Shown: in pieces, positions 1-64,000 of the stretch
Position numbering within the stretch: the stretch's first letter is position 1
How the letters are laid out: each line of letters opens with the position of its first letter
Source of the DNA: Paracoccus hibiscisoli
GTDB taxonomy: Bacteria; Pseudomonadota; Alphaproteobacteria; Rhodobacterales; Rhodobacteraceae
Length of the DNA: 64,000 nt
Reading direction: 5' to 3'
NCBI RefSeq assembly: GCF_005048265.1
Contig: NZ_SUNH01000009.1
Location: forward strand, 1-64,000
Program-made: the position numbers and the translations under genes
The notes under the pieces: model-generated
Told to the model about the DNA's origin: nothing
Database searches by the model: none
Seen by the model: the letters and a program-made list of their open reading frames with translations, nothing else

Positions 1-18
1 GGCGTTGTTGCGTAACTC
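1..18. repeat. IS left terminal inverted repeat
   Basis: GGCGTTGTTGCGTAACTC. It is the reverse complement of 1037-1054 with two mismatches near the inner part. It lies beside the 3' end of the transposase gene. Confidence 0.85.
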
Positions 19-54
19 ACGCGTGAGACGTGATGCCCCCTTTCCCCGTTGTCA

Positions 55-987
55 TCAGTCCACGCGGACTATCTCGGCCGTTCCGATGGCCGAGAAGCGG
101 TTCATGAGTGCGATGCGGATTTGGATTTCGGCGGTTTGGCGGTCCGGGTCTTTTGCGTTGATGCGTTCGCCAAAGGCCTTGAGGCACCGCATCTTCGCCT
201 CGATCCGGCTTCGGACGTGGTATCCTGTCCAGCGCTTCCAGAATGCCCGGCCGTAGTGCCGTGTGGCGCGGAGGGTCTCGTTTCTGGCAGTCGCTGCCGG
301 GCAATCCTCTTTCCAGGGCCGGCCGTTCTTGCGGATGGGGATGATAGCGATGGCCTGCCGGTCGATGATAGCGTTGTGGCAGCGGCGGGTGTCATAAGCG
401 CCATCAGCGGTCACCGTGCCGACCTCTTCGTCCTCGGGGATCTGACCGAGCAGTTCCGGCAAGACCGGACTGTCGCCGTCGCTACTGGGAGTGAACTCTA
501 CTGCCCGGATGTCCGAAGTGGCCGTATCCATGGCCAGATGGACCTTGCGCCACTGGCGCCGACCCTGAACGCCGTGCTTACGGGCCTGCCATTCGCCGTC
601 GCCGACGAACTTGATCCCGGTGCTGTCCACCAGCAGGTTCAGCGGGCCGTCGACGCGCCGATACGGGATTTGGACGGCGAGCGTCTTTTGCCTCCGGCAC
701 AAGGTCGTGTAATCCGGTACGGTCCAATCTAGGTCCGCCATCTTCAGCAGGCTGGCGACCATCCCGGTGGTTTGCCGGAGCGGCAGCTTGAACAGGACCT
801 TGATGGTCAAGCAGAACTGGATCGCTGCATCAGAGAACACGGCAGGGCGACCGGGCTTGCCATCAAACGGCGCAAGCCAGGACAGGTCCTTGTCCAGCCA
901 GATCAGCAGCGACCCGCGCTTGCGAAGCGAGGCTGTGTAGCTAGACCAGTTCGTCGTGCGATAGCGGGCGGGTGATGGCTTGCTCAT
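55..987 (-). CDS. IS5 family (IS903 group) transposase
   Basis: A 310-residue DDE transposase catalysing cut-and-paste movement of the surrounding IS. An N-terminal DUF4096/IS5-like segment (roughly residues 1-100, with RTTNWSSY and GRPAVFSDAAIQ) precedes the catalytic core. Putative catalytic acidic residues are D in LLVDSTGIK, D in TADGAYD and E in RSRIEAKMRCLK. The last matches the Y-(2)-R-(3)-E-(6)-K signature of IS5/IS4 transposases (YHVRSRIEAKMRCLK). Full length for the group (about 310 aa) and without frameshift, so it is potentially active. The ATG start is 67 bases inside the right IR. Confidence 0.9.
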   Translation of the reverse strand: MSKPSPARYRTTNWSSYTASLRKRGSLLIWLDKDLSWLAPFDGKPGRPAVFSDAAIQFCLTIKVLFKLPLRQTTGMVASLLKMADLDWTVPDYTTLCRRQKTLAVQIPYRRVDGPLNLLVDSTGIKFVGDGEWQARKHGVQGRRQWRKVHLAMDTATSDIRAVEFTPSSDGDSPVLPELLGQIPEDEEVGTVTADGAYDTRRCHNAIIDRQAIAIIPIRKNGRPWKEDCPAATARNETLRATRHYGRAFWKRWTGYHVRSRIEAKMRCLKAFGERINAKDPDRQTAEIQIRIALMNRFSAIGTAEIVRVD

Positions 988-1036
988 GCGGACCGTCTAA
1001 CCGCATAGATTCACAAATGTGAATCCTCGAAGGTCA

Positions 1037-1054
1037 GAGTTCTGCAACAACGCC
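1037..1054. repeat. IS right terminal inverted repeat
   Basis: GAGTTCTGCAACAACGCC. It is the partner of the repeat at 1-18 and lies upstream of the transposase start. The sequence beyond it is visibly lower in GC than the rest of the window. Confidence 0.85.
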
Positions 1055-1155
1055 TAACGATTGGCAACTCCGTCCAGCATAGTAGACTGTGCCACCTCGA
1101 TTCCGCTGCACCAAGCGCCGACGTCCGATTCGGGGCAGGTGCACTACGGCATCCC

Positions 1156-1401
1156 TCAGGCCTCGAACGGCTCCAATCGGCCGAAATTGTAAGCGGGTGA
1201 CCTGATAGGCGATTTGGGTAAGCGATCCTCGTCCTCACCTTCGCCCCATTGATCATCCATGAACGCCTTCAGCTCGGCCGATGTGAGCGTTTGCTCGCTG
1301 CCGCGCGGTCTTGCCCTTTCCTGTAAGGCAGCGATGCGCTTTGCCAGCGGCTGCTCGTGCTGTGCCTTCGTGTTTTCAGGCTTCTGATCGTTTCTTCCCA
1401 T
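1156..1401 (-). CDS. small hypothetical protein, orphan
   Basis: An 81-residue hydrophilic, charged protein starting MGRNDQKPENTK. It has a likely helical stretch (residues 18-30, LAKRIAALQERAR) and an acidic patch (WGEGEDED). No family is recognised. The composition looks like a real protein rather than an antisense shadow, but no strong ribosome binding site is seen before the ATG (only GTGGGG about 8 bases upstream). It lies in a lower-GC pocket between the IS element and tRNA-Pro and may be a remnant of a mobile element. The alternative is a spurious ORF. Confidence 0.4.
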   Translation of the reverse strand: MGRNDQKPENTKAQHEQPLAKRIAALQERARPRGSEQTLTSAELKAFMDDQWGEGEDEDRLPKSPIRSPAYNFGRLEPFEA

Positions 1402-1575
1402 GCTACTGGCCCCACGATTGGTGCGGCGACATTAGCTGACGGCTGTCCTCGATAGAACCTCCGGTTGGAGGCGCGAGCGAAAACTCTTCGAGCCTTACGT
1501 CAGCCTTGCTGCCGCAAAGGAAGAGTAGTGGCCACTTGAGGAAGACTTCAGTGGCAATCCACAACATCGGGAAAA

Positions 1576-1652
1576 TGGTCGGAGCGAGAGGATTCGAACC
1601 TCCGACCCCCTGCTCCCGAAGCAGGTGCGCTACCAGGCTGCGCTACGCTCCG
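1576..1652 (-). tRNA. tRNA-Pro (CGG anticodon)
   Basis: The reverse strand folds as a 77-nt cloverleaf. The acceptor stem CGGAGCG pairs with CGCTCCG. The anticodon stem CCTGC/GCAGG encloses loop TTCGGGA with anticodon CGG (reads CCG). The T arm contains GGTTCGAATCC, and the 3' end is A plus an encoded CCA (1576-1578). The 3' end faces the low-GC pocket and the IS, the usual geometry of a tRNA used as an integration site. Confidence 0.95.
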
Positions 1653-1698
1653 ACCGTAGGACGGGCAGTTAGCGCGCCGCCTGTCCGAATGCAAGCCC

Positions 1699-2658
1699 TC
1701 AGCTGCGGGGGGGCCACAATCTTTGCAGGATCGTGGATTTGGGCGCTGTCACGGTTTCCGTGCGCAGGCGGGCGCTGGTGGCGGGGCGGTTCGCGCTGAC
1801 GCCGCCGCGGCTTTCGCGCCAGACGATGTAGATGCCGGACCCGATGATCACCCCCGCACCCAGCAGGGTCGCGGGGTCGACCCCCTCTCCGAACAGGAAC
1901 CAGCCATAGGCGGTCGCCCAGAGGATCTGCGAATACTGCATCGGCGCCACGATCGCGGCCTCTCCGGCGCGATAGGCCATGATGACCAGGAACCCGCCCA
2001 TCAGGCCCAGGGCCGCGATGATGCCGGTCATCGCCAGGTGGATCAGCTCCATCGGCTCATAGCTGATCGACAGGGCCGCGCCGGTCGCGAAGAAGTTGCC
2101 CAGCATCGGCCACATCATCAGCACCATGGGCCGTTCGGCCCGGCCAAGGCGGCGGATGATGACCGCGGCCATGGCGCTGGCGACCGCACCCGCCATCGCG
2201 GCGGCATGGCCCAGCTGCAGCTCCTGCCCGCCGGGGCGCAGCACGATCAGCACGCCCGACAGGCCCACGACCACCGCCGCCCACCGGTGCAGCCCGACCT
2301 TTTCCCCCAGCAGCGGGATCGACAGGATGGTGATCAGCAGGGGCGTCGTGAACAGGATCGCATAGACCTGCGTCAGCGGCAGGGTCGAAAAGGCATAGAA
2401 CCCCGCCGCCCCCGCCACCACCGCGCACAGCGTGCGCAGGATCACCCAGCCGGGGTTGTTGGGGCGCAGCGTGCCCGGCTGGGGGTCGCGCATCAGCACG
2501 ATGCTGACCAGCGGAAAGGACAGCAGCGAGGCGAAGAACAGGATCTGCAACGCCGGATAGGACGCGCCCAGGGTCTTGATGATCACGTCATGCGTGGCAT
2601 AGAGGCCCATCGCCGCCAGCTGCAGCAGCGCGCCTTTGACGTTGCCGGTCAGCGCCAA
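1699..2658 (-). CDS. EamA/DMT-superfamily transporter
   Basis: A 319-residue inner-membrane protein with about ten hydrophobic segments in two EamA repeats (roughly residues 5-140 and 150-285) and a polar C-terminal tail of about 30 residues. Conserved features include LLGEKVGLHRWAAVVVGLSGV ending the first repeat and a matching FGEGVDP in the second. It is probably a metabolite or drug exporter; the substrate cannot be told. It directly abuts leuB: the leuB TGA is followed at once by this TTG codon, so the genes are translationally coupled. If the TTG is wrong, the next ATG is 16 codons in, inside the first membrane segment, so TTG is preferred. Confidence 0.85.
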   Translation of the reverse strand: MALTGNVKGALLQLAAMGLYATHDVIIKTLGASYPALQILFFASLLSFPLVSIVLMRDPQPGTLRPNNPGWVILRTLCAVVAGAAGFYAFSTLPLTQVYAILFTTPLLITILSIPLLGEKVGLHRWAAVVVGLSGVLIVLRPGGQELQLGHAAAMAGAVASAMAAVIIRRLGRAERPMVLMMWPMLGNFFATGAALSISYEPMELIHLAMTGIIAALGLMGGFLVIMAYRAGEAAIVAPMQYSQILWATAYGWFLFGEGVDPATLLGAGVIIGSGIYIVWRESRGGVSANRPATSARLRTETVTAPKSTILQRLWPPRS

Positions 2659-3780
2659 TCAGGCCTCCAGCGCGGCGATGATCGCGTCGCCCATCTGCGA
2701 CGTGCTGACCGGAGTGCCGCCTTCGGGGCCCATCAGGTCGGCGGTGCGGACGCCATCGGCCAGGACGCGCTCGACCGCGGCCTCCAGCTGATCGGCCGCG
2801 GCACCTTCGCCGAACGAATAGCGGAGCGCCATCGCGAAGGACAGGATGCAGGCGATGGGGTTGGCCAGCGCCTTCCCCGCGATGTCGGGGGCCGATCCGT
2901 GGACGGGCTCGTACAGCGCCTTGGGGCGACCGTTGGGCATCACCGCGCCCAAGCTGGCCGAAGGCAGCATCCCCAGCGACCCGGTTAGCATCGCCGCCGC
3001 ATCAGACAGGATGTCCCCGAACAGGTTGTCGGTCACGATCACGTCGAACTGACGCGGCGCGCGCACCAGCTGCATCGCGCCATTGTCCGCATACATGTGC
3101 GACAGCTCCACATCCGGGTATTCGTTCTGATGCACCCAGGTGACCTCCTCGCGCCACAGGATGCCCGATTCCATCACATTGGCCTTTTCCATCGAACAGA
3201 CCTTGTTGCCGCGCGCGCGGGCCAGCTCGAAGGCGGCGCGGGCCACGCGGCGGATCTCTCCGCTGGTGTAACGCTGGGTGTTGATGCCGACGCGGCCACC
3301 CTCGTTCTCGGGGTTGTTGTCGTCGGAATGGATGCCGCGCGGTTCGCCGAAATAGACGCCCGAGGTCAGCTCGCGCACGATCAGGATGTCCAGGCCGGCC
3401 ACGACCTCACGTTTCAGGCTGCTGAAATCGGCCAGCGCGTCGAAACACTGCGCCGGGCGCAGGTTGGCGAACAGGTCCATCTCCTTGCGCAGGCGCAGCA
3501 ACCCGCGTTCGGGTTTGACGCTGAAATCCAGCACGTCGTATTTTGGGCCGCCCACCGCGCCCAGCAGGACCGCGTCCACCGCCTGCGCCCGCGCCATGGT
3601 CGCATCCGCCAGCGGCACGCCATGCGCGTCATAGGCCGCGCCGCCCACCAGATCGTGGGTCACGTCGAACGCCATGCCGCGGTTCGCCTGGAACCAGTCG
3701 ATGACCTTGACCACCTCGGCCATGACCTCGGGGCCGATCCCGTCGCCGGGCAGGATGAGAAGCGAATAGCGGTCGGACAT
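2659..3780 (-). CDS. leuB: 3-isopropylmalate dehydrogenase
   Basis: A 373-residue cytosolic enzyme of leucine biosynthesis. It oxidises and decarboxylates (2R,3S)-3-isopropylmalate to 2-oxoisocaproate with NAD+. The full family length is present: [13 protein letters not shown] at the N-terminus, [13 protein letters not shown] for substrate contact, the metal-binding segment [14 protein letters not shown], and [12 protein letters not shown] near the NAD site. A strong ribosome binding site (AGGAGGGATC) precedes the ATG. The leuCD genes are not in the window. The DMT transporter follows without a gap. Confidence 0.97.
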
Positions 3781-3948
3781 GATCCCTCCTTCAGGTGCCC
3801 GCCGGGGACAGGGCGGGCTGCCGGTCCGGGTTAGACCCCGCCTGACGCGCGGTCAAGATTCCCGCCCCCGCTCACGACAGTTTGGGTTGCACCCTGCGGC
3901 GCGCTGGCCGACCCTGTCCGCCGACCGTGACTGCGCACGAGGACCGTG

Positions 3949-4437
3949 ATGACCCGTTGGACTGCCCTGATGATCGCCGCCGCGACGGCATTGACGCAAC
4001 CTGCCCTGGCGCAGACCTCGGACGGGGTGCCGGGCGACCGGGTGGTCGTGCCGCTGCCGGACGTGTCCGGCCTGTCCGATGACGCGGCGCAGGCGCTGGC
4101 GCACGATCTGGCGCAGATGACCGTGATCACCGCCGAATGCCCCGAACATGATGTCAGCGGCCCGGAATTCCAGCTGATGGCCGGCACCACCGATGCGCTG
4201 ACCGAACGGCTTGGCCTGGACCCGGTCAGCTATGACCGCGACTATGTCCGCCCCGCCTTTTCCGTGATGTCCGAGGCCGATGCCTGCGACCGCCTGGGCC
4301 CGCAGGTCCCCGAGATGATCGCCCGGCTGGAGGGCATGGGCGGCAGCACCCAGCCCGTGACGCCGGGCCTGGCCGAGGCCGCCGCCGCAGAGGCCGCAGC
4401 CGATGCCGACACCGGAACGGACGCCCCCGCACAGTAA
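3949..4437 (+). CDS. secreted hypothetical protein
   Basis: A 162-residue protein with a clear Sec signal peptide (about residues 1-21, ending ALAQ), so periplasmic. The mature part is acidic, contains two cysteines (in ITAECPEH and EADACDRL) that could form a disulfide, and ends in an Ala/Glu-rich low-complexity tail. No family is recognised. The start is taken as the ATG at 3949 with GAGGA 8 bases upstream; a GTG codon lies immediately before it. It diverges from leuB across a 168-bp region that must hold both promoters. A GC-rich hairpin follows the stop. Confidence 0.75.
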   Translation: MTRWTALMIAAATALTQPALAQTSDGVPGDRVVVPLPDVSGLSDDAAQALAHDLAQMTVITAECPEHDVSGPEFQLMAGTTDALTERLGLDPVSYDRDYVRPAFSVMSEADACDRLGPQVPEMIARLEGMGGSTQPVTPGLAEAAAAEAAADADTGTDAPAQ

Positions 4438-4466
4438 CCCCTGCCCGATATCCCCCTGACGGTGAT

Positions 4467-4487
4467 GCCCCGGCGCGACGCCGGGGC
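4467..4487 (+). terminator. GC-rich hairpin after the secreted hypothetical gene
   Basis: A perfect 8-bp stem GCCCCGGC / GCCGGGGC with loop GCGAC, 29 bases past the upstream stop codon. No T-run follows, so it is either a weak intrinsic terminator or a 3'-end stabiliser. Confidence 0.4.
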
Positions 4488-4562
4488 CGCCGGTGATTTG
4501 CACATCTTGCAGATTCCGCGCGCTTGCCCCAGCGTGCCGCCGGGGAACGGAGGGTCGTCGTG

Positions 4563-5762
4563 ATGCTGAAGGCCGGATTGGTCAGCCTGGTGCTGGCCTA
4601 TATGCTGTCGCAATTCTATCGGGCGTTTCTGGCGGTGCTGGCGCCGGTGCTGCAGGATCAGGTGGGGGCCGGGCCGGGCGATCTGGCCCTGTCCTCGGGG
4701 CTGTGGTTCATCGCTTTTGCCGCCATGCAGCTGCCGGTGGGCGCGGCCCTGGACCGGTTCGGGCCGCGCCGCACGGTGGCCTGGCTGATGGGTCTGGGCG
4801 GGGCCGGGGGGGCGGTGGTCTTTGCGCTGGCCACCGCGCCCTGGCACCTGCATGTCGCCATGACGCTGCTGGGCATCGGCTGTTCGCCGGCGCTGATGGG
4901 GCCGTATTACATCTTTGCGCGCGAATATCCTCAGGCGGCCTTTGGCGCGCTGGCGGGGATGCTGGTGGGCTTCGGCTCTCTGGGCAACATCCTGGGCGCA
5001 TCGCCGCTGGTCTGGGTGATCGAGGCCGCGGGCTGGCGCCAGACGCTCTGGGGGCTGGCGGTGGTGACGCTGGGGGTGGCGACGCTGGTCCTGGCGGCGG
5101 TGCGCGACCCGGCGCGGCTGGGCGCGGGCCATCCGCAGGGGTCCATCGGCCAGATCCTGCGCCTGCGCGGGCTGTGGTTCATCCTGCCGCTGTTCGGGGT
5201 GAACTATGCGGTGACGGCGGCGATCCGCGGCCTGTGGGCCGCCCCCTGGCTGACCGAGGTGCATGGCGCCGACGCCACCCAGATCGGCCGCGTGACGCTG
5301 GCCATGGGGCTGGCGATGGTCGCGGGCAGCTTTGCGGTCGGGCCCGCCGCGCGGCTGGCCGGAGGGGCGCGGCGCGCGGTGATGATCTTTTCGGCGGTGA
5401 TGATCGCGGTGATGGGGGTGATGGTGCTGCAACCCACGCTGCCGCTGGCGGTGGTGACGGTGCTGCTGGTGGTGCTGGGTTTCTTCGGCTCGGCCTATCC
5501 GCTGCTGATGGCGCATGGGCGGGGGTTTCTGCCACCGCATCTTGTGGGGCGGGGCATGACCTTCCTCAACATGATGTCGATAGGCGGGGTGGGGGTGATG
5601 CAATTCGCCTCGCGGCCGGTCTATGCGGCGGCGCAGGGCGCCTACCCTCCGGCGCAGGCCTTCGCTATGCTGTGGCTGTTCTTCCTGATCCCCTTGGCGA
5701 TCGGGTTCCTGCTGTATTTCCTGACGCCCGAGGCACCCGCCCATGCCCCCGACCCAGACTGA
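4563..5762 (+). CDS. MFS transporter
   Basis: A 399-residue major facilitator with twelve predicted membrane helices. Motif A of the cytoplasmic 2-3 loop is seen as GAALDRFGPRRT. The first helix begins almost at the N-terminus (MLKAGLVSLVLAYMLSQFYR), typical of small anion or sugar-phosphate-type MFS exporters; the substrate is unknown. The start at 4563 is chosen because GGAGGG lies 8 bases upstream; an in-frame GTG precedes it directly. The 3' end overlaps the next gene by 20 bases, suggesting one transcript with the two glycosyltransferases. Confidence 0.88.
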   Translation: MLKAGLVSLVLAYMLSQFYRAFLAVLAPVLQDQVGAGPGDLALSSGLWFIAFAAMQLPVGAALDRFGPRRTVAWLMGLGGAGGAVVFALATAPWHLHVAMTLLGIGCSPALMGPYYIFAREYPQAAFGALAGMLVGFGSLGNILGASPLVWVIEAAGWRQTLWGLAVVTLGVATLVLAAVRDPARLGAGHPQGSIGQILRLRGLWFILPLFGVNYAVTAAIRGLWAAPWLTEVHGADATQIGRVTLAMGLAMVAGSFAVGPAARLAGGARRAVMIFSAVMIAVMGVMVLQPTLPLAVVTVLLVVLGFFGSAYPLLMAHGRGFLPPHLVGRGMTFLNMMSIGGVGVMQFASRPVYAAAQGAYPPAQAFAMLWLFFLIPLAIGFLLYFLTPEAPAHAPDPD

Positions 5763-6783
5763 TCCGCTGATCGTCGCACCGAACCTGAAACGCCGCCTGT
5801 CGGGCGTCACGGCGACGGTGGTCCGGCTGATCCCGGTGCAGGCGCGAATGATCGACATCCGCGCGACCGGCCCCGGCCTGCCCGCCGACATCCCCCACAT
5901 CCCGCTATGGCGCGCGGCGACCCTGCCCCGCGACCGCTGGCGCGTCTGGCACGCGCGCCGCAACACGGAAATGGCGCTGGGCCTGATCCTGCGCCGCCTG
6001 CTGCGCCGCAGATACCGCCTGCTGTTCACCTCCGCCGCGCAACGCAAGCACACCGGCTTTACCCGCTGGCTGATCCGGCAACAGGACGCGCTGATCGCGA
6101 CCTCGCCCCAGGCCGCCAGCTATCTGGAGCGTCCCGCGACCGTCATCCTGCACGGCGTGGACACCGACGTGTTCCACCCCGCCCCCGACCGCGCCGCCCT
6201 GCGCGCGCGGCTGGGCCTGGACCCCGACGCGGTGCTGATCGGCTGCTTTGGCCGCATCCGCGCGCAGAAGGGCGTCGATCTGCTGGTGCAGGCGGGGCTG
6301 GACCTGCTGCCCACCCGCCCGCGCGCCCAGATCGTCTTTACCGGCCGCATCACCCCCGACAACCGCGCCTTTGCCGACGACCTCCAGGCGCGCATCAAGG
6401 CCGTCGGGCTGGAACACCGCATCCGTTTCCTGGGCGAGCTGCCGTGGGAGCAGGTGATCGCGCATTACCAGGCCCTCGACCTGTTCGCCGCCCCCGCCCG
6501 GTGGGAGGGCTTCGGCCTGACGCCGCTGGAGGCCGCCGCCTGCGCCGTCCCCACCGTCGCCGCCCGCGTCGGCGCATACGAGGCGCTGATCCGCGACGGC
6601 CAGACCGGCAGTCTGGTCCCCAAGGACGACGCCCCCGCCCTGACCGCCGCTTTGGCCCGCTGGCTGGACGACGATGCGGGCCGGGCCGCCGCCGGTCAGG
6701 CCGCCCGCGCCCATGTCGCGGCCAACCACGCGATCGAGGCCGAGGCGCAGGCCATCACCGCCGTCTATCGGTCGCTTCTGTGA
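5743..6783 (+). CDS. GT4-family glycosyltransferase, LpcC-like (LPS core mannosyltransferase type)
   Basis: A 346-residue cytosolic or peripheral GT-B enzyme transferring sugar from a nucleotide donor. The N-terminus (LIVAPNLKRRLSGVTATVV) closely resembles the LpcC lipopolysaccharide-core mannosyltransferases of alphaproteobacteria. The C-terminal donor domain has GCFGRIRAQKGVDLLV and the GT4 E-x7-E motif EGFGLTPLE (E255/E263). It overlaps the preceding MFS gene by 20 bases, and the next gene starts on its stop codon (GTGA). The assignment to LPS core synthesis is inferred from this resemblance and the glycosyltransferase neighbour; donor and acceptor are not proven. Confidence 0.82.
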   Translation: MPPTQTDPLIVAPNLKRRLSGVTATVVRLIPVQARMIDIRATGPGLPADIPHIPLWRAATLPRDRWRVWHARRNTEMALGLILRRLLRRRYRLLFTSAAQRKHTGFTRWLIRQQDALIATSPQAASYLERPATVILHGVDTDVFHPAPDRAALRARLGLDPDAVLIGCFGRIRAQKGVDLLVQAGLDLLPTRPRAQIVFTGRITPDNRAFADDLQARIKAVGLEHRIRFLGELPWEQVIAHYQALDLFAAPARWEGFGLTPLEAAACAVPTVAARVGAYEALIRDGQTGSLVPKDDAPALTAALARWLDDDAGRAAAGQAARAHVAANHAIEAEAQAITAVYRSLL

Positions 6784-7397
6784 ACCGCCTGGCCTTTGCT
6801 ACCGCGCGCCTGCTGCGCCGCGACGCGCCCTTGGCGGCGCTGTCCGTGCCGCAATCCGCGCTGCTGGCCGACCTCAGCGGGCAGCATGTCGCGCTGATCG
6901 GCAATGCCCGCGCGCTGGCCGACCAGGCGCATGGGGCGCAGATCGACGCCGCCGACCGCGTCATCCGCATCAACCGCGCGCCGATGCCCGACGCCGCCAG
7001 CCACGGCACGCGCACCGACTGGCTGGCGCTGGCCACGCGCCTGCCCGACGCGGACCGCGCGCGGCTGGCGCCGGGCCGAATCCTGTGGATGTCGCCCAAG
7101 CGCAAGCGGCTGGACTGGGCCAGCGCCTCCAGCGACGGATTCTACCTGCACCCGCTGGCCGATATCGACCTGCTGGCGGGCAGGCTGGGCGCGCCGCCCA
7201 CGACCGGCGCCATGATGATCGACCTGCTGCTGCGCAGCGACCTGGCCAGCCTGACGCTGTATGGCTTCGACTTCTTCGCCAGCCTGTCGCTGTCGGGGCG
7301 GCGCGCGGCCGCCGATGTGCCGCATGATTTCGCAGCCGAGGCCGCCTGGGTGGCCGATCTGTTGCAGCGCGACCACCGTCTGACGCTGATCCGCTAG
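6780..7397 (+). CDS. GT29/sialyltransferase-like glycosyltransferase
   Basis: A 205-residue protein starting at a GTG that overlaps the stop of the GT4 gene (GTGA). It shows GT29-like features: VALIGNARALA near the N-terminus, then DAADRVIRINRAPMP and GTRTDWLAL (donor-side L-motif style), and late PTTGAMMIDLLL followed by LYGFDFFASLS (S-motif style). It is shorter than eukaryotic sialyltransferases and has no signal anchor, as expected for a bacterial cytosolic enzyme. Together with the LpcC-like gene it probably decorates a surface glycan. The substrate is unknown: sialic, Kdo-like or other donors are possible, and no nonulosonate synthesis genes are in the window. Confidence 0.72.
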   Translation: MNRLAFATARLLRRDAPLAALSVPQSALLADLSGQHVALIGNARALADQAHGAQIDAADRVIRINRAPMPDAASHGTRTDWLALATRLPDADRARLAPGRILWMSPKRKRLDWASASSDGFYLHPLADIDLLAGRLGAPPTTGAMMIDLLLRSDLASLTLYGFDFFASLSLSGRRAAADVPHDFAAEAAWVADLLQRDHRLTLIR

Positions 7398-7477
7398 ACA
7401 GCCCTTGCGCGGCCTGCATGCTGTGCAATCCTGTCCGCTTCCCCAGAACGGGGCACCAAGCAGACAGGGAGAAACCC

Positions 7478-9439
7478 ATGACCACCCTCAAGGCCGCCCT
7501 GGCCTCAACGGCGCTGATCTGCGCCACCCCGGCGCTGGCACAGGATTTCGGCGCCTATGGCTATGACACCATGCGCAGCCTGGCGCTGGATTATCCGGGC
7601 CGCTTCACCGGCACCCCGGACAGCGGCACGACCTTTTTCAACGCGGCCGAATACATGCGCGGGCGGCTGTCCTTTGGCGGCAATGCCGTCACGCGGCAGG
7701 ATTTCATCGCCACCAACCGCCGCACGGGGGCGACGCTTGGCCCGTCGCAGAACCTCGTCGTGTCGATGCCGGGGGCGGATGGCCGCTTTCTGGTCGTGGG
7801 CGCGCATTTCGACACGGCGGGCACCTCGCCCGACCTGCAGGGGGTGGATGACAACGCCTCGGGCGCGGGGGTGCTGACCGAACTGGCCGGCCATATGTCC
7901 GGGCTGGACACCGATCTGGGCCTGGAATTCGTGGCCTTCGGCGCCGAGGAGGTCGGCCTGCAGGGCGCCGCCCATTACGTCCAGACACTGGGCGAGCGTC
8001 GCGACGACATGGCCGGCATGATCAACATCGACAGCCTGATCACCGGCGATTTCATGTATGCCCATGCCGGGACCGAATATCTGGACGACCCGGCGCTTTT
8101 GTCGCTGTGGTCCCGCGCGCAGGACATCGCCCGCGATATGGGCATCGACCTGCGCAGCAATCCGGGCCGCAACCCGGACTATCCGATCAACACCGGCTGC
8201 TGTTCGGACGCCGCCGTGTTCGAGGGTTACGGCATCCCGATCCTGTGGCTGGAATCGACCAACTGGGATCTGGGCGATCTGGACGGCTATACCCAGACCG
8301 ACAACCCCGCGATCCCCGGCGGCGCGACCTGGCACGACCCGGTCGAGGACAACTGGGAGTTCCTGCTGGCCGCCCTGGGGCCTGAGCGGTTCGAACAGCG
8401 CATGCGCGACTATGCCCGCATCCTGACCCGCCTGCTGGTCGAGGAGACCGGCGCCGACCTGATCGCCTCGTCGCAGGATGCGGCCCTGTCGGCGGCGCAG
8501 ATCGCCGATCTGGCCACCCGTCAGCAGGCCGACCTGGCGGCGCTGTCGCTGCGCGCGACCCGCGACCGTCTGGGGGCCGACGGCGCCATCGGGCAGATCA
8601 CGCCCTCCATCGCGGTGCAGGGGCTGGCCACGCCGGACAGCAGCGCCACCTTTGGCCGCGATGGCGGGGCGGCGCTGATGGCGCGGGTGGGGGTGGCCTA
8701 TCAGGCGGCGCCCGGCCTGTCGCTGGGCGGCCAGCTGGCCTATGCGCGCACGGGCGACGACCTGCGCAGCGGCGATGATCTGGAATCGACTGCCTATCAG
8801 CTGTCGCTGGACGCGGCTTATACGATGAACGACGACTGGGTCGTGGGTGCGGTCAGCTGGGGCAAGTCCGACCTGGAGGGCACGCGCGACTTCGTGCTGC
8901 GCTCGGGGCTGGGGGCGACCATCGTCGCGCGCGATTTCGACTGGTCGACCAATGCCTATACCCTGGGCGCGCGGGTCCAGGCGGGGCGCGACTATGCCAC
9001 CGCCACGGGCGTGACATACGGCCCCGTCGTGGGGCTGGACTACAGCCGCACCCGGATCGGCGGCTTTTCCGAAGGCTCGGGCGACCGTCGCGCCGTCACC
9101 TATGCGGGCCAGGCCATCGAAAGCCTGGAGGTCCAGCTGGGCGGCCGCGTCGGCACCGATCTGGACCTGGCGGGGCGCCCCGTCGCGCTGTCCGCGCAAG
9201 GCGCGCTGGTCCATGACCTGGCCGAAGGCGCACCCTCGCGCATCCGCGTGACCGATGCGTCCGGCACCGACCGTCAGGTGACGCTGGACGGGCAGGACCG
9301 CAACTTTGTCCGGCTGGGCCTTTCGGCCAGCACGGCGCTGTCGGACCAGGCCGATGCCTGGGTGACGCTGGACAGCCGCATCGGCCATGATGCGGGCTCT
9401 CAGGCGACGGTCGGCGCGGGCCTGGGTCTGCGCTTCTGA
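7478..9439 (+). CDS. M28 metallopeptidase fused to an autotransporter beta-barrel
   Basis: A 653-residue type Va secretion protein. A signal peptide (residues 1-22, ending ALAQ) is followed by an M28 Zn-peptidase domain (about 25-335). The ligand set is visible: H110 in VVGAHFDTAG, D124/D125 in QGVDDNASG, catalytic E157 and ligand E158 in GAEEVGLQG, D185 in MINIDS, and a late His in GATWHDP near residue 286. A helical linker (about 340-385) leads to a C-terminal barrel (about 395-653) ending in aromatic GLGLRF. It is probably an outer-membrane-anchored or released aminopeptidase of the Iap type. Start at 7478 with CAGGGAGA upstream. TamA/TamB elsewhere in the window may assist barrel assembly. 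Confidence 0.88.
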   Translation: MTTLKAALASTALICATPALAQDFGAYGYDTMRSLALDYPGRFTGTPDSGTTFFNAAEYMRGRLSFGGNAVTRQDFIATNRRTGATLGPSQNLVVSMPGADGRFLVVGAHFDTAGTSPDLQGVDDNASGAGVLTELAGHMSGLDTDLGLEFVAFGAEEVGLQGAAHYVQTLGERRDDMAGMINIDSLITGDFMYAHAGTEYLDDPALLSLWSRAQDIARDMGIDLRSNPGRNPDYPINTGCCSDAAVFEGYGIPILWLESTNWDLGDLDGYTQTDNPAIPGGATWHDPVEDNWEFLLAALGPERFEQRMRDYARILTRLLVEETGADLIASSQDAALSAAQIADLATRQQADLAALSLRATRDRLGADGAIGQITPSIAVQGLATPDSSATFGRDGGAALMARVGVAYQAAPGLSLGGQLAYARTGDDLRSGDDLESTAYQLSLDAAYTMNDDWVVGAVSWGKSDLEGTRDFVLRSGLGATIVARDFDWSTNAYTLGARVQAGRDYATATGVTYGPVVGLDYSRTRIGGFSEGSGDRRAVTYAGQAIESLEVQLGGRVGTDLDLAGRPVALSAQGALVHDLAEGAPSRIRVTDASGTDRQVTLDGQDRNFVRLGLSASTALSDQADAWVTLDSRIGHDAGSQATVGAGLGLRF

Positions 9440-9447
9440 GGCAACCG

Positions 9448-9477
9448 TTGCGCGCGCGGGCATTGCTGCGCGCGCAA
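9448..9477. repeat. inverted repeat / possible terminator after the peptidase gene
   Basis: A perfect 10-bp inverted repeat (TTGCGCGCGC / GCGCGCGCAA) with a 10-base loop, starting 9 bases after the stop codon. The position fits a 3'-end hairpin, but no U-tract follows. Confidence 0.5.
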
Positions 9478-9492
9478 GCGGTGTACACCCTG

Positions 9493-9518
9493 TGCACGCC
9501 CGGTGCATCGGGCGTGCA
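9493..9518. promoter_or_regulatory. second perfect inverted repeat upstream of asd
   Basis: TGCACGCCCG and CGGGCGTGCA form a perfect 10-bp repeat around GTGCAT. The surrounding bases repeat the words GTGCAC/GTGCAT several times. It lies about 150 bases before the asd start and 15 bases after the previous hairpin. It could be an operator, a leader hairpin or a second terminator. No known riboswitch consensus is recognised. Confidence 0.4.
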
Positions 9519-9670
9519 TCCCCGGTGCGGGCGGTTTTACCAGGCCCCGCTGGCTGGGACCGCACCGCCGTGCCGGGCGTGTTGCGCCGTGCCGGATTGC
9601 AACGCGCGCTGGCGTTGCGTGCGTTTTTGCGCTAGACGCCCCGGACCGCAGAAAAAGGAGTCCCCCCGAA

Positions 9671-10693
9671 ATGGGTTACAAAGTCGTCGTCGCCGGCGCC
9701 ACGGGCAATGTGGGCCGCGAAATGCTGAACATCCTGGAGGAACGCCAGTTCCCCGTGGACGAGATCGCCGTGCTGGCCTCGCGCCGCAGCCAGGGCACCG
9801 AGGTCAGCTTTGGCGACAAGACTTTGAAGATCAAGGATATCGAGCAGTTCGACTGGACCGGCTGGGACATCGCCCTGTTCGCCATCGGATCGGACGCGAC
9901 CAAGATCCACGCCCCCAAGGCCGCGGCCGCGGGCTGCGTGGTGATCGACAACTCCTCGCTCTATCGCTACGACCCCGACGTGCCGCTGATCGTCCCCGAG
10001 GTGAACCCCGAGGCGATCCACGGCTATGCGAAAAAGAACATCATCGCCAACCCCAACTGCTCGACCGCGCAGATGGTCGTGGCGCTGAAGCCGCTGCATG
10101 ACCGCGCCCGGATCAAGCGCGTGGTTGTCTCGACCTATCAATCGGTTAGCGGCGCCGGCAAGGATGGCATGGACGAGCTGTGGGACCAGACCAAGGGCAT
10201 GTACGTGCCGGGTCAGGAAAAGGCCCCCAACAAGTTCCAGAAGCAGATCGCCTTCAACGTGATCCCGCAGATCGACGTCTTCATGGAAGACGGCTCGACC
10301 AAGGAAGAATGGAAGATGGTCGTCGAGACCAAGAAGATCATGGACACGTCGATCAAGGTCACCGCGACCTGCGTCCGCGTCCCGGTCTTTGTCGGCCATT
10401 CGGAATCGATCAACATCGAGTTCGAGGACTTCCTGGACGAGGACGAGGCCCGCGACATCCTGCGCGAGGCGCCCGGCGTCATGGTCATCGACAAGCGCGA
10501 GCCCGGCGGCTACATCACCCCCGTCGAATGCGTGGGCGATTACGCGACCTTCATCAGCCGCATCCGCCAGGACGGCACGGTGGAAAACGGCCTGAACCTG
10601 TGGTGCGTCAGCGACAACTTGCGCAAGGGCGCGGCTCTGAACGCGGTCCAGATCGCGGAACTGCTGGGCAACCGGGTGCTGAAAAAGGGCTGA
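9671..10693 (+). CDS. asd: aspartate-semialdehyde dehydrogenase
   Basis: A 340-residue cytosolic enzyme reducing L-aspartyl-4-phosphate to L-aspartate 4-semialdehyde with NADPH. This is the branch point toward lysine/diaminopimelate, threonine and methionine. It has the N-terminal dinucleotide motif VVAGATGNVGREM, the catalytic cysteine C130 in ANPNCSTAQM and the segment STYQSVSGAGKDGMDEL. The length is that of the family. AAGGAG lies 10 bases before the ATG. dapB, the later step toward diaminopimelate, is about 6 kb downstream in the same orientation but not in the same operon. Confidence 0.97.
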   Translation: MGYKVVVAGATGNVGREMLNILEERQFPVDEIAVLASRRSQGTEVSFGDKTLKIKDIEQFDWTGWDIALFAIGSDATKIHAPKAAAAGCVVIDNSSLYRYDPDVPLIVPEVNPEAIHGYAKKNIIANPNCSTAQMVVALKPLHDRARIKRVVVSTYQSVSGAGKDGMDELWDQTKGMYVPGQEKAPNKFQKQIAFNVIPQIDVFMEDGSTKEEWKMVVETKKIMDTSIKVTATCVRVPVFVGHSESINIEFEDFLDEDEARDILREAPGVMVIDKREPGGYITPVECVGDYATFISRIRQDGTVENGLNLWCVSDNLRKGAALNAVQIAELLGNRVLKKG

Positions 10694-10723
10694 TCCGCGT
10701 CAGACCAGATTGCGGGGGGCGGC

Positions 10724-10860
10724 GTGGCAAGGGCCATCGCCGCCCTCATGCTGTCGGCGCCCGTCTTTGCGCCGTTTCCGATCATGCCGCCGTGCGGGAC
10801 CGCATCGACACGCAGGCCAGGGGCATCACCGCGGTCTGTCCGGCCCGGGTGATCCGCTGA
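10724..10860 (+). pseudogene. small exported protein gene, probably frameshifted
   Basis: A GTG codon at 10724 begins VARAIAALMLSAPVFA, a convincing short signal peptide, after a G-rich stretch. From about 10773 the sensible reading moves to another frame and gives AVSDHAAVRDRIDTQARG, continuing to a TGA at 10860. One base missing near 10771 (GCG|CCGTT where GCGGCCGTT would keep frame) explains both halves. Repaired, it is a protein of about 45 residues with a cleavage site directly at the join. It could be a real one-base deletion or a sequencing error. No family is recognised. Confidence 0.4.
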
Positions 10861-10879
10861 CGGCCCGACCCCTGACGGG

Positions 10880-11527
10880 TCAGATTGACACCCACCGCCG
10901 GCCGCCATCCTCTGCCTGCAGCAGCGTGCCCTGGCTGATGTCATGGACCAGCCCGTGCAGCGACATCTCTCCGGCCTCGACGGCCGAGCGGACAAAGGGG
11001 AAGGTCAGCAGGTTCTCCAGCGACACCAGCACGGCCTCGCGTTCCAGCGCGCTGACCTGATCCTCGGCGGGCAGGTCCTTCACCCGGTCGTATCCCGGGC
11101 GCAGGATGTCCATCCAACGACCGACAAAGCTGGTCTTTTCCTCCAGCTCGGGGGCGGCGCCCGAACACATCGCGTGACAGCCCTGCACGCCGCCGCAATT
11201 GGTGTGGCCGACCACGATCAGATGCGCCACCCTGAGCGCCGCCACCGCATATTCCACCGCGGCCGAGGTGCCGTGCTGCAACCCGTCGGGGGCATAGGCG
11301 GGTACCAGGTTGGCGATGTTGCGGTGGATGAAGAACTCTCCCGAATCGGCACCGAAGATGCTGGTGACGTGAACCCGGCTGTCACAGCAGGAAATCACCA
11401 TCGCGCGCGGACGCTGGCCCTCGGTGGCCAGGCGGCGGAACCAGGCGGCGTTCTCGGTGTAGGACGTCGCCTTCCAGCCGTGATAGCGCTTGATCAGATA
11501 TTGCGGCAACGGAGACAGGTTGTGCAT
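10880..11527 (-). CDS. beta-class carbonic anhydrase
   Basis: A 215-residue cytosolic zinc enzyme interconverting CO2 and bicarbonate. Zinc ligands are visible: C47 in the C-x-D-x-R motif (SCCDSR), with D49 and R51 as the dyad, and H108 and C111 in VVGHTNCGGVQG. The FIHRNIANLVP segment is typical of the family. Length is normal. GAGGT lies 6 bases before the ATG. It is transcribed away from the helical small-protein gene at 11667. Confidence 0.93.
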   Translation of the reverse strand: MHNLSPLPQYLIKRYHGWKATSYTENAAWFRRLATEGQRPRAMVISCCDSRVHVTSIFGADSGEFFIHRNIANLVPAYAPDGLQHGTSAAVEYAVAALRVAHLIVVGHTNCGGVQGCHAMCSGAAPELEEKTSFVGRWMDILRPGYDRVKDLPAEDQVSALEREAVLVSLENLLTFPFVRSAVEAGEMSLHGLVHDISQGTLLQAEDGGRRWVSI

Positions 11528-11666
11528 CTGGCACCTCGCTTTCTGCCAGCGTGATAGGCCGGAGTTGAGACAAATTCGAGCCTTTTATGCGGTCCCGCTC
11601 AAGGGTTTCTTCACCGACAGGCGCCATGGTCGGCCCGTGCGGGGACAGATCCCTTCGGAGGTGCGG

Positions 11667-12044
11667 ATGGCACAAATATCGGCTTTGGCTGTATCAGAGG
11701 TGGTCCGCGTGGACAGCCGTCGCGTGGCAGAGATCGTGACCGAGCTGGGCGAGACGGCGGCCCAGCACGTCATCGGGCTGGCACTGGAACAGCTGGCGGC
11801 CGCCCTGACGACGGTGGATGAGGCGCTGCAGGCGGGCGACATGGGGCAGGCGGTGGCGCAGGCCGAACGCATGTCGCGGCTGGCCTGGCAGATCGGTCTG
11901 CTGTCGCTGGCGGGTGTGGCGATGGACCTGGGCAGCACGGCGGAACGCGGCGACATGGCGGCGCTGGCGGCGATCCGGGCGCGGCTGTTGCGGGTGGGCA
12001 ACCGCTCGCTGACGGCGATCTGGGACCGGACCGCCCTGGGCTGA
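11667..12044 (+). CDS. conserved-looking small helical protein, function unknown
   Basis: A 125-residue protein with strongly helical, Ala/Leu-rich sequence: two or three amphipathic helices (VAEIVTELGETAAQHVIGLA, then LEQLAAALTTVDEALQ, then MGQAVAQAERMSRLAWQIG). The size and bundle-like pattern recall Hpt-type or regulatory helical bundles, but no phosphorylatable His-x-x-K/R-G motif is present, so no function is given. CGGAGG is 8 bases before the ATG at 11667; the reading frame continues upstream without coding character. It is divergent from carbonic anhydrase and 57 bases ahead of the aminopeptidase gene. Confidence 0.75.
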   Translation: MAQISALAVSEVVRVDSRRVAEIVTELGETAAQHVIGLALEQLAAALTTVDEALQAGDMGQAVAQAERMSRLAWQIGLLSLAGVAMDLGSTAERGDMAALAAIRARLLRVGNRSLTAIWDRTALG

Positions 12045-12101
12045 GGTTGCAGGCGGCGCCCGGTCCTGTAGGCTGGCCCGGCAACTGCCAAGGACCTGCC
12101 C

Positions 12102-13472
12102 ATGACCCCGGAATTCGCGCCCGCCTCCGACACCACCCTGCCGCTATGGCTGGTCTGGTCCGGCGACCCTCTGCCCGATGACGCGGGCAGCTGGCCCCAG
12201 GCCAGCGGTTTCACGGGCAAGACCGGGCAGATCTGCCTGCTGCCCGATGCACAAGGCGGGCTGCGCGGTGCGATCATGGGCCTGGGTGACCGCGCGCAGG
12301 CCGGGCGCGATCGCTTTGCGCTGGCCCGCGCGGCCTCGCTGCCGGTGGGCGACTGGCATCTGGCCGCCCTGCCCGACGGGCTGGACCCCGATCAGCTGGC
12401 CCTGGGCTGGCTGCTGGGTCAGTACCGCTTCACCCGCTACAAGGGCGCGCCCGTGCAGGGCCCGCGCCTGGTCTGCCCCCAGGGCGTCGATGCCGACCGC
12501 CTGCTGGCCATCGCCGGGGGCGAGTTCCTGACCCGAGACCTGATCAACACCCCCGCCAGCGACCTTGGCCCCGACAAGCTGGAGGCCGCCGCCCGCGCCC
12601 TGGCCAACGACATCGGCGCGCGGGTCGAGGTGATCTGCGGCGGCCAGCTGCTCAAGCAGAACTTTCCGTTGATCCATGCGGTGGGCCGCGCCTCGGCCAG
12701 CGAACCGCGGCTGATCGACATCCGCTTGGGCGATGCGGGGCCGATGCTGACCATCGTGGGCAAGGGGGTCTGCTTTGACACCGGCGGCCTGAACCTGAAA
12801 CCCGGCGCGTCGATGGGGCTGATGAAGAAGGACATGGGCGGGGCGGCGACCGCGCTTGGCCTGCTGAAGATGCTGGCGCGCAGCGGGGCGGCATCCGGCC
12901 TGCGCCTGCGCGTGCTGATCCCGGCGGTGGAGAACAGCGTCGCGGGCAACGCCTTCCGCCCCGGCGACGTGCTGCCCTCGCGCAAGGGCCTGACGGTCGA
13001 GGTCAACAACACCGATGCCGAGGGGCGGTTGGTCCTGGCCGACGCCATGACCTACGCGGCCGAGGAAAACCCCGACCTGATGATCACCCTGGCCACCCTG
13101 ACCGGCGCCGCGCGGGTGGCGCTTGGCCCCGACCTGCCGCCGTTTTATTGCGACGACGATGCGACGGCTGCGGCCATCCAGGCGGCGGGCATGGCGGTGG
13201 GCGACCCGGTCTGGCGCATGCCCTTCTGGGAGGCCTATGAGCCGCAGATCGAACCGGCCATCGCCGATCTGGACAACGCTCCCTCGGGCGGCATGGCGGG
13301 TTCGATCACCGCCGCCCTGTTCCTGCGCCGCTTCGCGGAGGGCGCGGGCCGCTATGCGCATTTCGACATCTATGGCTGGCAGCCCTCCGCCGCCCCCGGC
13401 CGCCCCAAGGGCGGCGTCGGACAGGCCGCGCGCGCCCTCATGGCCGCGCTGCCGCAGATTCTGGCGCGCTGA
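12102..13472 (+). CDS. M17 leucyl aminopeptidase family protein
   Basis: A 456-residue cytosolic two-metal aminopeptidase. The C-terminal catalytic domain (about 165-456) shows GKGVCFDTGGLNLKP (Lys and Asp ligands), LMKKDMGGAA (Asp ligand) and NTDAEGRLVLADA (Asp, Glu ligands and catalytic Arg). The N-terminal part (about 1-150) is the divergent regulatory domain of the alphaproteobacterial PepA-like subgroup. AAGGA lies 8 bases before the ATG. Its stop codon TGA shares one base with the next start (TGATG), so the NlpC/P60 gene is translationally coupled. Confidence 0.9.
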   Translation: MTPEFAPASDTTLPLWLVWSGDPLPDDAGSWPQASGFTGKTGQICLLPDAQGGLRGAIMGLGDRAQAGRDRFALARAASLPVGDWHLAALPDGLDPDQLALGWLLGQYRFTRYKGAPVQGPRLVCPQGVDADRLLAIAGGEFLTRDLINTPASDLGPDKLEAAARALANDIGARVEVICGGQLLKQNFPLIHAVGRASASEPRLIDIRLGDAGPMLTIVGKGVCFDTGGLNLKPGASMGLMKKDMGGAATALGLLKMLARSGAASGLRLRVLIPAVENSVAGNAFRPGDVLPSRKGLTVEVNNTDAEGRLVLADAMTYAAEENPDLMITLATLTGAARVALGPDLPPFYCDDDATAAAIQAAGMAVGDPVWRMPFWEAYEPQIEPAIADLDNAPSGGMAGSITAALFLRRFAEGAGRYAHFDIYGWQPSAAPGRPKGGVGQAARALMAALPQILAR

Positions 13473-14293
13473 TGGACCGCCGCCTGACCCCCGCCACCGA
13501 CCGCGTGGCGCTGGAGAGCCTGCGCGGCCTGCTGGACCGACCGGCCTGGACCCCGGGCGAACCCGCGCGCCTGGCCATCCCGCTGGCGGACCTGCTGACC
13601 GCGCCCGACGGCCGCCGCGACCGGCAGGTGCTGTTCGGGGCCGATCTGACCGTGATCGACCGCCGCGACGGGATGAGCTTTGTGCAGGCCGCCCTGGACG
13701 GCTATTGCGGCTGGCTGCCCGACACCGCGCTGACCCGTGACCTCCCCCCCGTCACGCATCGGGTGACGGCCCCCGCCACCCATGTCTATCTGGAACCCGA
13801 CATGAAGCGCCCCGAGCGGATGTCCCTCTCCCTGGGCGCCCGCCTGTCGGTGACCGGGGTCCGCGACGGCTTTGCCGCCCTCGCCACTGGCGGCCATGTC
13901 CCCGTGCAACATATCGGCGACCAGCCCGCCCGCGACCCGGTCGCCGTGGCCGAAAGCCTGGCCGGCACACCCTATCTGTGGGGCGGCAACAGCCGGTCGG
14001 GCATCGACTGCTCGGGCCTGGTCCAGGCCGCGCTGACCGCCTGCGACATCGCCTGCCCCGGCGACAGCGACCTGCAGCGCGAGGCCTTTCCCCCCACCGA
14101 CACCATCGACCGCGGCGACCTGCTGTTCTGGCCCGGCCATGTCGCCATGGCCCTGTCCGCCGACATGATGATCCACGCGACCGCCTGGACCATGAGCGTC
14201 ACGCAGGAGCCCATCGCCCATGCCCTGTCCCGCATCGACGCCGCGGGCCAAGGCCCGTTCCAGGGCGCGCGCCGCCCCCCTTCTTCTTCATGA
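13472..14293 (+). CDS. NlpC/P60-family cysteine peptidase
   Basis: A 273-residue peptidase of the cell-wall-amidase class that cuts gamma-D-glutamyl-diaminopimelate links in murein peptides. Two SH3-like modules (about residues 20-150) precede the NlpC/P60 domain (about 155-265). The triad is C180 in GIDCSGLV, H223 in WPGHVAM and H235 in MIHATAW. No signal peptide is seen, so it probably acts on imported murein peptides in the cytosol. It is coupled to the M17 peptidase gene, suggesting joint peptide recycling. The last residues (PPSSS) and the stop codon are encoded by the conserved intergenic element at 14278. Confidence 0.88.
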   Translation: MDRRLTPATDRVALESLRGLLDRPAWTPGEPARLAIPLADLLTAPDGRRDRQVLFGADLTVIDRRDGMSFVQAALDGYCGWLPDTALTRDLPPVTHRVTAPATHVYLEPDMKRPERMSLSLGARLSVTGVRDGFAALATGGHVPVQHIGDQPARDPVAVAESLAGTPYLWGGNSRSGIDCSGLVQAALTACDIACPGDSDLQREAFPPTDTIDRGDLLFWPGHVAMALSADMMIHATAWTMSVTQEPIAHALSRIDAAGQGPFQGARRPPSSS

Positions 14294-14337
14294 CAATATC
14301 CCGGGGGAGTCCCGCAGGGACGGGGGCAGCGCCCCCC
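14278..14337 (-). repeat. 3'-end element: tandem hairpins plus GGATATT-N4-TGAAGAAGAAGGG
   Basis: Read on the minus strand just past the truB stop, it has a GGGGGC/GCCCCC hairpin (14322-14336), a GTCCC/GGGAC hairpin (14309-14321), then GGATATT (14295-14301), four bases and TGAAGAAGAAGGG (14278-14290). The same motif with the same spacing occurs after hslV (28453-28476). It probably acts at transcript 3' ends in the truB direction. It also supplies the last codons and stop of the convergent NlpC/P60 gene. Confidence 0.65.
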
Positions 14338-14345
14338 AGCCCGGC

Positions 14346-15239
14346 TTACAGGTTGAACACCCGGTCCGGCTGAACCATCCCGCCCTGATAACGGCCGATG
14401 CAGACCGGCCCCTTGGCGTCCTGAACCCAGACCAGCTCGCCCCATTCGGCGCCGCCCGTCACCTCGCCGGGATTGCCGTTGCGGATGCGGATGCCGCCCT
14501 CGACGGTCGCGCGCAGCATCGGCAGATCGGCCAGCCCGGTCTCCAGCGGCAGGATCTGCGTCTCCAGCCAGTCCTGCGCCTCGCGGTCCACGCGGTCGAA
14601 GGCCACGCCATGCTCGGCCTCGAACGGCCCCGACCAGGTGCGGCGCAGATGCGCGACATGGCCCAGACAGCCCAGCACGCGACCCAGATCGCGCGCGATG
14701 GAGCGCACATAACCGCCCTTGCCGCAGACCATCTCCAGCCGCGCGGTGTCATGCCCGGCCTCCAGCAGGGTCAGGCTGTCCACCCAGAGCGGGCGCGCCG
14801 CCAGCTCCATCTCGACGCCCTCGCGGGCCAGATCATAGGCGCGCTCGCCCTCGACCATGACGGCGGAAAAGGCGGGCGGGACCTGCATGATGTCGCCGGT
14901 GAACCCCGCCAGCGCGGCCTCGATCTGCGCGGCAGAGGGGCGCGCATCGGCGGTCCGCACCACGGTGCCCGAGGCGTCGTCGGTCGTCGTCTCCGACCCC
15001 CAGTTCACCACGAAATCATAGCATTTCAGCGCATCCGTGACGATCGGCACGGTCTTGGTCGCCTCGCCCAGGGCGATGGCCAGCACGCCGGTTGCGTCGG
15101 GGTCCAGCGTGCCGGCATGGCCCGCCTTTTTCGCGTCCAGCGCCCACCGCACCTTGGCCACCACGGCGGTCGAATTGACCCCCGCGGGCTTGTCCACGAT
15201 CAGCCAGCCGTTGATGTCCCGGCCCTTCTTGCGCGCCAT
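14346..15239 (-). CDS. truB: tRNA pseudouridine(55) synthase
   Basis: A 297-residue enzyme isomerising U55 to pseudouridine in the T loop of tRNAs. Motifs: [14 protein letters not shown] at the N-terminus, the catalytic Asp in [21 protein letters not shown], and [15 protein letters not shown] before the C-terminal region. The ATG at 15239 follows CAGGAGTTACC; an upstream in-frame start would have no ribosome site. It lies downstream of rbfA on the same strand, the usual rbfA-truB order, with a glycosidase-like gene inserted between them. Confidence 0.96.
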
Positions 15240-15290
15240 GGTAACTCCTGCAAAACAAGGGCCGGGGGATAGACCCGCGGCCCGCACGGG

Positions 15291-16049
15291 TCAACCGTCC
15301 TGCTCGACCAGGCCGATGATCGGCCCCATGCTGCGCCCGAAATCCGCCCGCCGCACCGATGGCGCATAGAGCCTGGAGATCGAGCCGTCGAAATACAGCG
15401 CATCGCGCACGCCCAACCCGTCGCGAAAGAACCGCCCGAATTCGTGAAACGTCACCGGCCGGTTCGAGATGGCGAACCACGCCGTCTGCCCGTCGGGCGC
15501 CACGCCCACGCCGTTGCGGATATAGCGGCTGTCGCTGTCGACCAGGAACCGGGGGTGCAGGTCGCCGTCGATGACCAGCATCGGCCCCGACTGGCTGGCC
15601 AGCCGGCAATCGGGCCGCGCCTCGGCGAAGGCCCGCGATTCGATCACCTGAAAGGGCTGCGCGCCGCCGGTGCAAAAGACCCCGTTGGGCAGCATCCCGA
15701 AATTGTCGCGGCTGGCCCCGGTGACGATGGGCGACAGCTCGACCCCGTCCACGACCAGCAGGCCCACGGGCCGGTAATCGGCATGGAACATGCCCGCGTT
15801 CATGGCGAAGGACAGCGTCTCGTCCGGACCAAGCGTCCGGCGCACATTGGCGAATGTGCGCAGCGGCGCGCCATCCGCGCCGTCCTGGAACAGCCGCAGC
15901 GCGGGTTCCTGCGCGGCCTCGACGGCACACAGGACATAGCCCTGGCCGTCATGATCCACCCGTTCGCATTGCGCCGCGCCCGCGGGCAGCAGCGTCGCGA
16001 CCAGCATGCCCGCGGCCACCGCCGCCAGGCGCGGCAGATCAGGCGTCAT
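15291..16049 (-). CDS. exported phosphodiester glycosidase-like protein (NAGPA/DUF2233 family)
   Basis: A 252-residue protein with an N-terminal signal peptide (about residues 1-26). The body carries family features: [42 protein letters not shown] and the late [12 protein letters not shown]. Members are related to the phosphodiester glycosidase that uncovers mannose-6-phosphate. The bacterial substrate is unknown, perhaps a periplasmic glycan or teichoic-like phosphodiester. It overlaps the rbfA 3' end by 11 bases, so it is in the rbfA-truB operon. Confidence 0.85.
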
Positions 16050-16461
16050 CGTCTTCGCGGTCAGGCGCCTCGACGTCGCGGCGGACGCGCTCGTCCTCGA
16101 ACAGGCGGCGGGTGTCGTCCATGCGGTCGAAGGTCTCGTCCAGCTGGAACCGCAGCTCGGGCGCGTATTTCAGCGTCATGGCCTTGGCGACCAGGTGGCG
16201 CAGCTCGGGCGTGTTGCGGCGCAGGGCCAGCAGCGCCTCGGGCGCGTCGCGACCGCCCAGGGGCAGCACGAAGGCCGTCGCCACCTTGAGGTCGGTCGAC
16301 ATCGAGACCTCGGCCACGGTGATCGAGTGGCGGTTCAGGTCGGGGTCATGCACATCCGCCCGCGCAAGCACGTCGGACAGGGTGCGGCGGATCAGTTCGC
16401 CCACGCGCAGCTGGCGCTGCGCCTTGGAGCCTTGACCCTGGGAATTGCGGTTCTGTGCCAT
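16039..16461 (-). CDS. rbfA: 30S ribosome-binding factor
   Basis: A 140-residue KH-fold protein that binds the immature 30S subunit and helps mature the 16S rRNA 5' end. The sequence contains [18 protein letters not shown], the typical [20 protein letters not shown] strand region and [21 protein letters not shown] polar acidic tail of about 25 residues is normal for alphaproteobacteria. The ATG is at 16461. It diverges from dapB across about 73 bases. Confidence 0.95.
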
Positions 16462-16534
16462 GCGCCCCGATGTAGGGGGTCGCGGGCCGCGCCGCAACCT
16501 TGTATCACGCGACCAAAGCCAACAGGGGTGGACC

Positions 16535-17374
16535 ATGAGCGATTTGCAGAACACCGATCAGCCGCAATTGCCGGGCGTTGTGGTGACCGGCGCGTCGGGG
16601 CGCATGGGGCAGATGCTGATCCGGCTGATCCTGGACAGCGCCGATCTGCGGCTGGTGGGCGCGCTGGACCGGCCCGGCCACGACTGGATCGGGCAGGATA
16701 TCGGCACGGCGATGGGGGCCGCACCCGTGGGCGTCACGGTCAGCGACGATGCGGTCGGTGCCATCGCGCAGGCGCAGGCGGTGATCGATTTCACCAGCCC
16801 TGATGCGACCGTTGCCTTTGCCGAACTGACCGCGCAGGCGCGCGCGGTTCATGTCATCGGCACCACCGGGCTGGAGCAGCGGCATCTGGACGCGCTGGCC
16901 GCCGCCGCGCGCCATGCGCCGATCATCCGCGCCGGCAACATGAGCCTGGGCGTGAACCTGCTGGTCGGCCTGACCCGCAAGGTCGCGGCCGCCCTGGGCA
17001 CCGAATGGGACATCGAGGTCGTCGAAAGCCATCACCGCCACAAGGTCGACGCGCCGTCCGGCACCGCGCTGATGCTGGGCCAGGCCGCGGCCGAGGGGCG
17101 GGGCGCCACACTGGACGACCTGCGCGTGCCCGCCCGCGAGGGCATCACCGGCGCCCGCGCGCCCGGCAGCATCGGGTTCGCCGCGATCCGGGGTGGCGAC
17201 GTGGTGGGCGAACATGATGTGATCTTTGCCGCCGAGGGCGAGCGCATCGTGCTGCGCCATCTGGCGACCGACCGCGCGATCTTTGCGCGCGGCGCGTTGC
17301 GCGCCGCGGTCTGGGGCCAGGACAAGGGCCCCGGCGAATACGACATGATGGACGTGCTGGGCCTTCAGGGCTGA
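16535..17374 (+). CDS. dapB: 4-hydroxy-tetrahydrodipicolinate reductase
   Basis: A 279-residue cytosolic enzyme of diaminopimelate/lysine synthesis, reducing hydroxy-tetrahydrodipicolinate with NAD(P)H. Nucleotide-binding [13 protein letters not shown] is near the N-terminus, with FTSPDATV, the family signature [20 protein letters not shown] (catalytic His pair and Lys) and [20 protein letters not shown]. The start at 16535 follows AGGGGTGG. The 3' end overlaps the convergent SH3-domain gene by 10 bases. Confidence 0.97.
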
Positions 17375-17961
17375 ACAGAGCAGCAGCCCGACAGCATCCG
17401 CGGGCTGTCGCCGTGGATCACCACCTGCGCGCGCAGCCCGAACAGGCGGTCCGACATCCCGTCATTGCATTCCTGCGGGGTGGCCATCAGGGTCACCCCC
17501 TCGGCCACCACGGCGCGGGTCGGGTCGCGGAACACCCCGGTGGACAGGACCGCCTGAATGGGGCGGATGTCGTCCTCCATATCGGGGCCGGTCAGCACCA
17601 GGGCGCCGTCCTGTGGCGCGGCACCCCAGAACGGCTCGGTGCCAAAGCACTGGAACCCGTCGGGCAGGCGGTCCTCCTCCCAGACATCGACGCGGTAATC
17701 CAGATAGCGGGCCGAGACCCAGCCCGACCCCTCGCCTGTGTTGACGCGCGCCCAGCCCTGGCGTTCCTGGACCACCTCGATGCGGGTGGCGTCGGGGGCC
17801 AGCGTGCCGATGATGGGGGCGCTGGCGTTCGGATCGGCGCGGATGTTCAGCACGTCGTCCGGGGCCACGCGGGCCACGTCGAACAGGGTGGGCAGGATGT
17901 ATTCCTGCGTGGCCATCGCCGGGGTGGCCGACAGCATCAGGACAAGGGCGGTGCGGATCAT
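17365..17961 (-). CDS. periplasmic SH3-domain protein with a COG3650-like C-terminal part
   Basis: A 198-residue exported protein with signal peptide (about residues 1-18, ending AMA). A bacterial SH3 domain (about 30-90) contains [18 protein letters not shown] and GWVSARYL. The second half begins with [12 protein letters not shown], resembling the COG3650 family of periplasmic proteins of unknown role, and ends in a cysteine-rich stretch (SGCCSVQP). AAAAGGAGG precedes the ATG at 17961. It is convergent with dapB. A role at the cell wall is inferred from the SH3 domain only. Confidence 0.82.
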
Positions 17962-18063
17962 GGGGCCTCCTTTTGGGGTCAGCCTAGCGCAGCGGGGGCC
18001 GCGCCGCATCACACGGTTTCGCGCCCTGTTCCCCCCGGCGCGCCGACCGGCTAGAACCGCCCC

Positions 18064-19440
18064 ATGAGCACGCGCCTGATCGCCACCGAGACCCTGACCG
18101 CCGCCCTGGCACGGATGCTGGCCGCCGACCTGTCGCCGCCTGCGACCCTGTTGCTGGACGGCCCTGTGGGCGCGGGCAAGACGCATTTCGCCCGCGCCTT
18201 CATCCGCGCCCGTCAGGGCGATCTGGCCGAGGACGTGCCCAGCCCGACCTTTACCCTGGTCCAGACCTATGACGACCCGATGGGCACGCAGATCTGGCAC
18301 GCCGACCTCTATCGCCTGACCGACCCGTCCGAACTGACCGAGCTGGGCCTGGACGAGGCGATGGATGACGCGATCTGCCTGATCGAATGGCCTGACCGGC
18401 TGGACGTGGTGCCGCCCGGCGCGCGGACCATCGCGCTGCTGCCCCAGCCCGATCCGGACCTGCGCCTGATCGCGATGGATTTCCCCGGCGCCGACCGTCT
18501 GGCCGCGCGGGCCGCATTCGTCGTGGCGGCGGGGCATGGTGATGCGCGGGTGCTGCCGCTGGCGGGCGACGCCTCGGCCCGGCGGTATTACCGCCTGCCG
18601 GGGGTGGGGGTGCTGATGGACGATCCATCGGGGTCCGTCGCGCCGTTCCTGGCGATGACCGACTGGCTGCGCGGCCACGGTTTCGGTGCGCCCGCCGTGC
18701 TGGCGCGCGATGTTGCGCAGGGGTTCCTGCTGCTGGAGGATCTGGGCGACGATCTGGTCGCCCGCGTGCTGGCCGACAGGCCCGATCTGGCGCAGCAGAT
18801 CCACGACCGCATCACCGATCTGCTGGTGGCGCTGCACCGCCTGCCGGTCCCCGGTTTCGTCGCGCCCCTGGACGGCCCGGCGATGGGCGATCTGGCGGTG
18901 CTGTTCACCGACTATTATCCGGGGGCCGACCTGCCCGGCCTGCCCGCGCTGATCGCCGACCTGCATGACGCGCTGTGCCGCGACCAGCCCCCGGCGATCA
19001 GCCTGCGCGATTTCCATGCCGAGAATCTGGTCTGGCGCGGTGACGCCCCCCTGGGCCTGCTGGACTATCAGGACGCGGTCGCGGCCCATCCGGCCTATGA
19101 TCTGGTCTCAAGCCTGCAGGATGCCCGCCGTGACGTGGACCCCGCCGTGGAGCAGGCCCAGATCGCCCGCTATCTGGCCGCGACCGGCGCGGAGGAGGCC
19201 GCGTTCCGCGCCGCCTATGCGCTGATCGGGGCACAGCGGGCGCTGCGCATCCTGGGCGTGTTCGTGCGGCTGGCGGTGCGGGACGGCAAGCCGCGCTATC
19301 TGGCCTTCATGCCGCGGGTCTGGGCGCATCTGCAGCGCAATCTGACCCATCCGGCGCTGGCGCCCCTGCGCGACGCGCTGTCGGGCGTGCCGGCACCCGA
19401 CGCCGCCCTGCGGGAAAGGATCGCGCCATGCCGCCCCTGA
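18064..19440 (+). CDS. bifunctional TsaE ATPase / AmgK-like aminoglycoside-phosphotransferase-fold kinase
   Basis: A 458-residue fusion. Residues 1-150 are TsaE, the ATPase partner of TsaB/TsaD in threonylcarbamoyl-A37 tRNA modification: Walker A GPVGAGKT (33-40), SPTFTLVQTY, HADLYRL and IEWPDRL. Residues 160-458 are a phosphotransferase domain: GDASARRYYRL, LLLEDLGDDL, the catalytic-loop variant LRDFHAENLVW near residue 318, and LLDYQDA. The second half resembles AmgK, which phosphorylates MurNAc/GlcNAc at the anomeric carbon in murein recycling. The next gene is MurU-like, which supports this. The fusion is known in Rhodobacteraceae. It overlaps murU by 13 bases. Confidence 0.9.
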   Translation: MSTRLIATETLTAALARMLAADLSPPATLLLDGPVGAGKTHFARAFIRARQGDLAEDVPSPTFTLVQTYDDPMGTQIWHADLYRLTDPSELTELGLDEAMDDAICLIEWPDRLDVVPPGARTIALLPQPDPDLRLIAMDFPGADRLAARAAFVVAAGHGDARVLPLAGDASARRYYRLPGVGVLMDDPSGSVAPFLAMTDWLRGHGFGAPAVLARDVAQGFLLLEDLGDDLVARVLADRPDLAQQIHDRITDLLVALHRLPVPGFVAPLDGPAMGDLAVLFTDYYPGADLPGLPALIADLHDALCRDQPPAISLRDFHAENLVWRGDAPLGLLDYQDAVAAHPAYDLVSSLQDARRDVDPAVEQAQIARYLAATGAEEAAFRAAYALIGAQRALRILGVFVRLAVRDGKPRYLAFMPRVWAHLQRNLTHPALAPLRDALSGVPAPDAALRERIAPCRP

Positions 19441-20093
19441 TGATCTTTGCCGCCGGTCTGGGCACGCGGATGCGCCCGCTGACGAACGACCGGCCCAAGC
19501 CGCTGGTCCAGGTCGCGGGCCGCAGCCTGCTGGACCGCGCGCTGGATCTGGGCCGCGACGCGGGGGCCGCGCCCATCGTGGTCAACACCCATTACTTGGG
19601 CGCCCAGATCGAGCGGCACCTAGAGGGGCAGGACGTGGCCATCAGCCCGGAACCGGGCCTGATCCTGGACACCGGCGGCGGGTTGCGTCAGGCGCTGCCT
19701 CTGCTGGGGCGGGGACCGGTGATGACGCTGAACCCCGACGTGGTCTGGACGGGGCCGAACGTGCTGTCGGCGCTGGCTGCGGGTTGGGACGACCGGATGG
19801 ACGCGCTGCTGGCGCTGGTGCCGCTGGATCGCGCCACGGGGCGGCAGGGCGCGGGCGATTTCAGCCTGACCGAGGGCCGCCTGACGCGGCAGGGCGATCA
19901 CGTCTATGCGGGCGCGCAGATCATCCGCACCGACCGGTTGGCGGACATCCCGGACCGGGTCTTTTCGCTGAACCGCCTGTGGGACCTGATGATCGCGGAT
20001 GGTCGCGCCTATGGCATGGTCCATCCGGGGGGCTGGTGCGACGTGGGCTATCCGGCCGCGATCCCCCTGGCCGAGGCGCTGCTGGATGGCTGA
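19428..20093 (+). CDS. murU: nucleotidyltransferase, MurU-like (MurNAc-1-phosphate uridylyltransferase)
   Basis: A 221-residue nucleotidyltransferase-fold enzyme. The N-terminal signature is MIFAAGLGTRMRPLTNDRPK, followed by KPLVQVAGRSLLDRAL. Mid-protein LNPDVVWTG carries the metal-binding Asp region. Next to the AmgK-like kinase it would make UDP-MurNAc from recycled MurNAc-1-P, bypassing fosfomycin-sensitive de novo synthesis. The symbol is by family and context, not by direct proof; GlcNAc-1-P or hexose-1-P are alternatives. It overlaps the fusion gene by 13 bases and addB by 8. Confidence 0.8.
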   Translation: MPPLMIFAAGLGTRMRPLTNDRPKPLVQVAGRSLLDRALDLGRDAGAAPIVVNTHYLGAQIERHLEGQDVAISPEPGLILDTGGGLRQALPLLGRGPVMTLNPDVVWTGPNVLSALAAGWDDRMDALLALVPLDRATGRQGAGDFSLTEGRLTRQGDHVYAGAQIIRTDRLADIPDRVFSLNRLWDLMIADGRAYGMVHPGGWCDVGYPAAIPLAEALLDG

Positions 20094-23028
20094 GATGCAG
20101 GGCCTCTATGCCCTGCCGCCGGGCCTCGATTTCGCGGACTGCTTTGTCCAGGGGCTGTTGGAGCGTATGTCCGACCAGCCGTCCGAGGCGCTGGCCCGCG
20201 TCACCATCCTGACCAATGCCGCGACGACGATGGGCGCGCTGCGCCGGGCGTTTGACCGGGCCGGGCCGTTGCTGCTGCCGCAGATCCGCTCGATCACGGG
20301 GGTCGATCCGGGGCCGCTGGTCATGCCCGACCCGCCGGTCCCGCCCTTGGCGCGGCGGCTGCAGCTGGCCCGCCTGATCGCGCAGATGCTGGCGCTGCGC
20401 CCCGATCTGGGGGCGGGGCATTCGATCCCGGTGCTGGCGCAGTCCCTGTCCCAGCTGATGGTCGAGATGCAGACCGAAGGCCGCGACCTGTCCGACCTTG
20501 AGGCGATCGACACCGGCGATCATGCGCGGCACTGGCAGAACGCGCTGGCGTTTCTGCGCATCGCCGCGCAGTTCCACCTGGGCGATCCGTCCCAGGACCG
20601 CCCCGCCCGCCAGCGCGCCGCATCCGAGGCCGCCGCCCGCGATTGGCCCCAGGGCATCGGCCTGCCGCCGGGGCCGGTGATCGTTGCGGGTTCGACCGGC
20701 TCGCACGGGGCCACGCGCCTCTACATGCAGGCGGTGGCGGCGCTGCCCAACGGCGCGGTCGTCCTGCCCGGCTTTGATTTCGACCAGCCGCCCCCGGTCT
20801 GGGACGGGCTGGAGCGCGCCGACGACCACCCGCAGGCGCGGTTCGCGCCGCTGATCGCCGCGGCGGGCTATCCCCGGCGCTGGACGCAGGCGCAGCCGCC
20901 GTCCGCCGCGCGCAACCGGCTGGTGTCGCTGGCGCTGCGCCCCGCGCCCGTCACCGACCAGTGGATCGCCGAAGGCCCCGCCCTGCCCGATCTGGTCGCG
21001 GCCACCGCCGATCTGACCCTGATCGAGGCCGACCAGCCCGGCCAGGAGGCCGAGACCATCGCCCTGATCATGCGCGACGCCGCCGAACGGGGCGACCTGA
21101 TCACGCTGATCGCCGCTGATAGCGGGCTGATCCGCCGCGTGACGGCGGCGCTGGACCGCTGGCACATCCGGCCCGATGACAGCGCGGGCCGACCCCTGCC
21201 CCTGACCGCGCCGGGCCTGTTCCTGCGCCAGGTGGCGGCGCTGTTCGGCCAGCCGCTGACCATCGACCGGCTGCTGATCCTGCTGAAACATCCGCTGACC
21301 GCGACCGGATCGACCGCCATCGGCCGCAACCAGATGCTGCGCGAGACCCGAGAGCTGGAGTTGCAGCTGCGCCGCAACGGCCCGGCCTTTCCCGATGCGG
21401 ACACGCTGGCCGATTGGGCCACCAAGGGCGACGAGACGCGCAAGATCTGGGCCGAATGGCTGGCCGCGATGCTGGTGCGCATCACCGCCCTGGCCCGCGA
21501 CCGGGGGCCGCGCCCCCTGCCCGACCGGCTGTCGGACCTGATGGGGCTGGCGCAGGCTCTGGCGGCGGGTCCTGCGGGCGATGTCGACCAGTCGCGCCTG
21601 TGGCAGGACAAGGCGGGCCAGATGGCGCGCGCCGTGCTGAACCACCTGGCGGAACATGCGGGTCTTGGCCCCGATATCGGCCCCGGCGATTTCAGCGCCC
21701 TGCTGGTCACCGAATTGCAGGCCAAGGCCGTGCGCGAGGATGTGGCCGGCCATCACTGCCTGCGCATCCGCGGCCCGCGAGAGGCGCGGCTGTATGCCCA
21801 CGGCACGGTCATCCTGTCGGGCCTGAACGAGGGTGGCTGGCCGCAGCCTCTGTCCCCCGACCCGTGGCTGTCGCGCCAGATGCGCGCGGCGGCGGGCCTG
21901 CCGCTGCCCGAACGCCAGATCGGGCTGGCCGCGCATGACTTTCAGCAGGGCATCGCCGCTGAACGCGTCATCCTGACCCGCGCGAAACGCGATGCCGAGG
22001 CCGAGACGATCCCCTCGCGCTGGCTGAACCGGATGCTGAACCTGATGGGCGGCCTGCCCGACCGGGGCGGCCCGCAGGCGCTGGCCGCGATGCGGGCGCG
22101 CGGCGCGGAATGGCTGGCCCTGGCCGAGGCGGTGGCCCGCCCGCCCGCGCCGGTCGCGCCCGCACGGCGCCCCTCGCCCATCCCGCCTGCGCCGCTGTTC
22201 CCGGACCTGCCGGTGACGGATGTGTCGCTGCTGATCCGCGACCCCTATGCGGTCTATGCCAAACGCGTGCTGGGCCTGCGCCCGCTGCCGCCCCTGCGGC
22301 CGCAGCCCGACGCCTCGCTGCGCGGCCAGACCCTGCATGCCATCGTCGAGGCGCTGCTGAACAGCCGCCCCACCCCCGACACCCCGCCCGAGGTCCTCAA
22401 GGCGCGGTTCCTGGCGCTGACCGATCAGGTGCTGGCCGATGAGGTGCCCTGGCCCGCCGCCCGCGCCTTTTGGCAGGCGCGCATCGCGCGGATCGCCGAC
22501 CGCATCGTCACCGATGAGCTGGCCCGCCTGGCCGAAGGCACGCCGATGGTGGTCGAGAATCGCGGCAAGGTCGCCCTGCCCGGCATGGGCGTCACCCTGA
22601 CCGCCAAGCCCGACCGCATCGACCTGCTGACCGACAACCGGGTCGTGGTCTATGACTACAAATCCGGCACGCCCCCCACCGACGCCCAGCTGCGCCATTT
22701 CGACAAGCAGCTGATGCTTGAGGCCGCGATGGCGCGCCGCGGCGGGTTCGACGCGCTTGGCCCCGTCGATGTCGCGGGCCTGCGCTATATCCAGCTGGGC
22801 GGAGAGGGCCGGACCCACCTGCGCGAGCACAGCGACCAGATCGAGGGAGAGACCTGGGACGGCTTCATCCGCCTGCTGCGATCCTATGTCGACGGCGAGG
22901 CCGGGTTCACCGCCATGCGCGCCCCGCAAAGCACGTCCTATGCGGGCGATTACGACCATCTGGCGCGCTATGGCGAATGGGCGCTGACCGATGTGGCGGT
23001 TCCGCGAAAGGTCGGCGATCATGGATGA
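20086..23028 (+). CDS. addB: double-strand break repair protein AddB (alphaproteobacterial type)
   Basis: A 980-residue subunit of the AddAB helicase-nuclease that resects DNA ends for RecA recombination. The inactive helicase-like N-terminal two-thirds contain VIVAGSTGSHGATRLYM and LEADQPGQEAETIAL-type segments. The C-terminal RecB-family nuclease domain (about 730-980) has LRGQTLHAIVEALL, the metal-binding AKPDRIDLL and YDYKSGTPP, and QLMLEAAM. The start at 20086 overlaps the murU stop; an ATG three codons later is also possible. It overlaps addA by 8 bases, so the subunits are coupled. Confidence 0.93.
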   Translation: MAEMQGLYALPPGLDFADCFVQGLLERMSDQPSEALARVTILTNAATTMGALRRAFDRAGPLLLPQIRSITGVDPGPLVMPDPPVPPLARRLQLARLIAQMLALRPDLGAGHSIPVLAQSLSQLMVEMQTEGRDLSDLEAIDTGDHARHWQNALAFLRIAAQFHLGDPSQDRPARQRAASEAAARDWPQGIGLPPGPVIVAGSTGSHGATRLYMQAVAALPNGAVVLPGFDFDQPPPVWDGLERADDHPQARFAPLIAAAGYPRRWTQAQPPSAARNRLVSLALRPAPVTDQWIAEGPALPDLVAATADLTLIEADQPGQEAETIALIMRDAAERGDLITLIAADSGLIRRVTAALDRWHIRPDDSAGRPLPLTAPGLFLRQVAALFGQPLTIDRLLILLKHPLTATGSTAIGRNQMLRETRELELQLRRNGPAFPDADTLADWATKGDETRKIWAEWLAAMLVRITALARDRGPRPLPDRLSDLMGLAQALAAGPAGDVDQSRLWQDKAGQMARAVLNHLAEHAGLGPDIGPGDFSALLVTELQAKAVREDVAGHHCLRIRGPREARLYAHGTVILSGLNEGGWPQPLSPDPWLSRQMRAAAGLPLPERQIGLAAHDFQQGIAAERVILTRAKRDAEAETIPSRWLNRMLNLMGGLPDRGGPQALAAMRARGAEWLALAEAVARPPAPVAPARRPSPIPPAPLFPDLPVTDVSLLIRDPYAVYAKRVLGLRPLPPLRPQPDASLRGQTLHAIVEALLNSRPTPDTPPEVLKARFLALTDQVLADEVPWPAARAFWQARIARIADRIVTDELARLAEGTPMVVENRGKVALPGMGVTLTAKPDRIDLLTDNRVVVYDYKSGTPPTDAQLRHFDKQLMLEAAMARRGGFDALGPVDVAGLRYIQLGGEGRTHLREHSDQIEGETWDGFIRLLRSYVDGEAGFTAMRAPQSTSYAGDYDHLARYGEWALTDVAVPRKVGDHG

Positions 23029-26000
23029 GGCGACGCTGAACCAGACGCTGGCGGCGGACCCGCTGCGCTCGACCTGGCTGACGGCCAATGCGGGGTCGGG
23101 CAAGACGCGGGTGCTGACCGACCGGGTGGCGCGGCTGCTGCTGGCGGGGACGCCGCCGGAACGCATCCTGTGTCTGACCTACACCAAGGCCGCCGCGACC
23201 GAGATGCAGAACCGCCTGCTGGCCCGTCTGGGGCGGTGGGCGATGCTGTCGGAACCCGACCTGCGGTCCGAACTGGCGCAGCTGGGCGAGGGGGGCGACC
23301 CCGACCTGCCCGCCGCACGCCGCCTGTTCGCCCGCGCGATTGAGACGCCGGGCGGCCTCAAGGTCCAGACCATCCACAGCTTTTGCGCCGCCGTCCTGCG
23401 CCGCTTTCCGCTGGAGGCAGGGGTGCCGATGGGCTTTGCGGAGCTGGACGACCGCAGCGCGCGTGCCATGCGCGCCGAGATCATCGAGGAGATGGCCGAG
23501 GAATCCCACCCCGCCATCACCGATCTGACCCGCCTGCAGGGGGGCGACGATCTGGACGGGTTCCTGGCCGGGCTGTCGCTGGCCGATTATGCCGACGCCC
23601 CCGACCCGGCGGCGATCTGGGCAGCGCTGGACGTGGCCCCGGGCCTGACCCAGGACGGGCTCTTGTCGCAGGTCTTCACCGGGACGGATGCCGATCTGGC
23701 CGATGCGTTGATCCCGGTGCTGCGCGCGGGCAAATCCACCGATGCCAAGCTGGCCGAGGCGCTGGCGCAGGTCCGCTGGCGCGACCCTGGCATGGACGAC
23801 CTGTCCCGCCTGTTCGGCTGCCTTCTGTTCGGCGGCAGCGCCAAGGTGCCCTTTGGCGCCAAGATCGGTGCTCTGCCGACCAAGGACCTGCGCACCGGCC
23901 CCTGCGCCCCCTTCATGGACGATCTGGACGCCCTGATGGAGCGGGTGGAGCTGGCCCGCCCGCAGGCGCTGGCCCTGGCCGCGGCGGAGCGCACGCTGGC
24001 GCTGCACCGGTTCGGGCATGCCTTTGCCGTGCGGATGAACGCGGCCAAGGCGGCGCAGGGCTGGCTGGATTTCGACGACCTGATCGGCCGCACCGCCGAA
24101 TTGCTGGAGGAATCCAGCATGGCGCAATGGGTGCTGTGGCGGCTGGACGGCGGCATCGACCATATCCTTGTCGACGAGGCACAGGATACCAGCCCCGGTC
24201 AGTGGCGGGTGATCCGCCGCCTGACCGACGAATTCACCAGCGGCGCAGGCGCGCATGACCGGCCCCGCACCCTGTTCGTGGTGGGCGATCCGAAACAGTC
24301 GATCTATTCGTTCCAAGGCGCCGACATCACCGTGTTCGAGGCGATGCGCGACCGGTTCGCCGCCGATTTCGACGCCGCGCAGGCGCCCATGCAGCAACGC
24401 GGGCTGGCCCACAGCTTTCGGTCTTCGCCCGCGGTGCTGGCGCTGGTCGATGCGGTGTTTCAGGGAGAGGCCGCGCAGGGCCTGGGCGATCCGCCCCGCC
24501 ATGTGGCGTTCAAGGACGCCCTGCCCGGCCGCGTCGACATCTGGCCCGCCTTGCCCAAACCCGACAGGACCGACCCCGAGGACTGGACGCAGCCCGTCGA
24601 TGCGCCGTCCGAAAACGACGCGGACACCCAGCTGGCGCGCCATGTCGCGACCCAGATCCGCGCCATGCTGGGCACGCCCATTCTGGATGCGAAATCGGGC
24701 CAGCCGCGCCCGGTCCATGCGGGCGACATCCAGATTCTGGTGCAGCGGCGCGGCGCACTGTTCGCGGCGCTGATCGCGGAGCTGAAATCGGCGGGCCTGC
24801 CGGTCGCCGGGGCCGACCGCCTGCGCCTGGCCGGAGAGCTGGCCGTGCGCGACATCATCGCCACCCTGTCGGTCCTGGCCACGCCCGAGGATGACCTGTC
24901 GCTGGCCGCCGCCCTGCGGTCGCCGCTGTTCGGGCTGTCCGAGGATGACCTGTACCGCCTAGCGGCCGGGCGGGGGCGGCGGGAATACCTGTGGACGCGG
25001 CTGCGCGAATCGGCGCATCGCCCGGCCTACGAGGTGCTGTCCGATCTGGCCGACAATGCCGATTACCTGCGCCCGCACGACCTGATCGCGCGGCTGCTGA
25101 CCCGCCACGGGGGCCGCGCCGCCCTGCTGGCCCGGCTTGGCCCCGAGGCGGTGGACGGCATCGATGAGCTGATGTCCCAGGCCCTGGCCTATGAGCAGGT
25201 GGAGACCCCGTCCCTGACCGGCTTTCTGGTCTGGCTGGCCCAGGACGAGGTCGAGGTCAAACGCCAGCTGCCCGGCGGTGCGGGCGGGCTGATCCGGGTG
25301 ATGACGGTGCATGGCTCCAAGGGGTTGGAAAGCCCCATCGTGATCCTGCCCGAAACGCAGATGCGCCGCCCCAACAACCGCCAGCCTCTGGTGCGCCTGG
25401 ACGACATGCCGGTCTGGCGCGGCGCCGCGCCCGAACGCTGCGACGCGGTCGCGATGGCCGTGGCCGAATGGCAGCGGCGGCAGGAAAAGGAGCGGCGGCG
25501 CCTGCTGTATGTCGCCATGACGCGGGCGGAAAGCTGGCTGATCGTGGCGGCGGCCGGAGAGACGGGCGCGGGGCTGGACAGCTGGCACGCGATGGTCGCC
25601 GAGGGCGCGGGCCGCGCCGCCCTGACCCGCCACGATCTGGAGATCGAGGGCATCGGCACCGGGCTGCGCCTGTCCTGGGGCGACTGGCCGGGGCAGGCCG
25701 ATCGCCCTGCCCCGGTCGCGGCGGCGCCGGTGGCCGCGCCCGATTGGGCGCTGCGCCTGCCCCCGCCCGCGCCGGATTTCACGGCCCCCGTCACCGCCAG
25801 CGGCTTGGGCGGCGCCAAGGTGCTGGCCGCCGCGTCCGAGGGCGACCGCGACGCCGCCATGCTGCGCGGCACGCGCCTGCATCTGCTGCTGGAGCATCTG
25901 CCCGCCCATCCCGCCGCCGACTGGCCGGGCATCGCCCGTGCGATCCTGTCGGGGGCCGAGGGCGGCCTGCCCGACGCGCCCGATCTGGCCGATCTGCTGG

Positions 26001-26392
26001 ACGAGGCCCGCGCGGTCCTGTCGGCCCCTGCCCTGACCCAGGTGCTGCAGCCCGGCGCCGATGCGCAGATCCTGTCCGAGGTCGCGCTGACCGCGCCCAT
26101 CGCGGGGCTGGGGGTGCTGAACGGGGTGATCGACCGGCTGGTGGTCACCGATGCGCTGATCACGGCGGTCGATTACAAGACCAATGCCGATGTGCCCGCC
26201 ACGCCGGAGGCCGTGCCGGAGGGCATCCTGCGCCAGATGGCGGCCTATCGCGCGGCGCTGCGGGGCATCTGGCCGGACCGTCCGATCCGCATGGCGGTGC
26301 TGTGGACGGCCACGCGCAGCCTGACCGATCTGCCCGATCCGCTGCTGGATCGGGTGATGGCGGGGCTGATCCGGCAGGCCCCGGCCCCTTGA
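23021..26392 (+). CDS. addA: double-strand break repair helicase AddA
   Basis: A 1123-residue SF1A (UvrD-type) helicase and nuclease, the motor of AddAB. Helicase motifs in order: Walker [15 protein letters not shown] (22-29 core), [14 protein letters not shown] (Ia), [14 protein letters not shown] (II), [16 protein letters not shown] (III), [16 protein letters not shown] (V) and [10 protein letters not shown] (VI). The C-terminal nuclease motif [11 protein letters not shown] is present, so the nuclease looks intact. The ATG at 23021 follows GAAAGG and overlaps the addB stop by 8 bases. Confidence 0.95.
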
Positions 26393-26474
26393 CCAGACCC
26401 CCTGCCGCCCATACCTGTTGGATATAACCCGTCCTGCCGGTTCCGCCGGCCCATCCCCCCGAAGGAGCCAGACC

Positions 26475-26795
26475 ATGGCCACCGTGCATGTGAACGACGC
26501 TGAATTCGACGCCGAAGTGCGTCAGGCCGACACCCCCGTGATCGTCGATTTCTGGGCCGAATGGTGCGGCCCCTGCAAGCAGATCGGCCCCGCCTTGGAA
26601 GAGCTGTCCGACGAATACGCAGGCCGCGTCAAGATCGTGAAGATCAACGTCGATGAGAACCCCGAACAGGCCGCCGCCCTGGGCGTGCGCGGCATCCCCG
26701 CGCTGTTCATGTTCAAGGGCGGAGAGGTCGTGTCGAACCGCATGGGCGCCGCCCCCAAGGCCGCACTGAAAAGCTGGATCGACGAATCCGTCTGA
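26475..26795 (+). CDS. trxA: thioredoxin
   Basis: A 106-residue cytosolic thioredoxin with active site W-C31-G-P-C34-K in [14 protein letters not shown] and the cis-proline segment [14 protein letters not shown]. It reduces disulfides of ribonucleotide reductase, methionine sulfoxide reductase and others. GAAGGAG lies 8 bases before the ATG. A strong hairpin terminator follows 18 bases after the stop, ending the tsaE-to-trxA run. Confidence 0.97.
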
Positions 26796-26813
26796 TCGCT
26801 TGGCGATGACAGG

Positions 26814-26852
26814 AAAGGCGGCGGCCCCTCAGACGGGCCAGCCGCCTTTTTT
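26814..26852 (+). terminator. strong intrinsic terminator of trxA, overlapping the convergent gene end
   Basis: AAAGGCGGC-GGCCC pairs with GGGCC-(A)-GCCGCCTTT, giving a stem of about 14 bp with loop CTCAGAC followed by TTT. The stop codon of the minus-strand gene (26829-26831) lies in the loop region, so the hairpin is also encoded in the last codons of that gene. Confidence 0.88.
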
Positions 26853-27728
26853 CATGGCCGCCAGCAGGCGGTCGTCGGCATCGGGCGCCATCATGTCCAG
26901 GCTGGTGCGGCGCAGGAACCAATCCAGGAATTTTGCGGTGGGCGGCGTATGGTCGGGGGCCATCGTCAGCGCGCGTTCCGCCCCGAGCCGCCCGGCATCC
27001 AGCGTGACGTGGTGGTAATCCGACAGGCCGAACAGCACCACCGGCTTGCCCAGGATCAGCCCGTCAAAGCCCACGCCGCTGTTCTGCGTCACGACAAAGG
27101 CGCAATCGCGCAGGCGCGCCGCGGTGTCGCCGCCGATGGTCAGGTTCGGATGATCGCGCGCCAGGCGGTCCAGGGCCGTGCGGTCGGCATCGTCATAGAC
27201 CTCCTTGGGGTGCAGGGTGGCGATGCAGGGGCGGCCGGTGCGGGCGGCGGCGCGGATCATCTGGACCGGACTGGCCGACTGAAAGCTGCGCTGGCGGCGG
27301 ATATGGCCCTGCAGCGGGATCAGGATGTGATCGCCGCGCACCGGGTCCGGCCCCGGCAGCACGCGGGCGCGCAGGCGGCGGGCAAAGGTCTGGGCGGCGT
27401 CGCCTTCGATCCGGGCGGGGTCGAAGGGGGTCTGCGCGATGGGCCAGCGCCAGCGTTCGGCCAGACGCTCCAGCCGCCAATAGGGATAGTGATAGGCAAG
27501 GCGAAAGGTCAGGGCGCGGTCATGGGTCGGACGCTCCATGTTGAACAGGGCATGGCCGGGCAGGGTGGGTGCCAGCGCGCGGGCTTGGTCCCCGGACGGG
27601 CGGATGTCGATGCGCCAGCCGCGCGGCTCCAGCAGCGACCGGATGCGGTTCAGGATGCCCAGCTTGCCCGCCCGTGCGGTGTGCAGGATGGGCGGATGCA
27701 GATAGACGGTCAGCAGCAGATCGCTCAT
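26829..27728 (-). CDS. putative polysaccharide/capsule-type glycosyltransferase-like protein
   Basis: A 299-residue cytosolic protein. The C-terminal half resembles the GT-B-like part of capsule beta-Kdo transferases (KpsC/KpsS): [34 protein letters not shown] and [14 protein letters not shown] followed by YHHV. These segments would form a nucleotide-sugar site. The N-terminal half ([17 protein letters not shown]) is not recognised. No other capsule genes are nearby, so the substrate is unknown. It diverges from hslV and shares its 3' end with the trxA terminator. Confidence 0.65.
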
Positions 27729-27767
27729 GGCGCGACGCTAGGGGTGGGCGGGGCGGTTTTCAACGGG

Positions 27768-27796
27768 TTGCAAGCCGGGCAGGGCGTCCATATCTG
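27768..27796 (+). promoter_or_regulatory. candidate heat-shock-type promoter of hslVU
   Basis: TTGCAA (27768-27773), a GC-rich spacer, then CCATATCT (27788-27795), about 30 bases before the hslV start. The C-rich -10 word resembles RpoH promoters of alphaproteobacteria. This is a by-eye match only. Confidence 0.3.
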
Positions 27797-27824
27797 CCGG
27801 GCAACAACAGCGAAGGAGCAGGCG

Positions 27825-28379
27825 ATGGCGGATGACAGGTTTCCCGGCTGGCACGGCACTACGATCCTGGCGGTGCGCCGGGGCGGCAAGGTGGTCGTGG
27901 CCGGCGATGGACAGGTCAGCGTCGGCCAGACCGTGATGAAGGGCAGCGCCCGCAAGGTGCGCCGCCTGACCCCCGGCGGGCGCGACGTGGTCGTGGGCTT
28001 TGCCGGATCGACCGCCGACGCCTTTACCCTGCTGGAGCGGCTGGAGAAGAAGCTGGAGGCCGCACCCGGCCAGCTGCAACGCGCCTGCGTGGATCTGGCC
28101 AAGGACTGGCGCATGGACAAGTATCTGCGCAACCTGGAGGCGATGCTGATCGTCACCGACGGTGTGGACCTGCTGGTCGTGACGGGTGCGGGCGACGTGC
28201 TGGAGCCTGAGCATGACGTGGCGGCCATCGGGTCGGGCGGCAATTTCGCACTGGCCGCGGCGCGGGGGTTGCTGGAAAGCGATCTAGATGCCGAGGCGAT
28301 CGCCCGCAAGGCGATGGCGATCGCGGCCGACATCTGTGTCTATACGAACGGGCGTCTGACGGTCGAGGCCATCGGATAG
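27825..28379 (+). CDS. hslV: ATP-dependent protease subunit HslV
   Basis: A 184-residue N-terminal-nucleophile threonine protease that forms the dodecameric core of HslVU (ClpQY). The short propeptide ([11 protein letters not shown]) is removed to expose Thr at [11 protein letters not shown]. Further family features are [26 protein letters not shown] and [22 protein letters not shown] precedes the ATG. hslU follows after 139 bases that hold hairpins and a conserved element, so hslU expression may be partly separate. Confidence 0.97.
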
Positions 28380-28385
28380 CAAAGC

Positions 28386-28476
28386 CGGGGGCATTCTGCC
28401 CCCGTCAGCCAGCGGTTCTTGAACCGGTGGCGAACCTCTGGCTGACCCCTGAGGATATTTTTGTGAAGAAGAAGGG
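28386..28476 (+). repeat. 3'-end element after hslV: hairpins plus GGATATT-N4-TGAAGAAGAAGGG
   Basis: Hairpin CGGGGGC/GCCCCCG (28386-28404), then a long arm GTCAGCCAG (28404-28412) pairing with CTGGCTGAC (28438-28446) and enclosing CGGTTC-TT-GAACCG. This is followed by GGATATT (28453-28459), TTTG and TGAAGAAGAAGGG (28464-28476). It has the same motif, spacing and position past a stop codon as the element behind truB. It is probably a transcript-end or processing element, placed between hslV and hslU. Confidence 0.65.
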
Positions 28477-28518
28477 CGAGCGGTGCGCTGCGCCGGGCCT
28501 TCGATGGGAGACAAGCCT

Positions 28519-29826
28519 ATGAGTGACCTGACCCCCCGCGAGATCGTGTCCGAGCTGGACCGGTTCATCATCGGCCAGAACGACGCCAAGCGCGCCGTGG
28601 CCGTGGCCCTGCGCAACCGCTGGCGACGCAAGCAGCTGGGCGACGACCTGCGCGACGAGGTCTATCCCAAGAACATCCTGATGATCGGGCCGACCGGCGT
28701 CGGCAAGACCGAGATCAGCCGCCGTCTGGCCAAGCTGGCCAACGCGCCCTTCATCAAGGTCGAGGCGACCAAATTCACCGAGGTGGGCTATGTCGGTCGC
28801 GACGTCGAGCAGATCATCCGCGATCTGGCCGATGCCGCGATGATCGACACGCGCGAGCGGATGCGCGAGGCCGTCAAGGCCCGCGCCCACAAGGCCGCCG
28901 AGGAGCGGGTCGTCGAGGCGCTGGCCGGCAAGGATGCCCGCGACGGCACCCGTCAGATGTTCCGCGACAAGCTGAAGCGCGGAGAGCTGGATGACACGGT
29001 GATCGAGCTGGAGGTGCAGGACAACTCGAACCCGCTTGGCGGGATGGAGATGCCCGGCCAGCCGGGCCAGCCCCTGGGCGGCATGATGGATCTGTCGGGG
29101 CTGATGAAGGCGTTCGGCGGCCGCAAGGTGCGCCGCAAGGTCACCGTGTCGGAAAGCTATGAGCTGCTGATCGCCGAGGAGGCGGACAAGCTGCTGGACG
29201 ACGACGCGGTCAAGGCCACCGCGCTGGAGGCCGTGCAGCAGAACGGCATCGTCTTCATCGACGAGATCGACAAGGTCTGCGCCCGTGCCGAGGCCCGTGG
29301 CGGCGATGTCAGCCGCGAGGGGGTCCAGCGCGACCTGCTGCCGCTGATCGAGGGCACGACGGTCAGCACGAAATACGGCGCGGTCAAGACGGACCACATT
29401 CTGTTCATCGCCTCGGGCGCGTTCCATGTGGCGAAACCGTCCGACCTGCTGCCCGAGCTGCAGGGCCGCCTGCCCATCCGGGTCGAGCTGCGCGCCCTGA
29501 CGGAGGAGGATTTCATCCGCATCCTGACCGAGACCGACAACGCCCTGACGCGCCAGTACACCGCGCTGATGCTGACCGAGGGCGTGACCGTCGATTTCAC
29601 CGAAAACGGCATCGCGGCGCTGGCGCGGATCGCGGCCGAGGTCAACGCCTCGGTCGAGAATATCGGCGCGCGGCGGCTGTACACCGTGATCGAGCGCGTG
29701 TTCGAGGAGCTGTCCTTCACCGCGCCAGACCGCAGCGGCCAATCGGTCAGCGTGGATGCCGATTTCGTGGAACGCCATCTGGGCGATCTGTCGCGGTCGA
29801 CCGATCTGTCGCGCTATGTGCTGTAG
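28519..29826 (+). CDS. hslU: ATP-dependent protease ATPase subunit HslU
   Basis: A 435-residue AAA+ unfoldase that feeds substrates to HslV. Walker A is GPTGVGKT (57-64), followed by [20 protein letters not shown]. The I-domain insertion lies at about 110-240, Walker B is [10 protein letters not shown], and the C-terminus ends in LSRYVL, the tail that docks into HslV. The ATG at 28519 follows GGGAG; an upstream in-frame ATG lacks conservation. The length is that of the family. Confidence 0.97.
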
Positions 29827-29887
29827 GGCGGGAACCTCCGGCCGGGCAGGGGTGTTTGCTGGCTGAACACCACAGGGGACGGATCAC

Positions 29888-30067
29888 ATGGGTTGGCTTT
29901 TCAGCGTTATCATCTTTGTACTGGATGTCTGGGCCATCGCGCAGATCATCAACACCAATGTCAGCACCAAGGCCAAGATCCTGTGGATTCTGCTGATCGT
30001 GATCCTGCCGGTTCTGGGCCTGATCATCTGGTATTTCGCCGGACCCAAGTCGAACGTCCGCCTGTAG
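29888..30067 (+). CDS. small PLDc_N-domain membrane protein
   Basis: A 59-residue protein with two transmembrane helices (about residues 3-22 and 32-50) and the family motif WILLIVILPVLGLIIWYF followed by AGPKS. The PLDc_N (phospholipase D nuclease N-terminal) family usually precedes cardiolipin synthase domains. Stand-alone forms are common and uncharacterised. GGGGACGG lies upstream of the ATG. It sits between hslU and a strong terminator. Confidence 0.85.
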   Translation: MGWLFSVIIFVLDVWAIAQIINTNVSTKAKILWILLIVILPVLGLIIWYFAGPKSNVRL

Positions 30068-30089
30068 GCACCGCCCAATCGGCATCACG

Positions 30090-30116
30090 AACGCGTCCCA
30101 TCGGGGCGCGTTTTTT
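30090..30116. terminator. intrinsic terminator between convergent genes
   Basis: AACGCGTCCC pairs with GGGGCGCGTT (one G-T pair) around loop ATC and runs into six T. It ends the PLDc_N gene. The minus-strand Smr gene stops at 30117, directly beside it. Confidence 0.85.
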
Positions 30117-30725
30117 CTATCCGGCAGGGCGGCGCAGATAGACGTAATAGGCGCCGTCGCCGCCATGGCGGTAATGCGCCGCCGTCACTTGCTGGACCAC
30201 CGCCGCCAAGGGCGGGCTGTGCAGCCAGTAAGGCACCTGATGGCGCAACGCGCCGGGACGGGTGGGCAGGGGGCCGTGATCGCCCCGCCCCTTGCCCGTG
30301 ATCACCAGCACCAGCCGCAGGCCCGATGCGTGGCAGGACAGGATGAAATGCAGCAGCTCTGGCTGGGCGGCCGCCAGGGTCAGGCCGTGCAGGTCCAGAC
30401 GCGCCTCGGGGCGCAGCTTGCCCTGGCTCATCTTGCGGTGGGTGCGGGCATCCATGCGCAGGCTGCCTTGAGCCAGACGCTCGGCCATGGTCGAGGGGCG
30501 GGCGACCACCGGATGCGCGGGGGCTGCCGCCTGTCCGATGCGGAAATGCGGCAGGGTGGCGGGGGCCGGTGCGGGCGCAGGGGCCGATGGCGGGGGGCGC
30601 GAATCGGCAAAGGCCGCCAGATCGGCGGCCTGTCCCTTTCGCTTTGGGTCCAGCGGTTCTGCGGTTCGGGCGACGCGGGACCACAGGTCCCGGTCTTCGG
30701 GCGTCAGGCCCCGGCGCCGTGGCAT
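30117..30725 (-). CDS. Smr-domain protein
   Basis: A 202-residue protein with a C-terminal Smr (MutS2-type) domain (about 105-200): LDLHGLTLAAAQ, LVLVITGKGRGD and GDGAYYVYLRR. The Pro/Ala-rich linker (about 40-80) separates it from a basic N-terminus. Smr domains bind or cut branched DNA or act on stalled-ribosome RNA. The role of this family (related to DNA endonuclease SmrA) is not settled. Its ATG shares a base with the stop of the Tim44-domain gene. Confidence 0.85.
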   Translation of the reverse strand: MPRRRGLTPEDRDLWSRVARTAEPLDPKRKGQAADLAAFADSRPPPSAPAPAPAPATLPHFRIGQAAAPAHPVVARPSTMAERLAQGSLRMDARTHRKMSQGKLRPEARLDLHGLTLAAAQPELLHFILSCHASGLRLVLVITGKGRGDHGPLPTRPGALRHQVPYWLHSPPLAAVVQQVTAAHYRHGGDGAYYVYLRRPAG

Positions 30726-31381
30726 CAGCCGGTCGCGACAAGCTGCCAGTTCGGGTCGTCCTGACCCATCGGGCGGGCGAAGGTCCAGGTGTCCTTCTGC
30801 TTGCGCGGGGCCTTGGGGTCGCCCTCGATGACGGTGCCGTCGGCGTCGCGGGTCGCGGCGATCAGTTCGCCCACGAAGCGGACCGAGATCTCGGCCATGC
30901 CGGTCGCGGGGTCGAATTCGGCGGCGGCCAGGCTGGTGTCGCGAGTGCCCAGATAGGTCGCCTCGACCGTCTGGCCGTTGGCGACGCGCTGGTCGATCAC
31001 CGACTGGAACGCCTCGGCCACGGGGTCCGACAGGAAGGGGCGCACCTCGGACAGATCGCCCCGCTCGAAGGCCATCAGGATCATCTCATAGGCCTGGCGC
31101 GCACCGCCCAGGAAATCGCGCAGGCCAAAGGACGGCTCGGCCCGCTTCATGGCGGCCAGGGCGGTGGCTGCGGCGCTGCCGGCCTCGGTATGGTCCAGGA
31201 TGTCGTGATCGACCTCCTCGGCCGATCCGTCGATGACCTCAAAGCGGGGATGGGTGGCCACGGGTTGGTCCACCTGCGGCGGCTCGAATCCGTCGCGTGT
31301 CCCCAGCACGTTTTTCAGCCGGAGGATCAGAAAGATCGCAATCCCGGCAAGGACGATCAGCTGAAGAAGCGGGTTGGACAT
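30725..31381 (-). CDS. Tim44/TimA-type domain protein, membrane anchored
   Basis: A 218-residue protein with one N-terminal transmembrane helix (about residues 5-22, LLQLIVLAGIAIFLILRL) and a Tim44-like domain (about 75-218): FLGGARQAYEMILMAFERGD, LSDPVAEAFQ and MAEISVRFVGEL. Bacterial homologues are proposed to act in inner-membrane protein biogenesis or lipid contact. The start is at 31381 with AGAGG upstream. In related genomes a murein transglycosylase gene often separates this gene from smr; here they are directly coupled. Confidence 0.85.
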   Translation of the reverse strand: MSNPLLQLIVLAGIAIFLILRLKNVLGTRDGFEPPQVDQPVATHPRFEVIDGSAEEVDHDILDHTEAGSAAATALAAMKRAEPSFGLRDFLGGARQAYEMILMAFERGDLSEVRPFLSDPVAEAFQSVIDQRVANGQTVEATYLGTRDTSLAAAEFDPATGMAEISVRFVGELIAATRDADGTVIEGDPKAPRKQKDTWTFARPMGQDDPNWQLVATG

Positions 31382-31491
31382 GCAGGCAACCTCTGGGTCA
31401 AACGGGTCGTTGGTATCGGGCGGTCTGTGCATTATGTAGGGAGTGCCCGGGCGCAAGTCCAGTTTTCGCGCCGGCAGGAAGGGGAATTCAC

Positions 31492-32025
31492 ATGCGGCTG
31501 ATCGCCATGTTTCTGGTGGTGCCGATCATCGAGATCGCGCTGTTCATCCAGGTCGGGGGCCTGATCGGCCTGTGGTCGACGCTGGCGCTGGTGCTGTTGT
31601 CGGCGGTGGCCGGCGTCGCGCTGATGCGCAGCCAAGGCGCGCAGGCAGGCCGGGAAATCCAGCGCAGCCTGAGCGAGATGCGCGATCCCTCGCAGCCGAT
31701 GGCGCATGGCGCGATGATCATCGCGGCGGGCCTGCTGCTGGTGGTGCCGGGGTTCTTTTCCGACGCGCTTGGGCTGCTGCTGCTGATTCCGGGGGTGCGG
31801 CGGCTGCTGATGCGGCGAATCGCGCGTCGGGTGGTTGCGGGGCGCGCGGGCATGCACGCTGCGACCATGCGTCGCGATCCGCACCGCCCGCCCTATGATC
31901 AGGGCGTGATCGACGGAGAGTATGTCGTGGCCGACGACCCCCGCGCCCCGGTCGACCTGCCGCCCGAGCTGGGCGACGACCAGCCCCCGCGGCGAACCGG
32001 CGGATCGGGCTGGACCCGGCATTGA
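31492..32025 (+). CDS. fxsA: FxsA family cytoplasmic membrane protein
   Basis: A 177-residue inner-membrane protein with three to four hydrophobic helices. Family motif: PIIEIALFIQVGGLIGLWST and then LMRSQGAQAGREIQ. E. coli FxsA relieves exclusion of phage T7 by F plasmids when overproduced; its normal role is unknown. The hydrophilic C-terminal tail (about 125-177) is Pro/Asp rich. AGGAAGGGG precedes the ATG. It is divergent from the Tim44 gene and is followed by secB. Confidence 0.87.
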   Translation: MRLIAMFLVVPIIEIALFIQVGGLIGLWSTLALVLLSAVAGVALMRSQGAQAGREIQRSLSEMRDPSQPMAHGAMIIAAGLLLVVPGFFSDALGLLLLIPGVRRLLMRRIARRVVAGRAGMHAATMRRDPHRPPYDQGVIDGEYVVADDPRAPVDLPPELGDDQPPRRTGGSGWTRH

Positions 32026-32082
32026 GGGCCGGCGGGCGGCCTGCTACAACACCGCCCAGACCCGCATCACAAAGGTAGGACC

Positions 32083-32595
32083 ATGGCCGAAGATACCCCG
32101 CAGAACGGCGCCCAAGCCGCAGCCCCGCAGCCGCGGATGCAGATCCTGGCACAGTTCATCCGCGACCTGTCCTTTGAGAACGCCGTGGCCCAGAAGGGCG
32201 CCCCCCAGGGCGAGGTCCAGCCCGAGATCACCGTTCAGGTCAGCCTGGACGCCCGCAAGCGCGGCACCGAGACCCAGTATGAGGTGATCACGAAATACCG
32301 CGTCACCTCGACCAACAAGGCCGATGGCGCGACGCTGTTCCTGGCCGAGCTGGACTACGGCGGGGTGTTCCAGATCGACGGCGTGCCGCAGGATCAGCTG
32401 CACCCGTTCCTGATGATCGAATGCCCGCGGATGCTGTTCCCCTATGTGCGCCGCATCATCTCGGACATGACGCGCGATGGCGGATTCCCCGCTTTCAACA
32501 TGGACCCGGTCGATTTCGTGGCGCTGTATCGTCAGGAGCTGGCGCGCCGCGCCCAAGCCGCCCAGACCGTCCCCGCCGACCAGAAGCTGTCGTAA
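32083..32595 (+). CDS. secB: protein-export chaperone SecB
   Basis: A 170-residue tetrameric cytosolic chaperone that keeps exported proteins unfolded and hands them to SecA. Features: MQILAQFIRDLSFENAVAQK, then LAELDYGGVFQIDGVP, MLFPYVRRIISDMTRDGGFP and DPVDFVALYRQEL. AAAGGTAGGA precedes the ATG. The HD-hydrolase gene starts six bases after its stop codon, suggesting one transcript. Confidence 0.96.
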   Translation: MAEDTPQNGAQAAAPQPRMQILAQFIRDLSFENAVAQKGAPQGEVQPEITVQVSLDARKRGTETQYEVITKYRVTSTNKADGATLFLAELDYGGVFQIDGVPQDQLHPFLMIECPRMLFPYVRRIISDMTRDGGFPAFNMDPVDFVALYRQELARRAQAAQTVPADQKLS

Positions 32596-32601
32596 GGCGC
32601 C

Positions 32602-33210
32602 ATGCCACCGCGACCCCCGCGCGCCTGGCAGCGGATGCTGTCGGGCCGCAGGCTGGACCTGCTGGACCCGACCCCGATGGATATCGAGATCGGGGACATC
32701 GCCCACGGGCTGGCCTTCGTCGCGCGCTGGAACGGCCAGACCCACGGGGACTGGCCCTATTCGGTGGCCGAGCATTCCCTGCTGGTCGAGCAGATCTTTG
32801 ACCGGCTGAACCCGGGCTGCGAGCCGCGCTGGCGGCTGGCAGCCCTGCTGCATGATGCGCCGGAATATGTGATCGGGGACATGATCTCGCCGGTCAAGGC
32901 GGCGCTTGGGCGGGAATATGGCGCGATGGATGAACGCCTGGCCTCGGCCATCCACCGCCGCTTTGGTCTGCCCGCGACGCTGCCCGTGGCGATCAAGCGG
33001 CGGATCAAGGCCGCCGACCGCGTCTCGGCGCGGCTGGAGGCGGTGACCATCGCAGGCTTTGCCGCAGGCGAAGCCGTGCGCCTGTTTCCCGTCCCCGAGG
33101 CGCAGCTGCTGCCCGATCTGGCGATCACGCTGCGGCCCCCGGCCGAGACGCGCGCCGCCTATCTGGAGCGTTTTGCGATGTTGATGGGGCTGATCGACGG
33201 CCCCGCCTGA
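32602..33210 (+). CDS. HD-domain hydrolase, YfbR-like
   Basis: A 202-residue protein of the HD phosphohydrolase superfamily. Metal-binding residues: H in SVAEHSLLVEQ, the HD pair in ALLHDAPEYVIGD and a late Asp in IKAADRVSARLEA. It resembles YfbR-type 5'-deoxynucleotidases that act on deoxynucleoside monophosphates; substrate inferred. It is co-transcribed with secB by position. A 66-base gap separates it from the convergent hvrA-like gene. Confidence 0.82.
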   Translation: MPPRPPRAWQRMLSGRRLDLLDPTPMDIEIGDIAHGLAFVARWNGQTHGDWPYSVAEHSLLVEQIFDRLNPGCEPRWRLAALLHDAPEYVIGDMISPVKAALGREYGAMDERLASAIHRRFGLPATLPVAIKRRIKAADRVSARLEAVTIAGFAAGEAVRLFPVPEAQLLPDLAITLRPPAETRAAYLERFAMLMGLIDGPA

Positions 33211-33276
33211 CGGGGCACGTCTGTATTCGGAATGCGGGATGTCGCGACCTCAGGGGCCGGACATCCCGCGCAGGCG

Positions 33277-33588
33277 TCAGATCGCCAGATCGTCCAGCGT
33301 CTTGCCGCCGTCCAGGCTTTCCTGAACCCACCGCGGTTTGCGGCCGCGTCCGGTCCAGGTCATCGTCGGGTCTTGCGGATTGGCATATTTCGGCGCGACA
33401 GTCCCTGTCTTGCGCGGTTTGGCCCCGGTCAGTTCGGCCAGGTTGAAGCCGTGTTCGCGCGCGGCCTCCTCGATCGCGGTCATGGCCTCGCGGCGCTTGC
33501 GATCCTCATAGGAATTGATGGCGCGATCCAGCTTGGTCCGCATATCGCGCATTTCCTTGAGGGACATCTTGTCGAAATCAATAGTCAT
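33277..33588 (-). CDS. hvrA: H-NS/HvrA-family nucleoid regulator
   Basis: A 103-residue protein with an N-terminal coiled-coil oligomerisation region (about 8-45, MSLKEMRDMRTKLDRAINS) and the C-terminal H-NS-type DNA-binding motif TWTGRGRKPRWV (77-88). In Rhodobacter capsulatus hvrA follows senC-regA and tunes light-responsive photosynthesis genes. The same order senC-regA-hvrA is seen here, which supports the name. The AT-rich 83-base gap before it contains TTGAAT and TATGGA words that could form its own promoter. Its present targets are unknown. Confidence 0.8.
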   Translation of the reverse strand: MTIDFDKMSLKEMRDMRTKLDRAINSYEDRKRREAMTAIEEAAREHGFNLAELTGAKPRKTGTVAPKYANPQDPTMTWTGRGRKPRWVQESLDGGKTLDDLAI

Positions 33589-33671
33589 GTTTTTCCGGCT
33601 TTTGTTATCGGGAATATCATTCCTTTATTCCATAACATAATCGAAACCGGATTCAACACATATATCGGTAT

Positions 33672-34223
33672 TCAACGCGGTCCGCGTTTGGCAAGAATAC
33701 GCTGCAGCGTGCGACGGTGCATATGTAATCTGCGGGCCGTTTCACTGACATTCCGCTCGCATTGTTCATAAAGGCGTTGAATATGTTCCCACCGGACCCG
33801 ATCGGCCGACATCGGGTTTTCCGGCGGCGGGGGCAGCAATTCTCCGCTGGACAGCAATGCCGAGGTCACGTCATTCGCATCGGCGGGTTTTGCCAGATAA
33901 TCCGTGGCGCCCATCTTGACCGCGGCGACCGCGGTGGCGATCGCGCCATAACCGGTCAGGACGATGATGCGGGCATCGGCGCGCTTGTCGCGCAGGGCCT
34001 CGACCACGTCCAGCCCGTTGCCGTCCTCCAGCCGCAGATCGACCACGGCATAGGCTGGCGCCCGCTTTTCGATCAGGCGCATCGCGCCCGCCACCGTCAG
34101 CGAAGTTTCGGTCTGAAACCCACGCTTTTCCATGGCCCGCGCCAGACGGGTGACGAAGATCTCGTCGTCATCGACCAGCAGCAGCGAGGCGTCCGGGCCG
34201 ATTTGTGCGTTCAACTGATCCAT
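33672..34223 (-). CDS. regA: redox response regulator RegA (PrrA/ActR)
   Basis: A 183-residue two-domain regulator. The receiver domain has acidic pocket LLLVDDDEIF, phospho-acceptor D62 in YAVVDLRLEDGNG and switch Lys in DYLAKPADAND. A proline hinge (LLPPPPENP) leads to a Fis-type HTH ending NVSETARRLHMHRRTLQRIL, nearly invariant in RegA proteins. In relatives it controls respiration, CO2 and N2 fixation and terminal oxidases in response to quinone redox state. AAAAGGGC precedes the ATG. Its kinase RegB is encoded divergently beyond senC. Confidence 0.96.
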   Translation of the reverse strand: MDQLNAQIGPDASLLLVDDDEIFVTRLARAMEKRGFQTETSLTVAGAMRLIEKRAPAYAVVDLRLEDGNGLDVVEALRDKRADARIIVLTGYGAIATAVAAVKMGATDYLAKPADANDVTSALLSSGELLPPPPENPMSADRVRWEHIQRLYEQCERNVSETARRLHMHRRTLQRILAKRGPR

Positions 34224-34299
34224 CTGATGCCCTTTTGGCTATATCTGGTGCAAATGTGCAGCCGCGCGCGGAAAATCAAACCCCATGCGACAAACTGCC

Positions 34300-34929
34300 T
34301 TAGGCAGAGGCGTCCACATAACAGGCGACGGTTTCGGCAATCTGTTCGGACGGCGTTTCGCGCGAAAAGAATTCGACCGTCTGCCCACCCGGCATGACCA
34401 GATAGGTATTGGTCATGTGATCGACCAGATAATATTCCTGGTCCTCCTCGTCATGGGCCTTGTAGTAATTGCGCCAGCCGCGATTGACGGCGGCAATCTC
34501 CTCATCGGTGCCGGTCAGCCCGATCATCCGGTCGGAAAACAGCGCCGTGTAATCTGCCAGAATCTCGGGCGTGTCGCGGCGTGGATCGACGGTGATGAAA
34601 ACGGTCTGCACATCCTTGCCATCCTCGACCAGCAGCGCCTCGGCATCGGCATTGCGGGCGGCGTCCAGCGGGCAGACATCGGGGCAGAAGGTATAGCCGA
34701 AATAAAGCAGCGTCGGCTTGTCAAAGACCTGCGCGTCGGTCACCCGCTGGCCGTCGTCGCGCGTCAGGGTAAAATCGGTGCCAAAGGCGCCCATGCCGCC
34801 GGCCACCGCGCTGCTGCTGCATTGCGCGAACGGGTCGCCCCCCGGCCGCATGGTCAGATACAGCGCGCCGCCCGCCAGGATGCCGATGGCGGCGGCCGTC
34901 CCGATCATCAGGATTTTCCGGTCGGTCAT
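34300..34929 (-). CDS. senC: SCO1/SenC copper chaperone
   Basis: A 209-residue protein anchored by one N-terminal helix (about 6-26) with a periplasmic thioredoxin-fold domain. Copper ligands: C82 and C86 in GYTFCPDVCPLD, and H170 in YYLVDHMTNTY. SCO proteins deliver copper to the CuA or CuB centre of cytochrome oxidases. In Rhodobacter, SenC/PrrC also influences signalling by RegB. The stop codon is within a short palindrome CTGCC-TTA-GGCAG. It is divergent from regB with 69 bases between the starts. Confidence 0.93.
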   Translation of the reverse strand: MTDRKILMIGTAAAIGILAGGALYLTMRPGGDPFAQCSSSAVAGGMGAFGTDFTLTRDDGQRVTDAQVFDKPTLLYFGYTFCPDVCPLDAARNADAEALLVEDGKDVQTVFITVDPRRDTPEILADYTALFSDRMIGLTGTDEEIAAVNRGWRNYYKAHDEEDQEYYLVDHMTNTYLVMPGGQTVEFFSRETPSEQIAETVACYVDASA

Positions 34930-34960
34930 GGGCGGCTCCTTCGCGTGTCAAATGCCCGCA

Positions 34961-34989
34961 TTGATCGCGCATGGCGGGGCGGGTATCAA
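34961..34989 (+). promoter_or_regulatory. candidate regB promoter
   Basis: TTGATC (34961-34966), 17-base spacer, TATCAA (34984-34989). If used, transcription would begin at or just before the ATG at 34999, giving an almost leaderless mRNA, or would favour the second ATG at 35020 (AGGGG upstream). It also forms an imperfect dyad (TTGAT...ATCAA), too widely spaced for an FNR box. Confidence 0.4.
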
Positions 34990-34998
34990 GGTTGGGCA

Positions 34999-36357
34999 AT
35001 GTCGCAGCAGGGGCCGCCGATGTCCACATCCTACGCCCCCGACGGTCTGGCCGCGATGGCCGGGCCGATGGACACACCCAAGGCCGAACCGATCCGCATG
35101 CGCACGCTGGTGCTGCTGCGCTGGTTCGCGATCGGCGGGCAGATGGCCGCCGTGATCGTGGCCTGGATGATGGGTATCGGCTTTCTGAAGACGCCGATCA
35201 TCCTGCTGATCGCGGCCTCGATCACCATGAACCTGTGGCTGTTCCTGCGCCCGCCCAAGCGGACCTCGCCCGGACGCGCGGTGCGGCAGCTGTCCTTTGA
35301 CCTGGTGCAGATCTCGACGCTGATGGCGCTGACGGGGGGGATGGCCAATCCCTTTGCGCTCTTGGTGCTGGCGCCGGTGACCATCGCGGCGGCCTCGCTG
35401 AACGGGCGGCAGGTGCTGGCCTTGGGGCTGGCGACGGTGGCGCTGATCTCGGTCGCGGCGGTCTTCGGCGTGCCCCTGCGCGCCCCCGACGGAGAGATCC
35501 TGCGGATGGAGCCGATCCTGGCCCTGGGCCATTGGGTCGCGCTGGTCATCGGGGTGGTGTTCTTTGCGGGCTATGCCCATCGCGTCACGGCCGAACTGTC
35601 CGATACCTCGGGCGCGCTGTTCGCGACCCAGATGGCCCTGTCGCGCGAACAGCGGCTGCAGCATCTGGGCGGCGTCGTCGCGGCCGCCGCGCATGAGATG
35701 GGCACCCCCCTGGCCACCATCAAGCTGATCGCCGGAGAGCTGGCGGACGAATTGCGCGACCGCCCCGACCTGCATGCCGACGCCATCGCACTGCGCGACA
35801 GCGCCGACCGCTGCGCCGCGATCCTGCGCAGCATGGGGCGCGCGGGCAAGGACGACCTGCACATGCGCGCGGCCCCCCTTCGCGCCGTGCTGGAGGACGC
35901 CGCCAGCCCCCATGCCGATCGCGGCCCCTTGATCGAGATCCATGCCGAGGGCCCGGTGATCCACCGCGACCCGGCCATCATCCATGCGCTGCGCAACCTG
36001 ATCCAGAACGCCGTCGATTTCGCCGAAAGCCGCGTGGTGATCGAGACCCAGGTCACCCAGGGCACGCTGGTCGTGACGGTGCGCGACGACGGGCCGGGCT
36101 ATCCGCCGCATCTGCTGTCGCGGATCGGCGACCCCTATCTGACCCGGCGCGCCGAGGCGCAGCGCGGCAGCTATGAGGGGATGGGCCTGGGCCTGTTCAT
36201 CGCCAAGACGCTGCTGGAGCGGTCGGGCGCGCGGCTGACCTTTGCCAATGGCGGGCCGGGGGCGATGGTGTCGGTGCGCTGGCCGCTGGACCGTATCCGC
36301 GCGCAGGACCGTATGGCCCTGGCGCATAACCCCACCTTTGGAACAGGGCTGTCTTAA
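34999..36357 (+). CDS. regB: redox sensor histidine kinase RegB (PrrB/ActS)
   Basis: A 452-residue membrane kinase with six predicted helices (about 35-205). The ubiquinone-binding heptapeptide GGMANPF (113-119) matches the invariant GGxxNPF of RegB. The H-box is AAAAHEMGTPLATIK with phosphorylated H232. The redox-switch cysteine is C272 in DRCAAILRSMGRAGK. ATP-binding boxes follow: NLIQNAVDFA, VRDDGPGYP and MGLGLFIAKTLLERSG. All signalling residues are present. AAGG lies 7 bases before the ATG; a second start at 35020 is possible. Confidence 0.95.
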   Translation: MSQQGPPMSTSYAPDGLAAMAGPMDTPKAEPIRMRTLVLLRWFAIGGQMAAVIVAWMMGIGFLKTPIILLIAASITMNLWLFLRPPKRTSPGRAVRQLSFDLVQISTLMALTGGMANPFALLVLAPVTIAAASLNGRQVLALGLATVALISVAAVFGVPLRAPDGEILRMEPILALGHWVALVIGVVFFAGYAHRVTAELSDTSGALFATQMALSREQRLQHLGGVVAAAAHEMGTPLATIKLIAGELADELRDRPDLHADAIALRDSADRCAAILRSMGRAGKDDLHMRAAPLRAVLEDAASPHADRGPLIEIHAEGPVIHRDPAIIHALRNLIQNAVDFAESRVVIETQVTQGTLVVTVRDDGPGYPPHLLSRIGDPYLTRRAEAQRGSYEGMGLGLFIAKTLLERSGARLTFANGGPGAMVSVRWPLDRIRAQDRMALAHNPTFGTGLS

Positions 36358-36386
36358 CACCTTGTTAAGCAGGTTCGGTCTATGCT
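36354..36386 (+). promoter_or_regulatory. CtrA-type box TTAA-N7-TTAA over the -35 region of the PAS gene
   Basis: TTAA (36354-36357), CACCTTG, TTAA (36365-36368), embedded in a perfect inverted repeat CTTAACA-CCT-TGTTAAG. The spacing of seven is that of the full CtrA consensus. TATGCT at 36381-36386 is a fair -10 word, which places the -35 position at about 36358-36363, inside the box, as in CtrA-activated promoters. The box overlaps the regB stop codon and is 46 bases before the GTG of the next gene. Confidence 0.6.
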
Positions 36387-36414
36387 CCGGTGGAACTGAA
36401 AGGGGACATCGGCG

Positions 36415-38022
36415 GTGGACATTCAGGGTGCGGGCTTGGTGGCGATGGCGGTCCTGTGCGGGACGGCCTCGGTTCTGCTGGCGGTGGCGGTGATCCGGCT
36501 CTGGGACCGGCGCCAGCCGGGGCAGGGGCGGTCGTCGCGTCCGGGCCATGCGCTGGACGGTCAGGTCCAGCCGATGGTGTTCCTGTTCCGCGGCCCGCAG
36601 CTGGTCGATGCGACCCCGCCCGCGCGGGGCCTGCTGGACCGGATCGGCGCGCCCGACGACGACTGGATGCGGCTGATGCGCTGGATCGGGCCGCGCTTTC
36701 CCGACGCGCCCGACCGGCTGGCGCTGCTGTCGCGCTTGGGCCGGGTCGAATTGGTGGGCCAGCAGGGCCAGGGCAGCGCGACCCTGCGCCTTGTGGCCGA
36801 GGATCTGGGCGACCGTCTGTGGCGCCTGACGCTGACCGACCCGGGCGCCGAACATGCCGGGATCGTGGTCGATTCGATGTCGCTCCAGGCCATGGAGGAG
36901 GAGCTGGACCTGCTGCGCGGCGCGCTGGACCAGACGCCGATGCTGGTCTGGCGGCTGGATGCGCAGGACCGGGTGACCTGGGCCAATGCCGCCTATCTGC
37001 GCCGGGCCGAGGCGCGGGCCGAGGGGGCGCTTGGATGGCCGCTGCCGCGCCTGCTGGACGCGCCCAAGCCGGGGCTGGGCGTCTCGGCCCGCCGCGCAGC
37101 GCTGGAGGATCAGGGGGTCGTGTCCTGGTACGACTGCCACAGCCACGCCATGGGCGATCAGGTGATGATGTTCGCCCTGCCCGCCGATGCGGCGGTGCGG
37201 GCCGAACGAAGCCTGCGCGATTTCGTCCAGACCCTGACCAAGACATTCGCCGACCTGCCCATCGGCCTGGCGATCTTTGACCAGCGCCGCAACCTGCAGC
37301 TGTTCAACCCGGCCCTGATCGACCTGACGAACCTGCCCATCGGGTTCCTGACCGCGCGCCCGTCGTTGTTCGATTTCCTGGATCAGCTGCGCGAACAGCG
37401 CATGGTCCCCGAGCCCAAGGACTATCGCAGCTGGCGCCAGCACATGGCCAATCTGGAAAGCGCCGCCGCGACCGGCCACCATGTCGAGACCTGGTCCCTG
37501 CCCGGCGGCCAGACCTATCGCGTGACGGGCCGCCCCCATCCCGATGGCGCCGTGGCCTTCCTGTTCGAGAACATCACCACCGAAATGTCCCTGACCCGCA
37601 AGTTCCGGGCCGAGCTGCTGCTGGGCGCGCATGTGCTGGACGGGCTGGACGACGCGCTGGCGGTCTTTGCCGCGACCGGGCAACTGGTCCTGTCCAACAA
37701 TGCCTATCGTCGGCTGTGGGGTGCCGCGCCCGCAACGCTGGCCGATGCGCTGACCACATGGGAGGTGGCGGCGCCGCATGGCCCCGGCTTTACCGCGCTG
37801 CGCGAGGCACTGCAGGCGCCCGACCCGGCGCCGCATGCCGGTGCCATGGCCGGGCCGCAGGGACAGCTGCTGGGCTGGACGGTCACGGCGCTGTCGGGCG
37901 GGCGCCAGATGCTGCGGTTCCGCATGGCCTCGGGTCAGCCGATGACCTCGGTCCAGGCCATCTCTCCGCCGGACGAGCTGGCGGCGCTGCGGATGCTGCC
38001 CAATGCGATGGGCGCGGACTGA
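36415..38022 (+). CDS. PAS-domain membrane protein lacking a kinase domain
   Basis: A 535-residue protein starting at GTG with AAAGGGG upstream. One N-terminal transmembrane helix (about 8-27) is followed by three PAS-like segments: about 165-260 (LDQTPMLVWRLDAQDRVTWA), about 285-390 (FADLPIGLAIFDQRRNLQLF) and about 400-500 (LDGLDDALAVFAATGQLVLS). Between them are coiled linkers. No histidine box, ATPase domain, GGDEF or EAL is present, so it is a sensor or scaffold without output. The arrangement recalls DivL-like or pseudokinase sensors with the kinase part lost. A CtrA-type box precedes it, and regB ends just upstream. Confidence 0.8.
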   Translation: MDIQGAGLVAMAVLCGTASVLLAVAVIRLWDRRQPGQGRSSRPGHALDGQVQPMVFLFRGPQLVDATPPARGLLDRIGAPDDDWMRLMRWIGPRFPDAPDRLALLSRLGRVELVGQQGQGSATLRLVAEDLGDRLWRLTLTDPGAEHAGIVVDSMSLQAMEEELDLLRGALDQTPMLVWRLDAQDRVTWANAAYLRRAEARAEGALGWPLPRLLDAPKPGLGVSARRAALEDQGVVSWYDCHSHAMGDQVMMFALPADAAVRAERSLRDFVQTLTKTFADLPIGLAIFDQRRNLQLFNPALIDLTNLPIGFLTARPSLFDFLDQLREQRMVPEPKDYRSWRQHMANLESAAATGHHVETWSLPGGQTYRVTGRPHPDGAVAFLFENITTEMSLTRKFRAELLLGAHVLDGLDDALAVFAATGQLVLSNNAYRRLWGAAPATLADALTTWEVAAPHGPGFTALREALQAPDPAPHAGAMAGPQGQLLGWTVTALSGGRQMLRFRMASGQPMTSVQAISPPDELAALRMLPNAMGAD

Positions 38023-38037
38023 CCGCGCGCACTGCCC

Positions 38038-41000
38038 TCAGTAATCGCGCTCGAAGAATACACCCAGGGAACTGCCGCCGTCGCTGCCCACCGACCCGCG
38101 CGCCCGCAGCGACCGCGTGATATCCAGGTTCAAGTTGATCGACGACCGCCCGCTCTCTCCGACGGAGACGTCGGTATAGACGTTCTCGGACAGATAGCGC
38201 CCGGCGCGCAGCTCGATATTGCCTTCGTCATCGGTGGTCAGGTCCAGGTCGTCCAGGCCCGCGCTTTCGCGCAGGTTGCTGATGATCCCGTCGCCGCCAC
38301 GACCGGCCAGCACCGCGATGGCATTGGCCAGCTGCGCCGCCTGCAGGGGGCTGATGCTGTCCAGACCGCGTCCGAACAGCAGCTGGGACAGCACTTCCTC
38401 CTGCGGCAGCTCGGGCGAGGATTCGAAGGTGATCTGCGGGTCGCGCACCTCTCCGTCGATGATGATCCGGGTCGTGATGCTGTCCCGCTCGGTCTCGGCG
38501 ACCAGGCGGATGACCGGGATCAGGCTGCCCTGCAGCTCGACTAGGCCCTCGGTCAGGGTGAAGCGGTTGCCCAGCAGATCGACCCGGCCGCGGATCAGTT
38601 CCAGGTTGCCGATGGGGATGGCGTCGCGCGGCGTGCCCTGCACGCGGAACCCGCCACCCAGTTCGGCATCGACGCCGCGACCGCGGATGAACACCCGGTT
38701 GGGCGCGTTGATCACCAGATCCAGCCGCGGCGGATTGGCGGGGGGCGTCGCCGGGGGGCCGGACAGACCGGCATCGCGCGCCGCCTGGCTGGGATAGCCC
38801 TCCAACCCCGCGCGGGCGCGTGTGGCACGGACCGGCGGGCGCTGACCGCCGACATGGGTGATGTCGGGAATGGCCCGCGCCCCGCCCAGGCCGGTCGAGG
38901 GGATGCGGATCTCGGTCTCGTCCAGATCGATGCGCCCCGAAATCAGCTGTCCGGTCGCGCCCGATCCGCTGATGCGGACGTTGCCATCCAGCGTCGTCTG
39001 ATAGAGGTTCGGGTCGCGCAGCACGACCTGCGCCAGCACCACGCCGATGTCGATCTCGCCGCTGACCAGATCGACCGGACCCGACAGGGTCAGCCGCCCG
39101 CCCGCCGCCACATTGGCGCCGCCGTCGACTTGCAGCCGCCCCGACTGGAACGCGGCGGTCACGTCGATCCCCTCCAGCCGCAGGCCCAGGCCCGGATCGG
39201 CCAGCTGGCCGTTCTGCAGCCGCACCGTCCCCGACAACGCCTGGACCGAGGGCGGCCCCTGCATCCGCAGATTGATCGCCAGCGGCCCCGAGACGCTGCG
39301 CGTGCGCAGGGTCGTGTTGGCCAGCGCCGAATCCGCGCTGCCGGTGATGGCCAGATCGCTGGTCGATCCGTCCCGCGCCGCCGTGCCCGCGATGCGCAGG
39401 TCGGTGCTGCCCGGGGCGGTGGCGCGCAAATCCACCGCGAAGGACGGCCCCTGTTCGCGCACCGTGCCGCTGACCGCGACGGCGCCCGGGAATTCGGGCA
39501 CCAGCAGCGCCAGATCGGACAGGCGCGCGTCCAGCGTGATGCCGGTCGCGGGCGCGCCGTCCGCCGTCACCCGCAGCTGCGGGTTGGTGACCGACAGCCG
39601 CTGGACCGACAGGCCCTGCGGCCCCTGGCTGGCCGCCAGGTCGAAGGCCGTCTGCCCGCCCAGCACCGGGTCGATGCGGGGCTGGCCCAGGGACAGGCCG
39701 CTGGCGGTGCCGGTCGTCTCGATCCGGCGGGTGGTGCCGTCATCGGTCAGCCGGGCCTGCGCCTGGACGGCGCCGCCGATGCCGTTGCCCAGGAACCGCA
39801 GATCGCCGGCGCTGATCGTGGCGGCCACATCGGTCGCCCCCGCGCCGACCTGCCCGGTCGCATCGGCCGACAGGCGCGGGTTCTCCACCCGCGCGGTGTC
39901 GATGGTAAAGATGCCGCCCTGTTCGGTGCCGGTGACCGACAGGCGCGTCTCGCCGGCCAGGGCCCCGTCCACCTGCGCCTGGCCAAAGGACAGGTCGCGC
40001 CCGGTGCCGGTTACGGCCAGGCGGCGGATGCCGTCGCCCGCCTCGGCAAAGCTGCCCTGCGCCTGCAGGCTGCCGCGCCAGCCCGCCCCGAAGGGCGCCA
40101 GCGAAGCCACGTCCACATCGCCGGTCAGGTCGGTCACGCCGGGGCCATAGATGCCCTGCACCACGGCCCGCATCTGATCATTCGTCAGGCGGCCATCGGT
40201 GATGGTCACCACGCCGTCGCGCTCCGACGCCCGCAGCGCCAGCTGCGTCGTGCCGGTCAGCGCGCCCGCGGCCCCCGTCGCACCCAGGGACAGGTCCTGG
40301 CCGCTGCCGGTCACGTCGATCAGCCGGGCGCCATCCTCCTCACGCAACGTGGCGTTGGCCTGGAAGCGGCCGGACCAGTCGGGGCGGATGGAAGACAGAT
40401 CCACCACCGCCACCTGCGCCACCGCGTCCAGCGCACCCTGGATGAAGCTGCCCTGCGCCTCGGCGCTCAGCTGCGGGTTGGACAGGCGGAAATCCTCCAG
40501 CTGAAACCCCTCATCGGTCTGCACCGCATTGGCCATTAGATCGGTCTGACCGCTTAGCGCATTGTCCAGCGCCTGCAGGCCGATGCGCAGGTCCTGGGTC
40601 TGGCCGTTCACCGACAGGCGGCGCCGGTCGCGGGGACCGGTCACGGTCGCCTCGGCCTGCAGGGCGCCGGACAGGTCGGCGCCGGCATCGGCCAGCGACT
40701 CCATCGTGATCTGCGCGCGCAGGTCGCTGGAGGCCGTGTCGATGCGCCCCTGTGCGGTGGCGGTCAGGCGGTTGGCGTCCAGGCGGAAATCCTCGATCTC
40801 CAGGCCGCGTTCGTCGCGGCGGGCCTCCAGCAGGATGGTGGAATCGCCGCCCAGCATGCGGTCCAGCTGCGGCTGGTTGACCGCGATGTCGCGGCCATTC
40901 ACGCGCGCGTCGATGTCAAAGGCGCGGGTCAGCAGGATGTAATACCCCTGGACCGAGGCATCCGCCGCCCCCGTCAGCGGCCGCCCCGCCACGCCCGACA

Positions 41001-42519
41001 GGCGCGAGAGGTCAGTGTAGCGCGTGTCCACGTCCACCGACAGCGTGATGCCGCTGCTGAGGCCCGACACCAGGAAGTTGCCGTCCAGCCCGTAATCGCC
41101 GCCGCGCACGCGCATGTTCGTCACGTCCAGCGCATTGCCGGGGGTAAAGTTGAAGCCGGTGCGCCCCTCGATCTGGGGGCCCACGGCCTGGGCCAGGTTC
41201 GGGTCGTCAAAGGCCAGATCGCGCGCGGCAAAGTCGATGGCGCCGATCACCTCGGACAGCGCGCCCTCGTCCAGAAAGATCTGTCCGCGCCCGGCCAGAT
41301 CCAGCGCGCCAAGCGCGACCCCGTCCAGGCTCAGCGCGCCGATGCCGCCGTCCAGCCGCCAGCCGTCGCTGCGCGCCGCGTCATAGGCAAAGGTCAGGCT
41401 GCCTGATTCCACCGTCGCGCCATTGCCCGCAAAGGGCAGGGCCACGGGCACCTGGGTGGCCCCCGCATCGCGGCCAAGCGTGACCAGCAGCCGCGCCCGC
41501 TGCGGGGCGGAGAGGTCGTTGGTGGCCAGCGACCCCTCGACGCGCAGCGCCTCGGTGCGGATGTCCAGGCGCGGGATTTCAAGGCGGCCGGTCTCGGCGC
41601 GCCAGCCCTCGGCCAGCAGCTGGGTGTCCTGGCCGAAGAACGCCCTGTCCTGCGGGCGCAGCAGCGAGGCCACGTCGCCGCCCAGCTGGAACCGGAACGC
41701 GGTGCCGGGCGATCCGTCCGGGCCGGTGCTGCCATTGGCGCCGACCTGGCCCGTGATGCGCGGCTGGCCGTCGGTGGCCAGGCGGATATCGGCGGTGAAA
41801 TCGCGGATCTGACCCTCGCCGCTGATCTGGGCGGTCAGGGCAGGCCTTTCGTACAGGTTCACCAGGTTGGCCAGCAGGCCGTCCGCGGCCTCGTCCAGGC
41901 CCAGGTTAAGGCGCAGCGCCTCGGTGGTGTTGGAATAGGCGGCGTCCAGCACGAACTGGCCGCGCGGGCCGTCCAGGCGGTCGATGGTCAGCTGGGCCTC
42001 GCCCTCGCCACCCTCCAGCGACAGGCCGCCCGCGATGCGCAGCGCGGCCTCGACCCCGATCACCGGCTCTCCCAGCATGACGCGGTCGGCGCGGATCTGT
42101 TCGATGGTCAGCGCCACGGGCAGTTCGGGCAGGGCAAAGACCGGCGCCTCGGCCTGGACCGCCGATTCCTCCGGGGCGGGCAGGCGGGGCAGCAGGATCT
42201 CGGCGGCGGACAGCTCGGCGATCTCGATGCGGCGGCGCAGCAGGGCGCTGCGGTTCCACTGGATCGCGCCGTCGCGCAGGGTCAGATAGGCCCCGTCCTC
42301 ATCCGAGATGCGCAATTCGGTGAAGGTCGCGCGCGACGACAGGGCGCCCTGGAACCCTTCGATCACGACCTGGCGACCCTCGCCGGACAGGTTGCGTTCC
42401 AGAAGGCCGGTCAGAAAGCCGCGGTCGTCATCGACCTGGGCGCTAAGCTCCGCGACGCTTTGGGCCATCACGGCCAGCGGGAACAGGGCTGCGATAAGGG
42501 TGATCCAGAAGGTCCGCAT
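38038..42519 (-). CDS. tamB: translocation and assembly module protein TamB
   Basis: A 1493-residue inner-membrane-anchored periplasmic protein. The N-terminal signal anchor (about residues 1-20) is followed by long beta-rich repetitive sequence (the typical lipid-conducting beta-taco). The conserved TamB/DUF490 domain is at about 1150-1493, ending in FERDY. It contains RGRVDLLGNRFTLTEGLVEL and LSQLLFGRGLDSISPLQ. TamB works with TamA in outer-membrane biogenesis, including autotransporter insertion and phospholipid transport. The start shares one base with the tamA stop. It is convergent with the PAS gene, 15 bases apart. Confidence 0.94.
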   Translation of the reverse strand: MRTFWITLIAALFPLAVMAQSVAELSAQVDDDRGFLTGLLERNLSGEGRQVVIEGFQGALSSRATFTELRISDEDGAYLTLRDGAIQWNRSALLRRRIEIAELSAAEILLPRLPAPEESAVQAEAPVFALPELPVALTIEQIRADRVMLGEPVIGVEAALRIAGGLSLEGGEGEAQLTIDRLDGPRGQFVLDAAYSNTTEALRLNLGLDEAADGLLANLVNLYERPALTAQISGEGQIRDFTADIRLATDGQPRITGQVGANGSTGPDGSPGTAFRFQLGGDVASLLRPQDRAFFGQDTQLLAEGWRAETGRLEIPRLDIRTEALRVEGSLATNDLSAPQRARLLVTLGRDAGATQVPVALPFAGNGATVESGSLTFAYDAARSDGWRLDGGIGALSLDGVALGALDLAGRGQIFLDEGALSEVIGAIDFAARDLAFDDPNLAQAVGPQIEGRTGFNFTPGNALDVTNMRVRGGDYGLDGNFLVSGLSSGITLSVDVDTRYTDLSRLSGVAGRPLTGAADASVQGYYILLTRAFDIDARVNGRDIAVNQPQLDRMLGGDSTILLEARRDERGLEIEDFRLDANRLTATAQGRIDTASSDLRAQITMESLADAGADLSGALQAEATVTGPRDRRRLSVNGQTQDLRIGLQALDNALSGQTDLMANAVQTDEGFQLEDFRLSNPQLSAEAQGSFIQGALDAVAQVAVVDLSSIRPDWSGRFQANATLREEDGARLIDVTGSGQDLSLGATGAAGALTGTTQLALRASERDGVVTITDGRLTNDQMRAVVQGIYGPGVTDLTGDVDVASLAPFGAGWRGSLQAQGSFAEAGDGIRRLAVTGTGRDLSFGQAQVDGALAGETRLSVTGTEQGGIFTIDTARVENPRLSADATGQVGAGATDVAATISAGDLRFLGNGIGGAVQAQARLTDDGTTRRIETTGTASGLSLGQPRIDPVLGGQTAFDLAASQGPQGLSVQRLSVTNPQLRVTADGAPATGITLDARLSDLALLVPEFPGAVAVSGTVREQGPSFAVDLRATAPGSTDLRIAGTAARDGSTSDLAITGSADSALANTTLRTRSVSGPLAINLRMQGPPSVQALSGTVRLQNGQLADPGLGLRLEGIDVTAAFQSGRLQVDGGANVAAGGRLTLSGPVDLVSGEIDIGVVLAQVVLRDPNLYQTTLDGNVRISGSGATGQLISGRIDLDETEIRIPSTGLGGARAIPDITHVGGQRPPVRATRARAGLEGYPSQAARDAGLSGPPATPPANPPRLDLVINAPNRVFIRGRGVDAELGGGFRVQGTPRDAIPIGNLELIRGRVDLLGNRFTLTEGLVELQGSLIPVIRLVAETERDSITTRIIIDGEVRDPQITFESSPELPQEEVLSQLLFGRGLDSISPLQAAQLANAIAVLAGRGGDGIISNLRESAGLDDLDLTTDDEGNIELRAGRYLSENVYTDVSVGESGRSSINLNLDITRSLRARGSVGSDGGSSLGVFFERDY

Positions 42520-44393
42520 CAGAATGCCTGTCCCAGTCCAAGGTAAAGTTGCACGCCACTGCCGGTATCGCCGCTGACGGGGCCCGCCACGTCAAAGCGC
42601 AGCGGCCCGATGGGCGTGTCATAGCGGATGCCGACCCCCGCGCCGGCATGATCGCCGCTGTCGCCGCCGAACCCGTCCTGGGTCCAGACCTGGCCGTAAT
42701 CGGCGAATGCCACCAGCCCGATGCGCTCGCGCAGCTGGAACCGGAATTCGGCGGTGGCGCTGGCGACCGACAGGCCGCCGGTCTTGATCGGGCCGTCCGG
42801 GCCCCGGATCTGTTCAACCCCCAGGGATTGATAGGGGTGTCCGCGCACGGTGCCGCCGCCGCCGGAATAGAACAGATAGTTGCGCGGCGTCGTCTCCAGC
42901 GCGCTGCCGAAGACCGACCCCGCCCGCGCGCGGCCCGCCAGGGTAAAGCGGTCGTCGGCGCCAAAGGACCGGAACACCCGCCCCTCGCCCAAGGCGCGCA
43001 GGCCCGAGCTGGTATCGCCCTGGCCCGCAAAGGGCGTGACCTCGGCCGACAGGTAGAACCCGCGCCGGGCGTTGTTGGGCTGGTCGCGGCGGTCCCAGAT
43101 GACGTCCATCGGCAGGGCCACGACCTTGAAATCGGTGCGGCCATTGGCGTCGAAGACGCGCGAATACTGGTATTCCAGCGCCGCATCCGCCGTCAGGCGG
43201 TCGCTGAAGATATGCGTCAGGCCAAAGCCCAGGGTGGCGCTGTCCTCGTCGTAATCCTCCTCGCGCATCTGCGCGACCTCCAGCTCGGTATAGGCGGTGG
43301 TGTCGGCGGTGATGGTCGCGGGACGGTCCAGGCGGATGGTCAGTTCATCGTCGCGGTCGCTGGTTTCGGACCCGATATCCTTGATGCGCCCGTCGATGCG
43401 CAGGCGTTCGCCCCCGCCCAGCAGGTTGCGGTGCATCCAGTAGGCCGAGACCAGCGCCCCGTCCACGGTCGAGATCTCGGCCCCCGCGCCGATGCGCCGG
43501 GGGGCCTGTTCGACCACGGTCAGATCCACGTCCAACGTGTCGCCGGGGCCGATGTCATCGGCCTCCTGCAGGGTGATGGCGGAAAACACGCCGCTGCGGC
43601 GCAGGCGCTGGCGGACGGTCTCCAGCTCCTCGGGGTCGAACCGCTCGCCCTCGGGGAAACCGGCGATCTTGCGCAGGCGGCGTTCGTTCAGGCGCTGGTT
43701 GCCGCTGACCGACATGCGGCCAAAGCTGACGCGCGGGCCGGGGGTCAGGGCGATGCGGCTGTCGACCTGGCTGGCGTCATGATCGGCCACGATCTGCTGG
43801 TCGCCGATATCGGCCTTGGCGTGACCGACCGCGCGCCAGCCATCCACGCCCGCGATGGCCGCGCGGCGCATGACGCCCGTGCCTGCGACCGCGCCGACGG
43901 CATAGGCGTCCGAGATATCCGAGCCGGGCGCCACCGGCGCGATCTGCGCCCGCGAGAACCGAAAGACCGGACCGGGATCGACGGCGACCAGCACGCGGGC
44001 CACCTGGGCGGGGGCATCCAGGGGCGCGACCTCGGCCGCCTCGACCCCGTCCAGGGTGATGGTCACGACGCCGTTGTAATAGCCTTCGTCATAGAGCAGA
44101 CCCAGGATGCGGGCGTAATCGCCGCGCGCGGCGGCCAGCATGTCCTGGCCGGTGGTGCGATCCTCGGCCAGCGCGCCGGTCAGCAGCAGCGCCTGGCGGA
44201 TCTGGCGGGTCAGCGCTTCGTCGCCGCCCGCGACCTGCACGTCCAGGGCCACCGGCCCCTCGGCCTGGCTGCCGCGTCCGAACAGCCCCGAGAACGGCGA
44301 CGAGCTTTGCGCCAGCGCGGCGCCCGTGCCCGACAGCACCATGCCGGACAGCGCCGTTCCGGCCATCAAGATCGCCCCGAGATATGCCCGCAT
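42519..44393 (-). CDS. tamA: outer-membrane assembly protein TamA (BamA/Omp85 family)
   Basis: A 624-residue protein with signal peptide (about residues 1-29, ending ALAQ). POTRA repeats (about 50-270) include VTITLDGVEAAEVAPLD and VSFGRMSVSGNQRLNERRLR. A 16-strand Omp85 barrel follows to the C-terminal Phe. Omp85 motifs: GGGGTVRGHPYQSLG (the VRGF/Y-type loop-6 motif) and GIRYDTPIGPLRFDVAGP. It pairs with TamB across the envelope. The upstream intergenic region has a single GTTAACC word, not a complete CtrA site. Confidence 0.94.
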   Translation of the reverse strand: MRAYLGAILMAGTALSGMVLSGTGAALAQSSSPFSGLFGRGSQAEGPVALDVQVAGGDEALTRQIRQALLLTGALAEDRTTGQDMLAAARGDYARILGLLYDEGYYNGVVTITLDGVEAAEVAPLDAPAQVARVLVAVDPGPVFRFSRAQIAPVAPGSDISDAYAVGAVAGTGVMRRAAIAGVDGWRAVGHAKADIGDQQIVADHDASQVDSRIALTPGPRVSFGRMSVSGNQRLNERRLRKIAGFPEGERFDPEELETVRQRLRRSGVFSAITLQEADDIGPGDTLDVDLTVVEQAPRRIGAGAEISTVDGALVSAYWMHRNLLGGGERLRIDGRIKDIGSETSDRDDELTIRLDRPATITADTTAYTELEVAQMREEDYDEDSATLGFGLTHIFSDRLTADAALEYQYSRVFDANGRTDFKVVALPMDVIWDRRDQPNNARRGFYLSAEVTPFAGQGDTSSGLRALGEGRVFRSFGADDRFTLAGRARAGSVFGSALETTPRNYLFYSGGGGTVRGHPYQSLGVEQIRGPDGPIKTGGLSVASATAEFRFQLRERIGLVAFADYGQVWTQDGFGGDSGDHAGAGVGIRYDTPIGPLRFDVAGPVSGDTGSGVQLYLGLGQAF

Positions 44394-44499
44394 CCTGCCC
44401 GCCCCGTCTTTTTGGTTGCGGCAATTCAAACAGGATCGGCCCGATTTAGCCAGCAATCTTTGGCCGCAGGGGGGTTAACCTTTGCGCGACAGGCGGAAC

Positions 44500-45426
44500 C
44501 TAGCCAAGCGCCGCAAGGCACCCCTGCAGCGCGGCCATGTCATCGCGGATCAGGAAAACGGGGGTGTTTTCAGGGATGTGACGCATATGCGCCTCGGCCA
44601 GAAAGGCGGGTTCGAACAGGGGCATGCGATCTGCGATGCTGCGGCCCACGCTGCCGGCCAGAAACAGCCCCTCCAGCGGCATGAAGCGCAGCGACAGCTC
44701 GCGGCACAAAAGGCCGACCAGCTCCGCGAACAGGTCATAGGTCGCGGTGGCGGCCGGATCGCCGGCCTCCATCGCGGCGGCGATCGCCTCGCCGCGCAGG
44801 GGGTCGGTGCCGGTCAGGGCGGCGTGCAGGCGCGACAACCCGCGCCCGGCAAAGGTCTCTTCTGTGGAAAAGAACCCGGCGGCGGCGTCGGCGCCCACGC
44901 GGTCCTGCAGGCGGGCCATGATGTTGGCGGGCAGGTGGGTGTGCCCCTCCTCGGCCTCAAGAACGGTGATCGCGCCGCCGGGCAGCACCCGCACCGCGCA
45001 GACGTTGAAGCCGGTGCCCAAGCCCACGACCAGCGCCTGGCCGTTGCGGGCGCGACCCTGCGGGGCCGCGCGCAGCGTCTTCAGCTGATCGCCCGACAGC
45101 GCGGGCGTGGAATAGCCCAGGGCCGACAGGTCGTTGATCAGTCGCACCTGGTCGGCATCGGTCAGCCGCGCCAGGTTGTCCTCGTCAAAGGACCAGGCGC
45201 GGTTGGTCAGGCTGGCCCGGCCACCACTGACCGGACCGGCCACGGCGATGCACATGGACGAGATGTTGGGCTGGTGTTGTTCCGCCATGAACTGGCGCAC
45301 CACGTCGTCAAAGCTGGCAAAGTCGTCGCCCTTGAAGCGCGTGACCGTGCCCGCGTCGATGGAGCCGTTGCGCGCGATCGCCAGCCGCGCATTGGTTCCG
45401 CCCACATCGCCCAGAAGCATCGCCAT
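44500..45426 (-). CDS. glk: glucokinase
   Basis: A 308-residue cytosolic enzyme phosphorylating glucose to glucose-6-phosphate with ATP. The phosphate-1 motif is LLGDVGGTNARLAI. Further motifs: CIAVAGPVSGGRASLTN, LINDLSALGYS (catalytic Asp) and VVGLGTGFNV. The start at 45426 is preferred because AGAAGGG is 9 bases upstream; the GTG at 45435 would have no spacing. It is the last gene of the sugar importer operon, 14 bases after the ATPase gene, so incoming sugar is trapped at once. Confidence 0.93.
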   Translation of the reverse strand: MAMLLGDVGGTNARLAIARNGSIDAGTVTRFKGDDFASFDDVVRQFMAEQHQPNISSMCIAVAGPVSGGRASLTNRAWSFDEDNLARLTDADQVRLINDLSALGYSTPALSGDQLKTLRAAPQGRARNGQALVVGLGTGFNVCAVRVLPGGAITVLEAEEGHTHLPANIMARLQDRVGADAAAGFFSTEETFAGRGLSRLHAALTGTDPLRGEAIAAAMEAGDPAATATYDLFAELVGLLCRELSLRFMPLEGLFLAGSVGRSIADRMPLFEPAFLAEAHMRHIPENTPVFLIRDDMAALQGCLAALG

Positions 45427-45440
45427 TGCCGTCACCCTTC

Positions 45441-46547
<1,107 letters not shown>

Positions 46548-46550
46548 GGC

Positions 46551-47405
46551 TTATCCCTTGACGCTGCCGGCGGTCAGGCCGCGGATGAAATATTTGCCGG
46601 CGACGACATAGACCAGCAGCGTGGGCAGGGCGGCGATGATCGCCGCGGCCATGTCCACGTTGTAGGCTTTGACGCCGGTGGTGGAGTTGACGATGTTGTT
46701 CAGCGCGACGGTCACGGGCTGCGACCCGGCCCCGCTGAACGACACGCCGAACAGGAAGTCGTTCCAGATCTGCGTGAACTGCCAGATCACCGACACGGTG
46801 ATGATCGGCAAGGAGATCGGCAGGAAGATCGACCAGAAGATGCGGAAGAAGCCCGCCCCGTCGACCTTGGCCGCGCGCACCAGTTCCTGCGGAATGGTGA
46901 CATAGTAGTTGCGGAAGAACAGCGTGGTGAAGCCCAGGCCATAGATCACGTGGACGAAGATCAGTCCCGGAATCGTGCCGGCCAGCCCCATCAGGCCCAG
47001 CATCTGCGCCATCGGCAGCAGCACCACCTGGAACGGGATGAAGCAGCCGAACAGGATCGCGGCAAAGAACAGGTTGGCGCCGCGGAATTTCCACTGGGCA
47101 AAGACATAGCCGTTCAGCGCCCCGATGATGGTCGAGATCATCACCGCAGGCACCGCCATCAGCACCGAGTTCCAGAAGAACGGGCGCAGCCCCTCGCACT
47201 GGGTGCCGGCGCAGGCGGTCGACCAGGCCTCGGCCCAGGGGGCGAATGTGATCTCTCGCGGCAGGGACAGCAGGCTGCCGGTGCGGATCTCCTCCAGGCT
47301 TTTCAGCGAGGTCGTCAGCATGACGAACAGCGGCATCAGATAGAACAGGGCGAACAGGATCAGGATGCCGTACAGGCCCCAACGCAAGGCGGTGTTACTG
47401 GTCAC
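46551..47405 (-). CDS. sugar ABC transporter permease, MalG-like
   Basis: A 284-residue inner-membrane permease with six predicted helices. The cytoplasmic EAA coupling loop is IPQELVRAAKVDGAGFFRIF. It starts at GTG and overlaps the preceding permease by 11 bases. Sequence style (segment EALRPFFWNSVLMAVPAV-like near residues 70-90) fits the second permease of glucose/mannose importers of the GtsABC kind. It pairs with the MalF-like subunit encoded upstream. Confidence 0.92.
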   Translation of the reverse strand: MTSNTALRWGLYGILILFALFYLMPLFVMLTTSLKSLEEIRTGSLLSLPREITFAPWAEAWSTACAGTQCEGLRPFFWNSVLMAVPAVMISTIIGALNGYVFAQWKFRGANLFFAAILFGCFIPFQVVLLPMAQMLGLMGLAGTIPGLIFVHVIYGLGFTTLFFRNYYVTIPQELVRAAKVDGAGFFRIFWSIFLPISLPIITVSVIWQFTQIWNDFLFGVSFSGAGSQPVTVALNNIVNSTTGVKAYNVDMAAAIIAALPTLLVYVVAGKYFIRGLTAGSVKG

Positions 47406-48267
47406 GGCGCGGCCTCAATTCACTGTAGAGATAGGGGACGACGATGGCAAAGATGACCATCATCATGATCATGGCGCTGGACGCCGCCTGCCCCAGATCG
47501 CCGCGCGAGAAGGCCATGGCATACATGTAGGTCGCGGGCAGGTCGGTGGCATAGCCGGGGCCGCCGCCGGTCAGCGCGATGACCAGGTCGAACGCCTTGA
47601 TGGCCAGGTGCGCCAGCACGATGAAGGCCGACAGGAAGATCGGCGCCATCGTCGGGATGATGATCGCGGAATAGATGCGGTGCGTGGGGATGCCGTCGAC
47701 CTGGGCCGCGCGGATGATTTCCGTGTCGACCGAACGCAGACCGGCCAGGAACAGCGCCATGACGAACCCCGAGGCCTGCCAGACGGCGGCCAGCACGATC
47801 GTGTAGATCGCCATGTCGGGGCGGATCAGCCAGTCGAAGGTGAAGCTTTCCCAGCCCCAGCCCCGGACGGCGGCCTGGATGCCCAGGCCCGGGTTCAGGA
47901 TCCATTTCCAAGCGGTGCCGGTCACGATCAGCGACAGGGCCATGGGATACAGATAGATGGTGCGCAGCACGCCCTCGGCGCGGATCTTCTGGTCCAGGAA
48001 GATGGCCAGGGCCAGGCCGATCACCATCGAGATCACGATGAACAGACCGCCAAAGATGAACAGGTTGTTCATCGCCACGTCCCACCGGGGGGCTGCGAAC
48101 AGGCGCTCGTATTGCGTGATGCCGTCCAGTTCGTAGCGCGGCATCAGGCGCGATCGGGTAAAGCTGATCCAGGCCGTCCAGGCGATGAAGCCGTAGACGA
48201 AGACCAGGATCGCCACGAAGGACGGCGCCAAGACGACCTTGGGCACGTTGCGTTCAAGCCATTCCAT
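47395..48267 (-). CDS. sugar ABC transporter permease, MalF-like
   Basis: A 290-residue inner-membrane permease with six predicted helices and EAA loop TEIIRAAQVDGIPTHRIYSA. Late segment VIALTGGGPGYATDLP is the usual permease signature. The ATG at 48267 has a GGGGG run about 10 bases upstream; an in-frame TTG at 48285 is an alternative start adding six residues. The gap to the binding-protein gene contains a strong hairpin, so permease expression is probably lower than that of the binding protein. Confidence 0.92.
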   Translation of the reverse strand: MEWLERNVPKVVLAPSFVAILVFVYGFIAWTAWISFTRSRLMPRYELDGITQYERLFAAPRWDVAMNNLFIFGGLFIVISMVIGLALAIFLDQKIRAEGVLRTIYLYPMALSLIVTGTAWKWILNPGLGIQAAVRGWGWESFTFDWLIRPDMAIYTIVLAAVWQASGFVMALFLAGLRSVDTEIIRAAQVDGIPTHRIYSAIIIPTMAPIFLSAFIVLAHLAIKAFDLVIALTGGGPGYATDLPATYMYAMAFSRGDLGQAASSAMIMMMVIFAIVVPYLYSELRPRRDQ

Positions 48268-48290
48268 TTTTCGGTAAACCCCCAAAGAAA

Positions 48291-48320
48291 GACCCCGCGC
48301 CCGGCAAGGGGCGCGGGGTC
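48291..48320 (-). terminator. hairpin attenuator between the binding-protein and permease genes
   Basis: A perfect 12-bp stem GACCCCGCGCCC / GGGCGCGGGGTC with a six-base loop. On the minus strand it is followed by TTTCTTT. It is 13 bases past the binding-protein stop. This is a typical partial terminator and mRNA-stabilising structure that sets high binding-protein to permease ratios. Confidence 0.75.
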
Positions 48321-48332
48321 GTCAGGCCGTGA

Positions 48333-49574
48333 TCACATCGCGTTGGCGACGGCGTCGGCCAGTTGCTGCACGGCGTCATCCGACGACATGTCGCTGTTGA
48401 AATGCGCGGTCACCACGTCGGTGATCGCGCCGGCCGGCGCACCGCGCAGCGCCATGCCATGCGCATAGCTGGGCAGCAGCGAACCGCTGGCCGCATCCGC
48501 GGTCATGTCGGCATTCGACTGTTTCGCGCAATCGTCGAAATCGTCCAGCGAGACGTCGGTGCGTGCCGGGATCGAGCCCTTGTTCAGGTTGAACGTGTGC
48601 TGGAATTCCGGCCCCATGATCAGGCTGGCCAGAAGGGCCTGGCCCTGCTGCTTGTCCTCGCCGTCCAGCTCAAAGAAGGCAAAGCTGTCGACGTTATACA
48701 GGAACCCTTCGCCCGGGGTCGGCGCGCAGACGAAATCGACGCCCGGCTCTTTGCCCGCGGCCAGGAATTCGCCCTTGGCCCAGTCACCCATGATCTGGAA
48801 GGCGGCCTCGTCGTTCATGACCATGGCCGTGGCCAGGTTCCAGTCGCGACCCGAGAAGTTGTCGTCGACATAGCCGCGGATGGTCCGCATCTGGTCGAAC
48901 ACCTGGCGCATCGTGTCCGAGGTCAGCGCCTCGGTGTCCAGATCGACCAGCGCTTGGCTGTAGAATTCCGGTCCGCCCAGGCCCAGGACGACCGTCTCGA
49001 AGATGGTCGCGTCCTGCCAGTTCTGGCCGCCATGGGCCAGCGGCGTCACGCCCGCGGCCTGCAGCTTTTCGGCGGCGGCGTTGAATTCGTCCCAGGTGGT
49101 CGGCATCTCGATGCCATGCTCGTCCAGGATCTGCTTGTTGCCCCAGATCCAGTTGACGCGGTGGACGTTCACGGGTGCGGCGCACCACTGGTCATCGCAC
49201 TTCATGTGGGCGGCGATCTGCTCGGGCAGGACGGCGTCCCAGCCATTCTCCTCGGCAACAGTGCCGATATCGGCCAGGCCGGTCTCCTCGAACCATTCCT
49301 GGATCGCGGGGCCTTTCAGCTGGACGGCGGTGGGGGCGTTGCCGGACAGGACGCGGGCGCGCAGCGCGGTCATCGCGGCGTCGCCGCCGCCGCCGGCCAC
49401 GGGCATGTCGGTCCAGGTGCCGCCTTCGGCTGCGAACTGCTCCTGCAGGACGGCGACCGAACGGGCCTCGCCGCCCGAGGTCCACCAATGCATCACCTCG
49501 GCGGTGGGGTTGGCCATCGCGGGCGCAGCCATCATCACGGCGGTCGATGCCGCCAGAACGGATTTCAGGTTCAT
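48333..49574 (-). CDS. sugar ABC transporter substrate-binding protein, glucose/mannose type
   Basis: A 413-residue periplasmic protein with signal peptide (about residues 1-22, ending AMA). The mature start VMHWWTSGGEARSVAVLQEQ and the segment MPVAGGGGDAAMTALRAR closely follow GtsA-type glucose-binding proteins. Two disulfide-capable cysteines are in HMKCDDQWCAAP. The glucokinase gene at the operon end supports glucose as substrate. GGGAGG lies 6 bases before the ATG. It is divergent from the OmpR-like regulator gene across 182 bases. Confidence 0.92.
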   Translation of the reverse strand: MNLKSVLAASTAVMMAAPAMANPTAEVMHWWTSGGEARSVAVLQEQFAAEGGTWTDMPVAGGGGDAAMTALRARVLSGNAPTAVQLKGPAIQEWFEETGLADIGTVAEENGWDAVLPEQIAAHMKCDDQWCAAPVNVHRVNWIWGNKQILDEHGIEMPTTWDEFNAAAEKLQAAGVTPLAHGGQNWQDATIFETVVLGLGGPEFYSQALVDLDTEALTSDTMRQVFDQMRTIRGYVDDNFSGRDWNLATAMVMNDEAAFQIMGDWAKGEFLAAGKEPGVDFVCAPTPGEGFLYNVDSFAFFELDGEDKQQGQALLASLIMGPEFQHTFNLNKGSIPARTDVSLDDFDDCAKQSNADMTADAASGSLLPSYAHGMALRGAPAGAITDVVTAHFNSDMSSDDAVQQLADAVANAM

Positions 49575-49694
49575 GGATCCTCCCAGATCTTTCCCGCGCG
49601 GATTCGCTGATCCGCGTGTTCCGCCATCATGCCTGAGCGCCAGCCATGCCCGCAACGCAGAGCCGCCATGCGCCAGGCAGATTTCGCGGCGTTA

Positions 49695-49733
49695 TGTTAC
49701 AAACTGTTACGAAACCCCCGCAGGCGGTGCTAG
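49695..49733 (+). promoter_or_regulatory. phased direct repeat and promoter of the OmpR-like regulator
   Basis: TGTTACAAAC (49695-49704) and TGTTACGAAA (49705-49714) are adjacent 10-base repeats differing at two positions. The one-helical-turn period is typical of OmpR/PhoB binding sites. The second repeat occupies the -35 position relative to TGCTAG (49728-49733, 17-base spacer). It suggests autoregulation and perhaps control of the divergent sugar importer. Confidence 0.5.
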
Positions 49734-49756
49734 ACCACCGAACCGGAGGACCGATC

Positions 49757-50461
49757 ATGAGCCTGCACCGCCTTCTGCTGGTCGAGGATGATGCCGACAT
49801 GGCCGCCATGCTGGCCGCCTATCTGCAGCGCAACGGCCTGCACGTGACCTGCGCCGACAGCCGCGCGACCGCGCTGGCCGCGCTGCGCGGGGGCCGGGTG
49901 GACCTGATCCTGCTGGACGTGTCCCTGGGCGATGACGACGGCGTGCAGATCTGCGCCGAGATCCGCGAGGCGCAGGACGTGCCCATCATCATGGTCAGCG
50001 CCCTGTCCGCCGACCATCAGCGCATGGCCGGCTACGAGGTCGGGGCCGACGACTACATCGCCAAGCCGTTCAACCCCGACCTGCTGCTGGCCCGCATCCG
50101 GGCGGTGCTGCGCCGGGCGAACCGCGCGCCCAGCCTGTCGCACAGGCGGCGCGACAGCGTGCTGCGCTTTGCGGGCTGGCGATACGACGCGCGCCGCGAC
50201 GAGGTGACCGCGCCCGGCGGCTGGCAGGTCAGCCTGTCCGCGCGCGAGACCGCGCTGCTGCGGGTGTTCCTGGCCAACCCGCTGATCCCCCTGACCCGGG
50301 ACGAGATCGCCGCCGCCCTGGACGATGACGATGCCGCCGAAGGGCGCGCCATCGACGTGCTGGTCGGACGGTTGCGGCAGAAGACCGACCCCGCCCTGAT
50401 CCGCACCGAACGGGGCCTGGGCTATGTGCTGTCGTCCGAGGTGGCGCGTGACGCTGACTGA
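49757..50461 (+). CDS. OmpR-family response regulator
   Basis: A 234-residue regulator. The receiver domain (about 1-120) has LLLVEDDADMA, phospho-acceptor D54 in LILLDVSLGDDDG and Lys in DDYIAKPFNPD. The winged-helix domain (about 135-230) includes RETALLRVFLANP, AIDVLVGRLRQK and IRTERGLGYVL. CGGAGGA precedes the ATG. The kinase gene overlaps it by 14 bases. Divergent orientation to the glucose-type importer hints at, but does not prove, control of sugar uptake. Confidence 0.93.
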   Translation: MSLHRLLLVEDDADMAAMLAAYLQRNGLHVTCADSRATALAALRGGRVDLILLDVSLGDDDGVQICAEIREAQDVPIIMVSALSADHQRMAGYEVGADDYIAKPFNPDLLLARIRAVLRRANRAPSLSHRRRDSVLRFAGWRYDARRDEVTAPGGWQVSLSARETALLRVFLANPLIPLTRDEIAAALDDDDAAEGRAIDVLVGRLRQKTDPALIRTERGLGYVLSSEVARDAD

Positions 50462-51860
50462 CCGCCTGTCGCTGCGGGTGGTGGCCAGCCTGTGGGTGGT
50501 GCTGGCGATGCTGGCGGGGGGCGGGTCGGTCTGGCTGTGGACCGCCAGCGACGCGGCCTGGCGGGCGCATCTGGACGGGGCCTATGTCGCGGGCCTTGCC
50601 CTGGCCGACAGCCTGGAATCGGGCAGCGCCCTGCCCCAGGGCCTGTCGCTGACCCAGCTGCGCGCCGAACCGGACCTGCCGCCGGGCTGGCGGCAGACGG
50701 TGATCACCCTGACCGGCGGCGGCCGCCCGGACCTCACGCAGGGCGCGCGGCTGTCGGTGCGCATCCAGTCGCCCGACCTGACCTATCCGGCGGCGGCGGT
50801 GCAATCGGTGGGCGGCGGCAGCCAGGCGGCGGGGCTGGCCTCGGTCACGCGGGCAATGGCGCGGTTCTGCAGCGATCCGCGCCTGTTCATCCAGCGCGAC
50901 ACGGGGCCGTGGATGCGCATCGACGGCGCGGCGGTCTGGGGCTGCGACGCGGCGCCGCCCGACCGGCGCCTGCTGGCCGGGGCGCTGGCGGTGGGGGCGT
51001 TGGCGCTGCTGCTGGGTTGGGTGGCCGAAGTGTCGGGCGCCTTCGTGGCCTTCGCGCGCGCCCTGGGCGATCACCGCGCCCGCACCGCCGCCCTGCCCGT
51101 CGGCGGCGTCGAGGAGCTGCGCCAGACCGCGCAGGCCGTGAACGCCTATGTCGCCCAGGACCGCGCCGCGCTGGAGAATCGCGCCCTGGTCCTGTCGGGG
51201 GTCAGCCATGATCTGGGCACCCCCGCCACCCGCCTGCGCCTGCGCAGCGCCATGATCGAGGACGCCTCCCTGCGCGAGCGGCTGGAGCGGGACATCGACG
51301 AGATGACCACCATGATCGACGGCGTGCTGACCTATACCCGCGCCGAGATCGGGGCCGAGCCGTTCCGCCAGCTATCCCTGACTTCGCTGGCCGAGGCGGT
51401 GGTGGCCGATTATCAGGACGTGGGCCTGCCCGTGACGCTGCGCCAGTCGCAGCCGCCCCCGGCCCGCGCGGGCACGCTGTTTTCCCGCACGGCCAGCCGC
51501 CCGACGCTGGACAGCCACGCGCTGCTGATGCGCGGCCAGCCCACCGCGCTGCGCCGCGCGCTGTCCAATCTGATCGACAATGCGCTGAAATACGGGCGCG
51601 AGGCCGTGGTCGTCACCGGCGGCAGCGCGGACGAGGCCTGGATCGGCGTCACCGACCGCGGATCGGTCCTGACCGAGGAGGACGTCGCCCGCCTGACCGG
51701 TGCCTTTCAGCGCGGAGAGAATGCGGGCACCGCCAGCGGTGTGGGACTGGGCCTGGCGATCGTCTCGACCATCGCGGCGCAGCATGGCGGGCGGCTGGAA
51801 TTCCACCGCGCCTCCCCGGGGCTGGAGGCGCGTCTGACCCTGGCGCGGCGGTGGGCGTGA
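50448..51860 (+). CDS. EnvZ-like sensor histidine kinase
   Basis: A 470-residue membrane kinase starting at GTG with GAGG upstream. Two transmembrane helices (about 12-33 and 176-195) flank a periplasmic sensor domain of about 140 residues. A HAMP-like linker follows, then H254 in SGVSHDLGTPATRLRLR, N-box LSNLIDNALKYG and G-box GVGLGLAIVSTIAAQHG. The periplasmic domain has two cysteines (RFCSDPR, VWGCDAA) that could be linked. It overlaps its regulator gene by 14 bases. Confidence 0.93.
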   Translation: MTLTDRLSLRVVASLWVVLAMLAGGGSVWLWTASDAAWRAHLDGAYVAGLALADSLESGSALPQGLSLTQLRAEPDLPPGWRQTVITLTGGGRPDLTQGARLSVRIQSPDLTYPAAAVQSVGGGSQAAGLASVTRAMARFCSDPRLFIQRDTGPWMRIDGAAVWGCDAAPPDRRLLAGALAVGALALLLGWVAEVSGAFVAFARALGDHRARTAALPVGGVEELRQTAQAVNAYVAQDRAALENRALVLSGVSHDLGTPATRLRLRSAMIEDASLRERLERDIDEMTTMIDGVLTYTRAEIGAEPFRQLSLTSLAEAVVADYQDVGLPVTLRQSQPPPARAGTLFSRTASRPTLDSHALLMRGQPTALRRALSNLIDNALKYGREAVVVTGGSADEAWIGVTDRGSVLTEEDVARLTGAFQRGENAGTASGVGLGLAIVSTIAAQHGGRLEFHRASPGLEARLTLARRWA

Positions 51861-51929
51861 CGCAGCGTCCGGGAACCCTGATGGCAAAATCCGCGTTTTC
51901 CTGATGAATTCGCAAGAAAGGCTATCATC

Positions 51930-52352
51930 ATGACCCGCGCAGATCCCATCATTCGCCTTGGCTTTGCCGGCGCGGTGGCGCTGCTGAACGTCACGCCCGC
52001 TTTGTCCGCCAGCCCCGCCCAGCCCGTCCAGGGTTGGAGCGCGATGCAGGGCATCGCCCCCGCCACCCTGCTGGAGGACATCCACACCCTGCCGGTGTCC
52101 GAACTGGCCATCGACGATCAGCCCTATTGCGCGTCCGACGCGGAAATCGCGGCCACCCTGCGCCATGATTTCGACGAACACCCCGTCGAGACCGCCGGCG
52201 CCCAAGGCACCGAGCTGTGGGGGTCGGACCAGCTGGGCACCTGGACGCTGGTCGCCCCGCGCGCCGATGAGACCAGCTGCATCATCGCCAGCGGCATCGG
52301 CTTCAGCGACGACCGCAGCACGCAGGCCTATTACACCGTGGCCGGGCTGTAA
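51930..52352 (+). CDS. exported hypothetical protein next to the two-component pair
   Basis: A 140-residue protein with signal peptide (about residues 1-27, ending ALSA). Two cysteines (QPYCASD, ETSCIIA) are likely disulfide bonded in the periplasm. The central segment AEIAATLRHDFDEHPVETAG and GTELWGSDQLGTWTLV suggest a compact beta-rich fold; no family is recognised. AAGAAAGG precedes the ATG. It lies 69 bases after the kinase gene and could be its target or accessory. Its stop codon directly abuts the stop of the convergent ABC ATPase gene. Confidence 0.75.
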   Translation: MTRADPIIRLGFAGAVALLNVTPALSASPAQPVQGWSAMQGIAPATLLEDIHTLPVSELAIDDQPYCASDAEIAATLRHDFDEHPVETAGAQGTELWGSDQLGTWTLVAPRADETSCIIASGIGFSDDRSTQAYYTVAGL

Positions 52353-53093
52353 TCAGCCCACCCGCCGCAGGAAGGCCCGCGTGCGGTCGTCCTGCGCCCG
52401 TCCGAACAGCTGTTCGGGCGGCCCCTGTTCGACGATGCGCCCCCCCTCCATGAACACGATCCGGTCGGCGATCTCGCGGGCGAACTGCATCTCGTGGGTG
52501 ACGATCAGCATGGTCTGGCGCCCGTCCGCGATGCGGCGGATTAGGTCCAGAACCTCGCCCACCCATTCGGGGTCCAGCGCGCTGGTCGGCTCGTCGAACA
52601 GCATCAGATCGGCGTCCAGCGCCATCGCGCGCCCGATCCCCACGCGCTGCTGTTGCCCGCCCGACATGGCGGCGGGATAGCTGTCGCCGCGATCCGCCAG
52701 CCCGATCTGCGCCAGGATGTCATCGGCCCGCGCGCGGGCGCGATCAGCGGACCAGCCGCGCACCGTGGTCAGCCCTTCGGTGATGTTGGCGCGCGCGGTC
52801 TTGTTGGCGAACAGGGCATAGTTCTGGAACACGAACCCCGTCCGCCGCCGCAGCGCCAGAATGTCGGCGCGGCTGGCACGGGCAGCATCCACCGTCACGT
52901 CGCCCATGCGGATCTGGCCCTGATCGGGCTGGTCCAGCCAGTTCAGGCAACGCAGCAGCGTCGATTTTCCGGTGCCCGAGGGGCCGATGATCGCCACGCG
53001 TTCGCCCGGCTCCAGGCACAGGTCGATGCCGTTCAGCACCGTATTGGTGCCGAACCGCTTGACCAGTCCGGTGATCTCGATCTGACAGCTCAT
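52353..53093 (-). CDS. polar amino-acid ABC transporter ATP-binding protein
   Basis: A 246-residue HisP/GlnQ-type ATPase. Walker A GPSGTGKST, Q-loop FQNYALFANKTA, signature MSGGQQQRVGIGRAMALD, Walker B LMLFDEPTSALDPE, H-loop IVTHEMQFAREIAD. Energises the importer encoded by the two upstream genes; its start overlaps the permease stop by 4 bases (ATGA). The presence of WLDQPDQGQIR and related segments is usual for cystine/glutamine-type systems. Confidence 0.93.
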   Translation of the reverse strand: MSCQIEITGLVKRFGTNTVLNGIDLCLEPGERVAIIGPSGTGKSTLLRCLNWLDQPDQGQIRMGDVTVDAARASRADILALRRRTGFVFQNYALFANKTARANITEGLTTVRGWSADRARARADDILAQIGLADRGDSYPAAMSGGQQQRVGIGRAMALDADLMLFDEPTSALDPEWVGEVLDLIRRIADGRQTMLIVTHEMQFAREIADRIVFMEGGRIVEQGPPEQLFGRAQDDRTRAFLRRVG

Positions 53094-53764
53094 CGGGCGA
53101 CCGCCTTTCCAAGGCTGGATTCCAGCCGGCGCTGGCCGACCGACAGGGTTTCGACGATGACCCAGTAGAACAGCGCGACCACCAGGAACGCCTCCAGATA
53201 CAGAAAGCTGCCGGCGGCCTCCTTCTGTGCGGCGCCCATCATCTCGGTCACGCCCAGGGTGAAGGCCAGCGAGGTGCTTTTGATCATGTCGATGAAATAG
53301 TTCATCAGCGTCGGCGCCGCCGTCCGCGCGGCTTGGGGCAGGATGATCCGGCGCAGCAGCTGGCCCTGGGTCATGCCGATGGACTGGGCGGCCTCCCACT
53401 GGCTGCGATCGACGCCCAGGATGGCGCCGCGGATGCTCTCTGCCATATAGGCCGAGAAATGCAGCGTCAGGCCGATGATCGCCGCCGTCACCCCGTCGAT
53501 GCCGGTCATGGCGGGCACCACCTGCGGCAGGCCGAAATAGAACAGGAACAGCTGCACCAGCAGGGGCGTGCCCCGGAAAAAGCTGATGAACACCGCCACG
53601 ATGCGGTCCAGCACCGGCACGCGCAGCACCCGCACGATGGCCAGCGCCGCCGCCAGCGCCAGCGCCGCGATCATGGCGATGACCGCCATGAACAGCGTCA
53701 GCGGCACATAGCCCGCGATGACCGGGACCAGCTCCCACATATAGGCGGTGTCCAGGGGGCGCAT
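53090..53764 (-). CDS. polar amino-acid ABC transporter permease
   Basis: A 224-residue HisM/GlnP-family permease with about five helices. Features: FFRGTPLLVQLFLFYFGLPQ, the family segment AYMAESIRGAILGVDRSQWE and coupling loop AAQSIGMTQGQLLRRIILPQ. A single permease gene implies a homodimer. It begins immediately after the stop codon of the binding-protein gene (no gap), so translation is coupled. Confidence 0.93.
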   Translation of the reverse strand: MRPLDTAYMWELVPVIAGYVPLTLFMAVIAMIAALALAAALAIVRVLRVPVLDRIVAVFISFFRGTPLLVQLFLFYFGLPQVVPAMTGIDGVTAAIIGLTLHFSAYMAESIRGAILGVDRSQWEAAQSIGMTQGQLLRRIILPQAARTAAPTLMNYFIDMIKSTSLAFTLGVTEMMGAAQKEAAGSFLYLEAFLVVALFYWVIVETLSVGQRRLESSLGKAVAR

Positions 53765-54520
53765 TTACTCGGCCACGGGCTGCGTGACGTCGGCCTCCAG
53801 CCATTTCTGGGATATCTCGGCCAGGGTGCCGTTCTCCTTCAGCGTGGTGATGGCGGCGTCCACGCGGTCGCGCAGCGCTTGGCCCGCCTCGTCATTGCGG
53901 AAGGGCAGGGCATTGCGGATCTCCGAGAAGGGCTCTCCGGCCAGCTCCAGCGGCAGCGGGCTCTGCGCGATCACCTGCGCGGATGACACGCGGTCCATCA
54001 CGAACGCATCGACCCGGCCCAGGGCGGTGTCCTGTTCGATGTTGCTTTCATAGGTGCGGATGTCGATCTGATCCGCATTGGGCAGTTCGCGCAGCAGCTG
54101 TTCGAAATTCGACCCCAGGTTCACCGCGACCGTCTTGCCGTCCAGGCTTTCGGGGCCGGTGATGTCGGCCGCGTTGCCTTCGCGGGTCACGATCTGCGCG
54201 CCGTCATAGACATAGGGCTGGGTGAAGGCAAAGGCCGCCTCGCGTTCGGGGGTGATGGTGATCTGGTTGGCGATGGTGTCGATGCGGTTCGATTCCAGCG
54301 CGCCGATCAGGCCCGAAAAGGACATGGTGACGAATTCGACCTCATCGCCCGTCTCCTCGGCGATGGCGTTCAGGAAATCGACCTCAAAGCCCTGCAGCGT
54401 GTCCGCGCGGGTGAAGGTAAAGGGAAAATAGCCGCCGGACATGCCCACCCGGATCGTGTCGGCGGTGGCGGGCAGGGCGGTGGTCAGCGCCAGGATGGCG
54501 GCGACGATGGGGGTGCGCAT
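53765..54520 (-). CDS. amino-acid ABC transporter substrate-binding protein, cystine-like
   Basis: A 251-residue periplasmic protein of family 3 (signal peptide about 1-21). Ligand-region features include YFPFTFTRADTLQGFEVDF, ESNRIDTIANQITITPERE and TQPYVYDGAQIV. The NQ-ITITPER and YVYDGAQI combination resembles cystine-binding proteins (TcyA/FliY), so cystine is the best guess; other polar amino acids are possible. AAAGGAG precedes the ATG. It is the first gene of the three-gene importer operon. Confidence 0.9.
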   Translation of the reverse strand: MRTPIVAAILALTTALPATADTIRVGMSGGYFPFTFTRADTLQGFEVDFLNAIAEETGDEVEFVTMSFSGLIGALESNRIDTIANQITITPEREAAFAFTQPYVYDGAQIVTREGNAADITGPESLDGKTVAVNLGSNFEQLLRELPNADQIDIRTYESNIEQDTALGRVDAFVMDRVSSAQVIAQSPLPLELAGEPFSEIRNALPFRNDEAGQALRDRVDAAITTLKENGTLAEISQKWLEADVTQPVAE

Positions 54521-54675
54521 CGGAAAACTCCTTTGGTTCTTGGGCCTTACCTGCGATCGGCGCGCCCGGTCCGCAAGGCTGTGGCGGCAGAAAAGGACAA
54601 TCATCGGCGCGGCCCCGCATCGCGAAGGACAGGCCGTCTGCCCAAACGGCCCGCCGCGAATGTTGTTCCGACCGC

Positions 54676-55290
54676 TCAGCGCGTCATCGCCTTGATCGCG
54701 GCGACATGGGCAGCGTCGGCGGCCAGCGCATCGGTGGCCAGCGCGCGGGCGGCATCGGCCAGGTCCGGCGCGGGGTGCAGGCGGTCGACCAGGCCCCAGG
54801 CCAGCGCCTCGGGCGCCTCGATCCGGGCGCCGCCCATCAGGATCATCCGCGCCCGCGCCGGTCCCACCAGCGCCACCAGCCGCCCCGGATCGCCCGGCTG
54901 CGGCAGAAAGCCAAGCCGCATCACCGGATAGAAGAACCGCGCCTCTGGCACCGCCAGGCGGATGTCGCAAGCCAGCGCCATGCCGAAGGCGCCCCCCGCC
55001 AGCGTGCCGTTCAGCGCCGCGATGGTCAGGCAGGGCAGGGCGGCCAGCGCGCCGGACAGATCCTGCCATTCGGGGGCGGTGGCCAGGCCCGCGCGGGCCT
55101 CGTCCAGATCGGCGCCTGCGGAAAAGATCCGCCCCGTGCCGGTCAGGATCAGCGCCCGCGCGCCGCTGTCCCGGGCCGCATCGACACCCGCGCGCAGGTC
55201 GCGCAGCATCGCGGCGGTCAGGGCGTTCGCCTTGTCGGGGCGGTCGATGGTCAACAGGGACAGGCCGTCCCGGTGCTGGCTGTGGATCAC
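54676..55290 (-). CDS. enoyl-CoA hydratase/isomerase family protein
   Basis: A 204-residue crotonase-fold protein starting at GTG with AAAGGGAA upstream. Oxyanion-hole segments: FSAGADLDEA and LNGTLAGGAFGMALACD. The usual second catalytic Glu position is occupied within FFYPVMRLGFLPQPGD, where the canonical E-x-x-x-G-L-x-P carries M-R-L-G-F-L-P instead, so hydratase chemistry may be altered. At 204 residues it is shorter than the 255-260 norm, lacking the C-terminal helices. CoA substrate unknown. Confidence 0.82.
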   Translation of the reverse strand: MIHSQHRDGLSLLTIDRPDKANALTAAMLRDLRAGVDAARDSGARALILTGTGRIFSAGADLDEARAGLATAPEWQDLSGALAALPCLTIAALNGTLAGGAFGMALACDIRLAVPEARFFYPVMRLGFLPQPGDPGRLVALVGPARARMILMGGARIEAPEALAWGLVDRLHPAPDLADAARALATDALAADAAHVAAIKAMTR

Positions 55291-55365
55291 GACTTGTTCC
55301 CTTTCCCTTTCGGCGGCACTGTGTCAGAAATCCCGCCAATTTCAGGTTTGCGAAAGGTATCCGCC

Positions 55366-56892
55366 ATGAACCGCCCCCTTGCAACCTCGGCCCTCGCGCT
55401 GATCCTGGCCGCTGGCCCCGCCCTGGCCGATGTCACCCCCGCAGAGGTCTGGCAGAACCTGCGCGACATCTATGAGCAGATGGGCTATCAGGTCCAGGTC
55501 GGGTCCGAGGACGCCGCAGGCGACGCCCTGACCCTGACCGACGTGACGCTCAGCTCGGACGAGGCCGAGGCGGCCGAGTTCACGTTCACCATGCCCCAGA
55601 TCGCGCTGACCCCGGTGGGCGACGGCACGGTCCGGTCGGTGATCGACGGCCAGATGACGATCGTCATGCGCGACGAGGGCCCCGAGGGAGAGCCGATCGG
55701 CTTTGACATGACCCTGGACGCGCCGGGCAACGAGACGATCTCGTCGGGCACCCCCGACGAGATGCGCCACAGCTTTGTCATGCCGACCATGGCCCTGTCC
55801 GGCCGCGCCCTGGAGAGCGAGAACGACGCGCCGCTGACCGCGACCCTGACCGGGGTCGAGGGCGTGCAGACCATGACGCGGGCCGCCGATGGCAGCGGCG
55901 CGCAGACCTATGAGGGTCGCGCCGACAGCATGGAGATGTCGCTGACTGCCAGCGGCCCCGCGCTGGACGCCCCCGAAGGGTCGGAGGCCACCGACGATTT
56001 CGCCGCGACCTTCACCATCAACGACCTGACCATGAGCGGCGACGGCACCACCCCCGCCGGAGAGGTCAATTTCGGCAGCCAGCCGACCCAGGCCCTGCAG
56101 GCCGGGTTCGCGGGTCAGGGCACCTTGGGGATGGGCGCCACGACGGGCACCTTCAGCGCCAGTGCGCTGCGCGCCGACGGCCCCGACCAGGAGACCAGCG
56201 GCAGCTTCGAGGCCGCAAGCGGCACCCTGGCCGTGTCCATGAGCGCCGAGGGTCTGTCCTATGAGGGCGGCCTGACCGACATGGCGGTCAACCTGACCTC
56301 GTCCGACATGCCCTTCCCCATCGCCTATGCGGCGGCCGAGAACCGGTTCCGCCTGGCCATGCCGGTCGTGGCGTCCGAGGCGGAGCAGCCCTTTGCGCTG
56401 ACCTATCTGCTGGACGGGCTGACGCTGGATGATGCGATCTGGCAGGCGATGGACCCCGAGGCGACCCTGCCCCGCGACCCCGCCCGCCTGTCCATCGACC
56501 TTGAGGGGCTGGCGGTGCTGACCCGCAACTTCATGGACCCTGACGCCGCCGTCCCGGCCGAGGGCGAGATGCCCTTCCTGCCGCGCAGCCTGTCGATCCG
56601 CGACTTTTCGATGTCGGCGGTGGGGGCCGAGGCCGATGTGTCGGGCGAGCTGACCTTTGGCGAGGACCCGACCCAGCCCATCGGCACGCTGTCGGGGACC
56701 TTCTCGGGGGTGAACACCTTCCTGGACCGCCTGGTCGCCATGGGCGTCGTCCCGGCCGAACAGCTGATGGGCCCGCGCATGATGATGGCCATGTTCGCCC
56801 GCCCCGTCGACGGTGCCGAGGACCAGCTGCAGACCGAGATCGAGTTCCGCGAGGGCGGGTCGATCTTTGCCAACGGCCAGCAGATCCAGTGA
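55366..56892 (+). CDS. DUF2125-family exported protein
   Basis: A 508-residue protein with signal peptide (about residues 1-22, ending ALAD) and a long beta-rich, acidic body. The segments VTLSSDEAEAAEFTFTMPQI and LDGLTLDDAIWQAMDPEATL and the late SIRDFSMSAVGAEADVSGEL fit the alphaproteobacterial DUF2125 family, whose role is unknown. Met-rich word RMMMAMFARP lies near the end. GAAAGG precedes the ATG. It is divergent from the enoyl-CoA hydratase gene. Confidence 0.82.
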   Translation: MNRPLATSALALILAAGPALADVTPAEVWQNLRDIYEQMGYQVQVGSEDAAGDALTLTDVTLSSDEAEAAEFTFTMPQIALTPVGDGTVRSVIDGQMTIVMRDEGPEGEPIGFDMTLDAPGNETISSGTPDEMRHSFVMPTMALSGRALESENDAPLTATLTGVEGVQTMTRAADGSGAQTYEGRADSMEMSLTASGPALDAPEGSEATDDFAATFTINDLTMSGDGTTPAGEVNFGSQPTQALQAGFAGQGTLGMGATTGTFSASALRADGPDQETSGSFEAASGTLAVSMSAEGLSYEGGLTDMAVNLTSSDMPFPIAYAAAENRFRLAMPVVASEAEQPFALTYLLDGLTLDDAIWQAMDPEATLPRDPARLSIDLEGLAVLTRNFMDPDAAVPAEGEMPFLPRSLSIRDFSMSAVGAEADVSGELTFGEDPTQPIGTLSGTFSGVNTFLDRLVAMGVVPAEQLMGPRMMMAMFARPVDGAEDQLQTEIEFREGGSIFANGQQIQ

Positions 56893-56958
56893 CCTCCGAC
56901 GCCTGACATCGGGCCGGGGCATGCGTCCCGGCCCCTTCCCTTGCCGCAAGAGAGCCCC

Positions 56959-58323
56959 ATGACCGCTGCCACCGACGACCCCCTCCGCCTGAAACGTCTG
57001 GCCGAGGCGCTGATCGACGCCGCCCGCCGGGCCGGGGCCGATCAGGCCGACGCGCTGGCGGTGGACGGTCGCTCGGTCAGCATCGACGTGCGCGCGCGCG
57101 GTCTGGAACAGGCCGAACGCGCCGAGGGGATCGAGATCGGCCTGCGCGTGCTGATCGGCGGGCGGCAGGCGGCGGTCTCCTCCTCCGATCACGGCGATCA
57201 GGCCATCGCCCAGATGGCCGCGCGCGCCGTCGCCATGGCGCGCGAGGCCCCGGTGGACGACCATCTGGGCCTGGCCGATCCGTCCCAGCTGGCGCAGGCC
57301 CGCGACGCGCACGGTCTGGACATCACCGAGGACGCGCCCGAGCCGGACCCCGCGCATCTGCAGGACATGGCTTTGCGCGCCGAGGCCGCCGCCCTGTCCG
57401 TCCAAGGTATCACCCAGGTCGAGGCCGCGAATGCCGCCTATGGCCATCGGCGGATGTGGCTGGCGGCGACGAACGGGTTTTCGGGCGGCTACGGTCGCAC
57501 CACCCATGCGCAGTCGGTCGTGGCCATCACCGGCGAAGGCCTGCGGATGGAACGCGACTATGCCGGTGAATCGCGGGTCCATGCCGCCGACCTGCCCACC
57601 CCTGAGGAGATCGGCCTGCTGGCCGCGGAACGCACCCTGGCGCGGGCCGGTGCGAAAAAGCCGCCGACCGGGGCCTTTCCGATCCTGTTCGACCGGCGCG
57701 TGTCGGCCTCGCTGATCGGGCATCTGCTGGCGGCGGTGAACGGCAGCGCCATCGCGCGGGGCGCCAGCTGGCTGCGCCGCGATCTGGGCGAACCGGTCCT
57801 GCCCCCCGGCATGGATCTGGTCGAGGACCCGCTGCGGCCCCGCTATCCCTCGTCGCGGCCCTTCGATGCCGAGGGGCTGGCCACGCGCCGCCGCCTGATC
57901 GTGGCCGATGGCGTCCTGCAGGGCTGGACGCTGGACCTGGCCACCGCGCGCAAGCTGGGCATGGACAGCACCGCATCGGCGTCGCGCGGCCTGGCCTCCA
58001 GCCCGCAGCCGGGCCACAGCAACGTCATCCTGACGCCCGGCACCGACAGCCGTGACGACCTGATCGCGCGGATGGGGACGGGGCTGGTGGTGACCTCGAT
58101 GCTGGGCGCCTCGATCAACGGGACGACGGGCGATTATTCGCGCGGCGCGGCGGGGTTCTGGGTGCAGGACGGGCGGATCGCCTGGCCGGTCAACGAATGC
58201 ACCATCGCGGGCAATCTGCGCCAGATGCTGATGACGCTGATCGCGGCGGATGACGCCCTGCCCTGGCGCGGCCAGGAGGTGCCCAGCCTGCTGGTCCAGG
58301 GCATGACCGTTGCAGGGGCCTGA
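56959..58323 (+). CDS. pmbA: TldD/PmbA family metalloprotease subunit PmbA (TldE)
   Basis: A 454-residue cytosolic protein. In other bacteria TldD/TldE form a heterodimeric Zn-protease maturing microcin B17 and degrading CcdA; here the role is open. Features: QADALAVDGRSVSIDVRARG, ANGFSGGYGRTTHA-like mid-segment, LTPGTDSRDDLIARM and VTSMLGASINGTTGDYSRGA near the C-terminus. The partner TldD is not in the window. GCAAGAGAG is upstream of the ATG. The phosphatase gene follows almost directly. Confidence 0.92.
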   Translation: MTAATDDPLRLKRLAEALIDAARRAGADQADALAVDGRSVSIDVRARGLEQAERAEGIEIGLRVLIGGRQAAVSSSDHGDQAIAQMAARAVAMAREAPVDDHLGLADPSQLAQARDAHGLDITEDAPEPDPAHLQDMALRAEAAALSVQGITQVEAANAAYGHRRMWLAATNGFSGGYGRTTHAQSVVAITGEGLRMERDYAGESRVHAADLPTPEEIGLLAAERTLARAGAKKPPTGAFPILFDRRVSASLIGHLLAAVNGSAIARGASWLRRDLGEPVLPPGMDLVEDPLRPRYPSSRPFDAEGLATRRRLIVADGVLQGWTLDLATARKLGMDSTASASRGLASSPQPGHSNVILTPGTDSRDDLIARMGTGLVVTSMLGASINGTTGDYSRGAAGFWVQDGRIAWPVNECTIAGNLRQMLMTLIAADDALPWRGQEVPSLLVQGMTVAGA

Positions 58324-58327
58324 GTCG

Positions 58328-59104
58328 TTGCAGGGCGCGCAGGCCGATCTGGACCTGCTGACCGCCGCGGCGCGGGGGGCGGGTCAGATCGCGCTGCGAT
58401 ACTGGCGGCGCGATCCGCAGGTCTGGGACAAGGCCGACAACGCGGGCCCCGTGACCGAGGCCGATCTGGCCGTGAACGACGCCCTGCAGGCGCATCTGAT
58501 GGGCGCGCGCCCCGCCTATGGTTGGCTGTCCGAGGAATCCGAGGCCGATCCGTCGCGCCAGGATGCGCAGCACTGCTTTATCATCGACCCGATCGACGGC
58601 ACCCGCGCCTTCATCGACGGGCAGGAGGGGTTCGCCCATTCGCTGGCCGTCGCCCGCGACGGGCGCATCGTCGCGGCGGTGGTGCATCTGCCGGTGCCCG
58701 ACCTGACCTATGCCGCCCATGCGGACGGACCGGCCACGCTGAACGGCCAGCCCATCGCCCCCACCGATGTGGGGGTCGAGGGCGCCCGCGTCCTGACCTA
58801 TCGCGCCATCGCCGATTCGCCCGACTGGCGGGACGGCATGCCGGGGTTTCGGCGCGAGTTCCGGTCGTCGCTGGCCTGGCGCCTGTGCCTGGCGGCCGAG
58901 GGGCGGTTCGACGCCGCCCTGTCGCTGCGCGCGGCCTGGGAATGGGATATCGCGGCGGGCGCCTTGATCGCGGAACGCGCGGGCGCGCGGGTGACCGACC
59001 GGCGCGGCCAGCCGATGCGGTTCAACAGCACGCGCGCGCAGGTGGACGGCCTGATCGTAGCGGGCCAACGGCTGCACGGACAGCTGCTGGCGGCGCTGGC
59101 CTGA
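58328..59104 (+). CDS. inositol monophosphatase family protein, CysQ-like
   Basis: A 258-residue Mg-dependent phosphatase. Metal-binding motifs: LSEESEAD (Glu) and IIDPIDGTRAFIDG (Asp-Pro-Ile-Asp-Gly-Thr), with the late WEWDIAAGALIAERAG. Substrate could be 3'-phosphoadenosine-5'-phosphate (CysQ activity) or an inositol/sugar phosphate. No ATG is available near the family start: a TTG at 58328 (AGGGG 10 bases upstream) and a TTG at 58310 inside pmbA are the choices. It lies just after pmbA, probably in the same transcript, and is convergent with the desaturase gene. Confidence 0.85.
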   Translation: MQGAQADLDLLTAAARGAGQIALRYWRRDPQVWDKADNAGPVTEADLAVNDALQAHLMGARPAYGWLSEESEADPSRQDAQHCFIIDPIDGTRAFIDGQEGFAHSLAVARDGRIVAAVVHLPVPDLTYAAHADGPATLNGQPIAPTDVGVEGARVLTYRAIADSPDWRDGMPGFRREFRSSLAWRLCLAAEGRFDAALSLRAAWEWDIAAGALIAERAGARVTDRRGQPMRFNSTRAQVDGLIVAGQRLHGQLLAALA

Positions 59105-59107
59105 CCC

Positions 59108-60130
59108 TCAGGCGATGCCGTAGCGGGCGCGGGCCTCGGCAAAGGAGATCAGCTTGCCCTGGGGGTCGTCCCACAGGTGCAGGCGCACCGCCGACAGGCT
59201 TTCGCGGATGGTCAGGCGCTGTGCCTCGGCCAGCTCGCGGTGGTCGCGGATGACCTCGCCCAAGCGGTAAAAGGGGATGCGCGAATACAGGTGGTGGACG
59301 TGGTGGATGCCGATATTGCCCGTCAGCCAGCGCAGCGGCTGCGGCAGCACATAGTGAGAGCTGCCCTCCAGCGCCGCATCGTGGATCTGCCAATCCTCGG
59401 CGCGCGACCAGTGCGTCTCCTCGAACTGGTGCTGGACATAGAACAGCCAGACGCCGATGGTCGCGGCCACCACCACGGTCGGCAGGAACACCAGCAGCAC
59501 TGGCAGCCAGCCCCCCGCCCACACGATTAGCGCGACCAGCACCGCGATGGCGGCATTGGTGCCCATCGCCGACATCCAGTACTGCCGCTGGCCCATCAGG
59601 CCCAGGGGCAGGCGGTTCTGCAGGATGAACAGATAGCTGGGGCCCAGCACGAACAGCACCATCGGATGACGGTACAGCCGGTACATGAACCGCCCGAACC
59701 CGCTGCGCGCCCGGTATTCGTCGATGGTCAGCGTCATCACGTCGCCGATTCCACGCTGGTCCAGATTGCCGTGATAGGCGTGATGGATCGCGTGGGTGCG
59801 TTTCCACACCGCATAGGGCGTCAGGGTCAGCACGCCCAGGCTGCGCCCGACCCAGTCCTGCGCGCGGCGGTTCTTGAGGAACGATCCGTGCCCGCAATCA
59901 TGCTGGATGATGAAGATGCGCACCAGGAACAGCCCGTTTGCCGCCGCCAGAATCAGCGCAAGCCACGGGCTGACCGACAGCGCGGCCCAGGCCAGCGCCC
60001 AGACCGCGATAAGCGGCAGCAGCGTCACGGCCAGCTCGAACAGGCTGCGCGGGGTCGAGGGGTCACGATAGCGCGCCAGCGTGGTCAGCCATTCGCGGGC
60101 GCTGCGGGGGGATAGAGGTTGGTCGAGCAT
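59108..60130 (-). CDS. membrane fatty acid desaturase
   Basis: A 340-residue inner-membrane di-iron enzyme that introduces double bonds into acyl lipids. The three His boxes are IQHDCGHGSF, KRTHAIHHAYH and GIHHVHHLYS. Four or more hydrophobic segments occur (about 38-75, 180-240). It belongs to the acyl-lipid (DesA-like) group. The ATG is at 60130 with ACAGG upstream. A promoter-like sequence and a perfect 12-bp inverted repeat lie 80-140 bases upstream, so regulated expression (for example by temperature or fatty acids) is likely. Confidence 0.88.
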   Translation of the reverse strand: MLDQPLSPRSAREWLTTLARYRDPSTPRSLFELAVTLLPLIAVWALAWAALSVSPWLALILAAANGLFLVRIFIIQHDCGHGSFLKNRRAQDWVGRSLGVLTLTPYAVWKRTHAIHHAYHGNLDQRGIGDVMTLTIDEYRARSGFGRFMYRLYRHPMVLFVLGPSYLFILQNRLPLGLMGQRQYWMSAMGTNAAIAVLVALIVWAGGWLPVLLVFLPTVVVAATIGVWLFYVQHQFEETHWSRAEDWQIHDAALEGSSHYVLPQPLRWLTGNIGIHHVHHLYSRIPFYRLGEVIRDHRELAEAQRLTIRESLSAVRLHLWDDPQGKLISFAEARARYGIA

Positions 60131-60212
60131 CAAGGCCTGTCGTTCTGCGTCCAGCCGTGCCGGCGCCTGTCGGAAGCCGGCGGGTCGTGCGGGGCCGGTG
60201 CGGCACCACGGC

Positions 60213-60254
60213 GCCAACGGCCTTGTGGGTGCGGTTGCAGTTAAGGCCGTTGGC
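60213..60254. promoter_or_regulatory. perfect 12-bp inverted repeat, operator candidate of the desaturase gene
   Basis: GCCAACGGCCTT (60213-60224) and AAGGCCGTTGGC (60243-60254) are exact reverse complements with an 18-base spacer. The right half lies inside the spacer of the proposed desaturase promoter and the left half just past its start point, a good repressor geometry. An RNA hairpin is the alternative if transcription starts further upstream. Confidence 0.6.
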
Positions 60255-60266
60255 CCGGGTTTTCAA
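60238..60266 (-). promoter_or_regulatory. candidate promoter of the desaturase gene
   Basis: On the minus strand TTGAAA (60266-60261), 17-base spacer, TAACTG (60243-60238). The expected start point is near 60231, about 100 bases before the ATG. The match is good at -35 and weak at -10. Confidence 0.4.
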
Positions 60267-60285
60267 CAGATATGATGCCGCAGTC

Positions 60286-60303
60286 ACGGGGTTTTGCCCC
60301 CGT
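60286..60303 (-). terminator. hairpin at the end of the LysE/ArgO gene
   Basis: ACGGGG pairs with CCCCGT around a six-base loop, overlapping the exporter stop codon. No T-run follows, so terminator function is uncertain. Confidence 0.35.
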
Positions 60304-60914
60304 CAGCCGGCGATCCACGGCCACAGCAACCGCAGGGCGATGGCCCACATGACCAGCGCCACCGCCAGCTCCAGCCGTCGCCACGCCGCCGGGCGGGCAA
60401 AGACCGGCCGCAGCCATGCCGCGCCATAACCCAGGCTGAAAAAGAACAGAAGCGACCCGGTCATGGCGCCCGCGGCAAAGGCCACCTCGCGCCCCGGAAA
60501 CTGGGTCGAGATGGCGCCCAGCAGCACCACCGTGTCCAGATAGACATGCGGGTTCAGCCAGGTGATGGCCAGACAGGCCAGCAGCACCCGCCCCAGCCCC
60601 TGCGACCCGCCCGGCGCGGCCTGCAGCGCGTCCTGCGCGGTCAGGGCCGCGCGCAGGCTGCGCGCCCCGTACCAGATCAGGAAGGCCGCCCCCGCCAACC
60701 GCATCACCGGGTCCAGCCAAGGCATCCGCGCCATCAGCACCCCGGCCCCCGCCACCCCCGCCGCGATCAGCACCGCATCCGAGATCGCGCAGGTCAGGCA
60801 CACCGCCAGCACATGCTGCCCGCGCAGCCCCTGGCGCAGGACAAAGGCGTTCTGCGCCCCGATCGCCAGGATCAGGCCAAGTCCGGTCATCAGGCCGGTC
60901 AGAAAGACGGTCAT
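60303..60914 (-). CDS. LysE/ArgO-family amino-acid exporter
   Basis: A 203-residue inner-membrane protein with six hydrophobic segments. Family motifs: LAIGAQNAFVLRQGLRGQ at the first helix and AITWLNPHVYLDTVVLLGAI in the fourth, both strongly ArgO/LysE like. It exports basic amino acids, most likely arginine or lysine, by proton or sodium exchange. No LysG/ArgP-type regulator gene is adjacent. It is divergent from cioA across 281 bases. Confidence 0.9.
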   Translation of the reverse strand: MTVFLTGLMTGLGLILAIGAQNAFVLRQGLRGQHVLAVCLTCAISDAVLIAAGVAGAGVLMARMPWLDPVMRLAGAAFLIWYGARSLRAALTAQDALQAAPGGSQGLGRVLLACLAITWLNPHVYLDTVVLLGAISTQFPGREVAFAAGAMTGSLLFFFSLGYGAAWLRPVFARPAAWRRLELAVALVMWAIALRLLWPWIAG

Positions 60915-61195
60915 GGGGCTCTCCGCTGCGATGCCCCGCCCTAGCGCGCCGGGCCGGATGAGGCAAACCGTCGGGGCCGGGGGGTGGCGCGGGAAGGCAG
61001 GCCGGTGGGCAGATCGGCCACAGCGCAGGGGGGCGTGACATCAACGCTCTTGCATGTGTGGGGGGGGCGGGCGCACAATTCGACCATGTTCAGGGGTGCG
61101 GGCCACGGCGCAAGGTCGCGGGTCGCCCGGACCCGGAACGCCCGTCCCGAACCGGCCACGCCCCCGGCGCGTGCCTTTGCCGTGAAAGGCACCCG
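60915..61195. other. 281-bp divergent intergenic region before cioA
   Basis: Very GC rich with long G runs (for example around 61060). No recognisable ORF, FNR box (TTGAT-N4-ATCAA) or clear sigma-70 promoter was found by eye. It must hold the cio promoter and possibly a RegA site, which cannot be called reliably from a degenerate consensus. Confidence 0.5.
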
Positions 61196-62635
61196 ATGTT
61201 CGACAATGCCGACGCGATCCTGCTGGCCCGCATTCAGTTCGCCTTCACGGTCAGCTTCCACTTCCTGTTTCCCGCCTTCACCATCGGACTGGCCAGCTTT
61301 CTGGCAGTGCTGAACGGGCTGTGGCTGTGGACCAAGGACAGCAAGTATCTGGATCTGTTCCGATACTGGGTCAAGATCTTTGCCCTGGCCTTTGCGATGG
61401 GCGTCGTGTCGGGCATCGTGATGTCCTATCAGTTCGGCACCAACTGGTCGGTCTTTTCCGACAAGGCGGGACCGGTCATCGGCGGACCGATGGCCTATGA
61501 GGTGCTGTCGGCGTTTTTCCTGGAGGCGGGGTTCCTGGGCATCATGCTGTTCGGCCGAGAGCGCGTGGGGCCGACGCTGCACATGGTGGCCTGCGCGGCG
61601 GTGGCCCTGGGCACGGCCTTTTCGGCCTTCTGGATCCTGTCGGTGAACAGCTGGATGCACACCCCGGCCGGGTTCGAGATCGACGCCGCCACCGGCCAGT
61701 TCCTGCCCACCGATTTCTGGCAGGTCATCTTCAACCCGTCCTTTCCCTATCGCCTGATGCACACGGTCACGGCGGCCTATCTGACCACGGCCTTCATCGT
61801 GGGGGGCGTCGCGGCGCTGCACCTGCTGCGCCACAGGCATCGCCGCGACCGCGTCAGCCCGGCCACGCGCACCATGTTCAGCATGGCGATGTGGATGGCC
61901 GCGATCTTTGCCCCGGTCCAGATCGTGCTGGGCGATTTCCACGGCATCAACACGCTGGAACATCAGCCCGCCAAGGTCATGGCCATTGAGGGCCATTTCG
62001 AAAGCCACGAGGCGGGAGCGCCCCTGTATCTGTTCGGCATCCCCAACCAGAAGGAGCAGCGCCTGGATTATGCCATCGGCATCCCCAAGCTGTCCTCGCT
62101 GATCCTCAAGCACGACCTGAACGCGCCGCTGGCGGGCCTGGACACCATCCCGCGCGAGGATCAGCCCCCCGTTGCCATCGTCTTCTGGTCGTTCCGCATC
62201 ATGGTGGCCCTGGGGTTCGCGATGCTGGGCATCGGGGTCTGGTCGCTCTGGGCGCGCTGGCGGGGCGTGCTGCATGACAGCCCGATGCTGCACCGCGCGG
62301 CGCTGGCCATGGCGCCATCGGGCCTGATCGCCGTGCTGGCGGGCTGGGTCACGACCGAGGTCGGGCGCCAACCTTTCACCGTCTATGGCTATCTGCGCAC
62401 CGCCGACAGTGCCGCACCGCTGGATGCGGCGGCGGTGGGGGCCTCGCTGATCGCCTTTATCGTCGTTTATTTTGCGGTCTTTGGGGCGGGCACATACTAT
62501 ATCCTGCGTCTGATGAACCGCGCACCCAGCAGCAACGAGCCGCGCCTGAAGGACGACCTGGACAGCCCGATCCGCACGGCGGGCACCACGCCCGCCCAGC
62601 AGCACCCGACCCGCCGCATCCAACCCGGAGAGTGA
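61196..62635 (+). CDS. cioA: cytochrome bd-type / cyanide-insensitive quinol oxidase subunit I
   Basis: A 479-residue inner-membrane subunit with nine helices that oxidises quinol and binds the haems. The proximal ligand region is AFTVSFHFLFP with H22. The conserved HQPAKVMAIEGHFE segment starts the Q-loop, which is short (to about residue 325) compared with E. coli CydA. Short Q-loop and length mark it as CioA type. GAAAGGCACCCG precedes the ATG. cioB follows after two bases. In relatives such oxidases protect against cyanide or function at low oxygen and are under RegA control. Confidence 0.94.
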   Translation: MFDNADAILLARIQFAFTVSFHFLFPAFTIGLASFLAVLNGLWLWTKDSKYLDLFRYWVKIFALAFAMGVVSGIVMSYQFGTNWSVFSDKAGPVIGGPMAYEVLSAFFLEAGFLGIMLFGRERVGPTLHMVACAAVALGTAFSAFWILSVNSWMHTPAGFEIDAATGQFLPTDFWQVIFNPSFPYRLMHTVTAAYLTTAFIVGGVAALHLLRHRHRRDRVSPATRTMFSMAMWMAAIFAPVQIVLGDFHGINTLEHQPAKVMAIEGHFESHEAGAPLYLFGIPNQKEQRLDYAIGIPKLSSLILKHDLNAPLAGLDTIPREDQPPVAIVFWSFRIMVALGFAMLGIGVWSLWARWRGVLHDSPMLHRAALAMAPSGLIAVLAGWVTTEVGRQPFTVYGYLRTADSAAPLDAAAVGASLIAFIVVYFAVFGAGTYYILRLMNRAPSSNEPRLKDDLDSPIRTAGTTPAQQHPTRRIQPGE

Positions 62636-62637
62636 CC

Positions 62638-63669
62638 ATGCCCATTGCCGAAGGCGTTTCGCTGGATCTGACCGTCATCTGGGCCTTCATCATCGCCTTT
62701 GCGGTGCTGGTCTATGTGGTGCTGGACGGGTTCGACCTGGGGTTGGGCATGCTGTTCGCGGTCGAACCCGAAGGCCATGACCGCGACGTCATGATGAACT
62801 CGGTCGCGCCGGTCTGGGACGGCAACGAGACCTGGCTGGTGCTGGGCGGGGGCGGGCTGTTCGCGGCCTTTCCGCTGGCCTATGCGCTGATCCTGCCCGC
62901 GCTTTACGCGCCGATCATGGCGATGCTGCTGGCGCTGATCTTTCGCGGGGTCGCGTTCGAATTCCGCTGGCGGACGACGCGCTGGCGAAAGGTCTGGGAC
63001 GTGGCCTTCATCGGGGGATCGGCGATGGCGGCGCTGGCGCAGGGGATCACTCTGGGCGGGCTGCTGCAGGGCATCGACATCGACAAGGCCGCGCGACAGT
63101 ATTCGGGCGGCTGGTGGGACTGGCTGACGCCCTTCACGCTGATGGTGGGCGTCGCGGTCATGGTCGGCTATGCCCTGCTGGGCGCGACCTGGCTGGTGAT
63201 GAAGACCGAAGGCCCGCTGCAGGACCGGATGCGCAAGCGGGCCTGGGTCCTGGGCGTCGCGACGGTCGTGTTCATGGGCGTGGTCAGCCTGTGGACGCCG
63301 TTCCTGCAGGACGGCTATTACAGCCGCTGGTTCGGGGGTTGGAACATCATCCTGGCGGCGGGCGTCGGGGCGGCGGTGCTGGCCCTGGCCTTTGGCATGT
63401 TCCGCACGCTGATGGTCAATCACCACGACTACTGGCCGTTTTTGTTCGCCCTGGGCATGTTCATCCTGGGCTTTGCGGGGCTGGGATTCTCGATGTTCCC
63501 CTATATCGTCCCCGTTCAGGTCACCATCTGGGAGGCCGCCGCCCCCGAGAACAGCCAGATCTTCATGCTGGTCGGCGCCTCGGTGCTGATCCCGGTGATC
63601 CTGGCCTATACGGCCTATTCCTATTGGGTGTTCCGCGGCAAGATCGACCCGAACGAGGGGTATCACTGA
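62638..63669 (+). CDS. cioB: cytochrome bd-type quinol oxidase subunit II
   Basis: A 343-residue inner-membrane protein with eight helices, partner of CioA. Family features: VYVVLDGFDLGLGMLF at the first helix, NSVAPVWDGNETWLVLGGGG, and LALGMFILGFAGLGFSMFPY-like C-terminal helices. The ATG at 62638 has GGAGAG 6 bases upstream. A GTG two codons earlier is the only alternative. Its stop shares one base with the start of the small subunit gene. Confidence 0.94.
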   Translation: MPIAEGVSLDLTVIWAFIIAFAVLVYVVLDGFDLGLGMLFAVEPEGHDRDVMMNSVAPVWDGNETWLVLGGGGLFAAFPLAYALILPALYAPIMAMLLALIFRGVAFEFRWRTTRWRKVWDVAFIGGSAMAALAQGITLGGLLQGIDIDKAARQYSGGWWDWLTPFTLMVGVAVMVGYALLGATWLVMKTEGPLQDRMRKRAWVLGVATVVFMGVVSLWTPFLQDGYYSRWFGGWNIILAAGVGAAVLALAFGMFRTLMVNHHDYWPFLFALGMFILGFAGLGFSMFPYIVPVQVTIWEAAAPENSQIFMLVGASVLIPVILAYTAYSYWVFRGKIDPNEGYH

Positions 63670-63773
63670 TGCCCGCACCCCTGCGCAAGCTGGGCTGGTT
63701 CGTGGGGTTGTGGCTGGCCAGCGTCGCGGTCATCGGCACGGTGGCCTTTCTGATCCGGCTGTGGATCGTCTGA
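63669..63773 (+). CDS. CydX-like / DUF2474 small oxidase subunit
   Basis: A 34-residue single-helix membrane protein (MPAPLRKLGWFVGLWLAS at the start, one helix about residues 9-31). Its ATG shares the last base of the cioB stop (TGATG). Size, topology and position match DUF2474/CydX-type subunits that stabilise the haem site of bd oxidases. Confidence 0.85.
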   Translation: MPAPLRKLGWFVGLWLASVAVIGTVAFLIRLWIV

Positions 63774-63810
63774 TCCGCGCTTGACGCCCGGCCGCCGGCG
63801 CGCCATTCAG

Positions 63811-64000
63811 GCGGCGATGGTTTCCGGCGGGCCAAGGTTCCTGCCGGATGAAAAGGGAACGCGGTGAGGTGTAGCCATCAGGCGCCGAACCCGCGACTGC
63901 CCCCGCAACTGTAAGCGGCTAGGCGTTCCGACGATGCCACTGTCCCCTCGGGGGGCGGGAAGGCCGGAACAGCCCGCGATCCGCCAGTCAGGAGACCTGC
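63811..64000 (+). promoter_or_regulatory. cobalamin (B12) riboswitch aptamer
   Basis: Conserved landmarks occur in order: GATGGTTTCC, AAAAGGGAA (63851-63859), the core CCGCGACTGCCCCCGCAACT and GTAAGCGG, GCCACTG (63936-63942) with GGGAAGGC (63957-63964), and the B12 box GCCAGTCAGGAGACCTGC (63983-64000). The aptamer is complete and ends at the last base of the window. The controlled gene, on the plus strand, is outside; B12 synthesis or transport is expected. It lies 37 bases after the oxidase operon. Confidence 0.95.

Follow-up and report, generated by a model that had tools for sequence, protein, structure and literature searches.

A conserved CtrA-type box precedes a short, probable divL gene beside regB in Paracoccus hibiscisoli and points to a known CtrA-CckA-DivL feedback circuit

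Regulation of divL by CtrA in the Rhodobacterales has been described from several directions (PMC2877005, PMC4046655, PMC9430884, and PMC9143464). Brilli et al. in 2010 distinguished a Rhodobacterales "cluster B," in which DivL lacks a kinase domain and DivK, DivJ, and PleC are missing, and predicted that CtrA controls both cckA and divL (PMC2877005); the word Paracoccus does not occur in the main text of that paper. In D. shibae, the putative divL is Dshi_3433, which is annotated as a "hypothetical protein," was called weakly conserved, and matches Caulobacter DivL at 34% identity across 46% of the query; its promoter carries a predicted CtrA site, and its expression is down in ctrA, cckA, and chpT mutants (PMC4046655). 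In R. capsulatus, the PAS protein encoded by rcc00042 promotes CckA kinase activity and the production of gene transfer agents (GTAs) (PMC9143464, citing Westbye 2018), and loss of CtrA affects a set of genes that includes rcc00042 (PMC4158056).

The naming of these genes needs some care. R. capsulatus divL is rcc00042 (PMC6473078; PMC9143464). Two genes of D. shibae have been named DivL, namely, Dshi_3433 with two PAS domains and Dshi_3346 with PAS, kinase, and receiver domains, and one sentence of the same paper equates Dshi_3346 with R. capsulatus divL (PMC6473078). Several Rhodobacterales hold two divL paralogues (PMC8116508).

Here, we analyzed a stretch of 64,000 nucleotides of P. hibiscisoli (positions 1 to 64,000 of contig NZ_SUNH01000009.1, forward strand), hereafter the window, in which an unnamed gene encoding a PAS-only protein lies directly downstream of regB (Table 1). 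An earlier note, made from the sequence without database searches, had pointed to a TTAA-N7-TTAA box over the -35 position of this gene and had suggested that a link between the redox Reg locus and the CtrA network through its product would be new. The regB assignment is supported by one model in Table 1 and scores 527 bits, under the cut-off of 570, with the narrower RegB model NF045988; the open reading frame between regA and regB we take, from its position and sequence, to be senC/Sco-like.

Table 1. Features of the regA-to-divL region, in window coordinates
Feature	Coordinates	Strand	Basis
regA, response regulator	33672..34223	-	NF033791, 306 bits (cut-off, 250)
senC/Sco-like gene (presumed) between regA and regB	34300..34929	-	ORF
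regB, redox sensor histidine kinase, upstream neighbor	34999..36357	+	NF033792, 496 bits (cut-off, 350)
CtrA-type box TTAA-N7-TTAA, TTAACACCTTGTTAA	36354..36368	+	Exact match; conserved in orthologue loci
Putative -35 position, between the two TTAA half-sites	36358..36363	+	17-nt spacer to the -10-like element
-10-like element TATGCT (TAnnnT, offset 27 from box start)	36381..36386	+	Preferred offset in orthologues
divL, probable short form, 535 aa, GTG start, helix and PAS folds	36415..38022	+	ORF, Pfam, AlphaFold, homology

The PAS-only gene most likely starts at the GTG given in Table 1, and its product is almost certainly the short, kinase-less DivL of the Rhodobacterales. The architecture first proposed for it, a membrane helix without a kinase, agrees with what we found: the AlphaFold model (mean pLDDT, 84.1; pTM, 0.46, so that the arrangement of the domains is uncertain) begins with a helix at residues 3 to 33, PAS_7, PAS_8, and PAS_4 are the only Pfam families above cut-off, and no kinase domain (DHp/HATPase) is present in the model or found by Pfam. 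The PAS-like segments, previously counted as three, number four in the model, where the secondary structure places PAS folds at about residues 54 to 141, 177 to 256, 283 to 386, and 414 to 504. The top matches of a fold search, DosP, PpsR, and FixL, are general PAS proteins and thus name the fold and not the function, and a sequence search of solved structures returned just two weak matches (E values of 0.068 and 0.15). The nearest named relatives among the best 80 of 96 are from Paracoccus, with the P. marcusii protein 83% identical over residues 1 to 535. The short form is the usual one: 179 of the 182 orthologues measured are 450 to 599 aa long, the others being two longer proteins (631 and 633 aa) and a 186-aa fragment.

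More distant relatives connect this protein to the long DivL pseudokinases. Residues 78 to 502 align with a protein of Sinorhizobium sp. K101 (26% identity over 462 columns; E value of 2e-30) which, like a relative in Shinella sp. PSBB067 that also comes from the plasmid collection, continues into HisKA and HATPase_c domains. In both rhizobial proteins, a Tyr replaces the phospho-acceptor His, within the motif HVSYELRSP at residue 626 in Sinorhizobium (inside the HisKA match at 620 to 687) and within the same motif at residue 639 in Shinella (inside the HisKA match at 633 to 700). A Tyr at the position of the phospho-acceptor His is the mark of DivL, and Caulobacter DivL carries it. The long DivL of Rhizobiales and Caulobacter has a tandem PAS region homologous to the window protein, followed by HisKA with Tyr and HATPase_c, whereas the window protein has neither of these domains.

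Correspondence to the genes studied in other Rhodobacterales can be argued from several details. R. capsulatus regA is rcc00045 (PMC5359404), three locus tags from rcc00042, which fits the order regA-senC-regB-divL of the window. Published qPCR primers for rcc00042 fit one orthologue locus best, with 3 mismatches in 41 bases and a start-to-start distance of 82 nt that is common to 10 of the 15 best loci. Two probe primers for rcc00042 do not fit the orthologues (at least 5 mismatches of 25), and in searches of 394 genomes and of 1 genome, the published rcc00042 divL primers had no exact match. Orthology of the window gene to rcc00042 is thus suggested indirectly, by locus numbering and primer fit rather than by the full rcc00042 sequence. 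The window protein also matches Dshi_3433 in architecture, as compared with the published description of that protein rather than its sequence. In the P. hibiscisoli genome, a separate PAS_7 protein is encoded by a 710-codon frame at C21:77503-80030; this frame has a further match to the CckA model, in its kinase part, and is followed by a gene for an OmpR/CtrA-like regulator. It may be an example of what has been named a second divL in some papers.

The box itself, TTAACACCTTGTTAA, is exact, begins 61 nt upstream of GTG 36415, and is the sole match in the window at one mismatch or fewer (chance expectation, 0.18); the base 3' of its second TTAA is G, not C. In the earlier note, a plausible promoter had been placed 30 bases downstream of the regB coding end. 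The box and the regB stop codon in fact overlap, the TAA at 36355-36357 falling inside the first TTAA, and it is the -10-like TATGCT that lies 24 to 29 nt past the stop. Taken singly, such a match is little proof, because the 12 perfect TTAA-N7-TTAA boxes in the 3.96-Mb genome are only twice as many as the 6 matches to a reversed control pattern. What lifts the box above chance is its conservation across orthologue loci.

To define those loci, we gathered orthologues of the PAS protein from 60 of 61 genus genomes, from 136 of 149 family genomes (148 genera), and from the best 80 of 96 titled loci, leaving out 14 of the 136 family genomes (the 13 lowest scoring and one with the gene near a contig edge) and 1 of the 60 genus genomes (contig edge). 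The resulting 219 loci were reduced to 188 by removing those with identical upstream and start sequence. A regB gene with at least 46.9% identity lies upstream of the divL orthologue in 180 of the 188, on the same strand, and for these 180 loci, we scanned 160 bases around the regB stop. Being related by descent, the loci are not independent events, but many genera are represented among them.

The box is clearly present upstream of most orthologues, as the proposal of a CtrA site implied: 157 of the 180 loci have a perfect TTAA-N7-TTAA and 15 have one mismatch, with two, three, and four mismatches in 4, 2, and 2 loci, respectively. Among the same loci, other spacings from 0 to 15 gave 0 to 4 perfect matches; with the spacing held at 7, five alternative AT-rich 4-mers yielded 0 to 10. 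Simple shuffles of the 180 regions contained a mean of 0.25 perfect boxes, and 0.087 would be expected at the density of the P. hibiscisoli genome. Of the 76 regB loci of the family sample, which holds close to one genome for each genus, 68 were perfect and 5 had one mismatch; for the 104 genus and titled loci, the corresponding figures were 89 and 10. In 40 lower-scoring additional loci, scanned over a slightly wider stretch (three of them by start, no regB having been found), 30 had a perfect box. Exceptions comprise the 8 of 180 loci with two or more mismatches and the 10 of 40 additional loci with no perfect box. The regB stop had been misplaced in both four-mismatch loci, L177 and L193; on recheck, the box was found in L177 and not in L193. 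The matched coding sequence of the orthologues, 270,924 bases in all, contained no perfect box. We also considered loci that lack an upstream regB. All four with more than 1.4 kb of upstream sequence (L051, L129, L130, and L186) have a perfect box; of the remaining four, upstream sequence is lacking in three (L201, L206, and L211), and the 178 nt available in L080 contain no box. By its pattern of conservation, the box looks like a real and widely conserved CtrA binding site.

Position relative to the flanking genes assigns the box to one of them. With orthologue start codons picked by alignment to the window start, the distance from box end to divL start codon has a median of 46 nt, the value in the window, and a 10th-to-90th percentile range of 38 to 53 nt (standard deviation [SD], 9), and no more than 190 nt separate the regB stop from the expected start, except in L193 (597 nt). 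The distance from regB stop to box start is looser, at 3 to 48 nt (10th to 90th percentile; SD, 20). Because the spacing to the divL start is tighter and the four loci without regB keep the box, we conclude that it belongs to the PAS gene and not to regB. These observations bear on another explanation, that the match arose by chance in this GC-rich genome or that the 3' end of regB is conserved for reasons of its own. The modest excess of perfect boxes over the genomic control and the overlap with the regB stop codon would suit such an account, which is nevertheless contradicted by the 157 perfect boxes among 180 loci, by the spacing, and by the boxes that persist without regB; its probability is negligible, and a chance origin was rejected on conservation across the orthologue loci.

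Alignment of the 157 perfect boxes gives the consensus TTAACc-N5-TTAAcc, a direct repeat. A second element is visible downstream, where offset 27 from the box start is T or A in 141 of 157 loci and offset 28 is A in 119. A strict TAnnnT starts at offset 27 in 52 of the 157, compared with 8 of 157 at the next-best offset; in the remaining 105 loci, the strict motif is missing from offset 27. In the window, this element is TATGCT, and given a 17-nt spacer, the -35 hexamer would fall between the two TTAA half-sites, which is the usual location for an activating CtrA operator. The placement of the box over the putative -35 position is borne out, with the -35 set by spacing from a -10 at the preferred offset. 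A generic scan detected no sigma-70 consensus promoter at the site upstream of divL, and CtrA promoters need not fit the generic sigma-70 pattern.

An operator that overlaps a -35 could serve either sign of control, and CtrA might thus block a housekeeping promoter and exert negative feedback on divL. The evidence makes this improbable: D. shibae divL goes down, not up, in ctrA, cckA, and chpT mutants (PMC4046655), in R. capsulatus, the co-expression module that includes rcc00042 is reduced in a ctrA mutant (PMC4158056), and the sigma-70 consensus promoter that would be blocked did not appear in the generic scan.

The window copy of the box also lies in a perfect 7-bp inverted repeat, with arms CTTAACA and TGTTAAG spanning 36353-36369, to which the earlier note had drawn attention. 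The repeat is there, as described, but it is not the part that is conserved. Arms of at least 7 bp occur in 14 of the 157 orthologue boxes, and 72 of the 157 have just the 4-bp minimum that is inherent to paired TTAA sequences. Since arm length ranges from 4 to 8 bp across the orthologue boxes, we rejected the inverted repeat as the functional unit; judged on these alignments, symmetry in the window copy is incidental. A promoter of some other regulator, in which a dimeric repressor or a factor of the Fnr type uses the repeat as its operator, could be proposed from this symmetry and from the suggestion that FnrL binds adjacent to divL in R. capsulatus (PMC7232146). Against it stand the arm lengths, the direct-repeat form of the consensus, and the absence of the Fnr-type box TTGA-N6-TCAA from all 180 regions, and such a regulator is very unlikely.

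For CtrA, the components of the relay are largely identifiable in the same genome. CtrA is encoded (NF045991, 404.9 bits; cut-off, 350), as is ChpT (84.6 bits; cut-off, 22.9), and the best CckA match scores 518.9 bits, below the cut-off of 1,000 of a Brucella model. The cckA-like gene has a perfect box (C13:127285-127299) 49 nt before the start of the 705-codon frame that holds this match, with the same -10 spacing as the divL promoter; among the 12 perfect boxes of the genome, considered in either orientation, these are the only two with TAnnnT at offset 27. At ctrA, a one-mismatch box starts 71 nt before the MRIL start, and the 3,330 bases of the chpT locus contain no box with one mismatch or fewer.

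Together, we read the box as a CtrA operator of the divL promoter, acting in positive feedback through DivL and CckA and through the promoter of the cckA-like gene, and we give this reading a probability of about 0.9. Phosphorylated CtrA would bind over the -35 region, at both TTAA half-sites, and recruit RNA polymerase to the TATGCT -10; the short PAS-only DivL so produced would raise CckA kinase activity and, with it, phosphorylation of CtrA. With a cckA-like promoter of the same layout, the divL promoter would close a positive feedback loop. We infer the operation of the same circuit in this Paracoccus, activation as its direction, and the transcription start; that phosphorylated CtrA activates divL from this box is the most likely interpretation of the conserved sequence.

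The expectation that a CtrA connection through this protein would be new does not hold, because divL had been placed in the CtrA network before, with CtrA control predicted in 2010 (PMC2877005) and support from D. shibae (PMC4046655). As a kinase-less DivL under predicted CtrA control, with feedback in the relay, the window locus resembles cluster B (PMC2877005) and shows no difference of substance from it; to that description, the present analysis adds a Paracoccus locus, a count across the family, and the spacing of the -10. Given this prior publication, the finding is one more example of a circuit already described: the CtrA box upstream of divL is the known feedback loop in another Paracoccus. 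A literature search for divL together with CtrA binding in Paracoccus found no reports. An apparently new regulatory link thereby resolves to the published CtrA-CckA-DivL feedback, with the unnamed PAS protein beside regB as its DivL. Added in quantitative terms are a box that most of the sampled family retains and one preferred -10 spacing, together with the same layout at a cckA-like gene and the persistence of divL beside regB.

The abundance of divL transcript may not always set the output of the relay. In an R. capsulatus sqrR mutant under one condition, divL, cckA, chpT, and ctrA transcripts were flat while GTA genes were up, which indicates that the level of divL is not always the controlling step; this flat result contrasts with an earlier R. 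capsulatus data set in which divL was up 9-fold (PMC9143464).

A connection between Reg and CtrA through the PAS gene had also been envisaged. It stands insofar as regB adjoins the promoter, and the direct tie is one of adjacency; its novelty is unsupported, a RegA-CtrA regulon connection in R. capsulatus being in print (PMC7232146). In the same species, loss of CtrA relay genes left regA and regB unchanged (PMC7232146). Among papers retrieved for divL with regB/CtrA, senC, or prrB and judged by title, we found no report of the regB-divL adjacency. A scan of the window identified no terminator-like site between regB and divL. One could imagine read-through from regB providing basal DivL that the CtrA promoter amplifies, with the DivL PAS domains sensing redox state or gas so that respiration sets CtrA output; we regard this as a speculative and rather unlikely extension. 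The neighborhood makes redox control of the CtrA relay, and with it of motility and gene transfer agents, easily testable by way of regB-divL co-transcription. A 962-codon open frame on the minus strand (window 34948-37836), antisense to regB and divL, probably arises as an artefact of codon use in GC-rich DNA.

Genes beside the other perfect boxes of the genome were named in part, with ten proteins examined and seven assigned to a Pfam family. One box (C22:109917-109931) precedes a gene whose product has a BrnA antitoxin domain and may be due to chance, and another (C57:172871-172885) lies at the 3' end of a ZapA-type cell division gene on the opposite strand. A third (C68:117606-117620) is located between a gene with DFP and Flavoprotein domains and a Mg-chelatase/ComM-type gene; comEC, comM, and comF of D. 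shibae are described as CtrA regulated (PMC6473078). A fourth box (C34:150103-150117) lies about 65 nt before the gene for a protein with Glyco_hydro_108 and peptidoglycan-binding domains, possibly a gene transfer agent lysis enzyme.
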